The notes under the pieces are model-generated. The model worked only from the letters and a program-made list of their open reading frames with translations. It was not told the origin of the DNA and did no database searches. Source: Fusobacterium perfoetens ATCC 29250 (lineage in GTDB: Bacteria > Fusobacteriota > Fusobacteriia > Fusobacteriales > Fusobacteriaceae). Taken from it: a stretch of DNA of 64,000 nucleotides. A program made the position numbers and the translations under genes. The stretch lies in contig NZ_KK211416.1 in the NCBI RefSeq assembly GCF_000622245.1, forward strand, positions 1-64,000, in the 5' to 3' direction. Within the stretch, counting starts at the first letter, position 1. Every line of letters starts with the position of its first letter. Positions 1 to 64,000 of this stretch are shown piece by piece.

Positions 1-528
1 AGTGGTGTAAGAAAAGTATATAAGAATGAAAAAATAGGACTTATAAACTTTGATACTCATTTAGATATAAGACCATATGATAATGGAGCAACATCAGGAA
101 CATCTTTTAAACAAATATTAGATAGTGATAAAAATGCTTTTTATAGTATAGTTGGATTTAAAAAACAAGGAAATACAAAAAGATTAATAGAAACAGCAGA
201 GAAATATAATGTATTAATGTTAGATGAAGAATATGAAGAAAACTATATAATAGAAAAGTTAAAAGAATTTATAGAAAAAGTAGATAAAGTATATATAACT
301 TTCTGTATGGATGTATTTGATGCAGCACAAGCACCAGGAGTTTCAGCTCCAACAATAATGGGATTATGTCCCAAAAAAGGAAAGAGAATATTAAGAGAAA
401 TAATGAAAACAGGAAAAGTGGTATGTATAGATTTTGCGGAAGTAAATCCAACTTATGATATAGATAGTAGAACTTCCAAATTAGCAGGGGCTTTAATATA
501 TGATGTAATGTTAAATTTAAAAAAATAA
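1..528 (+). CDS. hutG: Formimidoylglutamase, 5' end outside window
   Basis: The frame is open from base 1, so this is the C-terminal 175 residues of a longer protein. It belongs to the arginase/agmatinase/formimidoylglutamase (ureohydrolase) family. The visible motif FDTHLDIRPY followed by GATSGTSF is the HutG-type metal-binding segment, and CMDVFDAAQAPGVSAP is the second Asp-rich metal-binding motif. The family hydrolyses N-formimidoyl-glutamate to glutamate and formamide, the last step of histidine degradation, using a binuclear Mn centre in the cytoplasm. The glutamate carrier gene gltS starts 23 bases downstream, which fits a histidine/glutamate utilisation operon. HutG is preferred over agmatinase because of the GATSGTSF context and the neighbour. 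A start at 217 would lose the first metal motif and is not the real start. Confidence 0.88.
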   Translation, partial: SGVRKVYKNEKIGLINFDTHLDIRPYDNGATSGTSFKQILDSDKNAFYSIVGFKKQGNTKRLIETAEKYNVLMLDEEYEENYIIEKLKEFIEKVDKVYITFCMDVFDAAQAPGVSAPTIMGLCPKKGKRILREIMKTGKVVCIDFAEVNPTYDIDSRTSKLAGALIYDVMLNLKK

Positions 529-551
529 ATAAAAGTTAGAGGGGGTAAAGT

Positions 552-1775
552 ATGAATTTTGGTTTCAATGAACTAGGAGTTTTGTTTAACTTTGATATGA
601 TAGGAACTATTGCTATTGGATTAATTTCTTTAATTGTTGGTAAAAAGATGAAAGAAAAATTAACTTTTCTTGATAGATTTGGAATACCGGCAGCTGTATT
701 AGGAGGAATTTTATTTGCAACTATTCACTTAATTATAAGAGTTATTGGTGTAGGAAGTATATCTTATGATACAACTTTCCAAACTCCTTTTATGGTTGTA
801 TTTTTTACAACAATAGGATTAGGTTCTTCAATAGAGGGATTAAAAAAAGGTGGAAAATTATTAATCATCTTCTGGCTTTTAAGTGGAGTTATGACATTTA
901 TGCAAACTGTAATAGGTGTAAGTCTTGCAAAAGTAACTGGAATTAATCCATTATTAGGAGTAATGGCTGGTTCAGTTTCAATGTCAGGAGGACATGGTTC
1001 AGCTGGAGCTTTTGGTCAAACAATAGAAGAATTAGGAGTAACTGGAGGATTAACAGTAGCTTTATCAGCAGCTACTTTCGGACTTATAGCTGGAGGACTT
1101 TTAGGTTCACCATTAGCTATTCATTTAATTAGAAAATTTAACTTAAAACCAAAAGATGTAGTAAATAAAGACCAAGTTGAGAAAAAATCATCTACAGAAA
1201 GAAGAGAAATTACTTTTAATTCAATGATGAGCCATGTAACAATGCTTTCAATTGTAATGACTCTAGGAATTGCTTTAAGTACTTTCTTAAAATCTCAATT
1301 AGGAATTGCTTTACCTTCATATGTAGGGGCTATGTTCTGTGCAATTATTTTTAACAATTTAAATATTAAATTCAAATGGCTTGATTTAGATAGAAATCTT
1401 TTAAATATCATTGGTGAAACTTCATTAAATATTTTCTTATCAATGGCTTTAATTTCTTTAAAATTATGGGAACTAGCTGCTTTAGCTGTACCTTTATTAA
1501 TAATTTTAATGGCTCAAGTTTTATTTATGTGGGTTTATACAAGATTTATAGTATTTAAAGCTATGGGAGGAGATTATGATGCTGCTGTAATGATATCAGG
1601 AATGTGTGGTTCAGGTCTTGGAGCTACAACAAATGCTATGATAAATATGGAAGAGGTAAGTTCAAAATATGGTTATACAGTAAATCCATATTTAATAGTA
1701 CCTTTAACAGGAGCATTTTTAATAGATATATTCCAAATGCCTGTAATTATAACAGCAATAAATATGTTTAAATAA
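552..1775 (+). CDS. gltS: Sodium/glutamate symporter GltS
   Basis: A 407-residue inner-membrane protein with about ten hydrophobic segments. It has the two inverted glycine-rich re-entrant motifs of the ESS/GltS family: MSGGHGSAGAF near residue 143 and SGMCGSGLGATTNAM near residue 348. GltS proteins import L-glutamate with Na+. Length matches the family (about 400 residues). The start is supported by an AGAGGGGG ribosome binding site 8 bases upstream. It follows hutG by 23 bases and is probably cotranscribed, ending at a hairpin terminator at about 1797-1833. Glutamate is a principal carbon and energy source in fusobacteria, so this pair probably serves glutamate/histidine fermentation. Confidence 0.95.
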   Translation: MNFGFNELGVLFNFDMIGTIAIGLISLIVGKKMKEKLTFLDRFGIPAAVLGGILFATIHLIIRVIGVGSISYDTTFQTPFMVVFFTTIGLGSSIEGLKKGGKLLIIFWLLSGVMTFMQTVIGVSLAKVTGINPLLGVMAGSVSMSGGHGSAGAFGQTIEELGVTGGLTVALSAATFGLIAGGLLGSPLAIHLIRKFNLKPKDVVNKDQVEKKSSTERREITFNSMMSHVTMLSIVMTLGIALSTFLKSQLGIALPSYVGAMFCAIIFNNLNIKFKWLDLDRNLLNIIGETSLNIFLSMALISLKLWELAALAVPLLIILMAQVLFMWVYTRFIVFKAMGGDYDAAVMISGMCGSGLGATTNAMINMEEVSSKYGYTVNPYLIVPLTGAFLIDIFQMPVIITAINMFK

Positions 1776-1796
1776 AGAAAAGTCATAAATAATAAA

Positions 1797-1833
1797 AAAC
1801 AAAAAATGGCCCATTATGGGCTGTTTTTTGTTT
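1797..1833 (+). terminator. Rho-independent terminator after gltS
   Basis: A-rich left arm ending ATGGCCC, five-base loop ATTAT, then GGGCTGTTTTTTG, giving a GC-capped stem with a T-tract, 22 bases after the gltS stop codon. Confidence 0.85.
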
Positions 1834-1860
1834 AAAAGAAAAATTATAATAAAATATTTC

Positions 1861-1889
1861 TTGACTTGTTAAAATAAATTTGATATGTT
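1861..1889 (+). promoter_or_regulatory. Sigma-70 type promoter for the secreted-protein gene
   Basis: TTGACT at 1861-1866, 17-base spacer, TATGTT at 1884-1889. Transcription would start near 1896, leaving about 143 bases of untranslated leader before the ATG at 2039. The leader holds a short hairpin (AAAAGG...CCTTTT, about 1911-1936) but matches no riboswitch class I recognise. Confidence 0.55.
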
Positions 1890-2038
1890 GATATTATCAA
1901 AGTAGGGATTAAAAAGGCTATGATTCTCCTTTTATATATTTAATGTGGTAACAAATAAGATAAAACCCATTAAGAAAAAATATTAAATATAAGAGGGCAT
2001 ATAAAAAATCTATGATATGTTAATGTAAGGAGGAGAAA

Positions 2039-2566
2039 ATGAAAAAAATAATTTTTGTTTTAGGATTATTAGTTTCTATAGTATCATATTCAGAAGAAAA
2101 ATCTGCTGTAACAGAAGTAGTATCTTCAGTGGTATCAGAAGCAGTATCTACAGGAAAGAATATTTTAAAAGGTGTAAAAGATGGTGTAGATATGGGAAGA
2201 AAAGATGGAGAAAGCTTAGATGAAGCTTTAATCATTTATGATAAAAAACTTTTTGAAGAAAATATAAAAGCTTCAGTTTTAACTGTAACAGAAGATGAAT
2301 TAGGATATAAAGTGGTAGTTGGTTTAAAAAATGAGACAGATAAAATGATAAGATTAACAAATCTTCATGAGAAAAAATCTTTACAACTTTTAGATACTGA
2401 TGGCTTTGCAGTTTTCTCTTTAGGACCATTTGATGATGTTAATATACCAAAAAAAGCTGCTGTAAAAAGTACTTTTGTATTTCCAGCTGATGGAAAACCA
2501 GAAATGATAAAAATTTATGAGAGCGAAATAAAAATTAAAGATGAAGTAATTAAAATAAAAAAATAA
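2039..2566 (+). CDS. Secreted protein of unknown function
   Basis: A 175-residue protein with an N-terminal signal peptide (MKKIIFVLGLLVSIVSYS, then charged residues), so it is probably periplasmic or outer-membrane associated. No lipobox Cys is visible. Residues about 25-60 are helical and Ser/Val-rich. Residues about 75-175 alternate hydrophobic and charged positions in a beta-rich pattern, resembling the immunoglobulin-like folds of bacterial extracytoplasmic proteins. I do not recognise the family. Translation starts behind a strong AAGGAGGAG site. It stands alone between the gltS terminator and a convergent terminator at about 2588-2652, with its own promoter and an unusually long leader. 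Confidence 0.75.
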   Translation: MKKIIFVLGLLVSIVSYSEEKSAVTEVVSSVVSEAVSTGKNILKGVKDGVDMGRKDGESLDEALIIYDKKLFEENIKASVLTVTEDELGYKVVVGLKNETDKMIRLTNLHEKKSLQLLDTDGFAVFSLGPFDDVNIPKKAAVKSTFVFPADGKPEMIKIYESEIKIKDEVIKIKK

Positions 2567-2587
2567 AAATTTTTAAATAATTTTTTA

Positions 2588-2652
2588 TAAAAAAAGGACT
2601 TAATCAAATTTCTATAATAATCTATTATAAAAATTCTTTAGTCCTTTTTCTT
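2588..2652. terminator. Bidirectional terminator
   Basis: AAAAAAGGACT at about 2590-2600 pairs with AGTCCTTTTT at 2640-2649, with a smaller internal AT hairpin. It lies between the convergent secreted-protein and oxidoreductase genes and has T-runs on both strands. Confidence 0.8.
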
Positions 2653-2699
2653 TTTATCTAATCAACATTATTGATTAGATAGAATGGAAAATTTATATA

Positions 2700-5261
2700 T
2701 TATTTTGTGTTATCCAAAAGTTTTTTAGTAAGAAGTCTATGTTCCCACATTTCATCTTCTGATTTATAACTTCTTTTTTCAAAAGTACTTTCTGTATAAG
2801 TATCACCAAATATTAAATCAAGAATATGTAAAGAATCTTTTCCAGCTGCTTCTAAAGTTCCTCTACAAGAACCACAATAACTTATTACAGAATCTTGAGT
2901 ACAATCATTAGCTCTTCTAGTATAAATTTTTTCATAAAGAGCTGGATTAGAAGAACAAACCATTCCTCCTACTCCACAACATCTAGTGTTTTCTTTTATA
3001 TTATTCATTTCTTCATATTTATATCCAAGTTCTTTTAATATCCATCTAATATTTTCATGGTGAGATGATACATCTCTAGTTACACAAGAATCATGGATAT
3101 TAAATACAACATCACTGTTTATACCTTTATTTAAACTTTCTTTTGGTAAACCAATTTTTTCCCTCATTAAATCCCAATAAGAAATAACTTTTTTTCCACT
3201 TGTAGAAACAAAAGTTTTATAGCAAGATGGACAAATTGTTATAATTGTATCAGCACCAATTTTTTCAATCTCATCATTAGCCATTTTATTTCTAATTTTA
3301 AATTTATCTTCTTCTCCTATCATATTAGTAACTTTTCCACAACATCTCAACATAGCTGAAACATCATCACCTAAAGTTTCTTTTAAATGAGCATAAACTT
3401 TTTCTACTAATTCAGGTTTATATGCTGGAATTGTACATCCAGGTACAAAAACATATTTAGGAGATTTTTTCTCTTGGACAGATGTACAATAAGTAGGATT
3501 ACATTCTAAAGCTTGTATTCTATCACTATCTACAAGATTTTCTATAACTTGTTTATTTCCATTGTCTCTGATATATTGTCTTTTTAGTTCTATAAAATTA
3601 GATTTTAAATCTAAATCTTTTGGACATTTAATAGTACATTGAGAACATTCATTACAAGAAAAAGCAATCATTTTTTCCATATGTTGATATCCTTTTTCTA
3701 AATAATCTCTAAATAACTCTTTTGGACAAGAAGTATAATCTTTTAACATCATACATTCTTTCATACAAAGTCTACATTCACATTGACGACATCTATCAGC
3801 TTCAAATTGAGCTTGTTCTTGAGTATATCCAAGTGAAACCTCTTCAAAAGATTTTATTCTTTCTTTAGGGTCTAAGTGAGGCATAGATACTCTTCTTTCT
3901 AAAACATCTATCCAGTCAACATCTCTTCTTAATTTTGTATCATAACTAGATGTATCTGAAATCTCTCTTCCCTCTTTTAAATCTTTTTCACTAAGGAATC
4001 TATCTACTGATTCAGCAGCACGACGACCAGTTGCCATAGCTTGTATTACAATTACAGATTCTCCACTAGCATCTCCAGTAATAAATACTTTTTCAATATC
4101 TTTACTTTGAAGAGTTTCTTTATCACATTCAAAAGTAGAATTTCTTTTTTGTGAAAGTAAATTAATTGCAAAACTATTATCAACTTCTTGACCTATAGCA
4201 AAAATAATAGTATCACAAGAAATATCTTTAAGTTGATTTTCATCAAATTTTGGAGAAAATACATGATTCTCATCAAATAGAGATAAACATTTTTTCAAAA
4301 TTATTTTATCAATAGAAGAATCATCTTTTAAACTTATGTTTTTAACTCCATAACCATGTAAAAATTCTATTTCTTCTTCAAAAGCTCCCTTAACTTCTTC
4401 TTTTGATGCTGCCATTTCATCAAATGAACCCTCTAAACATACAGAATAAACTTTTTCAACTCCAGAAATTCTTCTTGAAGTTCTAGCACAGTCCATGGCC
4501 ACATCTCCACCACCAACTACAAGAACAGTTTTTCCTAAATCTAATTTTTTATCTTTTGATAGAGCAGCTTCTTTTAAGAAAGAACTAGCACTTAAAATAT
4601 TTTTAGAAGAAAGATTTGTTCCAACTCTACCTTTATGTTTTCCAACAGCTACAATTACAGAATCAAATTCTTTTAAAAGAGTTTCAAATTCTATATCTTT
4701 TCCAATTTCACAATTCATTTGGAATTTTACGCCTAATTTTTCTAAATAACTAATCTCTCTATTAAGAATATTTCTAGGTAATCTATATTCAGGAATACCT
4801 ACAGCCATCATTCCACCTTTAACAGGTAATTTTTCAAAAACAGTTACTCCATATCCTTTTCTAATAAGGTCTAAAGCAGATTGTAATCCAGAAGGACCAG
4901 CTCCAATAACAGCTACATTTTTATTTTTATAGTCTTCTTTTTCTAAACTCCATAATTTTTCATCATCATAATTATCAGCTATATATCTTTTTAAACCAGC
5001 AATACTCATAGGAGAGTTTATCTCATTAATTTTACATTTTCCTTCACAAGGGTGAGCACAAATTCTTCCTAAAGTTCCAGGTAAAAATAATTTTTCTCTG
5101 ATTGTAAGTAGAGCTTCTTCTCCTTTCCCTTCTCTAAGAAGTCTAATATATTCTTTCACATTTGTATGCATAGGACAAGTAGTGACACAAGCTGGATTTT
5201 CTTCTCCCATACATTCAGAAACTATTTTTTGCATATTTTCAATGATTTCTTCTTTTAACAT
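2700..5261 (-). CDS. GltD-like FAD/NAD(P) oxidoreductase fused to an Fe-S dicluster (CCG) domain
   Basis: An 853-residue cytoplasmic fusion. Residues 15-105 form the Cys-rich GltD-type iron-sulfur domain (C17, C25, C30, C68, C72, C76). Residues 115-450 carry two nucleotide-binding folds (VIGAGPSGLQSA near 118; VVGGGDVAMDCA near 248). A ferredoxin-like segment follows (CRQCECRLC, then CNECSQCTIKC). The C-terminus has two CCG modules (C-x-RCCG-type then CPSC; RCCGVGG then CGSC) like heterodisulfide reductase subunit B and glycolate oxidase GlpC-type proteins. Such proteins move electrons between NAD(P)H, FAD and Fe-S clusters, but the substrate cannot be told from sequence. It sits 11 bases after an EamA transporter, behind a sigma-54 promoter. 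Start chosen by the AAAGGAG site upstream. Confidence 0.85.
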   Translation of the reverse strand: MLKEEIIENMQKIVSECMGEENPACVTTCPMHTNVKEYIRLLREGKGEEALLTIREKLFLPGTLGRICAHPCEGKCKINEINSPMSIAGLKRYIADNYDDEKLWSLEKEDYKNKNVAVIGAGPSGLQSALDLIRKGYGVTVFEKLPVKGGMMAVGIPEYRLPRNILNREISYLEKLGVKFQMNCEIGKDIEFETLLKEFDSVIVAVGKHKGRVGTNLSSKNILSASSFLKEAALSKDKKLDLGKTVLVVGGGDVAMDCARTSRRISGVEKVYSVCLEGSFDEMAASKEEVKGAFEEEIEFLHGYGVKNISLKDDSSIDKIILKKCLSLFDENHVFSPKFDENQLKDISCDTIIFAIGQEVDNSFAINLLSQKRNSTFECDKETLQSKDIEKVFITGDASGESVIVIQAMATGRRAAESVDRFLSEKDLKEGREISDTSSYDTKLRRDVDWIDVLERRVSMPHLDPKERIKSFEEVSLGYTQEQAQFEADRCRQCECRLCMKECMMLKDYTSCPKELFRDYLEKGYQHMEKMIAFSCNECSQCTIKCPKDLDLKSNFIELKRQYIRDNGNKQVIENLVDSDRIQALECNPTYCTSVQEKKSPKYVFVPGCTIPAYKPELVEKVYAHLKETLGDDVSAMLRCCGKVTNMIGEEDKFKIRNKMANDEIEKIGADTIITICPSCYKTFVSTSGKKVISYWDLMREKIGLPKESLNKGINSDVVFNIHDSCVTRDVSSHHENIRWILKELGYKYEEMNNIKENTRCCGVGGMVCSSNPALYEKIYTRRANDCTQDSVISYCGSCRGTLEAAGKDSLHILDLIFGDTYTESTFEKRSYKSEDEMWEHRLLTKKLLDNTK

Positions 5262-5272
5262 GATTTTCTCCT

Positions 5273-6190
5273 TTATCTTTTTTTAGGTTCAATAGCAAAA
5301 ATAAACACTCCAGTTACAATAACTAATCCCCAAATTATAAGATGTAAATTTATAGGAGCTCCAAAAAGAACAATACTAAATATAATTGTCCATAAGGCAG
5401 CAGTTGAATTAAGGGCTGTTCCCATAGCTGCCCCAATTAAATCAACAGCTTTGTACCAACAAAGATATGTTATAGCTCCAAGAATAGCTATTCCACCGAA
5501 TTTGAAAACAGTTCCATTAATTATAACTTCAAAAGCTATACTACAACCACCAGAAAGAGGAACAACTATAAATCCATAAATTATCATAGAGATAAAGTAT
5601 CTTAAACATAAAAATTGTTGTGGAATTGCTTTTATATGGTCTTCATCTTTTATATGTTTCATAGCAAAACCAATAATAACTCCTTCAGAGGCCCAACCTA
5701 AAACAGCTAGTAGAGCAAATAAAATTCCTGTTCCAAAAGTTTCAGGAATATCTCCAGTAGGTTTAAACCCTAACATAAAAGAACCTAAAAGACTAATGAA
5801 AATTCCAAGAACAGCTCTTTTAGTAAGTTTTTCTTTTAATAAGAAATATGAAAGAAGAGCACCAATTCCTGGATAAATAACTGATATACTAGAAGCGTAT
5901 GGAGCTGTAGCATATTTTATGGCTAGTAAATAGGCACTCATTCCTACAGGGGCCCCTACTAAAGCAGCCACAGCTGTGGCTTTTCCTTTTTTAGTCTTTA
6001 AAAGTTCAAAAACTCCTTTTAATTGACTAGAAAAAAGTAAAGTTAAAGCAATCCATAAGAAAGCAAAACTATCATGAAAAAAAGCTGCCACAAGAGGAGG
6101 AACATTAATTTTTCCCATTAAAGTAGAATCAAGTCCCCAAGCTAAACCAACGATAACACCTAATAAAATTCCTTTTGTTCTATTGTTCAT
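5273..6190 (-). CDS. EamA/DMT-family transporter
   Basis: A 305-residue protein with ten predicted membrane segments in two EamA halves (residues about 5-140 and 165-300), the usual layout for drug/metabolite transporters. The family moves amino acids, nucleotides and other small metabolites across the inner membrane, and the substrate here is unknown. It is the first gene of a two-gene unit with the dicluster oxidoreductase (11-base gap) and has an AAGGAG site 7 bases before the ATG. The sigma-54 promoter at 6229-6244 lies about 40 bases upstream. The pairing suggests it moves the substrate or product of the oxidoreductase (inference). Confidence 0.85.
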   Translation of the reverse strand: MNNRTKGILLGVIVGLAWGLDSTLMGKINVPPLVAAFFHDSFAFLWIALTLLFSSQLKGVFELLKTKKGKATAVAALVGAPVGMSAYLLAIKYATAPYASSISVIYPGIGALLSYFLLKEKLTKRAVLGIFISLLGSFMLGFKPTGDIPETFGTGILFALLAVLGWASEGVIIGFAMKHIKDEDHIKAIPQQFLCLRYFISMIIYGFIVVPLSGGCSIAFEVIINGTVFKFGGIAILGAITYLCWYKAVDLIGAAMGTALNSTAALWTIIFSIVLFGAPINLHLIIWGLVIVTGVFIFAIEPKKR

Positions 6191-6228
6191 AAAATACTCC
6201 TTAAAATTTTTTAAACTTATATAAAATT

Positions 6229-6244
6229 AGCAAATAATATGCCA
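6229..6244 (-). promoter_or_regulatory. Sigma-54 (-24/-12) promoter
   Basis: On the minus strand the 16 bases read TGGCATATTATTTGCT. GG and GC are at consensus spacing (TGGCAC-N5-TTGCW, one mismatch). Transcription would start near 6218, about 28 bases before the EamA ATG. A sigma-54 activator gene is divergent and adjacent. Confidence 0.85.
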
Positions 6245-6303
6245 AAAATTTTAAATCTTATTTTTTCAATAAAAAAAATTTTAGAAAAATAAAAAACTAG
6301 AAA

Positions 6304-6348
6304 AGTGTCATCTTTTATAGTATAATTTATGTAATTATTAGTGACACT
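6304..6348. promoter_or_regulatory. Candidate upstream activator sequence
   Basis: Perfect 7-bp inverted repeat AGTGTCA (6304-6310) / TGACACT (6342-6348), 38 bp apart centre to centre. It lies about 85-130 bp upstream of the predicted sigma-54 start site, where enhancer-binding proteins usually bind, and flanks a TATAAT at 6321-6326 that may serve the divergent activator gene (autoregulation). The binding protein is inferred. Confidence 0.5.
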
Positions 6349-6375
6349 GTAATTTAAAATTACAATGGAGGAATT

Positions 6376-7671
6376 ATGAAATTTGATTATAAAATATTAG
6401 AAGAAATAGAAATTGGTGTTATTTTATGTAATATTTTAGGAGAAATTCAATATTCAAATAAATATGCTAATGGATATCTTGAAAGAGAAAAAATAAATGT
6501 TAATGAGATTATAGAAGAATTAAAAGAAAAAGAAGATTTAAAAATGGGATTTAAGTTATTAACAAAAACTTATAAAAATATATTTTTTATGATTTTTTCT
6601 CAAAAAGAAGAGGGAAAATATTTAATTTTATTAAAACAAAAAGATTTTTTTAAAACTATTTTAAATGAAAATGATTCTTATACAAATGAAAAAAAATATA
6701 CCTTTGAAAATGTTATAGGTAAAAGCCCACAAATTTTAAAAGTTATTGATGAATGTAAAAAGATAGCTGATGAAAATAGTAACATTCTTATAACAGGAGA
6801 GAGTGGAACAGGAAAAGAATTTTTTGCTAGAGCTATTCACAATAATAGTTCAAGAAGAAATTTTCCATTTATTCCTGTAAACTGTGGTTCAATACCTAGA
6901 GAACTTATAGAAAGTGAATTATTTGGTTATGAAAGTGGAGCTTTTACAGGAGCTAATAAACAAGGATATATAGGAAAATTTCAATTAGCTAATGGAGGGA
7001 CAATATTTTTAGATGAAATAGGAGAAATGCCACTTAATATGCAAGTTTCTCTTCTAAGAGTTTTACAAGATAAATGTGTAACAAAAATAGGTTCAAAAAA
7101 ATGTACCAAAGTAGATGTAAGAGTAATAGCAGCTACTAATAAATGTTTAAAAGATGAGATAAAAAAAGAAAGATTTAGAAAAGATTTGTATTATAGATTG
7201 AATGCTTTTAATATAAATATTCCACCACTAAAAGAGAGAATAGGTGATATTCCAATATTTTTAGAACATTTATTAAAAGAAAAAAGTATTGAATTAAATA
7301 AACCTATTCCAAAAGTTCCTAAATCTCTTTTCCAAAAAATTATATCTTATTGTTGGCCTGGAAATATAAGAGAGTTACAAAATTTTGTAGAAAACTTTGT
7401 TGTATTAGATGGAATAAGTACTTATGATATAAATTTTGATGAATGCCATTGTATGACACACGATAATTTAGGAAATAGAATTGAAATAAATCAATGTGGG
7501 GTAATAGAAAAAGTAGAGGAAAAAGTTTTACCTTTAGTAGAATTAGAAAAAAGAGAGATAGAAAAAGCTATAAAAATTTATGACGGAAATATGACTCAGA
7601 TTGCTTCTGCTTTAGGAATAAGTAGAAATGCTCTATATAATAAGATGAAAAGATATGGAATAGAAAAATAA
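6376..7671 (+). CDS. Sigma-54-dependent transcriptional activator (PAS, AAA+, Fis)
   Basis: A 431-residue enhancer-binding protein. Residues 1-95 look like a single short PAS-like sensor, and there is no phospho-receiver domain. The AAA+ domain (about 112-340) has Walker A GESGTGKE near 141, the sigma-54-contacting GAFTGA loop near 188, Walker B TIFLDEIGEM near 210 and the RELQNF sensor II region. The C-terminal helix-turn-helix of Fis type is ASALGISRNALYNKMKRYG. It is divergent from the EamA/oxidoreductase pair, which carries a -24/-12 promoter, so it almost certainly controls that pair in response to a ligand sensed by the N-terminal domain. The ligand is unknown. A GGAGG site precedes the ATG, and a terminator follows at 7676-7726. 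Confidence 0.93.
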   Translation: MKFDYKILEEIEIGVILCNILGEIQYSNKYANGYLEREKINVNEIIEELKEKEDLKMGFKLLTKTYKNIFFMIFSQKEEGKYLILLKQKDFFKTILNENDSYTNEKKYTFENVIGKSPQILKVIDECKKIADENSNILITGESGTGKEFFARAIHNNSSRRNFPFIPVNCGSIPRELIESELFGYESGAFTGANKQGYIGKFQLANGGTIFLDEIGEMPLNMQVSLLRVLQDKCVTKIGSKKCTKVDVRVIAATNKCLKDEIKKERFRKDLYYRLNAFNINIPPLKERIGDIPIFLEHLLKEKSIELNKPIPKVPKSLFQKIISYCWPGNIRELQNFVENFVVLDGISTYDINFDECHCMTHDNLGNRIEINQCGVIEKVEEKVLPLVELEKREIEKAIKIYDGNMTQIASALGISRNALYNKMKRYGIEK

Positions 7672-7675
7672 AAAA

Positions 7676-7726
7676 GAAAAAAGGTTGTTACTATTAAAAA
7701 TTAAAATGTAACAACCTTTTATTTTT
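7676..7726. terminator. Bidirectional terminator
   Basis: AAAAAAGGTTGTTAC at 7677-7691 pairs with GTAACAACCTTTT at 7708-7720, with A/T runs on both sides. It separates the convergent sigma-54 activator and winged-helix genes. Confidence 0.88.
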
Positions 7727-8210
7727 ATCTTTTAAATTTATATCCAATTCCCCAAATAGTTATAATATATTCTGGAGAATCAGGATTCTTTTCAATTTTT
7801 TTTCTAATTTTTCTTATAAAAGCCATAATATTACTGTCATCTAAATAATATTCTTCATCCCAGACAGCTTGATAAATTTGTTCTTTAGTGAAAATTTCTC
7901 CTCTATTTTTAGCTAGAAAATAGAGAATATCAAATTCTTTTGGAGTTAATTGAACTTCTATATTATTTTGAGTAACTATTCTTTGTTTGTAGTTAATAAC
8001 TAAAGAATCACAGACAATTTCCTCTATCTCTTTTTTATTTGTATTTCCATCTTCTAATTCTAACATTAAAGACCTAGTTTTTGATGTTAAAAGTTCATCA
8101 ATACCTTCTAAAAATTCAGAAGTATCTTCCTCAATGTTACTATATTTTATTTTGTCATATAACCACTTTAAAAAAGAGGAATTTAAAGATATAAAATTTA
8201 TTTTTTTCAT
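7725..8210 (-). CDS. PhoB/OmpR-type winged-helix regulator lacking a receiver domain
   Basis: A 161-residue protein. The C-terminal ~95 residues form a clear OmpR/PhoB winged helix (LTPKEFDILYFLAKN, FTKEQIYQAVW, then IRKIRKKIE and a terminal IWGIGYKFKR hairpin). The first ~65 residues are acidic and do not show the Asp/Lys pattern of a response-regulator receiver, so control by phosphorylation is not evident. It follows the P-type ATPase at 8222-10852 by 11 bases on the same strand and is probably its cotranscribed regulator. Proteins of this fold bind tandem 7-bp repeats with 11-bp phasing, and such a repeat lies upstream at 10908-10925. Role in Mg2+ or metal control is inferred. Confidence 0.85.
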   Translation of the reverse strand: MKKINFISLNSSFLKWLYDKIKYSNIEEDTSEFLEGIDELLTSKTRSLMLELEDGNTNKKEIEEIVCDSLVINYKQRIVTQNNIEVQLTPKEFDILYFLAKNRGEIFTKEQIYQAVWDEEYYLDDSNIMAFIRKIRKKIEKNPDSPEYIITIWGIGYKFKR

Positions 8211-8221
8211 AAAAAATCCTC

Positions 8222-10852
8222 CTAATTATAAAGTCCATTATATTTTTTTATATAAAATATTTTAAATTTATTTACAACAAAAATATAACTTATAATAATA
8301 AATGATAGAAATATAAAATACCAAATTGGTAGAGATGTAAAACCAATATATTCTACTATAGGACTATATACAAAACAACTAAATATTATCAATCCAATAA
8401 TATTTAGAATTAAAATTCCAAATGAAAATTTACTATTTTTTGATATATCTTTTGATTTTAAAAGTTGTATTATCAAGGTCTGTGTCCAAAGAGAAACTAA
8501 AAACCAACCTGTATGAAATAATCCAATGAATTTATCTTGTAAATCATTGGATAAATTTATAAATAAATCTCCACAAATTTTAGGACACAAGAAATAATAT
8601 AAAAATAGAAAAGTTACAATATCAAAGACAGAACTTATAATACCAAAGTATATCATAAAACTTTCTAAATTTTTAGAGGATATTTTTTGTGGAAAAAAAG
8701 ATACATCTTCATCAATATTATCCCACGGCAAAGTAAAACAAAGTAAATCATAAATTAAATTTAATAATAAAAACTGAACTGCTGTCAATGGTTGAAATGG
8801 TAAAAATATACTTGCTATAACCATTGAAAATATATTTCCAAAATTTGAAGAGAAAGTTATTTTAATATATTTATTGATATTTATAAAAGCCTTTCTTCCC
8901 TCTAATATTCCTTGCTCTAAAATATTTAAGTCATTTTTTAATAAAATTACATCAGAGATATTTTTAACCTCTTCAACTGCAGAATCAACAGAAATTCCAA
9001 CACTAGAATTTTTTAAAGCACCTAAATCATTTAATCCATCTCCTAAAAATCCTACAGTATGTTTTTGTGAATGTAAAATGTCAATAATTTCTGTTTTTTG
9101 GTTAGGAGTTAAATCAGTAAAAATATTATATTTTTCAATAACATTTTTTAAAGATTCTTTATTAAGTTTACTTAATTCCAGTCCACTTATTAGGTTTAAA
9201 GGCTTAATATTTAATCTTTTACAAATTGAATAAGTAGTTTTTTCTTGGTCACCAGTTAAAACTTTTATATTAATATTTAATTTTTTTAGATTTTCAATAG
9301 AAAGAGAAGCACTTTCTTTTGGAGGATTGAAAAATACTAAATAACCAACTAATATTAAATCCTTTTCATCTTCAATAGAAAAATTTTCATCAATTTTTTT
9401 ATATGCAACTGCTAAAACTTTCATTCCATCTTCTAAAACTTCATCTATTACAGAATAAATATTTTCTTCATCTTTTTCATTATCAATTTTTTTAATAGTA
9501 TTTTTGTATTTAATATAACCACATTTTTTAAATATATTTTTGACATTTCCTTTTACTAAAATATATTTTTCATTATTATTTTTTACAATAACAGTTGTAA
9601 ATTTTCTTGTGTAATCAAAAGAAATTTCATCAATTTTTTTATTAGAATCTATTAAAGTTTTAAAATATTTTTTTTGACTAGGAATCTCCAAAAGTTTTAA
9701 AATAGATTTATCTAAATAATTTTTATTTTCACTATAATAACTATTTAAAAAAGCAAAATCTAAAACTTCTTTACTTTCATTCCCTAAAATATCCATATAA
9801 TATTCTAAAGAAATTTCATCTTTTGTTAAAGTTCCCGTTTTATCAACACATAAAATATCCATACTTCCAAATTTTTCTAAAGCATTTATATTTTTTATAA
9901 TAGTTGCTTTTTTTTCCATTTGAATACTTCCTTTTGTAAGACAAGCATTGATAACAATAGGAAAAAATTCAGGAGTAAGACCAATAGCTATGGATATTCC
10001 AAGAATAAAAGAATTCAACCACTCTTTTTTTAATAAACCATTTATTAAAAAGGATATTAGAATAAAAATTATTATAAATTTAATAAGAGTAAAAATAAAA
10101 GAATCAAAAGTTTTATTATAATCTTTTTTAGGAAGTTGTAAAATTTTTAATAACTTCCCATAAAGAGTATTTTCTCCTACTGATAAAATAATTCCCTCTC
10201 CATTTCCACTTAAAATATTACTTCCAGCATAAATTATATTATCTAAATTACTATAAGTAGAATTTTTAGAAAATAATTTATCAGAAGTTTTATTTATAAT
10301 CTTACTTTCTCCTGTGATGGCTGATTGAGAAACTAAAACTTTATTTTTAATAAGTCTTATATCTCCACAAACCTTATCTCCAACAGAAAGAATTACAATA
10401 TCACCTACTAATAAATCTTTACTTTGAATTTTTAAAATTTTTCCTTCCCTTCTTACAAAAATTTCACTTTCTATTTTAGAAAAAAGATTTTTGGCTCTAA
10501 GATTAGATTTTAATTCTTGAAAAAATCTTATTCCACCACCTAATAATAAAAATATAATCATAAAAAAAGACATCATTTTATTTTCAGTAAAATTTTTACC
10601 ATCTATGAAATATGAAATTATAGCAATAAAAAATAAAAGTAAATTAAAAAAATTAAAAAAGGATTTTTTCAAACAATCTAAAATTAAAAGTTTTTTAGAA
10701 AAATTTATTATATTTTTTCCATATTTTTTATTATTAATATTTATTTGAGAATTTTTAAGTCCATTTTCAGAGGAATTAAAAATTTTATAAATCTCATTTA
10801 TATCTTTAGAACTTATAGACCTTAAAAAATCTAAATATATATCTTTTTCCAT
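8222..10852 (-). CDS. MgtA-like P-type ATPase, divergent paralogue
   Basis: An 876-residue P3B-like cation ATPase. Visible are an N-terminal cation-ATPase domain, the actuator ITGES, the phosphorylation site DKTGTLT, the nucleotide/P-domain motifs TGDQEKT and GDGLNDLGAL, and about ten membrane segments with the C-terminal cation-ATPase domain. It aligns along its length with the divergent neighbour at 11002-13761. It differs at the TM4 ion-binding motif (PEFFPIV instead of PEMLPMIV) and at the usual GDGINDAxA hinge, so its ion preference may have shifted. It heads an operon with the winged-helix gene. An AAGGAGG site precedes the ATG, and an extended -10 (TGGTATAAT) lies at 10874-10882. Confidence 0.88.
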   Translation of the reverse strand: MEKDIYLDFLRSISSKDINEIYKIFNSSENGLKNSQININNKKYGKNIINFSKKLLILDCLKKSFFNFFNLLLFFIAIISYFIDGKNFTENKMMSFFMIIFLLLGGGIRFFQELKSNLRAKNLFSKIESEIFVRREGKILKIQSKDLLVGDIVILSVGDKVCGDIRLIKNKVLVSQSAITGESKIINKTSDKLFSKNSTYSNLDNIIYAGSNILSGNGEGIILSVGENTLYGKLLKILQLPKKDYNKTFDSFIFTLIKFIIIFILISFLINGLLKKEWLNSFILGISIAIGLTPEFFPIVINACLTKGSIQMEKKATIIKNINALEKFGSMDILCVDKTGTLTKDEISLEYYMDILGNESKEVLDFAFLNSYYSENKNYLDKSILKLLEIPSQKKYFKTLIDSNKKIDEISFDYTRKFTTVIVKNNNEKYILVKGNVKNIFKKCGYIKYKNTIKKIDNEKDEENIYSVIDEVLEDGMKVLAVAYKKIDENFSIEDEKDLILVGYLVFFNPPKESASLSIENLKKLNINIKVLTGDQEKTTYSICKRLNIKPLNLISGLELSKLNKESLKNVIEKYNIFTDLTPNQKTEIIDILHSQKHTVGFLGDGLNDLGALKNSSVGISVDSAVEEVKNISDVILLKNDLNILEQGILEGRKAFININKYIKITFSSNFGNIFSMVIASIFLPFQPLTAVQFLLLNLIYDLLCFTLPWDNIDEDVSFFPQKISSKNLESFMIYFGIISSVFDIVTFLFLYYFLCPKICGDLFINLSNDLQDKFIGLFHTGWFLVSLWTQTLIIQLLKSKDISKNSKFSFGILILNIIGLIIFSCFVYSPIVEYIGFTSLPIWYFIFLSFIIISYIFVVNKFKIFYIKKYNGLYN

Positions 10853-10873
10853 ACAACCTCCTTATATATTTAT

Positions 10874-10882
10874 ATTATACCA
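10874..10882 (-). promoter_or_regulatory. Extended -10 promoter of the minus-strand ATPase operon
   Basis: The minus strand reads TGGTATAAT, with -10 TATAAT at 10874-10879 and a TGn extension. There is no good -35 at 17 bases, as expected for an activated promoter. The tandem repeats at 10908-10925 sit just upstream of the -35 position. Confidence 0.5.
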
Positions 10883-10907
10883 TAGAAAAAAATTAGTAAG
10901 ATAAAAA

Positions 10908-10925
10908 GCAAGAAAATCGCAAGAA
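10908..10925. promoter_or_regulatory. Tandem 7-bp direct repeats, candidate winged-helix operator
   Basis: GCAAGAA at 10908-10914 and again at 10919-10925, separated by AATC, giving an 11-bp phase identical in geometry to PhoB-type boxes. A weaker third copy (GTAAGAT) lies at 10896-10902. The repeat sits between the two divergent ATPase promoters. Confidence 0.5.
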
Positions 10926-10944
10926 TTTAACCATATTATTTATT

Positions 10945-10971
10945 TTGACTTTTTTATATCATATCTATGTA
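10945..10971 (+). promoter_or_regulatory. Possible promoter of mgtA
   Basis: TTGACT at 10945-10950 and TATGTA at 10966-10971 with a short 15-base spacer. The -35 is good and the -10 is weak. No Mg2+-sensing M-box can fit in the short leader. Confidence 0.35.
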
Positions 10972-11001
10972 ACAAAAATACTTAATCAAAGGAGGGTGAA
11001 A

Positions 11002-13761
11002 ATGAGAATTAATAAAAATTTTCGTAACACTATTGAAACACAAAATAAAATTTTAAAAAAGGAGAAAATGAAAGAAAAGATTTTTTATTCTTCATCTAAT
11101 GCCTGTGAAGAATTATTAAAAAAGTTTAATAGTTCTATCAAGGGATTAGATGAAAAAAAGGTTGTAGAACACAGAAATTTGTATGGAAAAAATATAGTTA
11201 CTCATGAAAAAAAGAAAACTCTTTTAAAAAAAGTCGTAGAATCTTTTGTAAATCCATTTACAGCTATATTATTTTTCTTAGCAATAGTTTCAATATTTAC
11301 AGATATTATTGTACCAATATATCAAAATAATCCTGAAGAAATTTCTATTCTAACAGTAAGTATAATTTTAATTATGGTCTTTATGTCAGGAGCTTTAAGA
11401 TTTATTCAAGAATCTCGTTCAGGAAATGCTGCTGAAAAATTATTAGCTATGATTACAACTACTTGTACAGTTATAAGAAAGGAAGAGGGAGAAAAAGAGA
11501 TTCCTTTAGATGAATTAGTTGTAGGAGATGTAATTCATCTTTCAGCTGGTGATATGTTACCAGCTGATGTAAGAATTTTAGAAGCAAAAGATTTATTTGT
11601 AAGTCAGTCAGCTATTACAGGAGAAAGTGACCCTATAGAAAAAATTTCTAAAATAAATGAAGAAGAAAATATTTCTATTACTGATTTACAAAATATTGCT
11701 TTTATGGGAAGTAGTGTTATAAGTGGAACTGCTTTGGCTTTAGTAATTTCAGTAGGAGATGATACTTTATTTGGAAATATTGCTTCATCTGTATCAGAAG
11801 AATCTATTGAAACAAGTTTTTCTAAAGGGGTAAACTCTGTGTCTTGGGTTTTAATTCGTTTTATGTTGGTAATGGTTCCAGTTGTATTTTTTATAAATGG
11901 AATGACAAAAGGAAATTGGCTTGAGGCTTTTTTATTTGCTATCTCTATAGCTGTTGGTTTAACTCCAGAAATGTTACCTATGATAGTAACTACTTGTCTA
12001 GCTAAAGGAGCTGTTTCAATGTCGAAGAAAAAAACTATAGTAAAAAATTTAAATTCAATTCAAAATTTTGGAGCTATAGATATTTTATGTACAGATAAAA
12101 CAGGAACTCTTACTCAAGATAAAGTTGTATTAGAATATCATATGGATGTAGAAGGAAAAGAAGATACAAGAATTTTAAGACATGCTTATTTAAATAGTTA
12201 TTTTCAGACAGGATATAAAAATCTTATGGATTTAGCAATAATTGAAAAAACTGAAGAGGAAGAAAATGAAAATCCACAATTAGTGGATTTATCAAAAGAA
12301 TATCATAAAATTGATGAAATTCCTTTTGATTTTACAAGAAGAAGATTATCTACAATAGTTGAAGATAGAAAAGGAAAACGTCAAATGATTACAAAGGGAG
12401 CAGTTGAAGAGATGCTTTCTGTTTGTAAATATGTAGAACTTGAAAATGAAGTAAAAGAATTAGATGAAAAAATTATAAAAAATATTTTAAAAACAGTAAA
12501 CAGATTTAATGAAGATGGCTTTAGAGTTATAGCTATAGCACAAAAAACAAATATTCCAATAGTTGAAACTTACTCAATAGATGAAGAAAATGAAATGGTA
12601 TTAATTGGATATTTAGCTTTTTTAGACCCACCAAAAGAATCTACAACTGAAGCTATAAAAACTTTAAAAGAATATGGAGTAAAAACAAAAATTCTTACAG
12701 GAGATAATGAGAAAGTTACAAGATGTATTTGTAAACAAGTTGGATTAGAAATAAATAATTTACTTTTAGGTTCTGATATAGAAAAAATGAGTGAGATAGA
12801 ACTTATGAAAGCTGTTGAAGAAACAAATGTATTTGCTAAATTATCTCCTGAACAAAAAACAAAAATTGTTACTTCACTTCGTAATAATGGACATATAGTT
12901 GGATTTATGGGAGATGGAATCAATGATGCCTCAGCTATGAAGGCAGCTGATATAGGAATTTCTGTTGATACAGCAGTAGATATAGCTAAAGAATCAGCTG
13001 ATATAATTCTTTTAGAAAAAGATTTAATGGTTTTAGAAGAGGGAATAATAGAAGGACGTAAAACTTATGCTAATATGATTAAATATATAAAAATGACAGC
13101 TTCTTCAAATTTTGGAAATATGTTTTCAGTATTGGCTGCTTCAGCTTTATTACCATTTTTGCCAATGGAAAGTATCCATCTAATACTTTTAAATTTAATT
13201 TATGATTTATCTTGTGGAGCTATTCCTTGGGATAATGTTGATGAAGATTTTATAAAACTTCCTAAAAAATGGGATGCTTCAAGTATAGGAAACTTTATGA
13301 TATGGTTAGGTCCTACAAGTTCTATATTTGATTGGACAACTTATGCTTTTATGTATTTTATTTTCTGTCCTTTCTTTGTATCTCATGGAGTACTTTTTAA
13401 TGATTTAGTAAATCATTATAGTGGAGCTGAACTTCTTCAAATGAAACAAAATTATATAGCTATGTTTCAAGCTGGTTGGTTTGTAGAGTCTATGTGGAGT
13501 CAAACTTTAGTAATTCATATGATTCGTACAAAAAAAATTCCATTTATTCAAAGCCATGCTTCTGGTTCTTTAACTTTCCTAACTTTTACAGGAATAATAA
13601 TTCTTACAATAATTCCTTTCACAAGTTTTGGAAAAGCTATAGGATTTATACCTTTACCATCTTCATATTTTGGATATTTAATTCCTTGTATCTTATTATA
13701 TATGGGACTTGCTACAAGTTTAAAGAAAGCCTATGTAAAACATTTTGGAGAATTATTATAA
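11002..13761 (+). CDS. mgtA: Magnesium-translocating P-type ATPase
   Basis: A 919-residue P3B ATPase of the MgtA/MgtB family. The family imports Mg2+ into the cytoplasm with ATP hydrolysis. Visible are ITGESDP in the actuator domain, DKTGTLT (phosphorylation Asp), TGDNEK and GDGINDASA, and the TM4 motif PEMLPMIVT that is typical of MgtA. The start at 11002 is chosen because GGAGGG lies 7 bases upstream. An in-frame TTG at 10945 falls in the promoter -35 and lacks a ribosome binding site. The gene is divergent from a paralogous ATPase and is followed 15 bases later by a 49-codon membrane-protein gene. Regulation probably involves the direct repeats at 10908-10925. Confidence 0.92.
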
Positions 13762-13776
13762 AAGGAGGTAATAATT

Positions 13777-13926
13777 ATGAACTGGACAAATATTTGGTTA
13801 AAGTTATTTAATACAACAAATTTATTAGGAATTGATATGGGATTTTGGGTATCAATAGGAATAACTTTGATAATAGTTGCTGTTATGAATATTATTTTTT
13901 GGTCTCAAAAAACTTATAAAAAATAG
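13777..13926 (+). CDS. Small single-pass membrane protein downstream of mgtA
   Basis: A 49-residue protein that begins MNWTNIWLKLF and ends WSQKTYKK. Residues about 22-42 form one hydrophobic membrane helix with short, amphipathic N-terminal and basic C-terminal ends. It has a strong AAAGGAGG site 7-8 bases before the ATG and lies 15 bases after the mgtA stop, so it is surely cotranscribed with mgtA. A terminator follows at 13938-13974. Small membrane proteins that act on MgtA are known in enterobacteria (MgtR, MgtS), but this one shows no obvious similarity to them. A role as an MgtA partner or stabiliser is inference from position. Its last 35 bases overlap the convergent HNH-like gene. Confidence 0.75.
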   Translation: MNWTNIWLKLFNTTNLLGIDMGFWVSIGITLIIVAVMNIIFWSQKTYKK

Positions 13927-14542
13927 ATAGATTACATTGTGGGAGAGTTAAAAAGATAGACTCTCCCTTTTTATAAGAAAATTTAAAATATTTATTTTCA
14001 ATATCTTTTTTTATTATAAGTGAATTAATATTTTCTTTTGTTATTTCCTCTAAAAAATTTTCAAAAATTAAAGAATAATTAATTTTTTTATTAGTAGAAA
14101 AATTTATATTATTAATACTTTCTTTTTTTATTTTAAAATCTTTACTTTCAATTTTTTCAAAACCTAAAATTTCAAGTTTAAATATAATATATTTTAGCCA
14201 AAAAATAATATTTTCTTTTTCTAGAATAGAAAAATTTTTTTCCTCTTTAGCTAAAATATCTCTTATATATTGTTCAACTTTGCTTAAAATAATAGAATTA
14301 CATTTTTGACAACAAGGAAGATAAGCATTATGAAAAGAAAAAAGACAACTGTTTTCATTATAAAAACCAAGTTTTATATTTTTTTCAAAAGTCCATTGTG
14401 GGATTATATGCTCTTTTGTAATTCTTTTATCATTCCCACATAAAATACAAAAATTTATCTCTTTATTTTTAGTAAATAAGTTTAATGTTTTATTCAAGTT
14501 TATTTTTATTATATTTTTAATTTCGTTTATAGATTTATTCAT
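13892..14542 (-). CDS. HNH-endonuclease-like zinc protein of unknown role
   Basis: A 216-residue Lys/Ile/Asn-rich protein. An HNH-like zinc core lies near residues 32-80: CILCG, then KEHIIPQW, then CCQKCN. That is two CxxC-type zinc-binding pairs flanking an EHIIP segment resembling the first His of HNH nucleases. The rest is helical and unrecognised. It may be a small nuclease or a nucleic-acid-binding zinc protein; no partner methylase, toxin or antitoxin gene is adjacent. The C-terminal ~28 residues are encoded within the mgtA terminator and the tail of the 49-codon gene, so the original stop codon may have been lost. AAGGAG precedes the ATG. Codon use is extremely AT-rich. Confidence 0.6.
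   Translation of the reverse strand: MNKSINEIKNIIKINLNKTLNLFTKNKEINFCILCGNDKRITKEHIIPQWTFEKNIKLGFYNENSCLFSFHNAYLPCCQKCNSIILSKVEQYIRDILAKEEKNFSILEKENIIFWLKYIIFKLEILGFEKIESKDFKIKKESINNINFSTNKKINYSLIFENFLEEITKENINSLIIKKDIENKYFKFSYKKGESIFLTLPQCNLSIFYKFFETKK
13938..13974 (+). terminator. Terminator of the mgtA operon
   Basis: GGGAGAGT (13941-13948) pairs with ACTCTCCC (13960-13967) followed by TTTTTAT. It lies inside the last codons of the convergent HNH-like gene. Confidence 0.85.
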
Positions 14543-14646
14543 AAAATTCTCCTTAATAAATATTTCTAATTTTACTTTAAATTTATATGAAAATCAATAA
14601 AAAAATATTGAAATACAAAGATTTTTTAGATTTGTAAAAAAAATAG

Positions 14647-14675
14647 TTGTATAAAAATTTTATTTATGATATACT
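14647..14675 (+). promoter_or_regulatory. Sigma-70 type promoter of sstT
   Basis: TTGTAT at 14647-14652, 17-base spacer, TATACT at 14670-14675. Start site about 14682. Confidence 0.6.
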
Positions 14676-14726
14676 GTCTTCTATATAAAAACAGATGTGT
14701 TTAAAATAAAAAAAGGAGATTTTGAA

Positions 14727-15956
14727 ATGAGAGAGTTACTAAAAAAATGGACAAGTATTAGTTTAATAAAAAGAATAATAGTAGGTTTAATAATAGGAGG
14801 AACTTTAGCTTATATAGCTCCAGAGAAATTAAGTGGAATTGTTTTATTAGGAGATTTATTTGTAGGAGCTTTAAAATCAATAGCACCTGTTTTAGTTTTT
14901 GTACTTGTTATGGCAGCTATATTACAACATCAAAAAGGACAAAAAACAAATATGAAATCAATTATAAGTTTATATCTTTTTGGAACTTTTATAGCTTCTG
15001 TAGTTGCTGTAGTAGGAAGTTTTGTATATCCAGTTGAATTAGTATTAAAGGCTGGAGAAAATTCTATAGTACCACCTGAAAATATTTATGGAGTTTTAAA
15101 AGGACTTTTGATGAATTTAGTTGATAACCCTGTTAATGCTCTATTAAGAGGAAATTATATAGGTATTTTATTTTGGAGTATAACTTTTGGATTCTTTTTA
15201 AGAGAAGCTACAGAAAATACTAAAAAAGTTATAATAGAAATATCAGAAGTAGTTTTAAATACAGTAAAATTTGTTATAGAATTTGCTCCATTTGGTATTA
15301 TGGGGCTTATATTTAATTCAATGCGTACAAGTGGAATAGCAAGTTTACTAGTTTATGGAAAACTAATTGTATTATTATTAGCTTGTATGTTCTTTACAGC
15401 TTTTGTAGTAAATCCTATAATAACTTATATAATGATAAGACAAAATCCATACCCATTAGTATTAAAATGTACAAGAGAGAGTGGGATTACAGCTTTCTTT
15501 ACAAGAAGTTCAGCAGCGAATATTCCTGTAAATATGGATTTATGTGATAGACTTGGATTAGATAAAGAAGTTTATTCAGTTTCAATTCCTTTAGGAGCTA
15601 CAATAAATATGGGAGGAGCAGCTATCACAATATCTGTTTTTGCTTTAAGTGCTGCTCACACTTTAGGAATACAAGTGGATTTTTTCTCAGCAATACTTTT
15701 AAGTGTTCTATCAGCTATTAGTGCTTGTGGAGCTTCTGGAGTGGCTGGAGGTTCTCTACTTTTAATTCCACTTGCTTGTAGTTTATTTGGAATTCCAAAT
15801 GATATAGCAATGCAAGTTGTTGGAGTTGGGTTTATAATTGGAGTAATTCAGGATTCATGTGAAACAGCTTTAAACTCTTCTACAGATGTATTATTTACAA
15901 GTATAGCTGAATTTTCAAACTGGAGAAAAGAAGGAAAAGAAATAGCTATAAAATAA
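14727..15956 (+). CDS. sstT: Serine/threonine:Na+ symporter SstT
   Basis: A 409-residue member of the dicarboxylate/amino-acid:cation symporter family. Hydrophobic segments cover most of the length. The C-terminal half carries the family signatures: a serine-rich re-entrant loop ([11 protein letters not shown]), the NMGGAAI motif near residue 293 and the second hairpin region [12 protein letters not shown]. These match SstT, which imports serine and threonine with Na+. The ATG at 14727 is chosen because AAAGGAG lies 9 bases upstream; an in-frame GTG at 14697 has no ribosome binding site. It is a monocistronic unit with its own promoter and terminator. Serine uptake would feed pyruvate and nifJ. 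Confidence 0.92.
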
Positions 15957-15976
15957 ATCAATCCTAAGAAATATAA

Positions 15977-16018
15977 AGATACACTTCTAAATTATTTTTA
16001 GAAGTGTATTTTTTTATT
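15977..16018. terminator. Terminator after sstT
   Basis: ATACACTTCT (15979-15988) pairs with AGAAGTGTAT (16000-16009), followed by T-runs. It overlaps the stop codon of the convergent MATE gene. Confidence 0.88.
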
Positions 16019-17360
16019 TTAACTTTCTTAAGATTGTAATTGTCATTACAGAAAAACAAAATAATCCACCTAAAAAGTTTGAAACAGGTTCAGCCATAAA
16101 TACACCTTGTACACCAAGATTATTAATTCTTGGTAACAAATAAGTTAAAGGAACAACAATTATAACTTTTCTAAATAATGAAAAGAAAATAGCATATTTC
16201 TTTTTATTTAATGATTTAAAAACGGTTTGTCCACTATACATCAAAGCTTGAAAGATAAAAGCAAAGAAATAGGTATGTAAAGATGATATAGATTTTTCTA
16301 TAAGAATCTTATCATCATTAAATATTTTTATAAAAAATTCTGGAAATAATAATATAGCTCCCCAAATTATACAAGTATAAACTACTCCTAAAAAAGTAGT
16401 TATAAATATAGCCTTTTTTAAATCTTGATATTTTTTAGCCCCATAATTAAAACTTAATATAGGTGAAACTCCATCAGTTAGAGCTGAAAGAGGAGCATCT
16501 AAAATTTGGCGAATAGAATTTATAATTGTCATAATAGAAATATATAAATCACCACCAAATAATCCTAGCATATTATTACTAAAAATTTGTACTAAGCTAT
16601 TAGTTCCTTGCATAATAAAGCTTACAGTACCAAGACTTATAATATCAATTATTCTTTTTTTCTCTAATTTTATAGGTTTTTTTATTTTTAATTCAGATTT
16701 ATTACCCGTTAAAAATTTCAATACAAATATAGCTGATATAATTTGAGAAATAACTGTTGCTATAGCAGCTCCTTTTACTCCAAGATTAAATTTAAAAATA
16801 AAAATAGGGTCTAAAATAATATTTGAAATAGCCCCTAAAAATATCGTTAACATTCCAATATTTGCAAATCCTTGAGAATTTATATAAGGATTCATTCCAA
16901 GGGCTATCATAGTAAAAATTGTACCTAAAAGATAAATTTTTATATAAGGTAAAGCGTAATTTATGAGAGTATCAGAAGCTCCAAATAAATATAAAAGAGG
17001 TTTAGAAAGAAATAATCCTAAAAAAGTTAAAACCAAACTAGCTATTATTAACATATAAAAAGAAGTGTTCATAATTTTTTCAGCTTCAATTAAATTCTTT
17101 TTTCCTCTTTCGATAGAACAAAGAGGAGCTCCACCACTTCCAAATAAATTTGTAAAAGCATTAATAAGAGAAATAATAGGAAAACAAAGTCCTACTCCAG
17201 CAAGAGCTAATGTCCCTTCATTAGGAATTCTTCCTAAATATATTCTATCTACAATATTGTACATAAGACTTAATATTTGAGCTACCATCATAGGGAAAGC
17301 TGCTAAAAATATATTTTCAATGACTTTTCCATTAGAAAAATCAATTTGCTTTGTATTCAT
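16014..17360 (-). CDS. MATE-family efflux transporter
   Basis: A 448-residue inner-membrane protein with about twelve hydrophobic helices in two homologous halves. It opens with the typical segment FLAAFPMMVAQILSLMYNIVDRIYLGR and has the matching second-half copy around residue 230 (IISLGTVSFIMQGTNSLVQ). MATE proteins export cationic drugs or metabolites in exchange for Na+ or H+, and the substrate is not predictable. The start is preceded by an AAGGTGAG site. The preceding minus-strand gene ends about 60 bases upstream, so it may have its own promoter. Confidence 0.9.
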   Translation of the reverse strand: MNTKQIDFSNGKVIENIFLAAFPMMVAQILSLMYNIVDRIYLGRIPNEGTLALAGVGLCFPIISLINAFTNLFGSGGAPLCSIERGKKNLIEAEKIMNTSFYMLIIASLVLTFLGLFLSKPLLYLFGASDTLINYALPYIKIYLLGTIFTMIALGMNPYINSQGFANIGMLTIFLGAISNIILDPIFIFKFNLGVKGAAIATVISQIISAIFVLKFLTGNKSELKIKKPIKLEKKRIIDIISLGTVSFIMQGTNSLVQIFSNNMLGLFGGDLYISIMTIINSIRQILDAPLSALTDGVSPILSFNYGAKKYQDLKKAIFITTFLGVVYTCIIWGAILLFPEFFIKIFNDDKILIEKSISSLHTYFFAFIFQALMYSGQTVFKSLNKKKYAIFFSLFRKVIIVVPLTYLLPRINNLGVQGVFMAEPVSNFLGGLFCFSVMTITILRKLK

Positions 17361-17421
17361 AAAAACTCACCTTAAAAATTTATTTATTAAAATAAATTAT
17401 ATCATAAATTAAATAAAAAGA

Positions 17422-18180
17422 TTAAAAATTATCTTTAGAAGTTAAAATACCAGAGCTGATAATTAGTCCTAATATTACATTTGTTAAAATGATTCCAGTT
17501 AGAATTTCAAGGACAACTAAAAATTCACCAATGGTTGTCAAAGGATAGATATCTCCATATCCAACAGTTGTAATAGTAATAAAACTAAAGTAAATATGTT
17601 TAAAATAAAATTCAAATCCAGATAAATTAGAACTAATATTGTTAAAAGCTGGATTAATACTATAAAGACTTATAAGTGTATATATAAGTCCAAAACTTAT
17701 AGCAAAAGTTATATAAGTTGTAATAACAATACCAATATCTTCTATTTTAATTTTTCTTCTTTTTTTGAAAAAGTCAGTTACTACATATTTTAATAAAATA
17801 ATATGAGAAATTATTAGTACTATTATATTTATAAAAGATAAAAAATAGAAAAAATATTTTAATTCATTTATTGGAGTCATAAAGTGAGTAGAAATATTAA
17901 AACCTAATGAAAAATTTATAACAGGTACTAAAATAAGATAATATAAAATTAATGCAGTAGCTTTTAAAGGACCATCTTTAAAGAGAAAGTTTTTTTGTCT
18001 GAAAAAAGCTAAAGGAAAAATACCTAAAAATATTCTATAAGTATTAATAAGGACTTTGAAAACATCTAATTCATTAGTTATAAAGATATGTGAAATGCTA
18101 GAAATAAAAAAAGATAATATGAAAACAACTAAAGAATTTTTTAAAAAATTTATAATTTGATTTTTTTTATATAGTTGCAT
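17422..18180 (-). CDS. Ion-channel family protein with K+ selectivity filter
   Basis: A 252-residue membrane protein with about six hydrophobic segments. The last pair flanks the pore signature TITTVGYGDIYPLTTIGE near residue 212, the K+ channel selectivity filter (TVGYGD). The C-terminus ends shortly after the last helix, so no RCK/TrkA-N regulatory domain is attached. There is no Arg-rich S4 voltage sensor. It is probably a simple K+ channel of the bacterial two-pore-helix-type pore class. AAGGAG precedes the ATG by 5 bases. It lies between the ABC-F gene and the MATE gene on the same strand but has the ABC-F terminator upstream. Confidence 0.85.
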   Translation of the reverse strand: MQLYKKNQIINFLKNSLVVFILSFFISSISHIFITNELDVFKVLINTYRIFLGIFPLAFFRQKNFLFKDGPLKATALILYYLILVPVINFSLGFNISTHFMTPINELKYFFYFLSFINIIVLIISHIILLKYVVTDFFKKRRKIKIEDIGIVITTYITFAISFGLIYTLISLYSINPAFNNISSNLSGFEFYFKHIYFSFITITTVGYGDIYPLTTIGEFLVVLEILTGIILTNVILGLIISSGILTSKDNF

Positions 18181-18204
18181 ATAAACTCCTTAAGTGAAAA
18201 TATA

Positions 18205-18239
18205 ATAAAAAGGTTGTAGACAAAATGCCCACAACCTAA
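18205..18239 (-). terminator. Terminator after the ABC-F gene
   Basis: On the minus strand AGGTTGT (18231-18237) pairs with ACAACCT (18211-18217), followed by TTTTTATT. Confidence 0.8.
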
Positions 18240-18250
18240 ATAATAAATTA

Positions 18251-19855
18251 TTAATCTTCTTGTTCTATCTTCATTTGGATATAGTCATCATAAGACATTA
18301 ACTTATCAACTATAGTTCCATCTGGTAATATTTCTATAATTCTGTTTGCAACTGTTTGTATAAACTCATGGTCATGTCCAGCAAATACAATTGTTCCAGG
18401 GAATTTTATAAGAGCTTTGTTTAAAGATGTAATTGATTCAAGGTCTAAGTGGTCAGTAGGGTTATCAAATAATAATGCATTAGCTCCTGACATCATCATT
18501 CTTGATAACATACATCTAACTTTTTCTCCTCCTGATAAAACTTTAGCTTTTTTAAGAGATTCTTCACCAGTGAATAACATTCTTCCTAAGAATCCTCTAA
18601 CAAAAGCATCATGTTGGTCTGGAGAATAAGGTCTTAACCATTCAACAAGGTCTAAATCAATGCCATCAAAGAATTTAGAGTTGTCTTTAGGCATATAAGC
18701 GTGAGTTACTGTAACTCCCCAAGTAACACTTCCTGTATCTGGTTCTAAATCTCTAGCTAAAACAGAAAGTAAAGTTGTTTTTAAAATATCATTATCAGAT
18801 ATGATAACTACTTTATCCCCTGTATTGATAGTGAAAGATAAATTTTTGAAAATTTCAACACCATTTATAGATTTAGAAATATTTTCAACTTTTAACATAT
18901 TGTTTCCAGCTTCTCTATCAGGTTTAAATTCAATAAATGGATATTTTCTATTTGAAACTTGCATATCTTCAAGTTGTAATTTTTCTAATTGTTTCTTTCT
19001 AGATGTAGCTTGTTTAGATTTAGCAGCATTAGCTGAGAATCTAGCTATAAATTCTTGTAATTCTTGTCTTTTTTGTTCAAGTTTTTTATTTTTATTTGCT
19101 ATTAAGCTTAACATAAGTTGGCTTGACTCATACCAGAAATCATAGTTTCCAACAAACATTTTAATTTTTCCATAATCTATGTCAGCTATATGTGTACAAA
19201 CTTTGTTTAAGAAATGTCTGTCATGAGAAACAACAATAACAGTAGTATCATCTAAGTCCATTAAGAAGTTTTCTAACCAAGCAACAGCTTTTATATCAAG
19301 TCCGTTTGTAGGCTCGTCTAAAAGTAAAACATCTGGATGACCAAATAATGCTTGTGCAAGTAAAACTTTAACTTTTAAAGGTTCTTCTAAATCTCTCATA
19401 TAAGCTTCATGAAGATTAGCTTTTATTCCAAGTCCAGTAAGTAAAGTAGCAGCTTCAGATTCAGCATCCCAACCATTAAGCTCAGCAAATTCTCCCTCTA
19501 AATCAGCAGCTCTCATTCCATCTTCTTCTGTAAAATCTTCTTTAGCATAGATTTCATTTTTCTCAACTATAATATCCCAAAGTCTTTTGTGTCCCATAAG
19601 AACAACATCTAAAACTTTTGAATCTTCAAAAGCAAAGTGGTTTTGTGATAAAACAGCCATTCTTTTGTTTTTATCTAATATAACTTCCCCTTCAGTTGGA
19701 GTGATAACTCCAGAAAGTATTTTAACAAAAGTAGATTTTCCAGCTCCATTAGCTCCAATTAATCCGTAACAGTTTCCTGGTGTAAATTTAATGTTTACAT
19801 CTTCAAAAAGTTTTTTATCAGGAAACCTCATTGATAGATTACTTGTAGAAATCAT
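18251..19855 (-). CDS. ABC-F ribosome-associated ATPase (YbiT-like)
   Basis: A 534-residue soluble protein with two ABC domains and no membrane segments. The first domain is canonical: Walker A GANGAGKST, signature-region and Walker B LLLDEPTNGLD. A charged linker (about 240-300) includes the Lys/Arg-rich ARFSANAAKSKQATSRKKQ typical of YbiT-type ABC-F proteins. The second domain is degenerate: Walker A reads SDNDILKTT (glycines missing, KT kept), the catalytic Glu after Walker B is Asn (LLFDNPTDHLD), and the switch His region reads AGHDHEF. LSGGE is retained. ABC-F proteins act on the ribosome in translation or antibiotic resistance. The length and linker fit YbiT better than EttA or Uup. Confidence 0.88.
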   Translation of the reverse strand: MISTSNLSMRFPDKKLFEDVNIKFTPGNCYGLIGANGAGKSTFVKILSGVITPTEGEVILDKNKRMAVLSQNHFAFEDSKVLDVVLMGHKRLWDIIVEKNEIYAKEDFTEEDGMRAADLEGEFAELNGWDAESEAATLLTGLGIKANLHEAYMRDLEEPLKVKVLLAQALFGHPDVLLLDEPTNGLDIKAVAWLENFLMDLDDTTVIVVSHDRHFLNKVCTHIADIDYGKIKMFVGNYDFWYESSQLMLSLIANKNKKLEQKRQELQEFIARFSANAAKSKQATSRKKQLEKLQLEDMQVSNRKYPFIEFKPDREAGNNMLKVENISKSINGVEIFKNLSFTINTGDKVVIISDNDILKTTLLSVLARDLEPDTGSVTWGVTVTHAYMPKDNSKFFDGIDLDLVEWLRPYSPDQHDAFVRGFLGRMLFTGEESLKKAKVLSGGEKVRCMLSRMMMSGANALLFDNPTDHLDLESITSLNKALIKFPGTIVFAGHDHEFIQTVANRIIEILPDGTIVDKLMSYDDYIQMKIEQED

Positions 19856-19955
19856 TTATAGTATTCCTCCTAAATATTTAAAATTTAACATTCGCTCTAT
19901 TATAACATAAAGTATAAAAAATTAAAATATATTTTTATCAAAAATAAAAAAACAC

Positions 19956-19984
19956 TTGCTCATAATGAAATTTAATGATATTAT
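19956..19984 (+). promoter_or_regulatory. Promoter of the OYE-earP-efp operon
   Basis: TTGCTC at 19956-19961, 17-base spacer, TATTAT at 19979-19984. Start near 19991, about 31 bases before the ATG at 20022. Confidence 0.5.
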
Positions 19985-20021
19985 ATACTCTGTGAATTTT
20001 TTTATTAAGTGTAGTGAGAGT

Positions 20022-21002
20022 ATGAATAATATATTAACCCCATTAAAAATAAAAAATATAGAGATAAAAAATCGTGTAGTTTTACCACCTCTTGTTAGAT
20101 TTTCTATGATAGGGGAAGATGGTTATGTAACAGATAAACTTCTAAAATGGTATGAAGGAATTGCAAAAGATGGTGTTGGAATGATAATAGTAGAAGCTAC
20201 ATGTGTAAGTTCTGACGGAAAACTTCGTGAAAATCAATTAGGAATTTGGAATGATAGTTTTATAGAGGGACTTAGTAAAATAGCTTTAATTGGTAAGAAA
20301 TACCAAATTCCTATGCTTATTCAAATTCATCATGCAGGGTTTGGAAAGAATATAAAAGATATTGAAGAATTTGTATTAGATAATATATTAGAAAAATTTG
20401 TTGAAGCTTTTAAAAGAGCAAAAAAATGTGGATTTGATGGAATAGAAATTCATGGGGCACATACATATTTATTATCACAATTAAATTCAAGATTATGGAA
20501 TACAAGAGAAGATAAATATGGTGGAAATTTTCAAAAAAGAATGTATTTTAATAAAACTTTAATTGAAAGAACTAAAGAACTTTTTGATGATAATTTTATT
20601 CTTGGATATAGAATGGGTGGAAATGAACCTAGTTTATCTGATGGAATAGAAATTGCAAAATATTTAGAAAGTTTAGGAGTAGATTTATTACATATTTCTA
20701 CTGGAATTCCAGAAGAGAGATTTAGACAAGCAACTAAAATAGATAATTTTTCTGAAAATTATCCAGAAGAAAAAAGTTTTAATTTAGATTGGGTTATTTA
20801 TATGGGGGTTCAAATAAAAAAATATCTTAATATTCCTGTTATAGGTGTTAGAAATATAAGAACAGAAGAACAGGTTAGTTATTTAATAGAAAATAATCTT
20901 TTAGATATGGTAGCTGTAGGTAGAGCTATGATATTTACTAATAGATGGATGAAAAAAACAAGAGAGTCATATTTAAGAAGGATAAAAAATGAAGCCAAAT
21001 AG
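20022..21002 (+). CDS. Old-yellow-enzyme family NADH:flavin oxidoreductase
   Basis: A 326-residue TIM-barrel flavoprotein. It begins with the family opening LTPLKIKNIEIKNRVVLPP, has the substrate-binding segment GIEIHGAHTYLLSQLNSRLWN near residues 145-165 (His-Gly-Ala-His in place of HxAN, as in many OYE relatives), and the FMN phosphate-binding segment VAVGRAMI near the C-terminus. No extra Fe-S/NAD domain follows, so it is a single-domain OYE. The family reduces activated C=C bonds with NAD(P)H, and the physiological substrate is unknown. The start at 20022 follows a weak GAGAG; an upstream in-frame TTG at 19956 lies in the promoter. It overlaps earP by 14 bases, so the two are cotranslated. 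Confidence 0.85.
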   Translation: MNNILTPLKIKNIEIKNRVVLPPLVRFSMIGEDGYVTDKLLKWYEGIAKDGVGMIIVEATCVSSDGKLRENQLGIWNDSFIEGLSKIALIGKKYQIPMLIQIHHAGFGKNIKDIEEFVLDNILEKFVEAFKRAKKCGFDGIEIHGAHTYLLSQLNSRLWNTREDKYGGNFQKRMYFNKTLIERTKELFDDNFILGYRMGGNEPSLSDGIEIAKYLESLGVDLLHISTGIPEERFRQATKIDNFSENYPEEKSFNLDWVIYMGVQIKKYLNIPVIGVRNIRTEEQVSYLIENNLLDMVAVGRAMIFTNRWMKKTRESYLRRIKNEAK

Positions 21003-22152
21003 TATTGATGTATTTTGTGATGTTATAGATAATTATGGAGATATTGGAGTAGTTTATAGATTTGCTAAAGAGATGAAAAGAGTATTTCCTCAAGCAAGAA
21101 TAAGGGTTATTTTAAATAAGTTAGAGGAATTAATAAAAATTAATAAAGAAGCTACTTATAGAGAATATCAAGTAATTAATGGAATAGAATATATATTTGA
21201 AGATTTTTTTAAAAAAAATTTTGAAGAATTTGGAGTTTCTGATATAATAGTAGAAGCTTTTGGTTGTGATATATTTGAAGAATATATAAAATTAGGAAAA
21301 GTACAGTCAAAACTTTGGATAAATTTAGAATATCTTTCAGGAGAAAAATGGATAGAGGATTTTCATCTAAACCAATCTTTAATAGATTCTAAAACTTTAA
21401 AGAAAATATTTTATATGCCAGGTTTTTCAGAGAAAAGTGGTGGAATATTAATAGATGAAGAATTTTTGAAAAATAAAGAATACGGAAAAAATAATAGAGA
21501 AAAAGTTTTAAAAGAATTTTTTTCAGATTTTGATTTTAATAACAAGATGGTTGGAACAATATTTTCTTATGAAAAAAACTTTGAAAATCTTTTAGAAATT
21601 CTTAATAAACAGGAAAAAGAAACTGTTTTGATTCTTATGGGGGAAAAAACTCAAAAAAGTTTTTCTAAATTTTTTGAAAAAAATTTAACAGAGGACTTTT
21701 TAAAGTGGAAAAAATATGATAAAATATATCTGTATAATGCTCAGTTCTTTTCACAGGAGGAATATGATAAAATAATATCAGCTGTAGATTTTAATTTTAC
21801 AAGAGGAGAAGATTCTATTGTTAGGGCTCTTCTTATAGGAAAACCTTTTTTATGGCATATATATTTACAAGAAGATAAAGTTCATATGTTGAAATTGAGA
21901 GCTTTTTTAGATAGATTTTATGAAAGTATTTCTTTAAATGAAGAAGAAAAAGAAGTGTTAAAAGAATATTTTAAACTTTTAGAAGAATATAATGATAGAG
22001 AAACAAATTCTTTTGAAAGAGGAAATGAGGATTTTTCTATTTTCTTTGAAAAATTTTCTATAATAAATAAAATTTGTGAAGAATATAGCAAATTTTTATT
22101 AGAAAAATGTAATCTAACAAAAAAATTATATACATATATAAATGAAATTTAA
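20989..22152 (+). CDS. earP: EF-P arginine rhamnosyltransferase
   Basis: A 387-residue GT-B fold glycosyltransferase. EarP transfers rhamnose from dTDP-rhamnose to Arg32 of elongation factor P, which relieves ribosome stalling at polyproline. The N-terminal signature FCDVIDNYGDIG places Asp14 and Asp18 at the positions of the catalytic Asp13/Asp17 of characterised EarP. RGEDSIVRA near 272 gives Glu274 in the position of Glu273, followed by GKPFLWHIY, another family hallmark. It overlaps the OYE gene by 14 bases and efp follows 11 bases later. The encoded EF-P has Arg at 32, as required. dTDP-rhamnose synthesis genes are not in the window. Confidence 0.93.
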   Translation: MKPNSIDVFCDVIDNYGDIGVVYRFAKEMKRVFPQARIRVILNKLEELIKINKEATYREYQVINGIEYIFEDFFKKNFEEFGVSDIIVEAFGCDIFEEYIKLGKVQSKLWINLEYLSGEKWIEDFHLNQSLIDSKTLKKIFYMPGFSEKSGGILIDEEFLKNKEYGKNNREKVLKEFFSDFDFNNKMVGTIFSYEKNFENLLEILNKQEKETVLILMGEKTQKSFSKFFEKNLTEDFLKWKKYDKIYLYNAQFFSQEEYDKIISAVDFNFTRGEDSIVRALLIGKPFLWHIYLQEDKVHMLKLRAFLDRFYESISLNEEEKEVLKEYFKLLEEYNDRETNSFERGNEDFSIFFEKFSIINKICEEYSKFLLEKCNLTKKLYTYINEI

Positions 22153-22163
22153 AGGGGGACAAA

Positions 22164-22727
22164 ATGAAATTTGCTCAAGAATTAAGACAAGGGTCTACTA
22201 TCAAAATAGGAAATGATCCATTTATCGTATTAAAAGCAGAGTACAACAAATCTGGAAGAAATGCTGCGGTAATGAAATTAAAAATGAAAAATCTAATCGC
22301 TGGAAACATTGTTGATACAGTTTTAAAAGCTGATGAGAAAATGGATGACATCAGATTAGATAAAGTTAAATGTATCTATTCATATAATGATGGAACTAAC
22401 TACATCTTCTCTAACCCAGAAACTTGGGACCAAATCGAATTATCAGCTGAAGAATTAGGAAACGCTTTAAACTACTTAGAGGAAGAAATGGAAGTTGCAG
22501 TAGAATACTATGAGTCAACTCCAGTTGCAGTAGAATTACCTACATTTGTTGAAAGACAAATCGAATATACAGAACCAGGATTAAGAGGAGATACTACTGG
22601 AAAAGTTTTAAAACCAGCTAGATTAAATACTGGATTTGAAATTCAAGTTCCTTTATTCGTTGAGCAAGGTGAATGGATTAAAATAGACACTAGAACTGAC
22701 GAATATGTTGAAAGAATTAAAAAATAA
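22164..22727 (+). CDS. efp: Elongation factor P (Arg32 type)
   Basis: A 187-residue, three-domain translation factor that binds between the P and E sites and promotes peptide bonds at consecutive prolines. The domain I loop reads NKSGRNAAV with Arg at residue 32, the rhamnosylated position in EarP organisms, in place of the lysine used by EpmA systems. The C-terminus has the conserved GLRGDT and the RTDEYVERIKK end. It follows earP by 11 bases with a GGGGG-containing site, so enzyme and substrate are cotranscribed. Codons ending in C (AAC, ATC, TTC) are more frequent here than in the neighbours, consistent with high expression. A terminator follows. Confidence 0.97.
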   Translation: MKFAQELRQGSTIKIGNDPFIVLKAEYNKSGRNAAVMKLKMKNLIAGNIVDTVLKADEKMDDIRLDKVKCIYSYNDGTNYIFSNPETWDQIELSAEELGNALNYLEEEMEVAVEYYESTPVAVELPTFVERQIEYTEPGLRGDTTGKVLKPARLNTGFEIQVPLFVEQGEWIKIDTRTDEYVERIKK

Positions 22728-22740
22728 TTAAAATAATAAA

Positions 22741-22776
22741 AAAATTAGCCTTGGATATTTTCCAAGGCTTTTTTGT
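22741..22776 (+). terminator. Terminator after efp
   Basis: AGCCTTGG (22747-22754) pairs with CCAAGGCT (22762-22769) followed by TTTTTTG. Confidence 0.9.
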
Positions 22777-22794
22777 ATAACAAATTATAATTTT

Positions 22795-23388
22795 TTATAA
22801 AATTTCTCTACCTTCTAAAGCTTTAGATATAGTAGCATTATCAGCGAACTCTATATTTCCTCCCATAGGAATACCACTAGCTAATTTAGAAACTACAACT
22901 CCAAAAGGTTTTAAAAGTTTAGTTAAATACATAACTGTAGTTTCTCCTTCTAAATCAGAACTTAAAGCAAAAATAATTTCTTTAATATTTTCTTTACTAA
23001 CTCTTTCTAACAAAGATTTTATATTTAATTTATCTGGAGTGATTCCATCTAATGGTGCAATTTTTCCATTTAAAATATGATAAACTCCATTAAATTTTCC
23101 AGTCTTTTCAAGAGTGACAATATCTCTAGAGTCTTCTACCACACAAATTGTTTCATGGTCACGATTAATATTGCTACAAATATCACAAATATCTTCTTCA
23201 CTATAATTGCCACACACAGAACATTTTTTTACTAAAGTTTTTGAATCCTTAAGAGCTTGAATAAAAGTTTCAATTTCTTTTTCAGGTGTATTTAACACAT
23301 AAAAAGCTAATCTTGTAGCAGATTTTCTTCCTATTCCTGGAAGTTTGTTAAATTCATCAATTAATATTTCTAAATGTTTAGAACTCAT
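22795..23388 (-). CDS. recR: Recombination mediator RecR
   Basis: A 197-residue protein of normal RecR length. In order it has the helix-hairpin-helix (LPGIGRKSATRLAF, residues about 15-30), a four-Cys zinc finger (CSVCGNYSEEDICDIC, about 57-72), the Toprim domain (CVVEDSRDI near 82) and the conserved Walker-like IPMGGNIEFAD end. RecR acts with RecO/RecF to load RecA on gapped DNA. It is monocistronic here and divergent from ftsY, although it is commonly next to dnaX in other phyla. The ATG is preceded by AAGGAAA. Confidence 0.96.
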   Translation of the reverse strand: MSSKHLEILIDEFNKLPGIGRKSATRLAFYVLNTPEKEIETFIQALKDSKTLVKKCSVCGNYSEEDICDICSNINRDHETICVVEDSRDIVTLEKTGKFNGVYHILNGKIAPLDGITPDKLNIKSLLERVSKENIKEIIFALSSDLEGETTVMYLTKLLKPFGVVVSKLASGIPMGGNIEFADNATISKALEGREIL

Positions 23389-23480
23389 TTTTTTCCTTTC
23401 TTAAACTTTCAAATTATTTATTCATATTTTATAATATAATTTTTTTTTTTGCAATGGTATTATGGGAAAAGGCATAAATA

Positions 23481-23509
23481 TTGAAAAAAAACTAAAATTG
23501 TGGTAAAAT
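23481..23509 (+). promoter_or_regulatory. Promoter of ftsY
   Basis: TTGAAA at 23481-23486, 17-base spacer, TAAAAT at 23504-23509. Start near 23516, 50 bases before the ATG. Confidence 0.55.
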
Positions 23510-23565
23510 ATGATGATAAGAAAAGATAATTTACTAAAAGTCAATAATTATTTTATGGAGGGGAA

Positions 23566-24837
23566 ATGGGATTTTTTGATAAACTTTTTGGAAGAAAGAA
23601 AAAAGAGGAGGAGAAAAAAGAAGAAAACCTTGAAATTATAGTTCAAGAACAAGAAAATAAAATAGAAGAAGAAAAGACAGAAGAAAAAATAGAAGAAACT
23701 ATTATAGAAAATCTAAATGAAAAGAAAAAGATTGAAGAAATTAAACAAGGAGAGGTTGAAGTAAAACCTGAAACTTTAAGTTCTCAAATTTCTCAAGATG
23801 AAAATAAAAATATAGAAGAAAATAAAGAAATTACTTTAGAAGAAAAACCAGAAAATTTAGAAATAAAAGAAGAAATTAAAGTAGAAAATGAAATAATAGA
23901 AAAAAAACCAGAAGAAAAAGAGAAAAAAGACTTTTTTGTTAGTCTAAAAGAAAAATTATTTAGAACAAGAGAAGGATTATTCCAAAAGATAAAAAATATT
24001 TTTTCTGGAAGAACTACTATAGATGATGATTTATATGAAGAATTAGAAGAATTACTTATTCAGTCAGATATAGGGTTTGATATGACTGTAAAAATAGTAA
24101 GTGAATTAGAAAAAGAGATTAATAAAAGAGGAATAAAAAATCCCGAAGAAATTTATGGAGTTCTAAAAGAAGTTATGGAGAGATTTCTTATCAGTGAAGG
24201 AAATCAATTAGACATAATTGATGGAGAACTTAATGTAATATTAGTTGTAGGAGTAAATGGAGTTGGAAAAACTACAACTATTGGAAAACTTGCTAAAAAA
24301 TATAAATCTCAAGGAAAAAAAGTAATTGTTGGGGCAGCAGATACTTTTAGAGCCGCTGCCATAGAACAATTAGAAGAATGGGGAAAAAGAGCAGATGTAG
24401 AAGTAGTGAAAAAAGAGCAAGGAAGTGACCCAGGTTCTGTAGTTTTTGATGCCATTCAAGTGGCTCAAGATAAAAAAGCAGATATTTTAATTATAGATAC
24501 AGCAGGTAGATTACATAATAAAAGTAATCTTATGAAAGAACTTGAAAAGATAAATAATATCATACAAAAAAAATTAGGGCATAATAGATATGAATCCATT
24601 TTAGTCATAGATGGAACAACGGGTCAAAATGGACTTACACAAGCAAAAATATTTAATGAAGTTACAAAACTAACAGGATTTATAGTTACAAAACTTGATG
24701 GAACAGCAAAAGGTGGAATAGTGTTCAGTATATCTGAAGAGATAAAGAAACCTATTAAATATATAGGTGTGGGAGAAAAAATAGAGGATTTAAGAGAATT
24801 TAATATTAAAGATTATATAGATGCTATTTTTGATTAA
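23566..24837 (+). CDS. ftsY: Signal recognition particle receptor FtsY
   Basis: A 423-residue SRP-type GTPase that docks SRP-ribosome complexes at the membrane. Residues 1-125 are an extremely Glu/Lys-rich A domain that begins with the membrane-targeting MGFFDKLFGRKKK. The N domain covers about 125-215 and the G domain about 215-423: G1 GVNGVGKTTT, the DTFRAAAIEQL motif, G3 DTAGR and TKLDGTAKGG. The length reflects the long A domain. It has a TGGAGGGG-type site and its own promoter. There is no neighbouring SRP gene. Confidence 0.96.
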   Translation: MGFFDKLFGRKKKEEEKKEENLEIIVQEQENKIEEEKTEEKIEETIIENLNEKKKIEEIKQGEVEVKPETLSSQISQDENKNIEENKEITLEEKPENLEIKEEIKVENEIIEKKPEEKEKKDFFVSLKEKLFRTREGLFQKIKNIFSGRTTIDDDLYEELEELLIQSDIGFDMTVKIVSELEKEINKRGIKNPEEIYGVLKEVMERFLISEGNQLDIIDGELNVILVVGVNGVGKTTTIGKLAKKYKSQGKKVIVGAADTFRAAAIEQLEEWGKRADVEVVKKEQGSDPGSVVFDAIQVAQDKKADILIIDTAGRLHNKSNLMKELEKINNIIQKKLGHNRYESILVIDGTTGQNGLTQAKIFNEVTKLTGFIVTKLDGTAKGGIVFSISEEIKKPIKYIGVGEKIEDLREFNIKDYIDAIFD

Positions 24838-25023
24838 AAATTTCTAAATATTACAATAATATTTAAGAAAAAATACAAAAAACTTTTAAAAAATATTGTA
24901 AAAATTTTGAAAATTTGTTAATATATATGTGAAAGTTTTAAAAAAATGTTTAATATTGTTTAACAGTTAAAAGTTTCTACATAAAAGTTAAAGTGAAATG
25001 GATTATTTAAGGGAGGCTAAAAA

Positions 25024-26040
25024 ATGAGTTTTTTAGGAAAAGTTAGAAAAAAAGCTTTACAAGCTTACAGTAGAATAGTTCTACCAGAATCAACAGATGA
25101 AAGAGTTTTAAGAGCAACAGCAGAAATTTTAAAAGAAAAATTAGCACGTCCAGTATTAATAGGAAATGCTGAAAGAATAGCTTTAGATGCTAAAGCTTAT
25201 GAAATTTCTTTAGAAGGAGCAAAAATAGTTGATCCTGAAAAATTTGAAAGAATGGATGAATATGCTCACAAATTTGCAGAAATGAGAGCAAAAAAAGGAA
25301 TGACTTATGAAAAAGCAAAAGAAATTTTAACAACAGATGTAAACTTTTTAGGTGCTATGTTAGTTAAAATGGGTGATGCAGATGGAATGGTATCAGGATC
25401 TTTATCACCTACAGCAAATGTATTAAGAGCAGGAATTCAAGTTATAGGAACTAAACCAGGAGTAAAAACAGTTTCCTCTGTATTTGTTATGGAATTAACA
25501 CAAAAACAAGATTTATTTGGAAATATTTTATTATTTGGAGATTGTTCAGTAATTCCTAGACCAACTTCTGAACAATTAGCTGATATAGCAACTTCAGCAG
25601 CTGAAACAGCTCAATCAATAGCAGGAATTAATCCTAGAGTAGCATTATTAACTTTCTCTACAAAAGGTTCTGCAAATCATGAATGTGTTGATTTAGTAAA
25701 AGATGCTGGAGCAATATTAAGAGCAAGAAAAGTTGGATTTAGATTTGATGATGAATTACAAGCCGATGCAGCTATTGTTAAATCAATAGGAGAAATTAAG
25801 GCTCCATTATCAGATGTATCTGGAAATGCTAATGTATTAATATTCCCAACTTTAGCAGCAGGAAATATAGGATATAAATTAGTTCAAAGATTAGCTGGTG
25901 CAAATGCTTATGGACCAATCATTCAAGGATTAGCATCACCTATTAATGACTTATCAAGAGGATGTTCAGCAGAAGATATTGTTGTATTAACAGCAGTTAC
26001 TTCAACACAAGCTTGTGCAATGTGTGGAGTAGAAGATTAA
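25024..26040 (+). CDS. pta: Phosphate acetyltransferase
   Basis: A 338-residue single-domain Pta, the short class lacking the N-terminal regulatory domains of E. coli Pta. It interconverts acetyl-CoA and acetyl phosphate. Recognisable segments are IVLPESTDERVLRA at the N-terminus, DGMVSGSLSPTANVLRA near residue 120, and the C-terminal NDLSRGCSAEDIV. It begins the pta-ackA pair (47-base gap to ackA), with nifJ next, so pyruvate to acetate plus ATP is encoded in one stretch. GGGAGG precedes the ATG by 7 bases. A possible promoter is TTGTAA at 24896-24901 and TAATAT at 24919-24924. Confidence 0.96.
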   Translation: MSFLGKVRKKALQAYSRIVLPESTDERVLRATAEILKEKLARPVLIGNAERIALDAKAYEISLEGAKIVDPEKFERMDEYAHKFAEMRAKKGMTYEKAKEILTTDVNFLGAMLVKMGDADGMVSGSLSPTANVLRAGIQVIGTKPGVKTVSSVFVMELTQKQDLFGNILLFGDCSVIPRPTSEQLADIATSAAETAQSIAGINPRVALLTFSTKGSANHECVDLVKDAGAILRARKVGFRFDDELQADAAIVKSIGEIKAPLSDVSGNANVLIFPTLAAGNIGYKLVQRLAGANAYGPIIQGLASPINDLSRGCSAEDIVVLTAVTSTQACAMCGVED

Positions 26041-26087
26041 TTAAAAATTTAAAAACATAAAATTATTATTGAGGAGTGTATTTTTAA

Positions 26088-27290
26088 ATGAAAGTTTTAG
26101 TTATAAATTGTGGAAGCTCATCTTTAAAATATCAATTACTAAATCCTGAAAATGGAGAAGTTTTTGCAAAAGGATTATGTGAAAGAATAGGAATAGACGG
26201 TTCTAGAATGGAATACGAAGTTCCAGCTAAAGATTTTGAAAAAGAATTTTTAAGTCCTATGCCTACACATAAAGAAGCATTAACATTATTAATAAACACT
26301 TTAACTGATAAAGAAATAGGAGTTGTAGCATCAGTAGATGAAGTTGATGCTATAGGACATAGAGTTGTTCATGGAGGAGAAGAATTTGCAAAATCAGTTC
26401 TTTTAACTCCAGAAGTTATGAAAGCTATTGAAGCTAATAATGAGTTAGCACCTTTACATAATCCAGCTAACTTAATGGGAATTGAGACTTGTATGGAACT
26501 TATGCCAGGAAAACCTAATGTAGGAGTATTTGATACAGCATTCCATCAAACAATGCCTAAAAAAGCATTTATGTATGCTTTACCATATGAAGATTATACA
26601 GAATTAAAAGTTAGAAAATATGGATTCCACGGAACATCTCATAAGTTTGTTTCTGAAGAATGTATAAAGACATTAGGAAATCCAGAGCATTCAAGAATAA
26701 TTGTTTGCCATTTAGGAAATGGGGCATCTATATCAGCTGTAAAAGATGGAAAATGCATAGATACATCTATGGGACTTACTCCATTACAAGGCGTAATGAT
26801 GGGAACTAGATGTGGGGACATAGATCCAGCAGCAGTATTATTCATTAAAGGAAAAAGAAATCTTTCTGATAAAGAAATGGATGCTAGATTAAATAAACAA
26901 TCAGGAATTTTAGGAATATATGGAAAATCTTCTGACTGTAGAGATATGGAAAATGGAGTTGCTGAAGGGGATGAAAGAGCAATTCTTGCAGAGCAAATGT
27001 TTATCTATAAAATAAGAGCTTATGTAGGAAATTATGCAGCGCAATTAGGTGGATTAGATGCAATTTGTTTTACTGGAGGAATTGGAGAAAATGCTCCAGG
27101 AGTAAGAGCAGGAGTAGTAGAAGGATTAGAATTTATGGGAGTAAAAATTAATCCAGAAATAAATAATGTTAGAAAAAAAGGAACTGTTGATTTATCAGCA
27201 GCTGACTCTAAAGTAAAAGTTTTCAAAATTCAAACTAATGAAGAATTAGCAATAGCAAGAGATACTTTTGAAATAGTAACAAAATTATAA
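26088..27290 (+). CDS. ackA: Acetate kinase
   Basis: A 400-residue ASKHA-fold kinase that makes ATP and acetate from acetyl phosphate and ADP. Signatures are VINCGSSSLKYQLL at the N-terminus, HRVVHGGE near residue 87, the catalytic-region KYGFHGTSHKFVS, and the nucleotide-binding GNGASIS and GGIGENAP. It is downstream of pta by 47 bases and followed 60 bases later by nifJ. The main substrate-level phosphorylation enzyme for this fermentative organism. Confidence 0.98.
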   Translation: MKVLVINCGSSSLKYQLLNPENGEVFAKGLCERIGIDGSRMEYEVPAKDFEKEFLSPMPTHKEALTLLINTLTDKEIGVVASVDEVDAIGHRVVHGGEEFAKSVLLTPEVMKAIEANNELAPLHNPANLMGIETCMELMPGKPNVGVFDTAFHQTMPKKAFMYALPYEDYTELKVRKYGFHGTSHKFVSEECIKTLGNPEHSRIIVCHLGNGASISAVKDGKCIDTSMGLTPLQGVMMGTRCGDIDPAAVLFIKGKRNLSDKEMDARLNKQSGILGIYGKSSDCRDMENGVAEGDERAILAEQMFIYKIRAYVGNYAAQLGGLDAICFTGGIGENAPGVRAGVVEGLEFMGVKINPEINNVRKKGTVDLSAADSKVKVFKIQTNEELAIARDTFEIVTKL

Positions 27291-27350
27291 TTAAATTTTA
27301 GCCAAAAAACATAAAATAAATAAATTTAAGAGTCAAAGGGAGGAAACAAC

Positions 27351-30300
27351 ATGGCAAAAAAAATGCAAACAATGGATGGTAACCAAGCTGCTGCATATGC
27401 ATCATATGCATTTACAGAAGTAGCAGGAATTTACCCAATAACTCCATCATCACCAATGGCAGAATATACTGATGAATGGGCAGCAAAAGGAATGAAAAAT
27501 ATATTTGATGTTCCAGTAAAATTAGTAGAAATGCAATCAGAAGCAGGAGCTGCAGGAACTGTTCACGGTTCATTAATAGCAGGGGCTTTAACAACAACTT
27601 ATACAGCTTCTCAAGGATTATTATTAAAAATTCCTAATATGTATAAAATAGCTGGAGAATTATTACCAGGTGTTATCCATGTATCTGCAAGAGCTCTATC
27701 AACTCATGCATTATCAATTTTTGGAGACCATCAAGATATTTATGCAGCTAGACAAACTGGATTTGCAATGTTTGCAACTAACTCAGTTCAAGAAGTTATG
27801 GACTTAGCAGGAGTAGCTCACTTAGCAGCTATTAAATCAAGTGTTCCATTCTTACATTTCTTTGATGGATTCAGAACTTCTCATGAAATTCAAAAAGTTG
27901 AAGTTATGGATTATGAAGTATTTAAAAACTTAATAGATATGGAAGCTGTAGAGAAATTCAGAAAAAGAGCTTTAAACCCTGAGTTTCCAGTAACTAAAGG
28001 TTCTGCACAAAATGATGATATTTACTTCCAAGGAAGAGAAGCTCAAAATAAATTCTATGAAGCAGTACCAGATATCGTTAATTACTATATGGGAGAAATT
28101 TCAAAAGTAACTGGAAGAGATTATAAACCATTTAACTATGTAGGACATCCAGAAGCTGAAAGAGTAATCGTTGCAATGGGTTCTGTTTGTGAAGCAGCAG
28201 AAGAAGTTGTTGATTATTTAGTAGCTCAAGGAGAAAAAGTTGGTTTAGTAAAAGTTCACTTATACAGACCATTCTCTTCTAAATATTTCTTTGATGTATT
28301 CCCTAAAACAGCTAAAAAAGTTGCTGTATTAGATAGAACAAAAGAATCTGGATCAATTGGAGAACCTCTATATCTAGATGTAAGAGCTTTATTCTATGGA
28401 ATGGAAAATGCTCCTGTAATAGTTGGAGGAAGATACGGATTATCATCTAAAGATACAACACCTGCTCAAATATTTGCAGTATATGATGAATTAACAAAAG
28501 ATGAACCTAAAAATGGATTTACAATTGGTATTGAAGATGACGTTACTTTCACATCTTTACCATTAACTAACCATACAGTTGTTTCTCAACCTGGATTAAA
28601 AGGATGCTTATTCTTTGGATTAGGATCTGATGGTACAGTTGGAGCAAACAAAAACTCAATAAAAATTATTGGAGATAAAACAGACTTATATGCACAAGCA
28701 TACTTTGCATATGACTCTAAAAAATCTGGAGGAGTTACTAGATCTCACTTAAGATTTGGTAAAAAACCAATTAAATCTACATATTTATTAAATGCACCTT
28801 CATTTGTTGCATGTTCAGTACCAGCTTATGTTGGAAAATATGATATGATTAACAATTTAAAAGATGGTGGAACATTCTTATTAAACTGTGTATGGGATAA
28901 AGATGAAGTATTAACTCATATCCCTAATGACTTCAAAAAATTATTAGCTGAGAAAAATGCAAAATTCTATATAATCAATGCAACTAAACTTGCTAGAGAA
29001 ATAGGATTAGGAAATAGAACTAATACAATAATGCAATCTGCTTTCTTCAAATTAGCTGATATTATTCCATTTGAAGAAGCTCAACAATATATGAAAGACT
29101 ATGCTAAAAAATCTTATGCTAAAAAAGGAGACGACATTGTTAAATTAAACTGGGACGCTATCGATGTAGGAGCAGATGGATTAGTTGAAATTACTGTAGA
29201 TCCAGCTTGGAAAGATTTACCAGTAGAAACTAAAGCTTGTTCAGATGAATGTTGTTCTTCTTGTGGATGTGGATGTGAAGATAAGACTAAAGCATATGCT
29301 GAAAATATCTCTTATCCAGTTAACCATGTAAGAGGATATGATTTACCAGTTTCAGCTTTCAAAGGATATGAAGATGGAACTATGGAAAATGGATTAGCAG
29401 CTTATGAAAAAAGAGGAGTTGCAGTAATGGTTCCAGAATGGCAAATGGCTAACTGTATCCAATGTGGACAATGTTCATATGTATGTCCTCATGCTGCAAT
29501 AAGACCATTCTTATTAGATGAAAATGAAGTTGCTAATGCACCAGAAGGATTAGAAGTTGCTAACCCTATTGGAAAAGGATTTGATGGATTAAAATATAGA
29601 ATGCAAGTGTCAATAATGGATTGTACAGGATGTGGATCTTGTGCTGATGTATGTCCAGCTAAAGAAAAAGCATTAGTAATGGTACCTATTGATACAGCTA
29701 AAGAAGATAAAGAAGATATTTATGCAGAATATATGTATAATAAGGTAACTTATAAAGATAATTTAATGGCTAAAAATACTGTTAAAGGATCTCAATTTGC
29801 TCAACCACTATTTGAATTCAACGGAGCTTGTCCAGGATGTGGAGAAACTCCATACTTAAAAGCAATAACTCAATTATTTGGAGAAAATATGATGGTAGCT
29901 AACGCAACTGGATGTTCTTCAATTTATTCAGGATCATCTCCATCAACTCCATATTGTAAAAATGCTGAAGGACATGGACCATCTTGGGGATCTTCATTAT
30001 TTGAAGATAATGCTGAATATGGAATGGGAATGCATGTTGCAGTAGAAGCTTTAAGAGATAGAATTCAAACTGTAATGGAAAAATCAATGGATCAAGTTGG
30101 AGAAGAAGTAGCTGCTCTATTCAAAAAATGGATAGAAAATAGAAACTCTTCTGTTGTAACAAGAGAAGTTAAAGATCAATTAGTTCCAGCTTTAGAAGCA
30201 TGTGGATGTGAAGTAGCTAAAGAAATACTTTCACTAAAACAATATCTAGTTAAAAAATCTCAATGGATAGTTGGAGGAGACGGATGGGCTTATGACATTG

Positions 30301-30923
30301 GTTATGGAGGATTAGACCATGTATTAGCAACTAATGAAGATGTTAATGTAATTGTATTAGATACAGAAGTTTATTCTAATACAGGAGGACAAGCATCTAA
30401 ATCAACTCCTACAGGAGCAATTGCAAAATTTGCTGCTGCTGGTAAAGCATTCAAGAAAAAAGATTTAGCAGCAATAGCAATGTCTTATGGACATATTTAT
30501 GTTGCTCAAGTATCTATGGGAGCTAACCAACAACAATTCTTAAAAGCTATAGCTGAAGCTGAAGCTCACCAAGGACCTTCAATTATCATAGCTTACTCAC
30601 CATGTATTAACCATGGAATTAGAAAAGGAATGAACAAATCTCAATTAGAAATGAAACTTGCTACTGAATGCGGATACTGGCCAATATTTAGATATAACCC
30701 AGCATTAGAAGCAGAAGGTAAAAATCCATTAACAATAGATTGCAAAGAGCCTAACTGGGATAAATATGAAGAATACTTATTAGGTGAAGTAAGATATGCT
30801 ACATTGAAAAAAGCAAATCCTAGTCAAGCTGAAGAATTATTTATAAAAAATAAAGCAGATGCTCAAAGAAGATGGAAACAATATAAGAGATTAGCTGCTA
30901 TGGACTTTTCTAAAGAAGATTAA
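27351..30923 (+). CDS. nifJ: Pyruvate:ferredoxin (flavodoxin) oxidoreductase
   Basis: A 1190-residue single-chain homodimeric-type PFOR that oxidises pyruvate and CoA to acetyl-CoA, CO2 and reduced ferredoxin. Domain order: the TPP-binding pyrimidine domain (YPITPSSPMAE near residue 28), the CoA-binding domain, the gamma domain, a dicluster ferredoxin insertion (CIQCGQCSYVCP near 700 and CTGCGSCADVCP near 760), and the TPP pyrophosphate domain (CPGCGETPY near 830 and GDGWAYDIGYGG near 980). A Cys cluster (CSDECCSSCGCGC) near 635 is unusual and local to this protein or its relatives. An AGGGAGG site precedes the ATG. Upstream pta-ackA use its product. Confidence 0.97.
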   Translation: MAKKMQTMDGNQAAAYASYAFTEVAGIYPITPSSPMAEYTDEWAAKGMKNIFDVPVKLVEMQSEAGAAGTVHGSLIAGALTTTYTASQGLLLKIPNMYKIAGELLPGVIHVSARALSTHALSIFGDHQDIYAARQTGFAMFATNSVQEVMDLAGVAHLAAIKSSVPFLHFFDGFRTSHEIQKVEVMDYEVFKNLIDMEAVEKFRKRALNPEFPVTKGSAQNDDIYFQGREAQNKFYEAVPDIVNYYMGEISKVTGRDYKPFNYVGHPEAERVIVAMGSVCEAAEEVVDYLVAQGEKVGLVKVHLYRPFSSKYFFDVFPKTAKKVAVLDRTKESGSIGEPLYLDVRALFYGMENAPVIVGGRYGLSSKDTTPAQIFAVYDELTKDEPKNGFTIGIEDDVTFTSLPLTNHTVVSQPGLKGCLFFGLGSDGTVGANKNSIKIIGDKTDLYAQAYFAYDSKKSGGVTRSHLRFGKKPIKSTYLLNAPSFVACSVPAYVGKYDMINNLKDGGTFLLNCVWDKDEVLTHIPNDFKKLLAEKNAKFYIINATKLAREIGLGNRTNTIMQSAFFKLADIIPFEEAQQYMKDYAKKSYAKKGDDIVKLNWDAIDVGADGLVEITVDPAWKDLPVETKACSDECCSSCGCGCEDKTKAYAENISYPVNHVRGYDLPVSAFKGYEDGTMENGLAAYEKRGVAVMVPEWQMANCIQCGQCSYVCPHAAIRPFLLDENEVANAPEGLEVANPIGKGFDGLKYRMQVSIMDCTGCGSCADVCPAKEKALVMVPIDTAKEDKEDIYAEYMYNKVTYKDNLMAKNTVKGSQFAQPLFEFNGACPGCGETPYLKAITQLFGENMMVANATGCSSIYSGSSPSTPYCKNAEGHGPSWGSSLFEDNAEYGMGMHVAVEALRDRIQTVMEKSMDQVGEEVAALFKKWIENRNSSVVTREVKDQLVPALEACGCEVAKEILSLKQYLVKKSQWIVGGDGWAYDIGYGGLDHVLATNEDVNVIVLDTEVYSNTGGQASKSTPTGAIAKFAAAGKAFKKKDLAAIAMSYGHIYVAQVSMGANQQQFLKAIAEAEAHQGPSIIIAYSPCINHGIRKGMNKSQLEMKLATECGYWPIFRYNPALEAEGKNPLTIDCKEPNWDKYEEYLLGEVRYATLKKANPSQAEELFIKNKADAQRRWKQYKRLAAMDFSKED

Positions 30924-31016
30924 TAGTTTTTCTTAAGTTGTAAAATCTAACTAAATAATGATAAATATGGGATCGATGTATATCGGTCCCAATTTATTAT
31001 ATAAGGAGAATATAAA

Positions 31017-31997
31017 ATGTTTACAAGAACTAGACGGTTAAGAAAATCATCAATAATGAGAGAAATGGTAAAAAATGTAACAATTAATTTAAATCAATTA
31101 GTTTATCCTCTGTTTATAGAAGAAGGAGAAAATATTAGAGAAGAGATAGATTCTATGCCTAATCAATACAGAATATCAATAGATAATTTAGAAAATGAAT
31201 TAAAAGAAATAGTTGAGTTAGGAATAAGATCTATATTATTATTTGGAATTCCAAAAATAAAAGATGAAATTGGTAGTGAGGCTTATAATGATAATGGAAT
31301 TGTACAAAAGGCAGTTAGATTTATAAAAGAGAAATTTCCAGAAATTTTAATAATCACAGATGTTTGTATGTGTGAATATACATCTCATGGACATTGTGGT
31401 ATATTAAATAAGTGTGATGTAAATAATGATATAACTTTGAAGTATCTTTCTAAAATAGCTTTATCTCATGTAAAAGCTGGTGCTGACATAGTAGCGCCTT
31501 CAGATATGATGGATGGAAGAATAGAAGGTATTAGAAAAACTTTAGATGAAAATGGATATGTTGATATTCCAATAATGGCTTATAGTGTAAAATATGCTTC
31601 AAGCTATTATGGACCTTTTAGAGATGCAGCTGATTCAGCTCCTAGTTTTGGGGATAGAAAAACATATCAAATGGATTTTAGGAATAATAAAGAATATTTT
31701 AGAGAAATAGAAGCTGATATTGAAGAAGGAGCAGATTTTATTATGGTAAAACCAGCTCTTGCTTATTTAGACGTATTAAAAGCTGTGTCAGATAGAATTA
31801 ATTTACCAGTAGTTGCTTATAATGTGAGTGGAGAATATTCCATGGTAAAAGCAGGAAGTAAAAATGGATGGATTAATGAAAAGAATATAGTTATGGAAAA
31901 TATGTATGCTATGAAAAGAGCAGGAGCAGATATTATTATAACTTATCATGCTAAAGATATAGCAAGATGGGTAAAAACTGGAGAAATAATATTATAA
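31017..31997 (+). CDS. hemB: Porphobilinogen synthase (ALA dehydratase)
   Basis: A 326-residue TIM-barrel enzyme that condenses two 5-aminolevulinate molecules to porphobilinogen. The zinc-type active-site Cys cluster is present (TDVCMCEYTSHGHCG near residue 120), indicating a zinc-dependent form. Schiff-base lysines lie in MAYSVKYASSYYGPFRDA and IMVKPALAYLD. The stop codon overlaps the hemA start (TAATG), so translation is coupled. AAGGAG precedes the ATG by 7-8 bases. Confidence 0.97.
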   Translation: MFTRTRRLRKSSIMREMVKNVTINLNQLVYPLFIEEGENIREEIDSMPNQYRISIDNLENELKEIVELGIRSILLFGIPKIKDEIGSEAYNDNGIVQKAVRFIKEKFPEILIITDVCMCEYTSHGHCGILNKCDVNNDITLKYLSKIALSHVKAGADIVAPSDMMDGRIEGIRKTLDENGYVDIPIMAYSVKYASSYYGPFRDAADSAPSFGDRKTYQMDFRNNKEYFREIEADIEEGADFIMVKPALAYLDVLKAVSDRINLPVVAYNVSGEYSMVKAGSKNGWINEKNIVMENMYAMKRAGADIIITYHAKDIARWVKTGEIIL

Positions 31998-33016
31998 TGA
32001 AATTAGAAAATTTTATAGTTATTGGGATATCACATTTAGAATATGATACTGAAAAAAGAGAAAATTTTATAAAAAAAAATCCTGAGAAGTTTATTGAAAA
32101 TTTAAAAATAGATGGTTGTATTGAAGGATATATAAGTGTTATAACATGTCTTAGGGTAGAGTTTTATATAGATTTAGGTAAAAATTCTTTAAAAGATTTT
32201 TTGAATACAACTAAAGTAAAAGAATTTTTTAAATTCGAAAAAATATTTTTTAAATCTGAAAAAGAAGCAATAAAATATTTATTTAAAGTAAGTTGTGGAT
32301 TTTATTCAATAATAAAAGGAGAAGACCAAATTTTAGCTCAAATAAAAAAAAGTTATTTGAATTCTTTAGAAAAAGATACAAGTAGTAAATTGTTAAATGT
32401 GGTATTTAATAAAGGAATAGAATTAGGAAAAAAATTTAGAACAGAAAGTGAGATATCTCACAATGCTTTATCTTTAGAAGCTATATCACTTAAATTTATA
32501 AAAGATTCAATAGATATATTGGAGAATAAAAAAATTTTAATTTTGGGAATAGGTGATTTAGCACAAAGTATATTACATCTTTTAATAAAAGAAAATACAA
32601 AAAATATAACAATAACAAATAGAACAGAACATAAAGCTTTAGAAATAAAAAATATTTATAAAAATGTAAATGTAATAAGTTTTAATAAAAAAAATGAAGC
32701 AGTAATAGAATCTGATATTATAATAAGTGCTACTTCTGCTCCACATCTTGTGTTAAAAAAAGAAGAACTAGAAAATAAAATAAAAACAGATAAAAAATAT
32801 ACTTTTTTAGATTTAGCAGTACCTAAAGATATAGACCCACAATTAGCTAAGTTAGAAAATATAGATTTATTTAATTTAGATGATGTTTGGAATGTATATA
32901 ATAAGAATGTAAAAAATAGAGAGAAAATTTTAAAAGAATATGAATTTCTAATTTATGAACAAATAGAAAAATTAGAAAAATGGTTTCAATGGAAAGAAAA
33001 AATGGAGACTGATTAA
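31997..33016 (+). CDS. hemA: Glutamyl-tRNA reductase
   Basis: A 339-residue enzyme that reduces glutamyl-tRNA(Glu) to glutamate-1-semialdehyde, the first step of C5 tetrapyrrole synthesis. The catalytic Cys is residue 51 in ITCLRVEFY; the usual motif is TCNR, so Asn is replaced by Leu. GEDQILAQIKKSY corresponds to the conserved GExQILGQVK segment. An NADPH-binding fold follows near 175-190 (ILILGIGDLAQSIL), with a short C-terminal dimerisation helix. The start is the ATG that overlaps the hemB stop; an upstream in-frame ATG at 31967 lies in hemB and lacks a site. It is shorter than the ~420-residue family norm, mostly at the C-terminus. hemC and cobA/hemD are not in the window. Confidence 0.92.
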   Translation: MKLENFIVIGISHLEYDTEKRENFIKKNPEKFIENLKIDGCIEGYISVITCLRVEFYIDLGKNSLKDFLNTTKVKEFFKFEKIFFKSEKEAIKYLFKVSCGFYSIIKGEDQILAQIKKSYLNSLEKDTSSKLLNVVFNKGIELGKKFRTESEISHNALSLEAISLKFIKDSIDILENKKILILGIGDLAQSILHLLIKENTKNITITNRTEHKALEIKNIYKNVNVISFNKKNEAVIESDIIISATSAPHLVLKKEELENKIKTDKKYTFLDLAVPKDIDPQLAKLENIDLFNLDDVWNVYNKNVKNREKILKEYEFLIYEQIEKLEKWFQWKEKMETD

Positions 33017-33037
33017 TAATTCAGCCTCCATTTTTAT
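32995..33037 (+). terminator. Terminator overlapping the hemA stop
   Basis: AATGGAGACTGA (33001-33012) pairs with TCAGCCTCCATT (33021-33032, one mismatch) followed by TTT. The left arm is inside the last hemA codons. Confidence 0.82.
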
Positions 33038-33038
33038 A

Positions 33039-33425
33039 TTATTTAATATGTTTATTTTTTAATTTTTCTAGTAATTCTTCATCAACAGGAATATCTTCTA
33101 CATATAGTCTAGGAATAACTCTATCCATAGGAAGAATTCCTACTGACATTGCAATACCTTGAGGTAAAGACATTCTAAAAGTTTTGAGATATTTAAGCAT
33201 CATATCAACAGATTTTTCAGGAACAGTTAAAAGAAATATACAATCTGTTCCAGGCCAGATATTAGTATTTTTATGTTTTAATTTTTCACTCCAAACAGTT
33301 TCAACTTTTTTATGAATGCCATAATAGTAAAAATTAATTTCATCAAAAAATTCTTCTAATCTACTTTTCTGAGCCTCATTAATATAAACCATCATCATTT
33401 TAAAATGTAAGAATTCTTCACGCAT
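33039..33425 (-). CDS. Small ferredoxin-like-fold protein of the RND operon, unknown function
   Basis: A 128-residue soluble protein starting MREEFLHFKMMMVYI. Alternating strands and helices (MMMVYI, helix 17-30, strand, TDCIFLLTVP, helix 75-90) suggest a beta-alpha-beta-beta-alpha-beta ferredoxin-like or PII-like fold. No nucleotide or metal motif is obvious. It lies 75 bases downstream of the RND pump gene on the same strand. Its start is chosen because AGGAGG is 6 bases upstream; a TTG at 33446 reads through that site. PII-like proteins accompany some efflux systems, so a sensor or effector of the pump is possible, but this is weak. Confidence 0.6.
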   Translation of the reverse strand: MREEFLHFKMMMVYINEAQKSRLEEFFDEINFYYYGIHKKVETVWSEKLKHKNTNIWPGTDCIFLLTVPEKSVDMMLKYLKTFRMSLPQGIAMSVGILPMDRVIPRLYVEDIPVDEELLEKLKNKHIK

Positions 33426-33500
33426 AATATTTCCTCCTATATTCAAAAATTTAATTTTTATATAAAATTATTCTAACTAAAGCCTTTATTTCCTTTAAAA

Positions 33501-36500
33501 TTATTTATTTTTTCTTTTAGATTCATAGTTTTGAGCTTTTTCAGCCATTTTTTCTCTAATAGGAGTAATTATTTTTTGTAAAAAGTTTAAAATATGATTA
33601 TTCATATCTTCAACTAAAGTATAAAGAATAGGAATAACTACAAGTGTTAATAAAGTAGAGAAAGAAAGACCAAACATAACTGTTACAGCCATTCCTTTAT
33701 AAATTTCAGAACCTTCTCCAACACCTAAAGCTAGAGGTAACATACCAAAAACAGTAGTCATTGTAGTCATAAGTATAGGTCTAAGTCTAGTTCTACAAGA
33801 TTCAATAACTGCAGTTTTTCTATCAGAACCTCTTTCTCTAGTAAGTTTGATAAAATCTATTAAAACAATTGCATTGTTAACAACTATACCAGCAAGCATT
33901 ATAATACCAACCATAACCATAACATCAATTGGTTGTCTAAATAAAACTAATCCAATTAAAATACCAATAAATGCTAGAGGGAAAGAACCTAGAATAATTA
34001 TAGGTAAAACAAAGTTTTCAAACTGAGAAGCAAGTAAAGCATATATTAAGAATATAGAAATTCCTAAAGCTGCTCCTAATTGCTTAGATGCATCTTGTAA
34101 ATTTTCTGAATCTCCACCAAATTTATAAGAAACTGTAGAAGGTGGATTTGATTCTTTGAAAGCTTTAACTAATTCAGATTGAAGAGCTGCAAGTCCTACT
34201 CCACCATCATTGGCAGAGACAGAAACTGAATATATTCTGTCTTGTTTATTTATTTCTGAAGAACCTTCAACAGTAACTATATCAGCCACATCAGAAACTT
34301 TTACAAATTTATTATCACCTATTTTAATATTTAAATTTGCTAAATCTGTTAAAGAACTTCTTTTTTCTTTTGGTAATCTAACAAGTATATCAAGTTCTTC
34401 AACTCCTGTTTTAACAGTCGCTGTGTCTCCTCTATTTCCTCCTAAAACAAAATAACTTATTGTTTGTCCAACTACTGTTGGATTAATTCCATAGGCTCTA
34501 ATTTTTTCTCTATTAAGAACTATTCTAGCTTCTGGGGTACCTGGGTCTAATGAAGAAGTGATATCAACAGCACCATCAAATTCTTTAATCTTATCAACAA
34601 CTTGTTTACCAATAGTTTTAAGTTCGTTATAATTTGGTCCCATAATATTTATTTCAACATCTCTTTCAGGAGCTCTCATTGCAAAACTTTCTGATAAACT
34701 AATTCTAACATCAGGAATTTTTTCTACTTGAGGTCTTATTCTATTAATAACATCAAATACAGATTCATCTCTTGTATCTTTTTTACCAATGTCAACGTTT
34801 ATAGCTACAGTATCATTAGTGATAAAATCAAAATAATATCCAGTAGCAGAATCATTTTTTATAATTTCTTCTATTTGTTTAGCTATTCTTTCAGATTTTT
34901 TAATATCAAGTCCATTTCCAAGCTCAGCTACTATTGAATATCTTCCTTGGTCTTGTTTAGGCATAAATTCAACTTTTAAGAATCTTCCACAAACTAAAAT
35001 TGTAGCAAAGAAAACACCTAAAGTTATTCCAACAGTTTTAAATCTATTTTCAATAGCCCAAGTAATAAGTTTTAAATATTTTTGTTTTACAGTAGCAAAG
35101 ATTTTTCCTTCGCTAGTAATATTAATTTTATTACTTAAAAATCTACTAGCAACCATTGGCATAAGAGTTAGTGAAACTATAAGGGCTGCTAAGTTAGAGA
35201 AAATAATTGATAATGACATATCACGGAATATTTCTCTTGCTATACCAGGGATAAATAGTATAGGAATAAAAACAACCATAGTTGTAAGAGAAGAAGCTAT
35301 GATAGACATTGTAACTTCTGTTGTACCATTATCAGAAGCTTCAGCAACAGGAGAATTTAATTCTGTCATATGACGATAAATATTATCAATAACAACAACT
35401 GAGTTATCAGTAAGCATTCCTACTCCTAGTGATAATCCCATTAATGAAATTAAGTTGATAGATGTTCCACTAAAAGATAAGAAAGCAAATGTAAATATAA
35501 TTGCAACAGGTAGAGCTAATGTAATTAAGAAAGTTGCTCTTATATTTTTTAAGAAAACTAAAAGTATAATTGTAGCAAGAATTAAAGCTTGGAAAGCACT
35601 ACTACTGATACTTGCAATAGACATATTAATATCTTCAGAAGCATCCATTAGAACTTGATATTTTGTTCCTGGAGGCATAATAGGTTCAAGGTCTTTTAAT
35701 GCAGCATAAGCTCCTTTATTCAAATCAATAGTACTTCCATCAGCAGATTTTTCTACAGCAACAACCATACCTTCTTCTTGATTTAAAAAACCTAAGTCAG
35801 TAAAATCTTCATTAGTAAGAACAACATCAGCTACATCAGATACTCTTAAAGTATTTCCATTACTATTAATAATTATATTTTTAATTTCATCAATATAGTT
35901 TGTTTCTCCCATAAATCTAGCAACTATTTGCTTACTACCAGTATCTATGGTTCCTAATGGAATATTTTTATTTGAGTAGTTTATAATATCATATAATTCC
36001 ATTGGCGAAAGATTATAAGCAGCTAATTTATCTGGATGAATTAATAATTGGATTTGCTTTTCAGGGTTACCAAAGACATTAACTTCTCCAATACCACTAA
36101 TTCTTTCAAAACGTGGTTTTAAATATTCTTCAATAAAACTACTAAGCTCTGATCTATTTTCTCCAGTAAACATAGTAATTAATGTAAGATTACCAGCTCC
36201 GACTTCTATCTTTTTAGCAACAGGTGTATCAGCATCTGCTGGTAAATCATTTGTAATTCTAGAAATTTCCCTTTGAATATCTGTAACTTTTAAATCTGCA
36301 TTTATACCAAAGTTAAATTCTACTACTATTGTAGATTTTCCAAAAGCAGATGTTGATGTTATTTTATCAATACCTTCAACATTGGGTAAAACTTCTTCTA
36401 TTTTTTTAGTAACTTGTGTCTCAACGTCTTCAGGAACTGCTCCAGTCCAAGTTGTAGTAATTGTTACAACAGGGATATCCATATTAGGTAATAATTCAGA

Positions 36501-36599
36501 TTTCATAGTAAACATAGTTATAAGCCCTATGAAAATCATTGAAATCATAAGCATTGTTGTTGTAACTGGTCTACGAATTGATAAACCTGCTAGTGTCAT
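33501..36599 (-). CDS. RND-family efflux pump, inner-membrane permease
   Basis: A 1032-residue HAE-type RND transporter with twelve membrane helices and two large periplasmic loops (residues about 35-330 and 560-870). The family-typical start LAGLSIRRPVTTTMLMISMIFIG and the TM4 GVGMLTDNSVVVIDNI motif (proton-relay Asp) are present. It pumps amphipathic drugs or metabolites through an adaptor and TolC channel using the proton motive force. The operon encodes exactly those partners immediately upstream (adaptor 18 bases away, then TolC). GGAGG precedes the ATG. Substrates are not predictable. Confidence 0.93.
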   Translation of the reverse strand: MTLAGLSIRRPVTTTMLMISMIFIGLITMFTMKSELLPNMDIPVVTITTTWTGAVPEDVETQVTKKIEEVLPNVEGIDKITSTSAFGKSTIVVEFNFGINADLKVTDIQREISRITNDLPADADTPVAKKIEVGAGNLTLITMFTGENRSELSSFIEEYLKPRFERISGIGEVNVFGNPEKQIQLLIHPDKLAAYNLSPMELYDIINYSNKNIPLGTIDTGSKQIVARFMGETNYIDEIKNIIINSNGNTLRVSDVADVVLTNEDFTDLGFLNQEEGMVVAVEKSADGSTIDLNKGAYAALKDLEPIMPPGTKYQVLMDASEDINMSIASISSSAFQALILATIILLVFLKNIRATFLITLALPVAIIFTFAFLSFSGTSINLISLMGLSLGVGMLTDNSVVVIDNIYRHMTELNSPVAEASDNGTTEVTMSIIASSLTTMVVFIPILFIPGIAREIFRDMSLSIIFSNLAALIVSLTLMPMVASRFLSNKINITSEGKIFATVKQKYLKLITWAIENRFKTVGITLGVFFATILVCGRFLKVEFMPKQDQGRYSIVAELGNGLDIKKSERIAKQIEEIIKNDSATGYYFDFITNDTVAINVDIGKKDTRDESVFDVINRIRPQVEKIPDVRISLSESFAMRAPERDVEINIMGPNYNELKTIGKQVVDKIKEFDGAVDITSSLDPGTPEARIVLNREKIRAYGINPTVVGQTISYFVLGGNRGDTATVKTGVEELDILVRLPKEKRSSLTDLANLNIKIGDNKFVKVSDVADIVTVEGSSEINKQDRIYSVSVSANDGGVGLAALQSELVKAFKESNPPSTVSYKFGGDSENLQDASKQLGAALGISIFLIYALLASQFENFVLPIIILGSFPLAFIGILIGLVLFRQPIDVMVMVGIIMLAGIVVNNAIVLIDFIKLTRERGSDRKTAVIESCRTRLRPILMTTMTTVFGMLPLALGVGEGSEIYKGMAVTVMFGLSFSTLLTLVVIPILYTLVEDMNNHILNFLQKIITPIREKMAEKAQNYESKRKNK

Positions 36600-36617
36600 T
36601 TTTTCCTCCTAAATTTA

Positions 36618-37682
36618 TTAATTTTTACTATTTTTTGTTTCTTCAGATTTTATATCATTAGAAACTGATTCTGTAACTTTGTTACCATCTTCAAGTCCAA
36701 ATATTCCTTTAACTACAACCTTATCTCCTAAATTAATTTCATCAGAAGAGATAACAGTATAAGTAGAATCTTGTGCTCCAACCTCAACTTTGACTCTCTT
36801 AGCAACTCCATCTTTTACAATAAATACATAATTTAGTAAATCTCTTATGAAAATACTTTCATCAGGAACAGACATAGCAGAAACTTTTCCAACAGGAATA
36901 GTTACATATGAATACATACCATCTTTAATAGTTTTTTCTGGATTTTTAACTCCAACTTTAATTTTATATTTTTTAGTATCGCTTTCAGCAATAGGGTTAA
37001 TTTCTAAAATAGTTCCCTCTAAGGTTTTATTAATTGCTGGAACCTCAACAGATAAAGGGCCACCTACTTTTATTTGTCCAAGCCACTCAGCAGGGAATCC
37101 AACATAAGCTTCCATTAAATTATCATCAACTACTGTAAATATTGTAGTATTTCCTTCAACTTCATTTCCAACTTTTCCAAATAAATTTCCAACAGTTCCA
37201 TCAATATCGGCTTTTCTAAATAATTTTTCATAATTATTTTTAGCTACATCAAAATTTGCTTTTGCTGTAGAGTAAGCATTTTCATATTCTACATATTCTA
37301 AATAAGAAATAAGTTCTTCAGCATATAATTTTTTGAATTTTTTAAAATTATTATTAGCAACATTAAATAAAGCTTTTGATGAATTATAGGCAGCTTCTGT
37401 ATCAGCATCAGAAAGTTTCATAACTACTTCACCTTTTTTTACATAATCACCATTTTTTTTATAGATTTTTTCAATAGTTCCACCTTTTTCTGTAGTATGG
37501 TCTACTTTATTTTCAGGCTCTAATACAGCATCACTTCTAAAAGTTTGGCTAAGTTCTCTAGTCTGAACTTCTTCAGTAACAACATATTTTGGTTTAACAA
37601 CAACTTCTTTTACCTCCTCTTTTTTTCCACATCCTATAAAGATAAAAGTAGAAAGTAAAGATAAACAAAGTAATTTTTTCAT
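36618..37682 (-). CDS. RND efflux periplasmic adaptor lipoprotein
   Basis: A 354-residue HlyD-type membrane fusion protein. The N-terminus is a lipoprotein signal with lipobox IFIGC (Cys19), so it is anchored to the inner membrane. A lipoyl half-motif near residues 65-90 is split by a coiled-coil hairpin (about 95-155) and followed by the barrel and membrane-proximal domains. It bridges the RND pump and TolC. Gaps are 18 bases to the pump and about 30 to the TolC gene. Starts behind AATGGAGGA. Confidence 0.92.
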   Translation of the reverse strand: MKKLLCLSLLSTFIFIGCGKKEEVKEVVVKPKYVVTEEVQTRELSQTFRSDAVLEPENKVDHTTEKGGTIEKIYKKNGDYVKKGEVVMKLSDADTEAAYNSSKALFNVANNNFKKFKKLYAEELISYLEYVEYENAYSTAKANFDVAKNNYEKLFRKADIDGTVGNLFGKVGNEVEGNTTIFTVVDDNLMEAYVGFPAEWLGQIKVGGPLSVEVPAINKTLEGTILEINPIAESDTKKYKIKVGVKNPEKTIKDGMYSYVTIPVGKVSAMSVPDESIFIRDLLNYVFIVKDGVAKRVKVEVGAQDSTYTVISSDEINLGDKVVVKGIFGLEDGNKVTESVSNDIKSEETKNSKN

Positions 37683-37712
37683 TTCTATCCTCCATTAAAA
37701 TTTTTTATACAA

Positions 37713-38999
37713 TTAGATTATAAGTGATCTATAATTTTCAAAAGCTAGTAGATAACTACTTTCAGCTGAATTAAAGTTCATTTGAGCAGTTCTATATTGA
37801 GCTTCTGAATTTAGATAATCTTGAGTAGATAAAAGACCAGCCTCATATCTTTTCTTATCAATCTCATAATTTTCACGAGAAGCTTCTAAAGAACTTTTCA
37901 TAGCAACTCTATATTTTTCTAATCTTAAAACTTCACTATATGCAGTTGCTAAATTAATTTCTATATTATCTTGAGTTATATTATCATTTAATTCTTCAAT
38001 TTTATAATTTTCTCTAGCTACTCTATAAGCATCTATTCCACTACCGAAACTAAATAATTCCCAGTCTATTTGAACTCCACCTCTCCATTCTTCATCATGG
38101 AAAGTATCACTTGAATGTAATCTTTCAGTTCCACCATAACTAGCGAAAACACTTATTTTTGGAAGATTATCACTTAAAGCTACCATTTTTTCTGCTTTTG
38201 AATATTCTACTTTATTTTTTGAGATTAAAGCATTAAGACTTTGAGTTTTAGCTGTAATTAAATCTTTTTCAAAATCTATATTAGAACTTAAATTTTCTGG
38301 AATAAATAATTCTTCTAAATCTATTTCTTCATTGATATTTAATCCAAGTTCTATTTTTAAATTTTTCTTTTCAGTTTCAATTTGATTTTGAACTTTAACT
38401 ATTTGAGATTGAATATCAAGTAAAGAATATTCTGTTTTTAAAAGGTCAGCTCTTATGATTAAACGTTCTTCTAATTTTTTTTCTTGTAATTTCATTCTAG
38501 TTTGCAATTCTTTTTCAGAAGTTTTTAATGCTTCAAGATTTTTTTCATAAGTTATTACATTTGAATAGTATTGGATAACTCTTATTCTAGTATCAACTTT
38601 TTCTTTTAAGAAAGAATAATTAAGAATATTTTTTTGTGCAGCAGCACCTTTTATTCCACCAAATATAGCTCCTCCTTGAAAAATAGGGTAAGTTGCTATG
38701 ATTTTACTAGAATAACCATCTTTACTAGGAACTTTAAAACTATCATCATTAATTCCTTTTTCATTATAAACTTCTCTTGTATCGTGTTCATATCTAGTAT
38801 AAACCCCTTGATAAGCTACTGTAGGAAGGGCATATTTAAAAGCACGAGATAGATTAAGTTCTCCAATTTTTTTATTTTTTTCAGCTATTTGAACATTTTT
38901 ACTATTAGTAAGTGATAGGTCAATAGCTTCTTCTAAGTTAAGAGTTCTAGCAAAAGATAAAGCACTTAACATTAGAAATAAACCTAAAGTTTTTTTCAT
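37713..38999 (-). CDS. TolC-family outer-membrane efflux protein
   Basis: A 428-residue protein with a cleavable signal peptide (MKKTLGLFLMLSALSFA) and two long alpha-helical outer membrane factor repeats, for example LNLEEAIDLSLTNSKNVQIAEK near the mature N-terminus and its second copy near residue 235. It forms the outer-membrane exit duct of the tripartite pump. ATG at 38999 is chosen because GAGGTGG is 9-10 bases upstream; a GTG at 39011 is part of that site. It is preceded by the tetR gene, 30 bases upstream. Confidence 0.93.
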   Translation of the reverse strand: MKKTLGLFLMLSALSFARTLNLEEAIDLSLTNSKNVQIAEKNKKIGELNLSRAFKYALPTVAYQGVYTRYEHDTREVYNEKGINDDSFKVPSKDGYSSKIIATYPIFQGGAIFGGIKGAAAQKNILNYSFLKEKVDTRIRVIQYYSNVITYEKNLEALKTSEKELQTRMKLQEKKLEERLIIRADLLKTEYSLLDIQSQIVKVQNQIETEKKNLKIELGLNINEEIDLEELFIPENLSSNIDFEKDLITAKTQSLNALISKNKVEYSKAEKMVALSDNLPKISVFASYGGTERLHSSDTFHDEEWRGGVQIDWELFSFGSGIDAYRVARENYKIEELNDNITQDNIEINLATAYSEVLRLEKYRVAMKSSLEASRENYEIDKKRYEAGLLSTQDYLNSEAQYRTAQMNFNSAESSYLLAFENYRSLII

Positions 39000-39029
39000 A
39001 AAAAGTACCACCTCATTTATATAAAAATT

Positions 39030-39674
39030 TTATTTTAATATAAGTTTTATAACTGCTTTAGTCATAAAATTTATTTCTTTTTCTAGATTTATCTTATTAA
39101 TACAATCTTCGATTTCAGAAATAGTTATATGACTTTCCTTTTTTTCAAAATTCATTAAAGGATTAAAAGAGTTTTCATAAAAAGAATTGATAAAAGCTTT
39201 TATTAAATAAGCATATTTATCAATATCATTTTCATCAGATAAATCTAATTTATCTTTATATTTATTTAATATTTTTAAAATATCATGGTTTCCTAATTTT
39301 GTGTTATCTAAAATAGAAATTTTTACATTTTCACTTAATAAATTTATATTTTTAAAAAGATTCATAATTATTAAAAAAGATTCAGTATCTATTAATGGAA
39401 AAGATAAAGATTGAGCTAAAAATTCTTTTATAGTTTCTTCAAAAGATAACTCTTTTTCTAAAATTTCATTTACTTTATGACGTCTTTGAAATATTTTTTC
39501 TGAAATAATAGCTAAAATAAATTCATCTTTTGATTTAAAATAAGTATAGAAACTACCTTTTGCTATTCCCATTTTTTTTGTAATATCTTCAACACTTGTG
39601 TTAAGAAAACCTTTTTCTATAATTAATTTTTTTCCTGTAGAAATTATCTCTTCTCTTTTTTTAGAGTTTTTCAA
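39030..39674 (-). CDS. TetR-family regulator of the efflux operon
   Basis: A 214-residue repressor. Residues 1-55 hold the TetR DNA-binding helix-turn-helix (TSVEDITKKMGIAKGSFYTYFKSKDEF). The rest is an all-helical ligand domain with no sequence conservation I can assign. Start is probably TTG at 39674 because GGAGGG lies 6 bases before it; TTG at 39695 would place that site inside the coding region. First gene of the operon tetR-tolC-adaptor-RND. Two TGAC...GTCA palindromes bracket the promoter, so autorepression relieved by a pump substrate is likely. Confidence 0.88.
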   Translation of the reverse strand: MKNSKKREEIISTGKKLIIEKGFLNTSVEDITKKMGIAKGSFYTYFKSKDEFILAIISEKIFQRRHKVNEILEKELSFEETIKEFLAQSLSFPLIDTESFLIIMNLFKNINLLSENVKISILDNTKLGNHDILKILNKYKDKLDLSDENDIDKYAYLIKAFINSFYENSFNPLMNFEKKESHITISEIEDCINKINLEKEINFMTKAVIKLILK

Positions 39675-39688
39675 AATTATCCCTCCAG

Positions 39689-39702
39689 TGACCAAATAGT
39701 CA
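39689..39702. promoter_or_regulatory. TetR operator, downstream copy
   Basis: Inverted repeat TGACCAAATAGTCA, arms TGAC/GTCA, just upstream of the tetR ribosome binding site and downstream of the -10. Confidence 0.55.
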
Positions 39703-39719
39703 ATTTCATCTAAAATAAA

Positions 39720-39748
39720 GTATACTATAAAATGACTATAAAGTCAAC
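39720..39748 (-). promoter_or_regulatory. Promoter of the efflux operon
   Basis: Minus strand TTGACT (39748-39743), 17-base spacer, TATACT (39725-39720). A near-consensus sigma-70 promoter. The operator at 39733-39746 overlaps the -35 and spacer. Confidence 0.75.
39733..39746. promoter_or_regulatory. TetR operator, upstream copy
   Basis: Perfect 5-bp inverted repeat TGACTATAAAGTCA over the -35 and spacer of the efflux promoter. It shares TGAC-TAT/GTCA with the downstream copy, 44 bp apart. Confidence 0.6.
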
Positions 39749-39851
39749 AAGAAATAAAAAATAATAAAAAACTAATGTATTATAAAAAACAAAAATATTT
39801 TAAAAAAAATATATGTCACAATTATGACTTTTTTAATAAATTTTAAATAAT

Positions 39852-39882
39852 AAAAAAGAGATAACTAAAAAGTTATCTCTAA
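39852..39882 (-). terminator. Terminator after rubrerythrin
   Basis: AGAGATAACT (39857-39866), loop AAAA, AGTTATCTCT (39871-39880). On the minus strand the hairpin is followed by TTTTTTATT. Confidence 0.85.
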
Positions 39883-39901
39883 AAATTATATATAATCATA
39901 A

Positions 39902-40438
39902 TTAGTAATTAGTACATCTAATTCTAAAATAAGCTTGAGGATGGTCACATACTGGACAAGTTAAAGGAGCTTCAGTTCCTATATGTAAATGTCCACAGTT
40001 TCCACATTCCCACACTTGGATTTCAAGTCTTTTGAAAACTTCTTGATTTTCTATATTAGCAAGTAATTTTCTATATCTTTCTTCATGTTCTTTTTCAATT
40101 TTTGCTACTCCATCCATAACTTTTGCAATATCTTCAAATCCTTCTTCTCTAGCTTCTTTAGCGAAAGTTGCATACATATCTGTCCATTCATAATTTTCTC
40201 CAGCAGCAGCATCTTTTAAGTTTTCAATAGTAGAAGGCATTCCACCATGAAGAAGTTTAAACCAAAGTTTAGCATGTTCTTTTTCATTATTAGCAGTAAC
40301 TTCAAATAATTCAGCTATTTGCACATATCCTTCTTTTTTAGCTTTAGAAGCATAATAAGTATATTTGTTTCTTGCTTGAGATTCTCCAGCAAATGCAGTC
40401 CATAGATTTTTTTCTGTTTTAGTTCCTTTTAATTCCAT
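39902..40438 (-). CDS. rbr: Rubrerythrin
   Basis: A 178-residue peroxide reductase of anaerobes. Residues 1-140 are a ferritin-like diiron four-helix domain with ExxH-type ligands (for example [10 protein letters not shown] and [10 protein letters not shown]). Residues 145-178 form a rubredoxin-like Fe(SCys)4 domain (CGNCG, then CPVCDHP). It lies directly downstream of a perR-like gene on the same strand, separated by its own promoter (TTGACT-18-TATAAT) and a Fur-family-like box at 40464-40478. This fits peroxide-responsive regulation. Confidence 0.96.
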
Positions 40439-40463
40439 AAAATATTTTCCTCCTTACAAGATG

Positions 40464-40478
40464 TGATAATGATTCCTA
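40464..40478. promoter_or_regulatory. Possible PerR/Fur box at the rubrerythrin promoter
   Basis: TGATAATGATTCCTA: the left half matches the Fur-family 7-1-7 half-site TGATAAT exactly and the right half weakly. It lies over the predicted start of the promoter TTGACT/TATAAT. Confidence 0.4.
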
Positions 40479-40485
40479 CATCTAT

Positions 40486-40515
40486 ATTATAACTCATTAA
40501 TTAATTAAAAGTCAA
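40486..40515 (-). promoter_or_regulatory. Promoter of rubrerythrin
   Basis: Minus strand TTGACT (40515-40510), 18-base spacer, TATAAT (40491-40486). Confidence 0.65.
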
Positions 40516-40547
40516 ATAAAAAGAGAGAAAAAGAAATAAAAATATGA

Positions 40548-40925
40548 TTAGTTATTTTTACAATTTTTACAAACACCATCAAAAATAATATTGAAATTAT
40601 CTATTTTTATATCTTGTTCTTTAGATATACTTTTTATAAAATTATCTATTTCTAAACTATTAATATCTATTAAACAACCGCAAATATTACATTTTAAATG
40701 TGCATGAGGACTTAAGTTTTTATCAAATTTATCAACTTCTCCAGGTAAAGAAACTTTTTTTATTTCATTTGACTCAGTTAATTTTATTAGATTTCTATAT
40801 ACTGTACCTAAACTTAATTTTGGATTATCTTTTTTTAATGAAGTATATATTGTATCAGCTGTAGGATGATCATTATGATTTAATACATAATTTAAAATTA
40901 ATTCTCTTTGTTTAGAATATTTCAT
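40548..40925 (-). CDS. Fur/PerR-family transcriptional regulator
   Basis: A 125-residue metalloregulator. The N-terminal winged helix (about 1-70) includes TVYRNLIKLTE. The regulatory metal region has DKFDKNLSPHAHLKC, whose His pair matches the PerR/Fur sensory ligands. The structural zinc is bound by two CxxC pairs (CNICG and CKNC). Position just upstream of rubrerythrin favours PerR (peroxide sensing) over Fur or Zur, but residue identity alone does not settle it. A promoter GTGACT-17-TATAAT lies at 40983-41011 with a palindromic TATCATGATA at 40987-40996 that could be an autoregulatory box. Weak AGAGG upstream of the ATG. Confidence 0.85.
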   Translation of the reverse strand: MKYSKQRELILNYVLNHNDHPTADTIYTSLKKDNPKLSLGTVYRNLIKLTESNEIKKVSLPGEVDKFDKNLSPHAHLKCNICGCLIDINSLEIDNFIKSISKEQDIKIDNFNIIFDGVCKNCKNN

Positions 40926-40982
40926 AATAAACCTCTTTCACATATAGATAGTTTTAATTTAAATATTTATAAAATTTTAAAT

Positions 40983-41011
40983 ATTATATCATGATAATTT
41001 AATAAAGTCAC
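40983..41011 (-). promoter_or_regulatory. Promoter with internal palindrome upstream of the PerR-like gene
   Basis: Minus strand GTGACT (41011-41006), 17-base spacer, TATAAT (40988-40983). Palindrome TATCATGATA at 40987-40996 lies against the -10. Confidence 0.45.
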
Positions 41012-41088
41012 TTATTTATTTTTTATGTTTAATTATTTTTCTATAAGAATAATAATATGTAATTTTGTAAAAAAATAGTATTTTTTTG

Positions 41089-41117
41089 TTGACAAAATAA
41101 AATAAATATGATATTAT
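41089..41117 (+). promoter_or_regulatory. Consensus promoter of the PTPS-like gene
   Basis: TTGACA at 41089-41094, 17-base spacer, TATTAT at 41112-41117. The palindrome at 41122-41150 starts 5 bases after the -10, covering the start site. Confidence 0.75.
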
Positions 41118-41121
41118 TATT

Positions 41122-41150
41122 TTAATAATAGTAATTATTACTATTATTAA
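41122..41150. promoter_or_regulatory. 29-bp perfect palindrome, Zur/Fur-like operator
   Basis: Two exact 14-base arms around a central T at 41136. The core TAGTAATTATTACTA resembles the Zur-type TCGTAAT-N-ATTACGA box with one changed base per half. It covers the transcription start of the PTPS-like gene, so a repressor is likely. Confidence 0.65.
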
Positions 41151-41172
41151 TTAAAAAATAGGAGGTAGGAAA

Positions 41173-41736
41173 ATGAGAAGTATAACAACATTTGATTTAC
41201 AATACGCACATAGATTTTATAAATTTAAAGGGGAAGCTCAATATTTACATGGACATACTGGTGTTTTAACTATAGAAGTAGAAGATTCTATTAATGAGGG
41301 AGTTAATATGGTATTTCCTTGTAATGAAATCCAAAAAATTGCTTGGGATCTTTTGAAAAACTTTGATCATGCTTTGATTTTAAGAGAGGATGATCCTTTA
41401 TTACCAGTTATATTAAAAGTTTATGAAGAAACAGGAATAAAAGATGGACATCCACAAAATACTATGAAAGGAATAGCTTTTAAAACTGAATTGGCCACTG
41501 CTTATCCAGATTGTAGATTGGTAGTAACAAAAGAAACATTAACAGTAGAGGGAATGATAAAAATAGTATATGATTTATTAAAAGATAAATTAAATATAGC
41601 AAAAATTACTTTTACAAGTGGAGTAAATGCCGCTTCTGAAGAGTTTATTACTAAAAATAATATAGAACGTTGTCCTTTATGTGGAATATCATTAAATGAA
41701 AATGGTATTTGTCCAAAATGTGGATATAAAAAATAA
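41173..41736 (+). CDS. PTPS/QueD-family protein lacking the catalytic Cys, with C-terminal zinc ribbon
   Basis: A 187-residue relative of 6-pyruvoyltetrahydropterin synthase and 6-carboxytetrahydropterin synthase. The zinc ligands are His13, His26 and His28 (YAHRF...LHGH), and the Asp-His pair NFDHALI is present. The position of the catalytic Cys (CxxxHGH) is Ala22, with Glu21 next to it. So the canonical QueD reaction is doubtful; some PTPS-III enzymes use Glu here. The C-terminal CPLCG...CPKCG (167, 170, 180, 183) is an added zinc ribbon. No other queuosine or folate gene is adjacent. A strong GGAGG site precedes the ATG. Control by the palindrome suggests metal-responsive expression (inference). 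Confidence 0.8.
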   Translation: MRSITTFDLQYAHRFYKFKGEAQYLHGHTGVLTIEVEDSINEGVNMVFPCNEIQKIAWDLLKNFDHALILREDDPLLPVILKVYEETGIKDGHPQNTMKGIAFKTELATAYPDCRLVVTKETLTVEGMIKIVYDLLKDKLNIAKITFTSGVNAASEEFITKNNIERCPLCGISLNENGICPKCGYKK

Positions 41737-41758
41737 ATAGGATAATTAATAAATTTTT

Positions 41759-41793
41759 AAAGATATCATAATTTTGTGATATCTTTATTTTTT
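41759..41793 (+). terminator. Terminator after the PTPS-like gene
   Basis: AGATATCA (41761-41768) pairs with TGATATCT (41777-41784), followed by TTATTTTTT. Confidence 0.85.
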
Positions 41794-41817
41794 ATAGAAA
41801 GATTAGATTTTTTAGAA

Positions 41818-41847
41818 TAAAAAAACACTTGAAAATCTCAAGTGTTA
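41818..41847 (-). terminator. Terminator of the tRNA array
   Basis: AACACTTGA (41824-41832) pairs with TCAAGTGTT (41838-41846). On the minus strand it is followed by a run of T. Confidence 0.85.
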
Positions 41848-41858
41848 ATCTTAACAGA

Positions 41859-41932
41859 ATGCCATAAGCGGGATCGAACCGCTGACCTACGCAGTGCAAG
41901 TGCGTCGCTCTCCCAAACTGAGCTATATCCCC
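41859..41932 (-). pseudogene. tRNA-Ala(TGC) copy with a broken acceptor stem
   Basis: The 69 bases from the 5' end through the T arm are identical to the tRNA-Ala at 42037-42113 (anticodon TGC). The 3' acceptor strand reads TATGGCA instead of TATCTCC, so positions 1, 3 and 4 no longer pair with 72, 70 and 69. The alanine identity pair G3:U70 is lost (G3 against G70) and no CCA follows. Probably not a working alanine tRNA. Confidence 0.7.
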
Positions 41933-41958
41933 AAGTATAAATATATGTATTTTAAAAA

Positions 41959-42035
41959 TGGTGCCTAGGAATAGATTCGAACTATCGACCGTACGGGTAT
42001 GAACCGTATGCTCTAGCCAACTGAGCTACCTAGGC
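41959..42035 (-). tRNA. tRNA-Met (anticodon CAT)
   Basis: Cloverleaf with acceptor GCCTAGG/CCTAGGC, anticodon stem TACGG/CCGTA with loop TTCATAC, T loop TTCGAAT, and encoded CCA at the 3' end. Anticodon CAT; elongator Met is likely, but a lysidine-modified Ile tRNA cannot be fully excluded. It is separated by one base from the downstream-listed tRNA-Ala. Confidence 0.93.
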
Positions 42036-42036
42036 A

Positions 42037-42113
42037 TGGTGGAGATAAGCGGGATCGAACCGCTGACCTACGCAGTGCAAGTGCGTCGCTCTCCCAAACT
42101 GAGCTATATCCCC
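42037..42113 (-). tRNA. tRNA-Ala (anticodon TGC)
   Basis: Acceptor GGGGATA pairs with TATCTCC, including the G3:U70 alanine identity pair. Anticodon stem ACGCA/TGCGT with loop CTTGCAC, T loop TTCGATC, discriminator A and encoded CCA. It is the first gene of the minus-strand array and the intact partner of the copy at 41859-41932. Confidence 0.96.
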
Positions 42114-42210
42114 GAACAAGGTATATCATACCAAAAAAAATACTCTTTGTCAATAAAAAAAATATAAAATATTTATTAAAAATGATAAAAGCTTGAAAAT
42201 AAAAGAAAAG

Positions 42211-43374
42211 TTATAAGTTATTTTTTAAAAAATTATCTATTTTTTTTAAAGAATTAACACAATAGTCAATTTCTTCTATTGTATTAGAAAATCCAAATGA
42301 AAAACGAACACATCCAAAATCATATGTTCCTAAATATTTATGAGCTAAAGGAGCACAATGGAAACCTCCTCTTGTAAAAATATTAAATTCTTCAGAAAGA
42401 ATATTAGTTAATTCAGAGGCGTTTATTCCTTTCATATTAATACCTACAACAGGTCCTCTAGGAATATTAAAATTATCATATATAATAATAGAATCTATTG
42501 AAGAAATTTCTTCAATAAAATATTTAGTAAGTTTGTATTCATGCTTAAAAATAGTATCAAGTCCTATAGAATCAATATAATCTATACCTGCTCCAAGACT
42601 TAAAATACCAGGAACATTAGATGTACCAGCTTCTAAAACTTCAGGCATTTTTGAAGGTTGTCTAGGAAGTTTTGAATAACTACCTGTTCCACCTTCTATA
42701 ATAGGAGTAAGGTTTATGTTTTCGTTTACATATATTCCTCCTATACCCTGAATACCTAACAATGATTTATGTCCTGTGAAACAAAGAATATCTATATTAT
42801 ATTTCTCTATATCTATTTTATAATATCCAGCACTTTGAGAAACGTCTACAACAAAAATTAAGTTATATTTTTTACAAATTTTTCCAATTTTTTCTAAATT
42901 AAAAATATAACCTGTAACATTTGAAATATGATTAATAATAACAGCTTTTGTGTTAGGTGTAATATTTTTTTCTAAATTTTCCATGACTATTTCATCATTT
43001 TTATCAGGAGTAATATAAGAAACTTTTACATTTTTCTCATCTTTTAGATAATTTATAGGTCTAAGAACAGAATTATGCTCTAATACTGATGTAATGATAT
43101 GACAATCCTTTAAATTAATCCCTTTAATAGCAAAATTAAGGGCTTCAGTAGAATTTTTTGTAAAAGCTATTTGTAAAGGATTTTTAATATTAAAAAAATT
43201 AGCAAGTTTTTCTCTAACTTCAAAAACTTTTCTTTCAAGTTCTATAGATTTTTTATGTGAACTTCTACTAGGATTTCCATTAAAAGTAGTTAATGCTTCA
43301 ACAACAGAGTTTATAACAATTTGTGGTTTTGGATTTGATGTAGCACTGTGGTCGAAATAGTAATTTTTTTCCAT
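42211..43374 (-). CDS. Class V aminotransferase, cysteine-desulfurase-like
   Basis: A 387-residue PLP enzyme. The Schiff-base Lys lies in CFTGHKSLLGIQGIGG near residue 192, and the active-site loop FTRGGFHCAPLAHKYLGT near residue 335 has the conserved Cys followed by APLAH. This pattern fits the cysteine desulfurase family (NifS-like, EF2568 type) that supplies sulfur from cysteine. No scaffold, iscU or suf gene is adjacent, so it may serve another sulfur transfer, for example tRNA thiolation or selenium delivery. ATG at 43374 is chosen because GAGGTG lies 9-10 bases upstream; a TTG at 43392 overlaps that site. Confidence 0.85.
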   Translation of the reverse strand: MEKNYYFDHSATSNPKPQIVINSVVEALTTFNGNPSRSSHKKSIELERKVFEVREKLANFFNIKNPLQIAFTKNSTEALNFAIKGINLKDCHIITSVLEHNSVLRPINYLKDEKNVKVSYITPDKNDEIVMENLEKNITPNTKAVIINHISNVTGYIFNLEKIGKICKKYNLIFVVDVSQSAGYYKIDIEKYNIDILCFTGHKSLLGIQGIGGIYVNENINLTPIIEGGTGSYSKLPRQPSKMPEVLEAGTSNVPGILSLGAGIDYIDSIGLDTIFKHEYKLTKYFIEEISSIDSIIIYDNFNIPRGPVVGINMKGINASELTNILSEEFNIFTRGGFHCAPLAHKYLGTYDFGCVRFSFGFSNTIEEIDYCVNSLKKIDNFLKNNL

Positions 43375-43482
43375 AAAAATATAACACCTCAAAATAAAAT
43401 TATAATAAAATTATATCATATTTATAAAAAACATAAAAGAAATAAAATCAATGAAAATATTAAAAAAAATAAAAAAAATCAC

Positions 43483-43511
43483 TTGTCAATATCTGTAAAA
43501 TATGATATAAC
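43483..43511 (+). promoter_or_regulatory. Promoter of the HU gene
   Basis: TTGTCA at 43483-43488, 17-base spacer, TATAAC at 43506-43511. Confidence 0.5.
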
Positions 43512-43582
43512 TTATAAGCTATGCAAAAAATTTTTAGGTTATAATTATTTAAAAATTTATATATATTTTGGAGGTAAAAGTA

Positions 43583-43858
43583 ATGACAAAAAAAGAGTTA
43601 GCAAACATATTATATTTAAAGGAAGTATTTGATACTAAATTAGAAGCAGAGAAAAAAATAGATTCTATATTAGATTTAATTCAAGAAACACTATTATCTG
43701 GAGAAGACGTTAATTTTATCGGTTGGGGAAAATTAGAAGTAGTACAAAGAGCTCCAAGACTTGGAAGAAATCCTAAAACTGGAGAAGAAGTTCAAATTGA
43801 ATCAAGAAGAGGAATCAAATTTAAACCTGGAAAAAATTTCTTAGAAAAATTAAACTAA
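43583..43858 (+). CDS. HU-family DNA-binding protein
   Basis: A 91-residue histone-like protein of normal HU length. It begins MTKKELANILYLKEVF, has the two-helix dimer core and the DNA-grasping arm (GRNPKTGEEVQIESRRGIKFKPG, near residues 56-78). HU dimers bend and compact DNA. Start at 43583 follows GGAGG with 9 bases spacing; a TTG at 43568 reads through the site. It is monocistronic with its own promoter and terminator. Confidence 0.95.
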   Translation: MTKKELANILYLKEVFDTKLEAEKKIDSILDLIQETLLSGEDVNFIGWGKLEVVQRAPRLGRNPKTGEEVQIESRRGIKFKPGKNFLEKLN

Positions 43859-43888
43859 TATAGAAAATTAATATAGATTTTAAAGAAA

Positions 43889-43920
43889 AGAGGATATCAT
43901 TAAGATGTCCTTATTTTTTT
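43889..43920 (+). terminator. Terminator after the HU gene
   Basis: AGGATATC (43891-43898) pairs with GATGTCCT (43904-43911), one G-T pair, followed by a T-tract. Confidence 0.8.
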
Positions 43921-44001
43921 ATAACAAATAATTTTTATATAAAATAATGAATATATATAAATCTAATTGTATTAAAAATATTAAAAAAATTCAAAAAATA
44001 C

Positions 44002-44030
44002 TTGATTTTTTAAAATTTATAAGCTATATA
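44002..44030 (+). promoter_or_regulatory. Promoter of the EF-G-like gene
   Basis: TTGATT at 44002-44007, 17-base spacer, TATATA at 44025-44030. Confidence 0.45.
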
Positions 44031-44083
44031 CATAATATGAGGTTAAAATTGCTAAAATAATTTTTACAGGAGGGGTTATAACT

Positions 44084-46165
44084 ATGAAAAACTATACTAC
44101 TGATCAAATTAGAAATGTAAGCTTTTTAGGACACAGAGGCTCAGGAAAAACTTCACTTGTTGAAGCACTTTTATATAGAGCCAAAGTTGTTGCAAAACCT
44201 GGTGTTATTGAAAAAGGAAATACTTTATCAGATTATGATGATGAAGAAATAACAAGACAATTTTCAATAAATACTTCTGTTATATCTTTAGATTATCAAG
44301 ATAAAATTTATAATATTTTGGATACTCCAGGATATGCAGATTTTAGAGGAGAAGTTTTATCAGCTTTAACTGTTTCTGAAGGAGCTGTTATTGTTATAGA
44401 TGCTAGTGCTGGAATAGAAGTTGGAACAGAAAAAGCTTGGAGATTGTTAGAAGAAAGAAATATACCAAGAATAATATTTATTAATAAAATGGATAAAGGA
44501 GCTATAAATTATAAAAAAATTCTTACTGAATTAAAAGAAAAATTTGGTAAAAAAATTGCTCCATTCTGTATCCCTTTAGGAGAAGGAGAAGAATTTAAGG
44601 GATTTATAAACGTTGTAGAAAATAAATGTAGAATCTTTACAGGAGATTTATGTGAAGATAGACCTTTAGTAGAACATGAAGATTTTGAAAGTGTAAAAAA
44701 TCTTCTTGTAGAAGCTGTAGCTGAAACAAGTGAAGAAGCTATGGAAAAATTCTTTAATGGGGAAGAATTTACTCATGATGAAATACAACAAGGACTTCGT
44801 AAAGGAGTTGTAAATGGAGATGTAGTTCCAGTAGTTGTAGGTTCTGCTATTGGAGGAATAGGATTCCAAACTTTATTTGAAATGATATATGATTATATGC
44901 CTACTCCTGTTGAATCAAAAGGTGGAGAAGTTTTAGGAATAAATCCAGATACTAAAGAGGAAATAATAAGAAAAGTTGACATGCAAGAGCCATTTTCAGC
45001 TTTTGTATTTAAAACTATAGTTGACCCATTTATTGGAAAAATATCTTTATTTAAGGTTAATTCTGGAATAGCTACAAAAGATGTAGAAGTTTTAAATGCT
45101 AGTCAAAATAAAAAAGAAAAATTAAGTAACCTTTATTTTGTAAGAGGTATAAAACAAAGAGATACAGAAAGAGTAGTGGCTGGAGATATAGCTGCTACTA
45201 CAAAACTTACATATACAAAAACAGGTGATACTTTATGTGATAAAAATAGTCCAATAGTTTATGAACAAATGAAATTCCCAAGACCTTGTATATTTATGAA
45301 TGTAATACCTACAAAAAAATCTGATGATGAAAAAATAAGTACTTGTCTTCAAAAGTTATCTGAAGAAGATCCAACTTTAAAAGTTATAAGAAATTCTGAA
45401 ACTAAAGAATTGTTAATTGGTGGTCAAGGAAAAACTCATCTTGAAATAGTTTTAAGTAAATTATTTAATAAATTCCAAGTACAAGCAACTTTATCTAAAC
45501 CAAAAGTAGCTTATAGAGAAACTATTAGAAAAGAAGTTTCAGTACAAGGAAAACATAAAAAACAGTCTGGTGGAGCTGGACAATATGGAGATGTATTTAT
45601 TAAATTTGAACCATTGTATGATAAAGAATATGAATTTGTAGATAATATCAAAGGTGGAGTTGTACCAAAACAATATTTACCAGCAGTAGAAAAAGGATTA
45701 CATGAAGCTGCACTTAAAGGACCTTTAGCAGGATATCCTGTTATAAACTTTAAAGCAACATTATTTGATGGATCTTATCACCCAGTAGATTCTAATGAAA
45801 TTTCATTTAAACAGGCAGCAATTCTTGCTTTTAGAAAGGCTATGGAAAGTGGAGCATCACCAGTATTGTTAGAGCCAATTGTAAAAATGGAAATAATAGT
45901 TCCTGAAGAATATACAGGAGATGTAATGGGAGATATGAATAAAAGAAGAGGTAAAATTTTAGGAATAGACCCATTAACTTATGGAGAACAAAAAATTTCT
46001 GTTGAGGTTCCACAAAAAGAAGTACTAGAATATGCTATTGATTTAAAAGCTATGACTCAATCTAAAGGAAGATTTGAATTTGAATTTTTAAAATATGATT
46101 ATGTACCAAATGAGGTAGCAGATAAGGTTATTGAAGAAGTTAAAAAAGATAAAGAAGAAAAATAG
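44084..46165 (+). CDS. Elongation factor G-like GTPase (EF-G2 type)
   Basis: A 693-residue five-domain translational GTPase. G motifs are GHRGSGKTSL (about 17-26), DTPGYADF (about 85-92) and NKMDK. The switch I RGITI of canonical EF-G is replaced here by TRQFSI, as seen in the EF-G2/FusB-like branch found beside normal EF-G in many bacteria. Domain IV and V signatures are present (RRGKILG in domain V). There are no str-operon neighbours, which also argues for the paralogue rather than the housekeeping fusA. A strong AGGAGGGG site precedes the ATG. A terminator follows. Confidence 0.85.
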   Translation: MKNYTTDQIRNVSFLGHRGSGKTSLVEALLYRAKVVAKPGVIEKGNTLSDYDDEEITRQFSINTSVISLDYQDKIYNILDTPGYADFRGEVLSALTVSEGAVIVIDASAGIEVGTEKAWRLLEERNIPRIIFINKMDKGAINYKKILTELKEKFGKKIAPFCIPLGEGEEFKGFINVVENKCRIFTGDLCEDRPLVEHEDFESVKNLLVEAVAETSEEAMEKFFNGEEFTHDEIQQGLRKGVVNGDVVPVVVGSAIGGIGFQTLFEMIYDYMPTPVESKGGEVLGINPDTKEEIIRKVDMQEPFSAFVFKTIVDPFIGKISLFKVNSGIATKDVEVLNASQNKKEKLSNLYFVRGIKQRDTERVVAGDIAATTKLTYTKTGDTLCDKNSPIVYEQMKFPRPCIFMNVIPTKKSDDEKISTCLQKLSEEDPTLKVIRNSETKELLIGGQGKTHLEIVLSKLFNKFQVQATLSKPKVAYRETIRKEVSVQGKHKKQSGGAGQYGDVFIKFEPLYDKEYEFVDNIKGGVVPKQYLPAVEKGLHEAALKGPLAGYPVINFKATLFDGSYHPVDSNEISFKQAAILAFRKAMESGASPVLLEPIVKMEIIVPEEYTGDVMGDMNKRRGKILGIDPLTYGEQKISVEVPQKEVLEYAIDLKAMTQSKGRFEFEFLKYDYVPNEVADKVIEEVKKDKEEK

Positions 46166-46184
46166 TATCATAGTATAACCTCAA

Positions 46185-46227
46185 GAAGAGAGACTTATAG
46201 AGAAATCTGAAGGTCTCTCTTTTATTA
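46185..46227 (+). terminator. Terminator after the EF-G-like gene
   Basis: AGAGAGAC (46187-46194) pairs with GTCTCTCT (46213-46220) followed by TTTATT. Confidence 0.82.
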
Positions 46228-46240
46228 ATAAAAAGTGAAA

Positions 46241-46324
46241 TAAAAAAAGTAATGTTATCAATGCGGGCGAGACATAGATAACATTACTTATGTAGGGAGT
46301 ATGGGGTTTTGAATTATCCCTTAT
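46241..46324 (-). ncRNA. Candidate small RNA in the 46166-46528 gap
   Basis: The 363-base gap holds no ORF. On the minus strand there is a TATAAT (46336-46331). The RNA would start near 46324, form a 5' hairpin (AGGGA at 46321-46317 with TCCCT at 46298-46294, C-rich loop ACCCC), and end in a perfect 13-bp stem (46277-46289 with 46247-46259) around a GC-rich 17-base loop (46260-46276). A TTTTTTTA run follows, so the second stem is a terminator. The local GC content of the loop and CCCC/CUCCC stretches stands out from the AT-rich surroundings. Nothing is transcribed in phase downstream, so it is probably a free-standing sRNA. The rest of the gap, 46340-46528, holds only the region before the next gene. 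Confidence 0.5.
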
Positions 46325-46528
46325 GAAATAATTATATCATATAATAAAAAAAAAAGTACAGTATTATTTTGAAAAAAGTACACTTTTGAATAAAAAAATA
46401 TATATTAGTGCATCATTTCAAAACTATAATGTCTGAAAATTATAAAAATGTTTTAATAAAAATATATAATAAAGATAAAAAAATATGTTATAATTTAAAT
46501 ATAAGTTAAATGAATAGAGGAGGGAAAA

Positions 46529-47722
46529 ATGAAATATAATTTTGATGAAATAATTAAACGTGGAAAAAGAAATTCTATAAAATGGAATAGTAAATATTAT
46601 AAGGCTATGTTTAATAATCATGAAGATTTACTTTCTATGTGGGTAGCAGATATGGATTTTAGAGTATCTGATGGAATACAAAATAGATTAAAAAAACTTA
46701 TAGATCATGGAATATATGGATATGGAGCAATAGATGATGAATATTATGAGGCAATCATAAGATGGAATAAACTTAGAAATGGTTGGGATATTCCTAAAGA
46801 AGCTATATGTCATACTCCGGGAGTAGTACCAGCTATAAATTATATTTTACAAACTTATACAAAAGAAAAGGATAGTGTAATGATATTTACTCCAGTTTAT
46901 GGACCTTTTAAAAGAAGTATTATAAATAATAAAAGAACTGTAGTAACATGCCCATTATTAAAAGATGAAAATAATAATTATAATTTAGATTTTCAAAAAA
47001 TGGAAATGTTAATAAAAGAAAAAGATGTTAAAATGATAATCTTCTGTTCTCCTCATAATCCTATTGGGAGAGTATGGAGAAAAGAAGAAATAGAGAAAGT
47101 AGCAGATATTTGTTTAAATAATAAAGTTTTAATGATATGTGATGAAATTCATTCTGATTTAATTTTTGGAGATAATAAATTTGTCTCTTATGGAAATTTA
47201 GATGAGAAATATTTAGAAAATGGAATTATCTGTAATGCTGTAAGTAAAACTTTTAATCTAGCAGGAATGCAAGTATCTAATATAATTATTCACAATGTTG
47301 TATTGAGAGAAAAATATAAACAAACCTTGGCTCTTTATAATATTGGAGCACCAAATGCTTTTGCCATTGAAGCTGTAAAAGGGGCTTATTTAGAAAGTGA
47401 TGAATGGTATGAAGAAATGAAAGAATATATTTATAGTAATATGGTGTTTGCAAAAGAATATATTGATAAGAACTTACCTAAATTAAAATATAATATACCT
47501 CAAGGAACATATTTAGGATGGATAGATTTTAATGCTTATAACTTATATGGAAAAGATATGGAAGATGCTTTTGAAGAGCAAATTAAAGTAGGAATTGATT
47601 ATGGTCATTGGTTTGGAGAAGAAGGAAAAGGATTTATAAGAATGAATTTTGCTTGTCCTAGAGAGGTTGTAGTAGAAGCTTTAACTAGAATAAAAAAATA
47701 TATAGATAATATTGAAAAATAA
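46529..47722 (+). CDS. PatB/MalY-type PLP C-S lyase (cystathionine beta-lyase)
   Basis: A 397-residue aminotransferase fold type I enzyme of the MalY/PatB group. It has MWVADMDF and YGYGAIDDEYYEAI in the N-terminal part, NPIGRVW near residue 175, and the PLP Lys in AVSKTFNLAGMQ near 245. These enzymes cleave cystathionine or cysteine and release pyruvate, ammonia and a thiol or H2S; H2S production is typical for fusobacteria. A PLP aminotransferase role is an alternative. GGAGGG precedes the ATG by 6 bases. TATAAT at 46489-46494 has no clear -35. A terminator follows at 47745-47802. Confidence 0.88.
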   Translation: MKYNFDEIIKRGKRNSIKWNSKYYKAMFNNHEDLLSMWVADMDFRVSDGIQNRLKKLIDHGIYGYGAIDDEYYEAIIRWNKLRNGWDIPKEAICHTPGVVPAINYILQTYTKEKDSVMIFTPVYGPFKRSIINNKRTVVTCPLLKDENNNYNLDFQKMEMLIKEKDVKMIIFCSPHNPIGRVWRKEEIEKVADICLNNKVLMICDEIHSDLIFGDNKFVSYGNLDEKYLENGIICNAVSKTFNLAGMQVSNIIIHNVVLREKYKQTLALYNIGAPNAFAIEAVKGAYLESDEWYEEMKEYIYSNMVFAKEYIDKNLPKLKYNIPQGTYLGWIDFNAYNLYGKDMEDAFEEQIKVGIDYGHWFGEEGKGFIRMNFACPREVVVEALTRIKKYIDNIEK

Positions 47723-47744
47723 TAAAATTTTGTAAGAAATAAAA

Positions 47745-47802
47745 AAAATAAGGGATATCACATTTTCTAACAAAGAATTTGTGAAATCCCTTATTTATTA
47801 TT
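47745..47802. terminator. Bidirectional terminator
   Basis: AATAAGGGAT (47747-47756) pairs with ATCCCTTATT (47786-47795), with a smaller internal hairpin. It separates the convergent PatB and GH13 genes. Confidence 0.85.
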
Positions 47803-47844
47803 TTAATTAAAAATTTATATGCTTCTTTTTTATTTATAAATTTT

Positions 47845-49899
47845 TTATAAACTACAAATATCTGTATTTGAAATAACTAAAAATCCTAAATCTTTTATAT
47901 TAAAAGTCAATTTTCTACAAGCTGGAATATTTCTTTTTCCATCAGTTAATTCATATATAAATTTACATTTTTTAACAGATGGAATATCGTCAAAATTAGA
48001 AAAATCTATATCTATATCAAATGATGTAAGGGGATTTCTACTAATTATAACTATGATAAAGTTATCCATTCCTCTATTTTTTCCAAATTGGTCAACTCCA
48101 TTATCTAAGAAACGAATATATCCATAAATATCTTCATTTAGATAAAACTGTCTAAAATCTCCAGTAGAAAGTAAGGAGTGTTTATTTCTCATTCTTGTTA
48201 AAAATTTATACCAAGATAAAATTTCTTGATTCTCTCTACCCCAAGGATAAGTTCTACGATTATCAGGGTCTTTTCCACCTCTCAAACCAACTTCATCTCC
48301 ATAATAAATAAGAGGAACTCCTGGGAATGTAAGTTGTACAAGGCTAAATAATTTCAATAAATCAAGACCTAATTTTTTTACTAAGTCATCTTTCATAATT
48401 AATTTATCTTTATGAAGTCCTCTTTTATAAAGATAATCTTGCATGAACTTTCCTATATCTTCACAAACAGATAATATTCTTTCAACATCATGGCTTCCAA
48501 TAATATTAGTCAAAGCATAAAAATTTTCTTTTGGATAATTTTCTCTTAAATTCATAAATAATTTACAGACTTTTTCAGCATTTCCTTTATTATAAAAGAA
48601 GTCTAAAAGAATTTTTTTGAATGGGTAATTTGTTACAGTATCCAATTCTTCTCCACACATGTATTCTCTTCTTTGGTTATAACTAATTTTATTAGTTGCA
48701 TCTTCCCAAACTTCTCCAAGAAGAATAGATTCTTTATCTATTTCGTGACATCTTTTTCTTAAAATTTTTAAAAATTCTCCTGGTAATTCATCAGCAACAT
48801 CTAAACGCCAACCTTTTATACCAACACCCAACCATTTGGCTACTACGCTATCTTCATCTCTTATAATATAATCTAAAAAACTAGGATTTAATTCATTTAC
48901 ACAAGGCAAATCATCATTTCCCCACCATGAAACATATTCATTTGGATAATTTTTAAAGGTATACCAATCATAATATGGTGAACCTACAGAATTATAAGCT
49001 CCTACTGAATCATAATGATTAAATCTATTAAAATATTTACTATCCCTACCTGTGTGACTAAATACTCCGTCTAGTATAACATTGATATTATTTTCTTTTA
49101 AAGTAGTTATTAAACTATTAAAATCTTCTTCTGTTCCTAATATAGAATCTACTTTTTTATAATCGCCAGTATCATATCTATGATTACTAGCAGCTTGGAA
49201 AATTGGGTTTAAATATATTAAATTTATTCCTAACTCTTTAAAGTAATCTATTTTCTTTTCTATTCCTTTAAAATTTCCGCCAAAAAAGTCCCAACGAAGA
49301 ATTTCTCCTTGAGCTCCCTTTATATAAATGGGAGTATCGTACCAATTTCCATAGATAAAAGTATTCTCTTTTTGTGCTGACAAATTTCCATAAGGGTTTC
49401 CATTAAAAAATCTATCTGGAAAAATCTGATAGATAATGGATTCTTTATACCAATCAGGTGTCTTACTATCTGGATAAAAAGTTGTCATTTGATAACTACG
49501 AGGATTATTAGAATAAACTTGACCGATTCCACCTAGTCCATCATAATTATTTCCATAATATTTGAATTCACCATTTTTTAAAATAATTTCAAAGTAATAA
49601 AAAACAAGTCTAGGCTTATCTTCAACTTTATAAGTGTATGTGTATATATCATCAGGTTCTCCTAGATTTTTTTTACATGTCATATGATATCTATATTCTC
49701 TTGGAGGTTGAGATATATCTAAATTATCTATAAAAAAATGGATAAATACAGAATCTATCATAGCTTTTTCATTTATTTTTATATTAAAAGTAACTGACTC
49801 ATTACAAGGAGCAGCACCAAAAATAGACTTATAATTTGTATCTTGTGAGTTAAAAAATATATAATTATCATCCCAAGCTAAATTTAAAAGTTCTACCAT
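47845..49899 (-). CDS. Glycoside hydrolase family 13 enzyme (neopullulanase/maltogenic type)
   Basis: A 684-residue alpha-amylase superfamily enzyme. Residues about 1-150 are an N-terminal beta-sandwich domain typical of the GH13_20 group. The catalytic barrel (about 155-590) has conserved region I DGVFSHTG, the nucleophile Asp in GWRLDVADE, the acid/base Glu in LLGEVWED, and the transition-state Asp in IIGSHDVERI. No signal peptide is seen, so it acts on internal maltodextrin or glycogen fragments. It degrades alpha-1,4 (and possibly alpha-1,6) glucans or cyclodextrins. Single gene with GGGGG upstream of the ATG. Confidence 0.9.
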   Translation of the reverse strand: MVELLNLAWDDNYIFFNSQDTNYKSIFGAAPCNESVTFNIKINEKAMIDSVFIHFFIDNLDISQPPREYRYHMTCKKNLGEPDDIYTYTYKVEDKPRLVFYYFEIILKNGEFKYYGNNYDGLGGIGQVYSNNPRSYQMTTFYPDSKTPDWYKESIIYQIFPDRFFNGNPYGNLSAQKENTFIYGNWYDTPIYIKGAQGEILRWDFFGGNFKGIEKKIDYFKELGINLIYLNPIFQAASNHRYDTGDYKKVDSILGTEEDFNSLITTLKENNINVILDGVFSHTGRDSKYFNRFNHYDSVGAYNSVGSPYYDWYTFKNYPNEYVSWWGNDDLPCVNELNPSFLDYIIRDEDSVVAKWLGVGIKGWRLDVADELPGEFLKILRKRCHEIDKESILLGEVWEDATNKISYNQRREYMCGEELDTVTNYPFKKILLDFFYNKGNAEKVCKLFMNLRENYPKENFYALTNIIGSHDVERILSVCEDIGKFMQDYLYKRGLHKDKLIMKDDLVKKLGLDLLKLFSLVQLTFPGVPLIYYGDEVGLRGGKDPDNRRTYPWGRENQEILSWYKFLTRMRNKHSLLSTGDFRQFYLNEDIYGYIRFLDNGVDQFGKNRGMDNFIIVIISRNPLTSFDIDIDFSNFDDIPSVKKCKFIYELTDGKRNIPACRKLTFNIKDLGFLVISNTDICSL

Positions 49900-50017
49900 A
49901 GTTATTCCCCCTTAATTATATGTAATTTTATATAGTTATATTATAAAATAAATTTTTTAAAATGTATATAAAAAAATTAATAAACTATTAAAATAATGTT
50001 ATATAATTTTCTTAATA

Positions 50018-50057
50018 AAAATAAGAGGTTATTGTGTTTTTTACAATAACCTCTTTA
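50018..50057 (-). terminator. Terminator after the pyrophosphatase gene
   Basis: AAGAGGTTATTGT (50023-50035) pairs with ACAATAACCTCTT (50043-50055). The minus strand runs into TATTTTTAT. Confidence 0.85.
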
Positions 50058-50082
50058 CTATTTTATCTTAAAATTATATTTT

Positions 50083-51699
50083 TTAATCAAGAGTTTGGCT
50101 AGTAACCATAAGAACAGGAACTACTTGTTTCTTTCTAGAAATAATTCCATTAAGCCATACAATATTATTTTCTAGTTTTACATCAAAAGCTTTTTCTACT
50201 AAATTTTGTTTTTCTCCTACGGCTAAGAAATAAGAACCAGACTTAATAATATCTGTAATTATTAATATTGATAGAGAATAATCATGAATTTCATTATTGA
50301 CATTCATTATATCTTCAAAATCTTTTTTCTTTTCTAAAATACCTTCAATGTCTACAGTATTTATTTGAGATATAGAAATTTTTACTCCATTCATTGTAAA
50401 TTCTTTCATATCTATAGATAAGATATCTTGTGAAGTCATATTTTTTAATGAAGTTCCAGCTATTAACATCTTCATTCCATAAGCTTCAAAATCAGTTTCT
50501 CCACAAAGTTTTGAAAGCTCTTTTACAGCTTCAATATCTTTAGTTGTACAAGTAGGTGACTTAAAAAGAAGTGTATCTGAAAGAATAGCACTCATCATAA
50601 GTCCAGCCATTTCTTTAGATGGTGTAATTCTAGCAGCTTTATATAAATCATAGATGATTGTAGAAGTACATCCAACTATTTCAGCATTTATTTGTACAGG
50701 TTCATCTGTTATAAAGTTTCCAAATTTATGATGGTCAACTACTTGAAGAATTTTTGCATCTTGTAATCCATCTACAGATTGTTCTTTTTCATTGTGGTCC
50801 ACTAAAATAACTTTTTTTCTTGTGAAGTTAATTAAATTTTTAGTTCTAATAGTTCCATAAACTGTTCCATCTTTTTTTGTAACAGGGAAATTTGTTTGTG
50901 TTGCTTCTTTCATAATATCTCTTATATCATGTAAAAATTCATCTATTTTAAAAGAATAAAATTTTTCTTTTGGAATGATAGACGAAACAGAAAGAGATTG
51001 ACTTATAAGGCTTATAATCTTAAATAGATTTGAATGAACTCTCATAATAGCACACTCAGAAGTTACTCTTGGGCTTATAAAATCTTCTTCACTACAAGAA
51101 ACTATAATGACTTTAGCTCCTGCTTTTATAGACCTATCAATTCCATCAGCTATATAAGTTGTAACAACTATATCTCCTGGTAAAACCTCATCAAGTTCTG
51201 AAACTGATTTTAAATTTCCTTGAATAATTCCAGAAGGATAGTTTCCACTTACAATTTCACCTTTTAATACATTCATTAAGTTTTCATAAGTCGTAGTATA
51301 TTTACTAAATAAATCTGAATGCTCTAAGTTAAGATAAGTATTAGCTATATCTGATACATGTAATAAACCTTTTAATTGTCTATTTTCATCAATTACAGGT
51401 AAGCTTGAAAAGTTTTCTTTAGTCATGATATCTAAAGCACCTTTTAAAGAATCATTAATAGATAAAACTTTTTTTTCTACTCTTGTTAAGTCAGAAATTT
51501 GTGCGCTAACTGTAGATAAAAATTTAGGTTTTTCTATATTAAAATAATCTAGTACAAAATTTGTTTCATTATTAGTTTCACCTAATCTACAAGGGACTGC
51601 TTCTTCTCCAAGTTGATTTTTTAAATTTGCTAAAGCAATAGAAGAACATATAGAATCTGTATCAGGGTGCCTATGTCCAAAAACTAATATAGGGTCCAT
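50083..51699 (-). CDS. CBS/DRTGG-regulated family II inorganic pyrophosphatase
   Basis: A 538-residue Mn-dependent inorganic pyrophosphatase. The DHH domain is split by a regulatory insert: GHRHPDTDSICS starts the protein, CBS motif one follows near residue 65-120, a DRTGG domain near 125-230, a second CBS near 235-300, then VVDHHKFGNF near 325 and the DHHA2 domain to the end. It hydrolyses PPi and is regulated by adenine nucleotides through the CBS pair, as known for clostridial homologues. Single gene with AGGAGG upstream of the ATG; a terminator follows. Cytoplasmic. Confidence 0.94.
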   Translation of the reverse strand: MDPILVFGHRHPDTDSICSSIALANLKNQLGEEAVPCRLGETNNETNFVLDYFNIEKPKFLSTVSAQISDLTRVEKKVLSINDSLKGALDIMTKENFSSLPVIDENRQLKGLLHVSDIANTYLNLEHSDLFSKYTTTYENLMNVLKGEIVSGNYPSGIIQGNLKSVSELDEVLPGDIVVTTYIADGIDRSIKAGAKVIIVSCSEEDFISPRVTSECAIMRVHSNLFKIISLISQSLSVSSIIPKEKFYSFKIDEFLHDIRDIMKEATQTNFPVTKKDGTVYGTIRTKNLINFTRKKVILVDHNEKEQSVDGLQDAKILQVVDHHKFGNFITDEPVQINAEIVGCTSTIIYDLYKAARITPSKEMAGLMMSAILSDTLLFKSPTCTTKDIEAVKELSKLCGETDFEAYGMKMLIAGTSLKNMTSQDILSIDMKEFTMNGVKISISQINTVDIEGILEKKKDFEDIMNVNNEIHDYSLSILIITDIIKSGSYFLAVGEKQNLVEKAFDVKLENNIVWLNGIISRKKQVVPVLMVTSQTLD

Positions 51700-51834
51700 A
51701 AAAATCCTCCTTTATAATTTATCTCAATATATTAGTATTATAACCTATATTTTAAGAATGAGCAAATTATTTTAATAAAAAAGATTCTTTTCTAAATATA
51801 AGTAAAAACTAAAATTATAGTTAAATAAAAAAAT

Positions 51835-51863
51835 TTGTTATAATAGTTGAAATATGTTATACT
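51835..51863 (+). promoter_or_regulatory. Promoter of aroK
   Basis: TTGTTA at 51835-51840, 17-base spacer, TATACT at 51858-51863. Confidence 0.55.
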
Positions 51864-51882
51864 AGAAAATGGAAGGTGAAGT

Positions 51883-52398
51883 ATGAAAGAGAATATTGCA
51901 TTAATAGGCTTTATGGGTAGTGGGAAAACTACTGTAGGTAGAGCTTTAGCAAAAGCTTTAGAAATGAAATTTGTAGATATAGATAAAGAAATTGTAAAAC
52001 TTGAAAAAAGAAGTGTAGCTGAAATTTTTCAAGAAAATGGTGAAGAATATTTTAGAGAGCTTGAAAGAAAAATAATAGATAAAGAATCTAGAGATAATAA
52101 TATAGTTATTTCTACTGGCGGAGGAGTAATTATAGATAATGAAAATATAAAAAAATTAAAAAATACATCTTTTGTTGTATATCTTAACTGTGATATAGAT
52201 TGTATTTTTGAGAGAGTAAAAAATAAAAAACATAGGCCTCTTTTAAATGTTGATGACCCTTATAAAAAAATTGTAGAATTATATAATAAAAGAGAAATTC
52301 TTTATAAAATATCTTGTGATTTTAGTGTGGATATAAATAGTAACAGTTACCTTTATGATACTGTAGAGAAAATAAAAAACAAATATATCAATAGTTAG
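51883..52398 (+). CDS. aroK: Shikimate kinase
   Basis: A 171-residue P-loop kinase that phosphorylates shikimate at the 3-hydroxyl in the aromatic amino-acid pathway. Walker A GFMGSGKTTVG near residue 9, the shikimate-binding D-ID region (VDIDKEI), EEYFRELE, and STGGGVI are visible, with the RPLL lid region. Normal length. It is followed 13 bases later by an SDR gene on the same strand and is probably cotranscribed; no other aro gene is in the window. GGAAGGTG precedes the ATG. Confidence 0.95.
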   Translation: MKENIALIGFMGSGKTTVGRALAKALEMKFVDIDKEIVKLEKRSVAEIFQENGEEYFRELERKIIDKESRDNNIVISTGGGVIIDNENIKKLKNTSFVVYLNCDIDCIFERVKNKKHRPLLNVDDPYKKIVELYNKREILYKISCDFSVDINSNSYLYDTVEKIKNKYINS

Positions 52399-52411
52399 TA
52401 GGAGGAAGAAA

Positions 52412-53185
52412 ATGGGTAAATTAGAAGGAAAAAAAGTGTTTATTACTGGAGCAACAGCTGGTATTGGAAAAAGTTGTGCTATGAAGTTTGCTGATGAAAA
52501 GGCTCGTTTAATCCTAATGGTTAGAAATGAAGAAAAAGGAAAAAAATTAGTAGAAGAGATAAATATAAAATATCCTGAAGTAGAGGTAATTTTATTAATA
52601 GGAGATGTAAGAGATGGAAAAGTTTGTGAAGAACTTGTAAATTCACTACCAGAAGAATTAAAAGATATAGATATATTGGTAAATAATGCTGGATTAGCTA
52701 AAGGTTTAAATAAAGTTTATGAAAATTCTATTGAAGATATTAATACAATGATAGATACAAATATAAAGGGACTTTTATTTGTTACAAGAGTTATTGTACC
52801 TCTTATGGTAAAATACAATAAAGGGCATATTATAAATTTAGGTTCTGTAGCTGGAGTTAATGCTTATGCTGGAGGAGGAGTTTATTGTGCTACAAAAGCT
52901 GCTGTTAAATTTATATCTGATGCTTTAAGACTTGAACTTATAGAAACTCCAGTAAAAGTTACAAATATTCAACCAGGAATAGTAGAAACAGATTTTAGTT
53001 TAACAAGATTTAATGGAGATGTTGAAAAAGCAAAAAATGTTTATAAGGGAATTGAAGCTTTGACTCCAGATGATATAGCTGATATAATAGTTTCTACTGC
53101 TAGTTATCCAAATAGAGTGCAAGTATCAGAAGTAACTATTGTGGCTCAAAATCAAGCTGATAGTAGGGCTATTTATAAAAAATAG
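52412..53185 (+). CDS. Short-chain dehydrogenase/reductase (YdfG-like)
   Basis: A 257-residue Rossmann oxidoreductase. The NADP-binding TGATAGIG lies near residue 11, NNAG near 92, Ser in GSVAG near 146 and the catalytic YCATK near 159. The order and spacing fit the YdfG group, which acts on 3-hydroxy acids such as L-allo-threonine and serine, but specificity is not proven. AGGAGG precedes the ATG. Cotranscribed with aroK (13-base gap). Confidence 0.85.
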   Translation: MGKLEGKKVFITGATAGIGKSCAMKFADEKARLILMVRNEEKGKKLVEEINIKYPEVEVILLIGDVRDGKVCEELVNSLPEELKDIDILVNNAGLAKGLNKVYENSIEDINTMIDTNIKGLLFVTRVIVPLMVKYNKGHIINLGSVAGVNAYAGGGVYCATKAAVKFISDALRLELIETPVKVTNIQPGIVETDFSLTRFNGDVEKAKNVYKGIEALTPDDIADIIVSTASYPNRVQVSEVTIVAQNQADSRAIYKK

Positions 53186-53189
53186 AAAA

Positions 53190-53228
53190 AAATGAGGATG
53201 TTGAAATTCAACACCCTCTTTTTTATTT
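53190..53228. terminator. Bidirectional terminator
   Basis: GAGGATGTTGAA (53194-53205) pairs with TTCAACACCCTC (53207-53218, one mismatch), with A and T runs outside. It lies between the convergent SDR and potC genes. Confidence 0.8.
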
Positions 53229-54001
53229 TAATGAATAAAATATTTTTGTAATTTTGTTGTAGATAATGTAAGTACAATTGCAAATCCTATAAATAATACG
53301 GATAAAGCATTTATTACAGGAGATACCCCAATTCTTATCATAGAATAAATTCTAAGTGGTAATGTAGTAGAACCTGGTCCAGCTACAAAGAATGTTGCCA
53401 CAAAATCATCAAAAGATAGAGTAAAAGCAATTAAAAATCCAGAAATTATTGCTGGGATAAGAAGTGGTAATATTATTTTTTTCAAAGTTTGAAATTCTGT
53501 AGCTCCTAAATCATAGGAAGCTTCTACTAATGAATAATCAATTTCAGCTAATCTTGATAAAACTATAAAAAGAACAAATGGAATGTTAACTGTTGTATGA
53601 ACTATTATAATACTCATAAGTCCAAGTTGTAGTTTTACAGTTACAAATAATATTAATAATGAAACTCCCATAATTATTTCAGGAACAATTAATGGTAAAA
53701 ATACGATTATTTTTAAATATTTTTTAAATTTAAAATTATGCCAATGAAGTCCTATAGCTCCTAAAGTTCCAATGATTGTAGAAATTGAACTAGAAATTAG
53801 AGCTATGAACACACTATATCTAAAAGCTCTCCAAAGTTCATTAGAATAAAGGAAAAGCTCTTTATACCATCTTAAAGAAAAATTTTGCCATACCATAGCT
53901 TTACTATCATTAAAAGAATAAATTACTAAGACTATAAGTGGTAAATAGAAAAATATCATAGAAAATAAAAAGAAAAATAATGATGTTCTCCTTTTATCCA
54001 T
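53228..54001 (-). CDS. potC: Spermidine/putrescine ABC transporter permease PotC
   Basis: A 257-residue inner-membrane permease with six helices. The EAA loop near residue 165 reads EASYDLGATEFQTLKKIILP. It is the last of potA-potB-potC, overlapping potB by 8 bases. The importer takes up spermidine or putrescine. No periplasmic binding protein (potD) follows; the gene ends at a terminator. So the binding protein must be encoded elsewhere. Confidence 0.92.
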   Translation of the reverse strand: MDKRRTSLFFFLFSMIFFYLPLIVLVIYSFNDSKAMVWQNFSLRWYKELFLYSNELWRAFRYSVFIALISSSISTIIGTLGAIGLHWHNFKFKKYLKIIVFLPLIVPEIIMGVSLLILFVTVKLQLGLMSIIIVHTTVNIPFVLFIVLSRLAEIDYSLVEASYDLGATEFQTLKKIILPLLIPAIISGFLIAFTLSFDDFVATFFVAGPGSTTLPLRIYSMIRIGVSPVINALSVLFIGFAIVLTLSTTKLQKYFIH

Positions 54002-54833
54002 TTAACTCACCTCTCTCTTGTTTTATAAGTCCTATTACAAGGATTATAATTGTAACTAAAATAAGCACAGATGAGATAGTAGAAGCCATTGGCCAGTTTC
54101 TTGTTTCTGTTAGATGACGAGCTATAACATTACCTAGGAATATAGAATTTGTTCCTCCAACAAGTTTTGGAACTATATAAGAACCTAACATAGGAACAAA
54201 AGTAAAAATACTAGCTGTCATTATACCATTTTTTATATTAGGTAAAAATATTTTAAAGAAAGATTGTTTATTAGTAGCACCCAAATCTCTGGCAGCTTCC
54301 ATAAGAGAAAAATCAAATTTATCTATAGTAGCATATAATGGTAATATTGCAAATGGTAAACTTGTATATACAGAAATTAATATTACAGCCCAAGTATTGT
54401 AAAGAAATTGTATAGAGTTATCTATAAATCCAAATTTTTTTAATAACATATTAATAAATCCATTACTTCCCAAAATTGCCATCCAAGCATATATTCTTAT
54501 AAGAAAATTTGTCCAAAATGGAATTATTATTAAATAAATAAGTTTTTCTTTGTATTTAGAACGAACAATAAAATATGCTGTAGGTATTGCAATAATTATT
54601 GTAATTACAGTTACTAATATACTTATAAAAAGAGTTTTATAAACAATTGATAAAAATATTGGATTTTTAAAAATATTAAAAGATTCAAGAGTAAATTTTA
54701 ATTCTACTCCACCATAAATACCCTTTTTTAGAAAAGAATATACCAAAACAATAAGCATAGGGATTAAGAAGAAAGCTGTTAGCCATATTGTTATAGGTAC
54801 AGTATAAAGAATACCTTTTTTATTATTTTTCAT
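53994..54833 (-). CDS. potB: Spermidine/putrescine ABC transporter permease PotB
   Basis: A 279-residue permease with six helices and the EAA loop EAARDLGATNKQSFFKIFLP near residue 185. It follows potA with a one-base gap and overlaps potC by 8 bases, so the three are translationally coupled. It forms the channel with PotC. Confidence 0.92.
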   Translation of the reverse strand: MKNNKKGILYTVPITIWLTAFFLIPMLIVLVYSFLKKGIYGGVELKFTLESFNIFKNPIFLSIVYKTLFISILVTVITIIIAIPTAYFIVRSKYKEKLIYLIIIPFWTNFLIRIYAWMAILGSNGFINMLLKKFGFIDNSIQFLYNTWAVILISVYTSLPFAILPLYATIDKFDFSLMEAARDLGATNKQSFFKIFLPNIKNGIMTASIFTFVPMLGSYIVPKLVGGTNSIFLGNVIARHLTETRNWPMASTISSVLILVTIIILVIGLIKQERGELNG

Positions 54834-54834
54834 T

Positions 54835-55950
54835 TTACTTTACCTCAACAAGATAACTATCTTCAAAGTTCCATGATATAAATGCTTCTTCATCCCAGCT
54901 TACATCTGTATCATCATCTTCAAAGAAAATGTCATGTTGTTTAAATGCTTTTATAAGTAAGTTTTTATCTCCATTTACCCATGTAAAATATTTACTTTGG
55001 AAACCTGTATAAATAACTTCATCAACATAAACACTCAATGTATTATATTTCCAGTTTAAATTTTCAGGTTTTTTCTTAGTAACTTTTATTTTTTCAGGTC
55101 TAACTGATACTACAACTTTATCTCCTACTTTTACATTTCTATCCATTTCAAAAAGAATTTCTCCAAAATTAGGATTTACAAGAGTAGCACAAGTATCACC
55201 ATTTATTTTTATAACTTCTCCTTCAATGAAATTATTTTCTCCTATAAAATCAGCAACAAATATATCTGCTGGAGATTCATAAACTTCTGCTGGAGTTCCA
55301 ACTTGTAAAACATTTCCTTGATTCATAATAGCTATTCTATCAGAAATAGAAAGAGCTTCTTGTTGGTCATGAGTTATAAATATAAATGTAATTCCAACTT
55401 CCTCATGAATATTGTCTAACTCAATAAGTAAATTTTGTCTAAGTTTAGCATCTAATGCTGATAAAGGCTCATCTAAAAGTAATACTTCAGGTTTGTTTAT
55501 AAGTGCTCTAGCAATAGATACTCTTTGTTGTTGTCCTCCAGATAATTGATTTGGTTTTTTATTTGCATGTTCTTCTAAGTCAATCATCTTTAACATTTTA
55601 GCAACTTCTGTTTTTATATATTCTTCATTTTCTTTTTTTAATCTTAAAGAAAATGCTATGTTTTCAAATACAGTCAAATGAGGAAAAAGAGCATATTTTT
55701 GAAATATAGTATTTATAGGTCTTAGATTTGGGGGCAACTTGGTTATCTCCTTATCTCCTAAATAAACTATACCAGAGTCAGGCTCTGTAAATCCAGCAAG
55801 AATTCTTAAAAGAGTAGTTTTTCCACATCCAGAAGGACCTAAAATAGAAAAGAATTCTCCTGGCTGAATATTTAAATTAATATTCTTTAAAACTTGAACT
55901 CCGTCAAAAGTTTTTGAAAGATTCTCAATAGAAATACCTTTTTTTTCCAC
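54835..55950 (-). CDS. potA: Spermidine/putrescine ABC transporter ATPase PotA
   Basis: A 371-residue ABC ATPase. Walker A GPSGCGKTT near residue 38, LSGGQQQR near 137, Walker B LLLDEPLSALD near 158 and the TOBE domain at the C-terminus (about 290-370) are visible. It uses a GTG start with AGGAGG 8 bases upstream; no ATG with a site fits. First gene of potABC. Energises polyamine import. Confidence 0.93.
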   Translation of the reverse strand: MEKKGISIENLSKTFDGVQVLKNINLNIQPGEFFSILGPSGCGKTTLLRILAGFTEPDSGIVYLGDKEITKLPPNLRPINTIFQKYALFPHLTVFENIAFSLRLKKENEEYIKTEVAKMLKMIDLEEHANKKPNQLSGGQQQRVSIARALINKPEVLLLDEPLSALDAKLRQNLLIELDNIHEEVGITFIFITHDQQEALSISDRIAIMNQGNVLQVGTPAEVYESPADIFVADFIGENNFIEGEVIKINGDTCATLVNPNFGEILFEMDRNVKVGDKVVVSVRPEKIKVTKKKPENLNWKYNTLSVYVDEVIYTGFQSKYFTWVNGDKNLLIKAFKQHDIFFEDDDTDVSWDEEAFISWNFEDSYLVEVK

Positions 55951-56131
55951 TTATCAACCTCCTAATTACATTATTAAAAATTGTTAAATTCTATAGTACA
56001 TCCTTATTATTTTATCATATTTAAAAAAAAATTACAAATTATTCTTTATTAATAAAAAAATTATATTGACATAAATCAAAAAAATAGATAAAATACATAT
56101 GTAATTTGTTTATTTTTTTTAAAATTTTTGA

Positions 56132-56137
56132 TATACT
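56132..56137 (+). promoter_or_regulatory. Possible -10 of the tRNA-Sec gene
   Basis: TATACT 14 bases before the mature 5' end of tRNA-Sec. No good -35 at 17 bases is seen (TTGTTT lies at 20). Confidence 0.35.
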
Positions 56138-56151
56138 ATTCTTAGAAAGAT

Positions 56152-56246
56152 GGAAGCGGCAGAAAACTGGTGTTTTCAACAGTCTTCAAAACTGTATTGG
56201 TGGGACATAGTTCCATGATAGGTTCGATTCCTATACGCTTCCGCCA
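56152..56246 (+). tRNA. selC: tRNA-Sec (anticodon TCA)
   Basis: A 95-nucleotide tRNA with acceptor GGAAGCG pairing with CGCTTCC, discriminator G and encoded CCA. The anticodon arm is ACAGT-CTTCAAA-ACTGT, giving anticodon TCA, which reads UGA. A long variable arm (about TTGGTGGGACATAGTTCCAT) and extended D-stem fit selenocysteine tRNA. This shows the organism inserts selenocysteine. I saw no ORF in this window that needs an in-frame TGA to be read. The dipeptidase gene starts 28 bases after. Confidence 0.94.
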
Positions 56247-56273
56247 TAATAATTAATAAGAGGTGTCAAGTAA

Positions 56274-57653
56274 ATGGATATTCAAAAAGAAGTATTAAAA
56301 TATAGAGAACAATTAATCTCATCACTTCAAGAATCAATTCAAATAAAAAGTGTTGAAGAAGAACCAAAACCTGGAATGCCTTTCGGTGAAGGACCAGCTA
56401 AAGCTTTACAACATTTTTTAAAAGTAGGAGAAGAATTAGGATTTAAAGCTGAAAATTTTGATAATTATGTTGGACATATAATTTTTGGAGAAGGAGAAGA
56501 ATCTTTAGGAATATTAGGGCACGTTGATGTTGTACCAGAAGGAACTGGTTGGGATTATCCGCCTTATTCTGGAATGATTGTTGATAATAAAATGTATGGT
56601 AGAGGGACTTTAGATGATAAAGGGCCTTTAATGATATGTCTTTATGCAATGAAATGTTTAAAAGATATGGGAGTTCCTCTAAAAAAACAAATTAGAATGA
56701 TAATTGGAGCAAATGAAGAAACAGAATGGGGTTGTATGAAACATTATTTTGATACATTAAAAATGCCTGAGCCTACTTTATCATTTACACCAGACAGTAG
56801 TTTTCCTGTTACTTTTGCAGAAAAAGGAATATTAAGAGGACTTTTAAAAATAAAATGTGATGACAATTTTTCTATTCAAGGAGGAAAAGTATTTAATGCT
56901 GTTCCTGAAAAAACTTTTTTAACTTTACCTTTAGAATATAAAAATCTTATTATAGAAGAACTAGAAAAATATAATTTTGCAAATGAATATAAAATAACTT
57001 GTGAAGAAAAAGATAATAAATTAGAGCTTATTTCTTATGGGAAGGCAGCCCATGCTGCTCATCCAGAATTAGGATATAATTCTCTTTCGGCGTTATTATC
57101 ATTTATTTATGTTACTGGAATAAAAATTACAGGACTTTCTCAAATGGCTAAATATTTTGGAGAAAATATAAAGCTTGAATTTAATGGAAAATCAGCAGGA
57201 CTTTATTTTAAAGATGAGCCTTCTGGTGAAATAACTATGAATTATGGAAAAGCGTATGTTGAAGATGGATATTTATATGTATCTCTTGATACAAGATATC
57301 CTGTTACATTAAAAGTCGAAGAACTAGAGAATAAATTATTTGCATTACTTAATAAATATGGAATTGAATTTGTTGGTGGAAAAAAAGAAACTCCTTTATA
57401 TGTTAAAAAAGATAGTTTCTTAGTACAAGAACTTACAAATATTTATAAAGAGATTACAAAAGATGAAGATTGTGAACCTATTGCTATAGGTGGTGGAACT
57501 TATGCTAAGGCTGTTAAAAATTGTGTAGCTTTTGGAGCATTACTTAAAGAAACACCTGATACAATGCATCAAAAAAATGAATGTATTCCTTTAGAAACTT
57601 TGGATACATTATTAAAAATATACATAGAAGCAATCTATAGATTAGCTAAATAA
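56274..57653 (+). CDS. M20 family dipeptidase (PepV-like)
   Basis: A 459-residue metallopeptidase of the Sapep/PepV group. The two-zinc active site is visible: LGHVDVVPEG near residue 82 (metal His and Asp), RGTLDDKGP near 116, and ANEETEWGC near 152 (catalytic Glu). A lid domain insertion lies in the middle and the metal His appears in the C-terminal PDTMHQKNE. It cleaves dipeptides, releasing amino acids in the cytoplasm. It follows tRNA-Sec by 28 bases with AAGAGGTG upstream of the ATG, and an SDR gene follows after 12 bases. Confidence 0.9.
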   Translation: MDIQKEVLKYREQLISSLQESIQIKSVEEEPKPGMPFGEGPAKALQHFLKVGEELGFKAENFDNYVGHIIFGEGEESLGILGHVDVVPEGTGWDYPPYSGMIVDNKMYGRGTLDDKGPLMICLYAMKCLKDMGVPLKKQIRMIIGANEETEWGCMKHYFDTLKMPEPTLSFTPDSSFPVTFAEKGILRGLLKIKCDDNFSIQGGKVFNAVPEKTFLTLPLEYKNLIIEELEKYNFANEYKITCEEKDNKLELISYGKAAHAAHPELGYNSLSALLSFIYVTGIKITGLSQMAKYFGENIKLEFNGKSAGLYFKDEPSGEITMNYGKAYVEDGYLYVSLDTRYPVTLKVEELENKLFALLNKYGIEFVGGKKETPLYVKKDSFLVQELTNIYKEITKDEDCEPIAIGGGTYAKAVKNCVAFGALLKETPDTMHQKNECIPLETLDTLLKIYIEAIYRLAK

Positions 57654-57665
57654 TTAGGAGGAAAA

Positions 57666-58391
57666 ATGAATAGAATTGAAGGAAAAGTAGCTTTAGTTAC
57701 AGGAGGAGCTGCTGGAATAGGAAGAGCAATAGTTGAAAGATTTGCTGCTGAAGGAGCAAAAATGGTTATTGCTTGTGATGTAAATCCATGTGAATATGAA
57801 CAAGAAAATGTTGTTGGAAAAATATTAAATGTTACAGATAGAGAAGGAATTAAAGCTTTAGTTAAAGAAATAGTTGATACATATGGAACTATTGATATTT
57901 TAGTAAATAATGCTGGAATAACAAAAGATGGTCCTTTTTTAAGAATGAGTGAAGAGCAATGGGATGCTGTTATTAATATAAACTTAAAAGGTGTATTCAA
58001 TGTAACTCAAGCTGTAGCACCTGTAATGACTAAGGCTAAAAAGGGTTCTATTATAACTTTATCTTCAGTTGTTGGTTTATATGGAAATATTGGGCAAACT
58101 AACTACTCTGCTACTAAAGCTGGAGTTATTGGAATGACTCAAACTTGGAAAAAAGAGTTAGCTAGAAAAGGAGCTCAAATTAGAGTTAACTGTGTTGCTC
58201 CTGGATTTATTCAAAGTCCAATGACTGATAAATTATCAGAAAAAGCTGTTGAAGGAATCTTAAGTGGAGTACCATTACAAAGAATGGGAACTAAAGAAGA
58301 TGTAGCTAATGCTGTATTATTCTTGGCAAGTGATGAATCTTCTTATATTACAGGAGCAGTTTTACCAATTTCTGGAGGGCTTTCATTCTAA
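57666..58391 (+). CDS. FabG-like 3-oxoacyl-ACP reductase or related SDR
   Basis: A 241-residue SDR. TGGAAGIG near residue 12, NNAG near 83, Ser in TLSSVVG near 134 and YSATK near 147 define the classical active site, with the C-terminal ITGAVLPISGG typical of FabG. FabG reduces 3-oxoacyl-ACP in fatty-acid synthesis. It is not in a fab cluster here, so it may be an alternative SDR. Start after AGGAGG. Cotranscribed with the dipeptidase (12-base gap). Confidence 0.85.
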   Translation: MNRIEGKVALVTGGAAGIGRAIVERFAAEGAKMVIACDVNPCEYEQENVVGKILNVTDREGIKALVKEIVDTYGTIDILVNNAGITKDGPFLRMSEEQWDAVININLKGVFNVTQAVAPVMTKAKKGSIITLSSVVGLYGNIGQTNYSATKAGVIGMTQTWKKELARKGAQIRVNCVAPGFIQSPMTDKLSEKAVEGILSGVPLQRMGTKEDVANAVLFLASDESSYITGAVLPISGGLSF

Positions 58392-58408
58392 TTTATAAAG
58401 AAATAAAA

Positions 58409-58450
58409 TTAAAAGACTATTACAAAATTTTGTAATAGTCTTATTTTTTT
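58409..58450. terminator. Bidirectional terminator
   Basis: A nearly perfect hairpin AAGACTATTACAA / TTGTAATAGTCTT at 58413-58442, flanked by A and T runs. It separates FabG-like and RlpA-like genes. Confidence 0.88.
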
Positions 58451-58453
58451 CAT

Positions 58454-58864
58454 TTATTTTAAAAAGTTTTTATATTCTTTTGAAGTAAACTTAGGATTTC
58501 CTTTTTTATATTTAAAAGTATTTTTTTGATTTACTACTTTTATATTTGCATTTATTATTCCTTTATCTAAAGAAGAAATTTCAGAAAATGCTTTTTTACT
58601 TAAATCTAGTGTTCTACCATATTTTTCAAATCCACCTCTATCTGTAACTACTACTTTAACAGATTTATTATTTTCTTTATTAGTTATTTTTAAAACTGTT
58701 CCAAAAGGATATTTGTTAGAAGCACATGTATATTGTTTAGAATCAAAAATATATCCACTAGCTGTTAATTTTCCCTCAAATCCCTTTCCATACCAACTTA
58801 CTTTATCAGCATATATTGAAATTGATAAAATTACCATTAATAAAATAATAAAAGTTTTTTTCAA
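58454..58864 (-). CDS. RlpA-like septal/peptidoglycan-acting secreted protein
   Basis: A 136-residue protein with a signal peptide (MKKTFIILLMVILSISIYA) and a double-psi beta-barrel of RlpA type: VSWYGKGFEGKLTASG near residue 22, PFGTVLKITN near 53, TDRGGFEKYGRTLDLSKKAF near 74. RlpA proteins bind or cleave denuded peptidoglycan glycan strands in cell separation. No SPOR domain follows, so it is a short form. The catalytic Asp and His in the DRGGF region should be checked, as the domain alone does not prove lytic activity. GGAGGA precedes the ATG. Lies just downstream of an amino-acid permease. Confidence 0.85.
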   Translation of the reverse strand: MKKTFIILLMVILSISIYADKVSWYGKGFEGKLTASGYIFDSKQYTCASNKYPFGTVLKITNKENNKSVKVVVTDRGGFEKYGRTLDLSKKAFSEISSLDKGIINANIKVVNQKNTFKYKKGNPKFTSKEYKNFLK

Positions 58865-58874
58865 ATTTATCCTC

Positions 58875-60308
58875 CTATTTATTTTTTTGATTTTTAGCTA
58901 TCTTTGGCAAAATAAATCCAAGTCCAATTAAAACTATTGGTGTAATAATATTTAATGAAATTTGAAACATCCATTCAGTAGAGAATAATTCTATATTTTT
59001 AGGGAAGATTCCCATTAAACAAGCAAAGGCTGTAAATGAAAAACACCAAATTCCAATTAAAGTTGCTATTTTATCATTATTTATAAATTTATAAGTAGCA
59101 TTTTCTACAAGAGTTTTATTTTTTATAAATCCTCTAAGTCCAATATAGGCAACGAAAACCCATAAATATCTTAATGGCATAACTATTGAATTTAAATCTA
59201 ATAACCAGTTATAAAGATTATTCATATCCCTGATTCCGAAAGCTGGAATTATAATTAATATTCCTACAAGGATAGCAGTTAATTTATATCCTGTAATTGG
59301 AGCACCATATTCATTAGTTTTTGTAAATGATTTTGGTATAAAATCTTTATTTCCCTCTCCAATTAATATTTTTAATGGAGCGTCTATTGAAAACATTAGA
59401 GCTGAAATTTGACCTAGGGCATTAGCAATAGCATATAATATCATTAAAAAATTTCCTACACCATAGTATTCTCCTAATAATTTAAAAGCATAGTATTGTC
59501 CATTCATTTTTAAGTCTGCTGGAATATCTCCACTGTTAAACATTATTCCCATAGCAAGGGAACCTAAAAGAGCTGACATAGCCACAGATAAAGCTAATAT
59601 TAACATTCCTTTTGGAAAGTTTTTATTAGGATTTTCTACTTCTTTAACATATGGAGAAATTTTTTCGCAACCTCCAACAGCAAAAACCAACATTGATAAA
59701 GTTGTAAAATATGTAAAATCAAATTTTGGTAAAAATGTTGACAAACTCCAATCTACTGTTGCTGAACTTGCTCCTACTATTGATGGTGCAGCTACTGTTA
59801 AAAGAATATATAAAATTCCCATAAAAAACATGGAAGTTCCAGCAAGAGCTCCTATTCTTTTTAATGAATTAATTCCTTTTGATGATAACCATAAAAAAAA
59901 TAAGAAAATTACCAATACTATACTTTGTAATACTAGTGAATTTATTCCTTTTATCATATCTCCATTTTGGTAAAATACCCAGCTTAAAGCAACTAAAGCA
60001 TTTTGTGGTTTTTGAGCAAGGTATGGAATATGTACTATCCAATAAGTCCAACCAGCTAAATATGCTATCATTGGTCCATAAGTTGAGCCAACCCAACTTG
60101 AAACTCCTCCAGATTGCTTTTCAAAAACAGAACCCATTTCCCCTACCATTAAAGCATATGGTAAAAAGTAAAAAGATAAGATTAGTAGCCATGATATTAC
60201 AACTGTGAGTCCTTGATTGGCATAGTTATTGACAACGTTTCCGAAGCCCCAAACTACTGTAAATCCCATCATTGCTAAAGTACGCCAATTAAGTTTTTTT
60301 TCCTTCAT
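58875..60308 (-). CDS. APC-family amino-acid permease
   Basis: A 477-residue inner-membrane transporter with about twelve helices of the amino acid-polyamine-organocation superfamily. Near the start VVWGFGNVVNNY and KQSGGVSSWVGSTYGP are typical, and GGCEKISPYVKEVENPNKNFPKG near residue 215 matches the conserved loop of the family. It resembles YjeM/GadC-type permeases. Substrate unknown. ATG at 60308 is chosen because AAGGAGAG lies just upstream; a GTG at 60323 sits within that site. Confidence 0.87.
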   Translation of the reverse strand: MKEKKLNWRTLAMMGFTVVWGFGNVVNNYANQGLTVVISWLLILSFYFLPYALMVGEMGSVFEKQSGGVSSWVGSTYGPMIAYLAGWTYWIVHIPYLAQKPQNALVALSWVFYQNGDMIKGINSLVLQSIVLVIFLFFLWLSSKGINSLKRIGALAGTSMFFMGILYILLTVAAPSIVGASSATVDWSLSTFLPKFDFTYFTTLSMLVFAVGGCEKISPYVKEVENPNKNFPKGMLILALSVAMSALLGSLAMGIMFNSGDIPADLKMNGQYYAFKLLGEYYGVGNFLMILYAIANALGQISALMFSIDAPLKILIGEGNKDFIPKSFTKTNEYGAPITGYKLTAILVGILIIIPAFGIRDMNNLYNWLLDLNSIVMPLRYLWVFVAYIGLRGFIKNKTLVENATYKFINNDKIATLIGIWCFSFTAFACLMGIFPKNIELFSTEWMFQISLNIITPIVLIGLGFILPKIAKNQKNK

Positions 60309-60425
60309 TTTTCTCTCCTTCACATTTCAATTTTTTTATAATTTCCCAAAAAATATCAATGACTTGAAAATTATATCATAATTTTTAGATTTTAAAAAGT
60401 TTTTTATAAAATATATTAAAAGTAA

Positions 60426-60478
60426 AAAAGAAACTATTATAAATTTTTTATTTTTAATATAACAGTTTCTTTTTCTTG
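60426..60478 (-). terminator. Terminator after the trmR-like gene
   Basis: AAGAAACT (60428-60435) pairs with AGTTTCTT (60464-60471). On the minus strand the hairpin is followed by TTTTTTAC. It lies in the 222-base gap (60309-60530) that otherwise holds only the permease upstream region. Confidence 0.75.
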
Positions 60479-60530
60479 AGATTAATTTTTATTTTAATAA
60501 TTTAATAGAGGATATTTTTTATAATTATTA

Positions 60531-61172
60531 CTATTTTGTATCCTTTTTACAACGGATAAGACCAATTCCATCACCAAAAGGTAATAATGTAAAATCATAA
60601 TTTTCATAAAGATAATTTATAAATTCATCTAATTTTCTAACAATAGTTTTAAATCTTTTTGGATATTCTTTGTATAAATATCCTCTGAACATAATATTAT
60701 CAATAAAAACTATTCCACCATCATTAAGCATTTTATAAGAATCTTCAAAGAATTTTTTATATTGTCCTTTAGAAGCATCTATAAATATAAAATCAAACTT
60801 ATCATTTAATTTTTCTATTTCAGCTGTTGCATCACCTAATATCATTTTTACATTTTTCAAAGAAGCTTTTTCAAAGTTTTTCTTGGCTTCATTAAATCTT
60901 TCTTCATCAATTTCAATAGTTGTAAGAATTCCACCATTTTTTTCAATAAGTCTTCCCATTAAGATTCCTGAATATCCAATAGCAGTTCCTACTTCTAAAA
61001 TATTTTTAGGGTTAGTAATTTTTATCATAAATTCTAAATATTTTGCAACTTCTTTTGTTACTATAGGGATATTATTTTCTTTAGCATATTCTTCAAGTTC
61101 TAATATAAGTTCATCTTTTTCTTTTATTTTATTAATTATATATTCATTAGCTTCTTTTAATTCTTCTAACAA
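60531..61172 (-). CDS. O-methyltransferase (TrmR/YrrM-like)
   Basis: A 213-residue class I SAM methyltransferase. Motif I reads GTAIGYSGI near residue 62, followed by TIEIDEERF near 87 and FIDASKGQY near 128. It is the COG4122 group whose Bacillus member TrmR methylates 5-hydroxyuridine in tRNA, though other members act on catechols. A small-molecule role is possible. The start is TTG with AAGGAG 6 bases upstream. Follows rsmB by 15 bases. Confidence 0.82.
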   Translation of the reverse strand: MLEELKEANEYIINKIKEKDELILELEEYAKENNIPIVTKEVAKYLEFMIKITNPKNILEVGTAIGYSGILMGRLIEKNGGILTTIEIDEERFNEAKKNFEKASLKNVKMILGDATAEIEKLNDKFDFIFIDASKGQYKKFFEDSYKMLNDGGIVFIDNIMFRGYLYKEYPKRFKTIVRKLDEFINYLYENYDFTLLPFGDGIGLIRCKKDTK

Positions 61173-61187
61173 TTTTTTCTCCTTATT

Positions 61188-62486
61188 TTAACTAATTTTT
61201 ACAAGTCTTGCTATATAGAAATTATCTACAATTTCCTCTCTATAATCTATTAAAAATCCTCCAACTTCGTCATATTCTCCTAAAACATTTTCTGGAATTT
61301 CAACTTTTATACTTTGGAAATTTTTATGATTTTCTAAGAATTTTTTTACATTTAAAGTATTTTCTTCTTTTGTAATAGTACAAGTACTATAAACTAGTTC
61401 TCCACCAACAATTAAATTATTACTTACACTTTCTAAAATTTCATATTGTAAATTAGAAAGTTCTTCTACATTTTCAAAATTTTTATTGTATAGAGCTTCT
61501 GGTTTTTTTCTAATAACTCCATATCCACTACAAGGAGCATCAACTAAAATTTTATGAAATTTTTTTCCTTGTTCTTTTATTTTTCTAGCATCAAGTTTTA
61601 CAGCCCTTATAATATCTATACCCATTTTTTTACTATTTTCTTCTATAAGTTTAATTTTATGAGGATAAATATCAAGAGAAAGAATTTCTCCTTTATTTTT
61701 CATAAATTCAGCTATTAAAACACTTTTACTTCCAGGAGCTGCACAAGAATCTAAAACTATATCATTTTCTTTTGGATTTAAATTTTTTACAGATAGATAT
61801 GAAGCAGCATCTTGGGCAATTATTTTTCCATTTTTAAATTCATCAAAATATATTACAATTCCAGAATCTAAATAATAAACTGTATCAACTTTTTTTATAA
61901 TATTTATATCTTTTTCTTTTAAAAGATTTTCAAATTCTTCACAAGAATATTTAAGAGTATTAACTCTAACAGCCATATAAGGTATTTTTTTCAAAGAGAT
62001 TAAAACTTTTTCTGTATTTTTTCCATATTCTTCAAAAATTTTTTCACAGAACCATTTAGGATATGAATAAAGAATATCATAAGCTTTTTCATTTTTTAAT
62101 TTTTCTAAAATTTCATCTTTTTCTCTGTCATAATTTCTTAAAACGCCATTTATAAATCTTCCTACAGGAACACTAAATTTTTTCTTTGTAAGCTCTGTAG
62201 CTTCCCAAATAACACCTTTTGTATCACTATTCATAAAAGTCATTTGATATATAGAAATTCTAAAAAGTTGTCTTTGCCACTCTTTTTTTATCTCTTTTAC
62301 CTTTTGATTTATAACATAATCTAAAAATATTTTATTTCTAATAACCCCATAAAAAACTTCAGTTATAAAACCTCTTTCTTTTGGACTTAAAGTATTTTCT
62401 TTAAAATATTCATTTAAAGCTATATTAGAAAACTTTCCTTGTTCTACTTCTGACAATAAAACTATTATCCTTTGTTTTATATTCAA
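61188..62486 (-). CDS. rsmB: 16S rRNA m5C967 methyltransferase RsmB
   Basis: A 432-residue enzyme. The N-terminal NusB-like RNA-binding domain covers about 1-140. The C-terminal SAM domain has LDSCAAPGSKS (motif I), DAPCSGYG (motif IV) and YSTCTITKEEN with the two catalytic cysteines. It methylates C967 of 16S rRNA. The probable start is TTG at 62486, preceded by AGGAGGG. Cotranscribed with eutH (14-base gap) and trmR-like gene. Confidence 0.95.
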   Translation of the reverse strand: MNIKQRIIVLLSEVEQGKFSNIALNEYFKENTLSPKERGFITEVFYGVIRNKIFLDYVINQKVKEIKKEWQRQLFRISIYQMTFMNSDTKGVIWEATELTKKKFSVPVGRFINGVLRNYDREKDEILEKLKNEKAYDILYSYPKWFCEKIFEEYGKNTEKVLISLKKIPYMAVRVNTLKYSCEEFENLLKEKDINIIKKVDTVYYLDSGIVIYFDEFKNGKIIAQDAASYLSVKNLNPKENDIVLDSCAAPGSKSVLIAEFMKNKGEILSLDIYPHKIKLIEENSKKMGIDIIRAVKLDARKIKEQGKKFHKILVDAPCSGYGVIRKKPEALYNKNFENVEELSNLQYEILESVSNNLIVGGELVYSTCTITKEENTLNVKKFLENHKNFQSIKVEIPENVLGEYDEVGGFLIDYREEIVDNFYIARLVKIS

Positions 62487-62499
62487 GATACCCTCCTGA

Positions 62500-63582
62500 T
62501 TAATTATTTTTTTCTAATTTATATAATAAATTTCCTACAAACATTGCTAAGATTCCTCCTGAAAGTTTTGCAACAATTACAGGAACAACCATAGACTTTT
62601 CAATTCCAGCTGTAAATCCCAAATGACTTCCGAATACAAAAGCGCCACTTACAGAAAAAGCAATATTCATTATTTTTCCTTTAGGGTCCATATCTTTTAC
62701 TAAAGCAAGCATTGGAATATTGTGAGCAAGACAAGCTATAAATCCAGCTACAGAATTTTCATTTACATCTAAAATTTTTCCAATTTTTATTAAAAATTTT
62801 TTGAATATATTTGTTATAAAATATACAAGAGGAAAAGCTCCTGATAAAACCATAGCAATTTTACAAACTGTTTCACCAGCTTCTAAAGCTGAAATCATAT
62901 TTTTTACTATAACTACACCTGTCAAGATTCTAATGCTTTCTAAAGCAAATCCTATTGTTATTAATATTGTAATAATTTTTCCAAAAATTAAGAAACCACT
63001 AGCTATTTTTTTAGGATATTTAAAAAGTAAAAGTCCTAAAATTATAGTTAATATGAAAGTAGGGATTAAGTTTAAAATTAAAAATTTTATATTAAATCCT
63101 GCTACTAATCCACCTAAGAAACAACCGAAAGGAACTGTAATTATTCCAGCTAAAATTCCTTTTGAAAGATATTTTTCATCTTCTTTTTTTATCATTCCCA
63201 TTGATACAGGAATAGAAAAAGAAAGAGTTGCCCCTAAAGTAGCACTTAATATTAAACCTCCTAAATATCCACCCTCTTTAGTATGAGCTAATTCCATTCC
63301 TAAAGAATAACCTCCCATATCATTGGCAAGAATTGTTCCAGGAAAAAGTCCAGGGTCGATACCAAAAAAGTTATATAAAGGAGAGATAATTGGATTTAAA
63401 AAATTGGCAATTACAGGAGAAAGACAAATTATTCCTATCATAGAAAGTCCTAAAGAACCCATTGCCATTATTCCCTCTTCAAATTTTTTTCCATAACCTA
63501 GTTTATTTCCAAAAATTCTATCAATAGCTCCAACTATCATAAATAATATCATAATATATATAATTAAATCATTTATTTGCAT
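62500..63582 (-). CDS. eutH: Ethanolamine permease EutH
   Basis: A 360-residue membrane protein with about ten helices. ANDMGGYSLGMELAH near residue 92 is the EutH hallmark, and LGATLSFSIPVSMG and FVFGSHLGFTAGI follow. EutH imports ethanolamine or ethanolammonium. No ethanolamine ammonia-lyase, microcompartment or eut regulator gene is adjacent; instead it heads an operon with rsmB and trmR-like. So the catabolic genes would have to be elsewhere, or the transporter serves another amine. ATG start after GGGG. Confidence 0.9.
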   Translation of the reverse strand: MQINDLIIYIMILFMIVGAIDRIFGNKLGYGKKFEEGIMAMGSLGLSMIGIICLSPVIANFLNPIISPLYNFFGIDPGLFPGTILANDMGGYSLGMELAHTKEGGYLGGLILSATLGATLSFSIPVSMGMIKKEDEKYLSKGILAGIITVPFGCFLGGLVAGFNIKFLILNLIPTFILTIILGLLLFKYPKKIASGFLIFGKIITILITIGFALESIRILTGVVIVKNMISALEAGETVCKIAMVLSGAFPLVYFITNIFKKFLIKIGKILDVNENSVAGFIACLAHNIPMLALVKDMDPKGKIMNIAFSVSGAFVFGSHLGFTAGIEKSMVVPVIVAKLSGGILAMFVGNLLYKLEKNN

Positions 63583-63686
63583 TTTTTCCCCTACTTAAAA
63601 TATTCTTTATATATGATACCGTAATTTTAAATGAATGTCAAACTATCTAAAAATTTTATTTTATTAAAAATAAATGTTTTTATATG

Positions 63687-63715
63687 TTGACTTTTTTATG
63701 AATGCAAGGTATACT
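63687..63715 (+). promoter_or_regulatory. Promoter of the MORN-repeat gene
   Basis: TTGACT at 63687-63692, 17-base spacer, TATACT at 63710-63715. Near-consensus. Confidence 0.7.
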
Positions 63716-63777
63716 ATTAATATCAAAATGTTAAAATAAAATACATTTCTAATTCACTTTTTTTCAAGGAGGCGGTT

Positions 63778-64000
63778 ATGATGGTTAATCAATACAATGG
63801 TGAAGGAAAAAAAGAAGGTTTATGGGTAAAATACTTTGAAAATGGTAAAGTAAAAGAGGAAAAAAACTATGTAAATGGAGTTAGAGAAGGTGAATATAAA
63901 TGCTACTATTCTAATGGACAAGTAGAGACTAGAAAACATTACAAAAATGGAAATTTAGATGGAGTTTATGAAACTTTCCTATCTAATGGAGCTAGAGATA
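63778..64000 (+). CDS. MORN-repeat (YwqK-like) protein, 3' end outside window
   Basis: Runs off the window end after 74 codons. The visible protein starts MMVNQYNGEGKKEGLW and contains three repeats of about 22 residues: a YxNG or YENG turn, then KEGLWVKYFENGKV, REGEYKCYYSNGQV and LDGVYETFLSNGAR. These are MORN_2 repeats as in the YwqK family. Such proteins include antitoxin-like and secreted or surface proteins; no signal peptide is seen here. Strong AAGGAGG site and a near-consensus promoter upstream. Function and full length unknown. Confidence 0.8.
   Translation, partial: MMVNQYNGEGKKEGLWVKYFENGKVKEEKNYVNGVREGEYKCYYSNGQVETRKHYKNGNLDGVYETFLSNGARD

Follow-up and report, generated by a model that had tools for sequence, protein, structure and literature searches.

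The locus raises the question of what an iron-sulfur oxidoreductase and an EamA transporter do together, and what switches them on. It lies in a stretch of 64,000 nucleotides from Fusobacterium perfoetens ATCC 29250 (contig NZ_KK211416.1), referred to here as the window. The two reading frames lie on the reverse strand with a gap of 11 bp between them and are divergent from that of a sigma-54 activator on the forward strand (Table 1). No terminator-like site was found by a scan between the two, and from their layout they form an apparent single operon. The preliminary description had placed a GltD-dicluster-CCG fusion and EamA in one transcription unit, with which the reading frames, the Pfam domains and the short gap agree. 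The transporter belongs to the EamA/DMT family, its PF00892 score (Table 1) lying above the gathering score of 28.2 bits.

Table 1. Features of the oxidoreductase-transporter locus and its activator; positions are those of the window.
Feature	Position	Strand	Remarks
Oxidoreductase ORF	2700-5261	-	853 aa
Two CCG domains	2862-3452	-	about residues 604-800; ten motif cysteines complete
EamA/DMT-family transporter ORF, first gene of the operon	5273-6190	-	305 aa; PF00892 84.7 bits, 2 stretches
Sigma-54 -24/-12 promoter TTGGCATATTATTTGCT	6229-6245	-	exact match to clostridial consensus, upstream of eamA
Activator site 2, TGT-N11-ACA	6330-6346		predicted site
Activator site 1, TGT-N11-ACA	6348-6364		predicted site, starts 18 bp from site 2
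Sigma-54 activator ORF	6376-7671	+	431 aa; Pfam Sigma54_activat and Fis-type HTH_8
C357-H358-C359, AAA+/HTH linker	7444-7452	+	candidate redox or metal-sensing site

The -24/-12 element had been described at 6229-6244 with one mismatch. The element itself stands but the mismatch does not, as TTGGCATATTATTTGCT shows zero mismatches to the published clostridial consensus TTGGCATNNNNNTTGCT (stated in PMC6615313; window shuffles gave a mean of 0.01) and the count depends on the consensus chosen. By arithmetic from the -12 element, transcription of eamA is predicted to start near 6218. A genome-wide check for rpoN, whose absence would have spoken against sigma-54 control, found the gene with all three Pfam domains above cut-off. 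The pattern TGGCAYNNNNNTTGCW has 5 matches in the whole genome against 0 for the reversed control, and a gene for a GAFTGA activator adjoins 4 of these 5 sites. On comparing 24 eamA upstream regions (thus leaving out locus G612, which is without eamA), the element was present in 11 of 11 loci with the activator and in 0 of 13 without it (Fisher p 4e-7, indicative only, the loci being related). In the trio stretches that were read, the only other match was a weaker one within an ORF of G631.

TGT-N11-ACA has 2 matches in the window (shuffles mean 0.04), and a search of the 2.1-Mb genome that allowed up to 2 mismatches gave no second such tandem pair; the strict site is absent in 2 of the 11 activator loci. 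The activator would bind these two tandem sites, some 85-115 bp ahead of the -24/-12 element, and would thereby promote transcription of eamA and the oxidoreductase gene by sigma-54 polymerase; both steps are strongly supported by sequence. As the sites fall in the activator's own leader, it might also repress itself, which is a guess. For the activator itself, a sigma-70 promoter with TATAAT at 6321-6326 looked good by eye and was rejected, promoter-like sites being found at chance level (31 found, 30.9 expected).

The same gene order was looked for in other genomes and the trio of activator, eamA and oxidoreductase was found in 4 of 61 Fusobacteriaceae genomes, F. perfoetens included, and, among 206 genomes from a single Bacillota family, in at least 7, one of which has a short activator ORF. 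It may be noted that the genome scans scored the best 2 or best 4 candidates per genome, which makes these counts lower bounds. A contig scan with the single protein gave one locus, in a Tissierellaceae MAG. The plasmid search gave no oxidoreductase of the window's own type and three clade-B relatives (see below) below 60% identity. No gene other than these three is common to all 11 trio loci from the two phyla, and in all 11 eamA adjoins the oxidoreductase gene. G032, G023, G632 and G635 have little flanking sequence on at least one side, and the absence of a neighbour says little there. A gene for a 4Fe-4S protein with a sulfite/nitrite-reductase domain lies beside the activator in G475, in this locus only. 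Since the promoter tracks the activator and the trio is the sole shared set, the operon stands as one for electron transfer and transport under sigma-54 and activator control, as had been proposed, and we regard the three genes as a confirmed regulatory module with clear wiring.

The activator is a sigma-54 enhancer-binding protein by its Sigma54_activat domain, the GAFTGA seen in its translation, its Fis HTH and the genomic rpoN. Of the PAS/AAA+/Fis architecture given in the preliminary description, the AAA+ domain with GAFTGA and the Fis domain hold, and PAS is weak: the Pfam match is below threshold (PAS_GdpP, E=0.0049), no PAS chain occurs among the PDB matches of the first 106 residues, and a PAS-like order of strands and helices is seen by eye in a low-confidence model (pLDDT 68). 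Identity of the activator with PrdR was rejected (NF041552 389.5 bits over residues 100-428 only; cut-off 795). Orthologues are 97, 71 and 71% identical in Fusobacteriaceae and 49-55% in six Bacillota genomes. All 10 orthologues in the alignment keep the C-x-C of the linker (G477, with a short ORF of 227 aa, was left out), and none of the 16 other activator linkers that could be read has it, a set that excludes the truncated row L001. Against the two 71% orthologues, the PAS-like N-terminus is 38-40% identical, whereas linker residues 347-369 with the Cys-x-Cys are 100% and 87% identical. As the linker is better kept than the N-terminus, redox or metal sensing appears at least as likely a cue as ligand induction; the linker cysteines could instead be structural.

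In the oxidoreductase, Pfam finds Fer4_20, Pyr_redox_2, Fer4_17 and two CCG domains, which corresponds to Fer4_20 with an FAD/NAD(P)-binding core like GltD/NfnB, a ferredoxin-like dicluster and two CCG (HdrB-type) domains. It has the two full cysteine motifs of HdrB-type CCG proteins, and the 21 relatives that were aligned all keep the ten cysteines (C609, C640, C641, C677, C680, C726, C761, C762, C796 and C799); the alignment and tree exclude G032 (oxidoreductase cut by the contig end), G633, G632, G011, G012 and G041. A profile search against the PDB matched the N-terminal half to Nfn/Stn chains and gave for the C-terminal half a single solved structure, 9ojn, an 'iron-sulfur-binding reductase'. 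The AF2 model (pLDDT 81) aligns with Nfn/Stn over about residues 20-498 (VIA Z 36-39) and with glutamate synthase small chains over the same residues (Z 28-33). The 50 rows in each of two lists of fold matches are taken up by the N-terminal part and none is HdrB, which has no bearing on the CCG half; a stand-alone CCG relative matched solved HdrB weakly (E=0.073). CCG domains also occur in electron-transfer proteins of the lactate, glycerol-phosphate and fumarate types, so that the motif does not imply disulfide reduction.

Relatives of the locus suggest that the same enzyme-exporter pair is run elsewhere by a MerR regulator. A MerR gene is present in 10 of the 13 eamA loci without the activator, and eamA adjoins the oxidoreductase gene in 9 of these 10, the contig ending inside eamA in the tenth (G012). 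A Cys-Cys is invariant in 7 of 7 aligned MerR proteins, the alignment leaving out G048 (cut by the contig end), G011 and G012 from the 10. Thus two unrelated regulators of the pair bear invariant cysteine pairs (activators 10/10, MerR 7/7). In addition, a paralogue clade of the oxidoreductase, clade B, has rhodanese-like genes beside it in each of its 10 full-length loci.

Our tentative view, held at rather less than even confidence, is that of a self-contained inducible module in which an NAD(P)H-driven HdrB-like reductase is coupled to EamA export under a thiol, redox or metal(loid) switch. NAD(P)H would supply electrons that reach the two CCG domains by way of the flavin core, of NfnB/GltD type, and of [4Fe-4S] clusters; these domains would reductively cleave a small molecule of disulfide, persulfide or other chalcogen or metalloid type. 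EamA would export the product, its export direction being assumed; EamA proteins carry many substrates. Induction would follow a cue that is thiol-reactive, redox or metal(loid) in nature and is sensed by the linker with its conserved Cys-x-Cys. Besides the rhodanese-linked clade and the cysteine pairs of the two regulators, the MATE efflux gene found in the position of eamA in G612 and the sulfite/nitrite-reductase-domain gene of G475 speak for this view. A more doubtful extension describes a thiol/chalcogen stress module of anaerobes, in which a one-chain NAD(P)H-driven HdrBC-like reductase and a DMT exporter have been placed independently under a MerR Cys-Cys or a sigma-54 activator that would sense by its linker Cys-x-Cys and not by the PAS-like domain.

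Iron-containing alcohol dehydrogenase genes lie near 4 of the 11 trio loci (two of them close relatives), accompanied in 2 of the four by a short GltD-like gene, which points to alcohol or aldehyde chemistry instead; on these neighbours the module may act on aldehydes. The same dehydrogenases favour a reading by amino-acid or fermentation overflow: EamA would carry out of the cell an amino acid, or an acid, alcohol or aldehyde derived from one, and NAD(P)H would be brought back into balance by the oxidoreductase, as in most clostridial sigma-54 operons. According to PMC6615313 such regulons serve for the most part the catabolism of amino acids and fermentation, with alcohol synthesis among their tasks, and in this genome the remaining sigma-54 sites stand ahead of genes for SDF, AbgT and GltS transporters, serine dehydratase alpha and a class-V aminotransferase. 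But no catabolic gene is common to the 11 loci, in the stretches read the -24/-12 pattern stands ahead of eamA only (apart from the G631 match) and clade B accompanies rhodaneses, and we consider overflow conceivable rather than likely. Detoxification, whereby an electrophile, aldehyde, nitro, azo or quinone compound is reduced inside and then exported by EamA, would fit the MerR-type regulators of the 10 sister loci, the MATE efflux gene that takes the place of eamA in G612 and, in G023, the gene for an HxlR-type regulator that closely follows the oxidoreductase gene. It appears unlikely: ten CCG cysteines that stay invariant across 21 sequences would be an elaborate outfit for a generalist reductase, and in the single MerR protein that was scanned the C-terminal half gave no known drug-binding domain at E<=1e-4.

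CCG proteins are able to pass electrons to quinone-like acceptors, and pairing an NAD(P)H-linked iron-sulfur enzyme with a small-molecule transporter would also suit a redox shuttle, a quinone- or flavin-like molecule that the enzyme reduces and EamA sends to acceptors outside. With no gene beyond the trio common to the 11 loci (most other neighbours lay outside the family-model scan), we consider this improbable. Finally, the structural alignments of residues 20-498 would be expected of the small subunit of an NADPH-dependent glutamate synthase or an Nfn-type transhydrogenase with a fortuitous transporter neighbour. GltD identity was however rejected on scores of 268.8 against a cut-off of 471.75 (TIGR01316) and 231.6 against 482.95 (TIGR01318), no partner gene is common to the trio loci and the EamA neighbour is kept across two phyla, which leaves this reading very improbable.

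A regulon published as 'unknown' is turned here into a sharply bounded cross-phylum module of three genes with a testable inducer class. Control of the enzyme-exporter pair by two unrelated cysteine-bearing regulators, along with the rhodanese-linked clade, steers the search for a substrate towards compounds of sulfur, selenium or metalloids, aldehydes being the chief alternative class. Whether the linker serves redox or metal sensing in sigma-54 activators outside nitrogen fixation could be tested simply by mutating its cysteines, and the thiol/chalcogen reading, if true, would make this a case of sensing by linker cysteines in an activator other than NifA.

The preliminary description could not name the combination as a described pathway; an undescribed status is not supported: the module is probably the one listed for Clostridium by Nie, Dong and Yang 2019 (BMC Genomics 20:565; PMC6615313, Table 1), with activator YglR, target 'hyp-gltD' and function 'Unknown', and our activator is a probable orthologue of YglR. 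Both have the activator beside a two-gene operon for a membrane protein and a GltD-like protein, the identity being inferred from this; 'hyp' is here named EamA. The TTGGCATNNNNNTTGCT promoter is shared as well, and the site here is of a TGT..ACA-like kind; that text describes the YglR motif as similar to TGT..ACA motifs. Its main text contains neither 'Fusobacteri' nor 'linker', and the other papers found for YglR are on unrelated subjects. Titles and abstracts on dicluster proteins, rhodaneses and fusobacterial sigma-54 did not yield the trio, nor did the matches listed on EamA or heterodisulfide reductase efflux; the text of PMC12316311 mentions neither Fusobacteri nor EamA, and PMC3162934 is a sigma-54 comparison in which Fusobacterium is mentioned. 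As far as seen, the fusobacterial presence, the MerR-controlled counterpart, the rhodanese-linked paralogue clade and the invariant Cys-x-Cys in the activator linker are apparently new.

Among NCBIfam models the oxidoreductase is closest to NF045663 (diclust_near_Sec), yet strict membership was rejected at 464.7 bits against the cut-off of 530, below which three clade-B members (501-515) also lie. It resembles NAD(P)H flavoproteins of the NfnB/NfnL and StnB type in fold and sequence over about residues 20-498, but is fused to HdrC/HdrB-like CCG domains and lacks an Nfn partner gene common to the trio loci. With HdrB/HdrD it shares a ferredoxin-like dicluster followed by two complete CCG motifs, and differs from them in its fusion to an NAD(P)H domain; the sequence match of the stand-alone CCG relative to solved HdrB is not significant. 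As to the activator, alpha- and beta-proteobacterial NifA has conserved cysteines where AAA+ ends and in the linker after it, for which PMC10590331 gives a proposed role as redox or metal sensor. Ours is likewise a sigma-54 activator with conserved cysteines in the linker after AAA+, but with one C-x-C and an N-terminal domain that is not GAF. The cysteine spacing of the NifA linker differs from this C-x-C.

The trio of genes considered here encodes a sigma-54 activator, an EamA transporter and a GltD-dicluster-CCG oxidoreductase, in a window that opens a 572-kb contig (whole genome 2.10 Mb, 25 contigs). The eamA and oxidoreductase genes, both on the minus strand, are separated by 11 bp, and a scan of this gap found no terminator-like site. 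Pfam assigned Fer4_20, Pyr_redox_2, Fer4_17 and CCG (two stretches) to the oxidoreductase, whose residues about 20-498 match Nfn/Stn chains (Z 36-39) on profile and fold comparison. For the activator, Pfam recovered Sigma54_activat together with the AAA+ lid, and also the Fis-type HTH named in the preliminary description; the PAS domain also claimed there is weakly supported, as PAS_GdpP (E=0.0049) falls under the Pfam cut-off and no PAS chain was among the matches of a PDB search with the N-terminus, where the order of strands and helices is PAS-like as judged by eye (model pLDDT 68). It may be noted that 7725-8210 encodes a 161-aa protein that has an OmpR-type DNA-binding domain but no evident receiver domain, and that this gene is adjoined by two P-type ATPase genes (8222-10852, above the magnesium-type cut-off, and 10945-13761, which falls in its BLAST cluster).

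Features of the trio in the window, and alcohol dehydrogenase genes that neighbour it at other loci (L numbers)
Feature	Position	Strand	Basis
Oxidoreductase, 853 aa	2700-5261	-	ORF call + Pfam
EamA transporter	5273-6190	-	ORF call + domain
Sigma-54 -24/-12 promoter TTGGCATATTATTTGCT	6229-6245	-	consensus match, zero mismatches
TGT-N11-ACA candidate activator site	6330-6346		motif scan
TGT-N11-ACA candidate activator site	6348-6364		motif scan
Sigma-54 activator	6376-7671	+	ORF call + Pfam
Iron-containing alcohol dehydrogenase, followed by short GltD-like gene	L090:11245-13578
Iron-containing alcohol dehydrogenase, followed by short GltD-like gene	L145:3380-5896
Iron-containing alcohol dehydrogenase	L142:11816-12922
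Iron-containing alcohol dehydrogenase	L143:4571-5689

The sigma-54 promoter proposed earlier for eamA and the oxidoreductase is borne out, with a mean of 0.01 consensus matches in the shuffled window, and the single mismatch ascribed to it disappears when the clostridial consensus of Nie et al. (PMC6615313) is used. The genome also carries rpoN, whose activator-interacting, core-binding and DNA-binding domains each score above cut-off. Genome-wide, TGGCAYNNNNNTTGCW occurs 5 times (reversed control: 0), each time just upstream of a same-strand gene, and an activator gene adjoins 4 of the 5 sites. Both candidate activator sites occupy the leader of the activator gene; the window has these 2 matches against a mean of 0.04 in shuffles, and a second tandem pair was not found anywhere in the genome with up to 2 mismatches allowed. 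They lie about 85-115 bp from the promoter, at or just below the 100-250 bp given for most clostridial activator sites in PMC6615313.

The 4 other sigma-54 sites (contig regions C7:5001-25000, C8:8000-27000 and C24:466000-485000 of this genome; loci L109, L110 and L111) form a small amino-acid-type regulon, with activators adjoining 3 of them. One precedes an SDF symporter gene with a serine-dehydratase-alpha gene, which we take to be cysteine desulfidase-like; the remaining three are upstream of genes for the transporter AbgT, the symporter GltS, and a further SDF symporter with a class-V aminotransferase.

The trio was found at 11 loci in Fusobacteriaceae and Bacillota, the window's included, and only the three genes are common to all of them. 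Among 61 Fusobacteriaceae genomes, 4 have an activator orthologue (the window's own, G031 at 97%, G023 and G032 at 71%; next best matches near 45%), and EamA and oxidoreductase genes adjoin it in all 4. A set of 391 genomes was taken from the class of a Tissierellaceae MAG (Bacillota), a family placed in Tissierellia by NCBI taxonomy and in Clostridia by GTDB. Oxidoreductase relatives (E<=1e-150) occur in at least 4 of these: the trio is complete in G329, its EamA-oxidoreductase pair is present in G061 (the MAG), and the paralogue seen in both G116 and G380 is split. In 206 genomes of the family of G329, the oxidoreductase (E<=1e-200) is present in at least 10, with activator and EamA adjoining in at least 7 (G329, G466, G477, G631, G635, G475, G632; the G477 activator ORF is short), with EamA only in G634 and G633, and with a MATE pump gene in place of eamA in G612. 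Both sets of counts are lower bounds, since scoring was limited to a few candidates in each genome.

In 10 other Fusobacteriaceae genomes a MerR-family gene is followed by eamA (57-61% identical for nearly all); MerR was assigned by Pfam in G004, G011 and G012 and by clustering with G004 in the remainder. The oxidoreductase adjoins eamA in 9 of the 10 (51-55% identical in the eight aligned), and in the tenth, G012, the contig ends within eamA. Judged by sequence, one enzyme-exporter pair is thus predicted to serve under two regulator types, a sigma-54 activator or MerR. On comparing the 300 bp 5′ of eamA, counted from the chosen start codon, the -24/-12 element was found in 11/11 activator loci, 0/3 loci without a recognised regulator and 0/10 MerR loci, and a strict activator site in 9/11 activator loci vs 0/13 others (Fisher 4e-7 and 4e-5, values that are indicative as the loci are related). 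Where two strict sites exist (6 loci), the starts of the first two are 18 bp apart, and G329 has a third farther on. The predicted promoter therefore follows the activator across eamA loci.

In a tree of 29 oxidoreductases, a 100/100 branch sets apart the sigma-54-linked enzymes together with those of G612 and G634. The MerR-linked ones (100/99) and a paralogue group, clade B (100/100), form the second and third groups. In this tree the window's enzyme is closer to Bacillota enzymes than to most Fusobacteriaceae ones, which implies transfer between the groups, in either direction. All 10 full-length clade-B loci read have rhodanese-like genes adjoining the oxidoreductase, several of the products beginning signal-peptide-like by eye, and none has EamA beside it. 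In 9 of the 10 the same stretch holds a VTT/TVP38 gene as well as ABC-transporter genes, a solute-binding protein among their products; the tenth ends at a contig edge. These identities are from Pfam for L103 members and from clustering, annotation or resemblance for the others. The clade B operon (Fusobacteriaceae loci L095, L097, L100, L102-L106, L108, L116, L152), which at most loci also has a CDP-alcohol transferase gene, looks like a separate sulfur/chalcogen module. In some species it is on large plasmids (Ilyobacter polytropus pILYOP01, 961,624 bp; Cetobacterium somerae, 181,744 bp). Two clade-B-type operons encode stand-alone dicluster-CCG-like proteins (L117:8427-9578, 383 aa; L120:8345-9490, 381 aa), and in L120 the next gene resembles, by eye, one for a dihydrolipoamide dehydrogenase-type flavoprotein, as if it stood in for the fused NAD(P)H domain. 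The split relatives in G116 and G380, which are clade-B-like, lie near TIGR04282/TIGR04283 arsenosugar-type glycosyltransferases (scored in G116, assigned in G380 by shared BLAST clusters), and a LysR protein also encoded nearby in G116 scores 219.7, below the 'selenium metabolism-associated' cut-off of 250 but close.

The ten CCG cysteines are invariant in all 21 aligned oxidoreductases. Between the window's activator and its 71% orthologues, identity is 38-40% in the PAS-like N-terminus, and 100% and 87% in linker residues 347-369. C357-x-C359 and C326 are invariant in 10 activator orthologues of both phyla, while C-x-C occurs in 0/16 other readable activator linkers at the sampled Fusobacteriaceae loci. 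The G329 and G466 activators (L129:11616-13004, L142:10198-11598) have an extra cluster, CDDENC..C, directly after C-x-C. The MerR regulators, which are unrelated to the activator, have an invariant Cys-Cys in 7/7 aligned.

An operon, its sigma-54 control, predicted activator sites and co-inheritance are shown at the level of sequence. The Nfn/Stn match and CCG motifs suggest that electrons would pass from NAD(P)H through FAD and [4Fe-4S] to CCG. The substrate may be of disulfide, persulfide or chalcogen type, considering that the motifs are of HdrB type, that clade B has rhodanese-like neighbours, and that a sulfite/nitrite-reductase domain occurs in one trio neighbour (the gene beside the G475 activator, L148:13945-14715, for a 4Fe-4S domain protein, which may belong to an anaerobic sulfite reductase operon). 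EamA would export, given its family and the MATE gene in G612, and the cysteines suggest an activator sensing a thiol, redox or metal cue. Taken whole, this reading is tentative, and we consider it rather less than evenly probable. An aldehyde or electrophile as substrate fits some neighbours better: the next most frequent trio neighbour is an iron-containing alcohol dehydrogenase gene (4/11 loci: G023, G466, G477, G631), followed in G023 and G631 by a short GltD-like gene, and G023 has an HxlR regulator gene. The alcohol dehydrogenases count against the chalcogen-type reading and favour two rivals.

For the sensing proposed with the chalcogen-type reading, a suggestive parallel is alpha/beta-proteobacterial NifA, whose cysteines at the AAA+ end and linker start were proposed for redox sensing or metal binding (PMC10590331). 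The fusobacterial distribution, MerR counterpart, clade B and linker cysteines were not found in the consulted text of PMC6615313. That paper (Nie, Dong and Yang 2019) does report a Clostridium activator group, YglR, with a motif said to resemble TGT..ACA and the target hyp-gltD, function given as Unknown, so the module is probably not undescribed. The trio is probably the same as the YglR/hyp-gltD module, and so of a kind already known, though uncharacterised.

Follow-up and report, generated by a model that had tools for sequence, protein, structure and literature searches.

Comparison across genomes indicates that a direct repeat lying between two Mg2+ pump genes of Fusobacterium perfoetens ATCC 29250 belongs to a conserved regulatory cassette. 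The repeat was found in a window of 64,000 nucleotides (contig NZ_KK211416.1, positions 1 to 64,000), in which it is flanked by the divergent genes mgtA1 and mgtA2, with the regulator gene REG following mgtA2 (Table 1). Both pumps score above the NCBIfam cut-off of TIGR01524 and are therefore MgtA-type Mg2+ P-type ATPases. Our best reading of these sequences is that REG, its operator and the pump genes form a mobile cassette, in which a VanR-like activator without a receiver would drive Mg2+ pump genes at low Mg2+.

Table 1. Features of the mgtA1/mgtA2-REG locus in window coordinates
Feature	Position	Strand	Basis
Operator, direct repeat GCAAGAA-AATC-GCAAGAA, 11-bp phase	10908..10925	+	Same site in 31/33 testable relatives
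Conserved TTTAACCAT adjoining second half-site; CCAT kept across loci	10926..10934	+	Locus comparison
Predicted -10 box TATCAT of mgtA1	10957..10962	+	38 nt from second half-site start; TANNNT at +38 in 32/32 sites
Extended -10 (TGGTATAAT) before mgtA2-REG	10882-10874	-	Similar to the TATGnTATAAT seen in mgtA2 promoters of Clostridia
mgtA1, Mg2+-translocating P-type ATPase, predicted target	11002..13761	+	TIGR01524, 1118 bits (cut-off 611)
mgtA2, second Mg2+-type P-type ATPase, partner of REG	8222..10852	-	TIGR01524, 689 bits (cut-off 611)
REG, 161-aa receiver-less OmpR/VanR-type winged-helix regulator	7725..8210	-	PF00486 only; VicR/YycF fold; family alignment

Two further features of the window were recorded. 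A 216-aa protein adjoining mgtA1 (13892-14542, minus strand) has a weak, sub-cut-off match to HNH_5 endonucleases, and a selenocysteine tRNA (RF01852, 67.8 bits) lies at 56152-56242 on the plus strand.

The repeat and its distribution

The two GCAAGAA copies described in the initial annotation, at 10908-10914 and 10919-10925 on the plus strand, are indeed identical (0 mismatches) and start 11 bp apart. A genome-wide search of the 2.1-Mb genome returned the repeat as the sole copy with fewer than two mismatches, and within the window it is the sole exact 7-bp repeat at this phase with at least three G/C. Taken alone it is nonetheless weak, since 3% of dinucleotide shuffles of the 149-bp intergenic region contain a perfect 7-mer repeat with 11-bp phase. 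It is conservation across species, rather than shuffle statistics, that rules out a chance repeat and settles our reading of the site as a genuinely regulatory one.

Among 98 Fusobacteriota genomes, REG is present in three: that of the window and two others (G058 and G095), which belong to one genus in a different family. The latter two have the gene order folA-mgtA2-REG-mgtA1, all in the same direction, and carry GTAAGAA-AATA-GCAAGAA-TTTAGCCAT between the REG stop codon and mgtA1. A search of the 98 genomes with the operator pattern gave matches in exactly the three REG carriers. A wider scan, using one genome per species of bacteria and archaea, identified 32 more REG genes, mostly in Clostridia, matched over nearly their whole length at 47-59% identity. 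All 34 relatives (these 32 loci and the two from Fusobacteriota) directly follow a gene for an MgtA-type pump. REG is usually followed by mgtC and/or mgtA1, and the stretch between REG and mgtA1 often contains a gene for MgtC (PF02308) or a DUF3784 protein. The initial annotation had staked its case on the repeats persisting in relatives that keep the gene pair. They persist, between REG and mgtC or mgtA1, in 31 of the 33 testable relatives (29/31 assessable clostridial loci and 2/2 from Fusobacteriota; the truncated locus L087 was left out), and in Fusobacteriota they occur exactly where REG does. As for the two exceptions, L058 keeps mgtA2-REG and has neither mgtA1 nor any operator, while in L070 the region after REG differs and a site on the mgtA2 side alone remains. 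Sites of this second class lie upstream of mgtA2 in most Clostridia and are absent from the Fusobacteriota members. Scores were 26-33 for sites on the mgtA1/mgtC side and 14-31 for those on the mgtA2 side, other sequence reaching at most about 16.

The pattern was also specific to the locus. In 15 whole clostridial genomes, 14 of the 15 matches fell at the mgt locus and a reversed control gave 0. The lone operator-like match elsewhere (G099:C67:12419-12435, L185; GCAAGGAAACAGCAAGA) is either an extra target or chance. When 299 genomes were drawn from the family of Blautia, a sample that overlaps the discovery set, the site was present in 7/8 REG-bearing genomes.

The Pho box, the site bound by PhoB, consists of 11-bp direct repeats of the CTGTCAT type. 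Of the PhoB geometry originally proposed for the window operator, the phase fits but the Pho box sequence does not, the half-site being closer to the VanR box. Indeed, the half-site consensus TCGCAAGAAAAT agrees at 11/12 positions with (T/C)CGTANGAAA(T/A)T, the VanR box consensus, which occurs as direct repeats upstream of the -35 (PMC4405338). The two consensus half-sites agree at 11 and 10 of 12 positions and variants at 8 to 9 of 12, as in a VanR-type operator. A little ahead of the first half-site, most clostridial loci (L059-L089) additionally carry TTCTTG(C), an inverted copy that the window lacks.

Promoter geometry and the predicted target gene

In relatives, the repeats have a single orientation, with the -10 of mgtA1 or mgtC 38 nt further on. 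In all 32 aligned mgtA1/mgtC-side sites, window included, a TANNNT box follows at a distance of exactly 38 nt, counted from where the second repeat starts (15/15 after dereplication); the next best offset was found in 6/32. The window repeats keep this geometry towards the plus-strand gene mgtA1. No recognisable -35 box was seen in the mgtA1/mgtC-side promoters of the compared loci, and the combination of upstream sites with a missing -35 suggests the layout expected of an activator. Sites on the mgtA2 side mostly lie 27 nt from an extended -10, i.e. one 11-bp unit closer. The initial annotation had assigned the repeats to the minus-strand promoter of mgtA2-REG. The extended -10 that it described exists, but this promoter has no half-sites in activating orientation, and the repeats had therefore been placed on the wrong side of the divergent pair. 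Orientation and spacing point to mgtA1 and rule out the minus-strand promoter as the main target. Taken together, the operator, its orientation and its predicted target, mgtA1, are strongly supported by comparison.

We accordingly regard it as very unlikely that the repeats activate mgtA2-REG in an autoregulatory manner and leave mgtA1 unaffected. The good extended -10 on the minus strand, and the fact that clostridial mgtA2 promoters carry sites of their own, would favour such an arrangement. However, the half-sites of the conserved arrangement face the gene that they regulate and stand 27 or 38 nt away from the -10, and those of the window face mgtA1; moreover, in G058 and G095 the site precedes mgtA1, while mgtA2 directly follows folA without one. 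It is also conceivable, though somewhat less likely than not, that a single operator serves the two divergent promoters, as an activating site for mgtA1 and as an activating or a repressing one for mgtA2-REG: just one site is present in the 149-bp divergent region, near the upstream edge of both promoters, but orientation and spacing are kept for mgtA1 only. A quite different explanation would be that the conserved element is an RNA structure (a leader, attenuator or terminator) rather than a protein site. Much as in an intrinsic terminator, a CCTTGC followed by a T-run lies downstream of the second half-site in most loci and could base-pair with it. This hairpin does not explain the conservation, since at least five loci (L061, L073, L083, L085 and L086) lack it or form it poorly although they retain both repeats and spacing. 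Furthermore, sites on the mgtA2 side precede the -10 and would not be part of a transcript started from it, and no Rfam match was obtained in 8 loci. As the hairpin is not kept at all sites, we rejected an RNA element, which we judge to be most improbable. The hairpin is probably the terminator of mgtA2-REG folded into the next promoter. At three loci (L064 6816-6870, L071 3523-3577 and L076 3468-3522) a GCAAGG/CCTTGC hairpin with a T-run overlaps the operator and promoter of the downstream unit, and terminator and promoter seem to share sequence there.

The regulator and its probable signal

The REG reading frame is open for just 166 codons, and most relatives start with a ribosome site and have nearby upstream stops. 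Its sole Pfam match is PF00486 (Trans_reg_C, E 3e-27), and an AlphaFold2 model (mean pLDDT 84.5) is a winged helix nearest to VicR/YycF (Z 18.8, rmsd 1.3 over 99 residues). Family match and fold together identify an OmpR/PhoB winged-helix DNA-binding domain. In agreement with the initial annotation, which had described a regulator lacking a phospho-receiver, no receiver family in Pfam matched the whole protein, nor was a receiver matched in the N-terminal part of 7 REG members at E values up to 10. REG is thus not a two-component response regulator, for which a receiver with a phospho-acceptor Asp is needed. The best NCBIfam match is VanR, at 96 bits against a cut-off of 350 and with the DNA-binding half alone matching, which places REG outside the VanR subfamily as delimited by the full-length model.

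The first 60 residues of REG gave no convincing match to a family or known domain. In profile comparison they resemble the beginning of a receiver only weakly (probability 1.5%; 10/300 shuffles score as high). Modelled alone by AlphaFold2 they form two helices (pLDDT 87), with no convincing match in the PDB, the best hits being at E 5.1 with Foldseek and Z 3.2 with VIA-align. They may be the remnant of a truncated receiver. Since this part has no convincing similarity to a receiver, REG is not expected to act through phosphorylation of a receiver in the ordinary way. The protein shows no evident Mg2+-binding signature.

A link to Mg2+ is suggested by the company that REG keeps. No M-box riboswitch (RF00380) scores above the gathering threshold in the window or the genome, as had been noted at the outset for the locus. 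In 18 Fusobacteriota genomes an M-box lies upstream of a homolog of mgtA1; the three REG genomes have none, and none of the 98 has both. One genome (G094:C1:2726594-2726983) has two tandem M-box riboswitches about 1.3 kb upstream of its mgtA1 homolog. In a tree, the mgtA1 genes linked to REG, that of the window among them, group with the clostridial copies in a single clade (support 99); the window gene stands beside Eisenbergiella (97), and those of G058 and G095 near a copy from Tissierellia (91). Because the Fusobacteriota copies nest inside the clostridial clade, the cassette appears to have spread by transfer, and it is likely to have reached Fusobacteriota on two or more occasions, bringing its own pump along. 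The tree argues against an in-place swap of riboswitch for protein, since the REG-linked mgtA1 genes came with the cassette; the contrast with the M-box is, on this phylogeny, one between xenologs, i.e. two regulatory solutions carried by related pumps. The MgtA-family pumps, MgtC and the M-box before homologous genes make a Mg2+ link of the operator-REG system likely, and from this we infer that Mg2+ is the signal of REG and that the response is a Mg2+ response.

Were REG a repressor, or were it to answer another signal (another ion, pH or envelope stress), its VanR-like domain and box would find a ready explanation in the envelope-stress family to which they belong, and some MgtA-like pumps may have different physiological roles. 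We consider this unlikely, since promoters that lack a -35 box and have their sites upstream of the -10 speak for activation, and MgtC together with the M-box before homologous genes favours Mg2+.

We therefore return to REG as an activator that would bind the repeats and switch on mgtA1, most probably upon Mg2+ shortage, a joint reading in which we have reasonable confidence. Binding of REG to the operator, and its role as an activator, are each likely from the comparisons above. Two REG subunits would sit head to tail on the 11-bp repeats, at about -61 and -50 from a predicted mgtA1 start some 7 nt after 10962. Bound REG would help RNA polymerase to initiate where the promoter offers no good -35 box, and for this reason we propose an activator. 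In most Clostridia, the second site before mgtA2, usually 11 bp closer to the extended -10, would provide autoregulation, while in the window one site lies between the divergent mgtA1 and mgtA2-REG units. The shortage would be sensed without receiver phosphorylation, with the N-terminal part of REG, its abundance or the paired pump as candidate routes. More tentatively, and with the balance somewhat against it, REG may be a one-component regulator of the OmpR/VanR type that has no receiver and detects cytoplasmic Mg2+, or the state of MgtA2, by itself. On this view REG, its operator and the pump genes would move together from one phylum to another as a mobile cassette for Mg2+ homeostasis, in the place held elsewhere by the M-box.

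Relation to known systems

VanR-type OmpR/PhoB response regulators share with REG the DNA-binding domain and a similar direct-repeat half-site, upstream of a weak -35 (PMC4405338), but REG lacks the receiver, is partnered by pumps rather than a kinase, uses an 11-bp phase and has Mg2+ pump genes as its putative targets. PhoP of the enteric PhoP/PhoQ system is likewise an OmpR-family activator; its targets include mgtA, mgtB and mgtC, and it is autoregulated (PMC2650801), activation and autoregulation being proposals in the case of REG. Unlike REG, which lacks a receiver and seems confined to its locus, PhoP comes with a receiver and a kinase and controls a broad regulon. The orphan regulators HP1043, ChxR and RitR have OmpR-type DNA binding and are independent of phosphorylation (PMC8345958, PMC3960148, PMC5965902); they keep a degenerate or repurposed receiver, whereas REG has about 60 residues in that place. 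The M-box (ykoK) also stands before homologous mgtA1 genes in Fusobacteriota, but is an RNA sensor as opposed to a DNA site with a protein, and the two did not co-occur in the 98 genomes searched. We found no prior description of the cassette in the open-licence literature.

Known control of bacterial Mg2+ uptake genes is mainly by two-component systems (PhoPQ) or riboswitches (M-box). The cassette of gut Clostridia and some Fusobacteriota appears to be a third solution, based on a small winged-helix protein without a receiver. Its operator is exactly defined, its promoter geometry is fixed, and homologous pumps preceded by either M-box or operator provide a natural contrast, so that the Mg2+ response of a stand-alone OmpR-type protein becomes directly testable.
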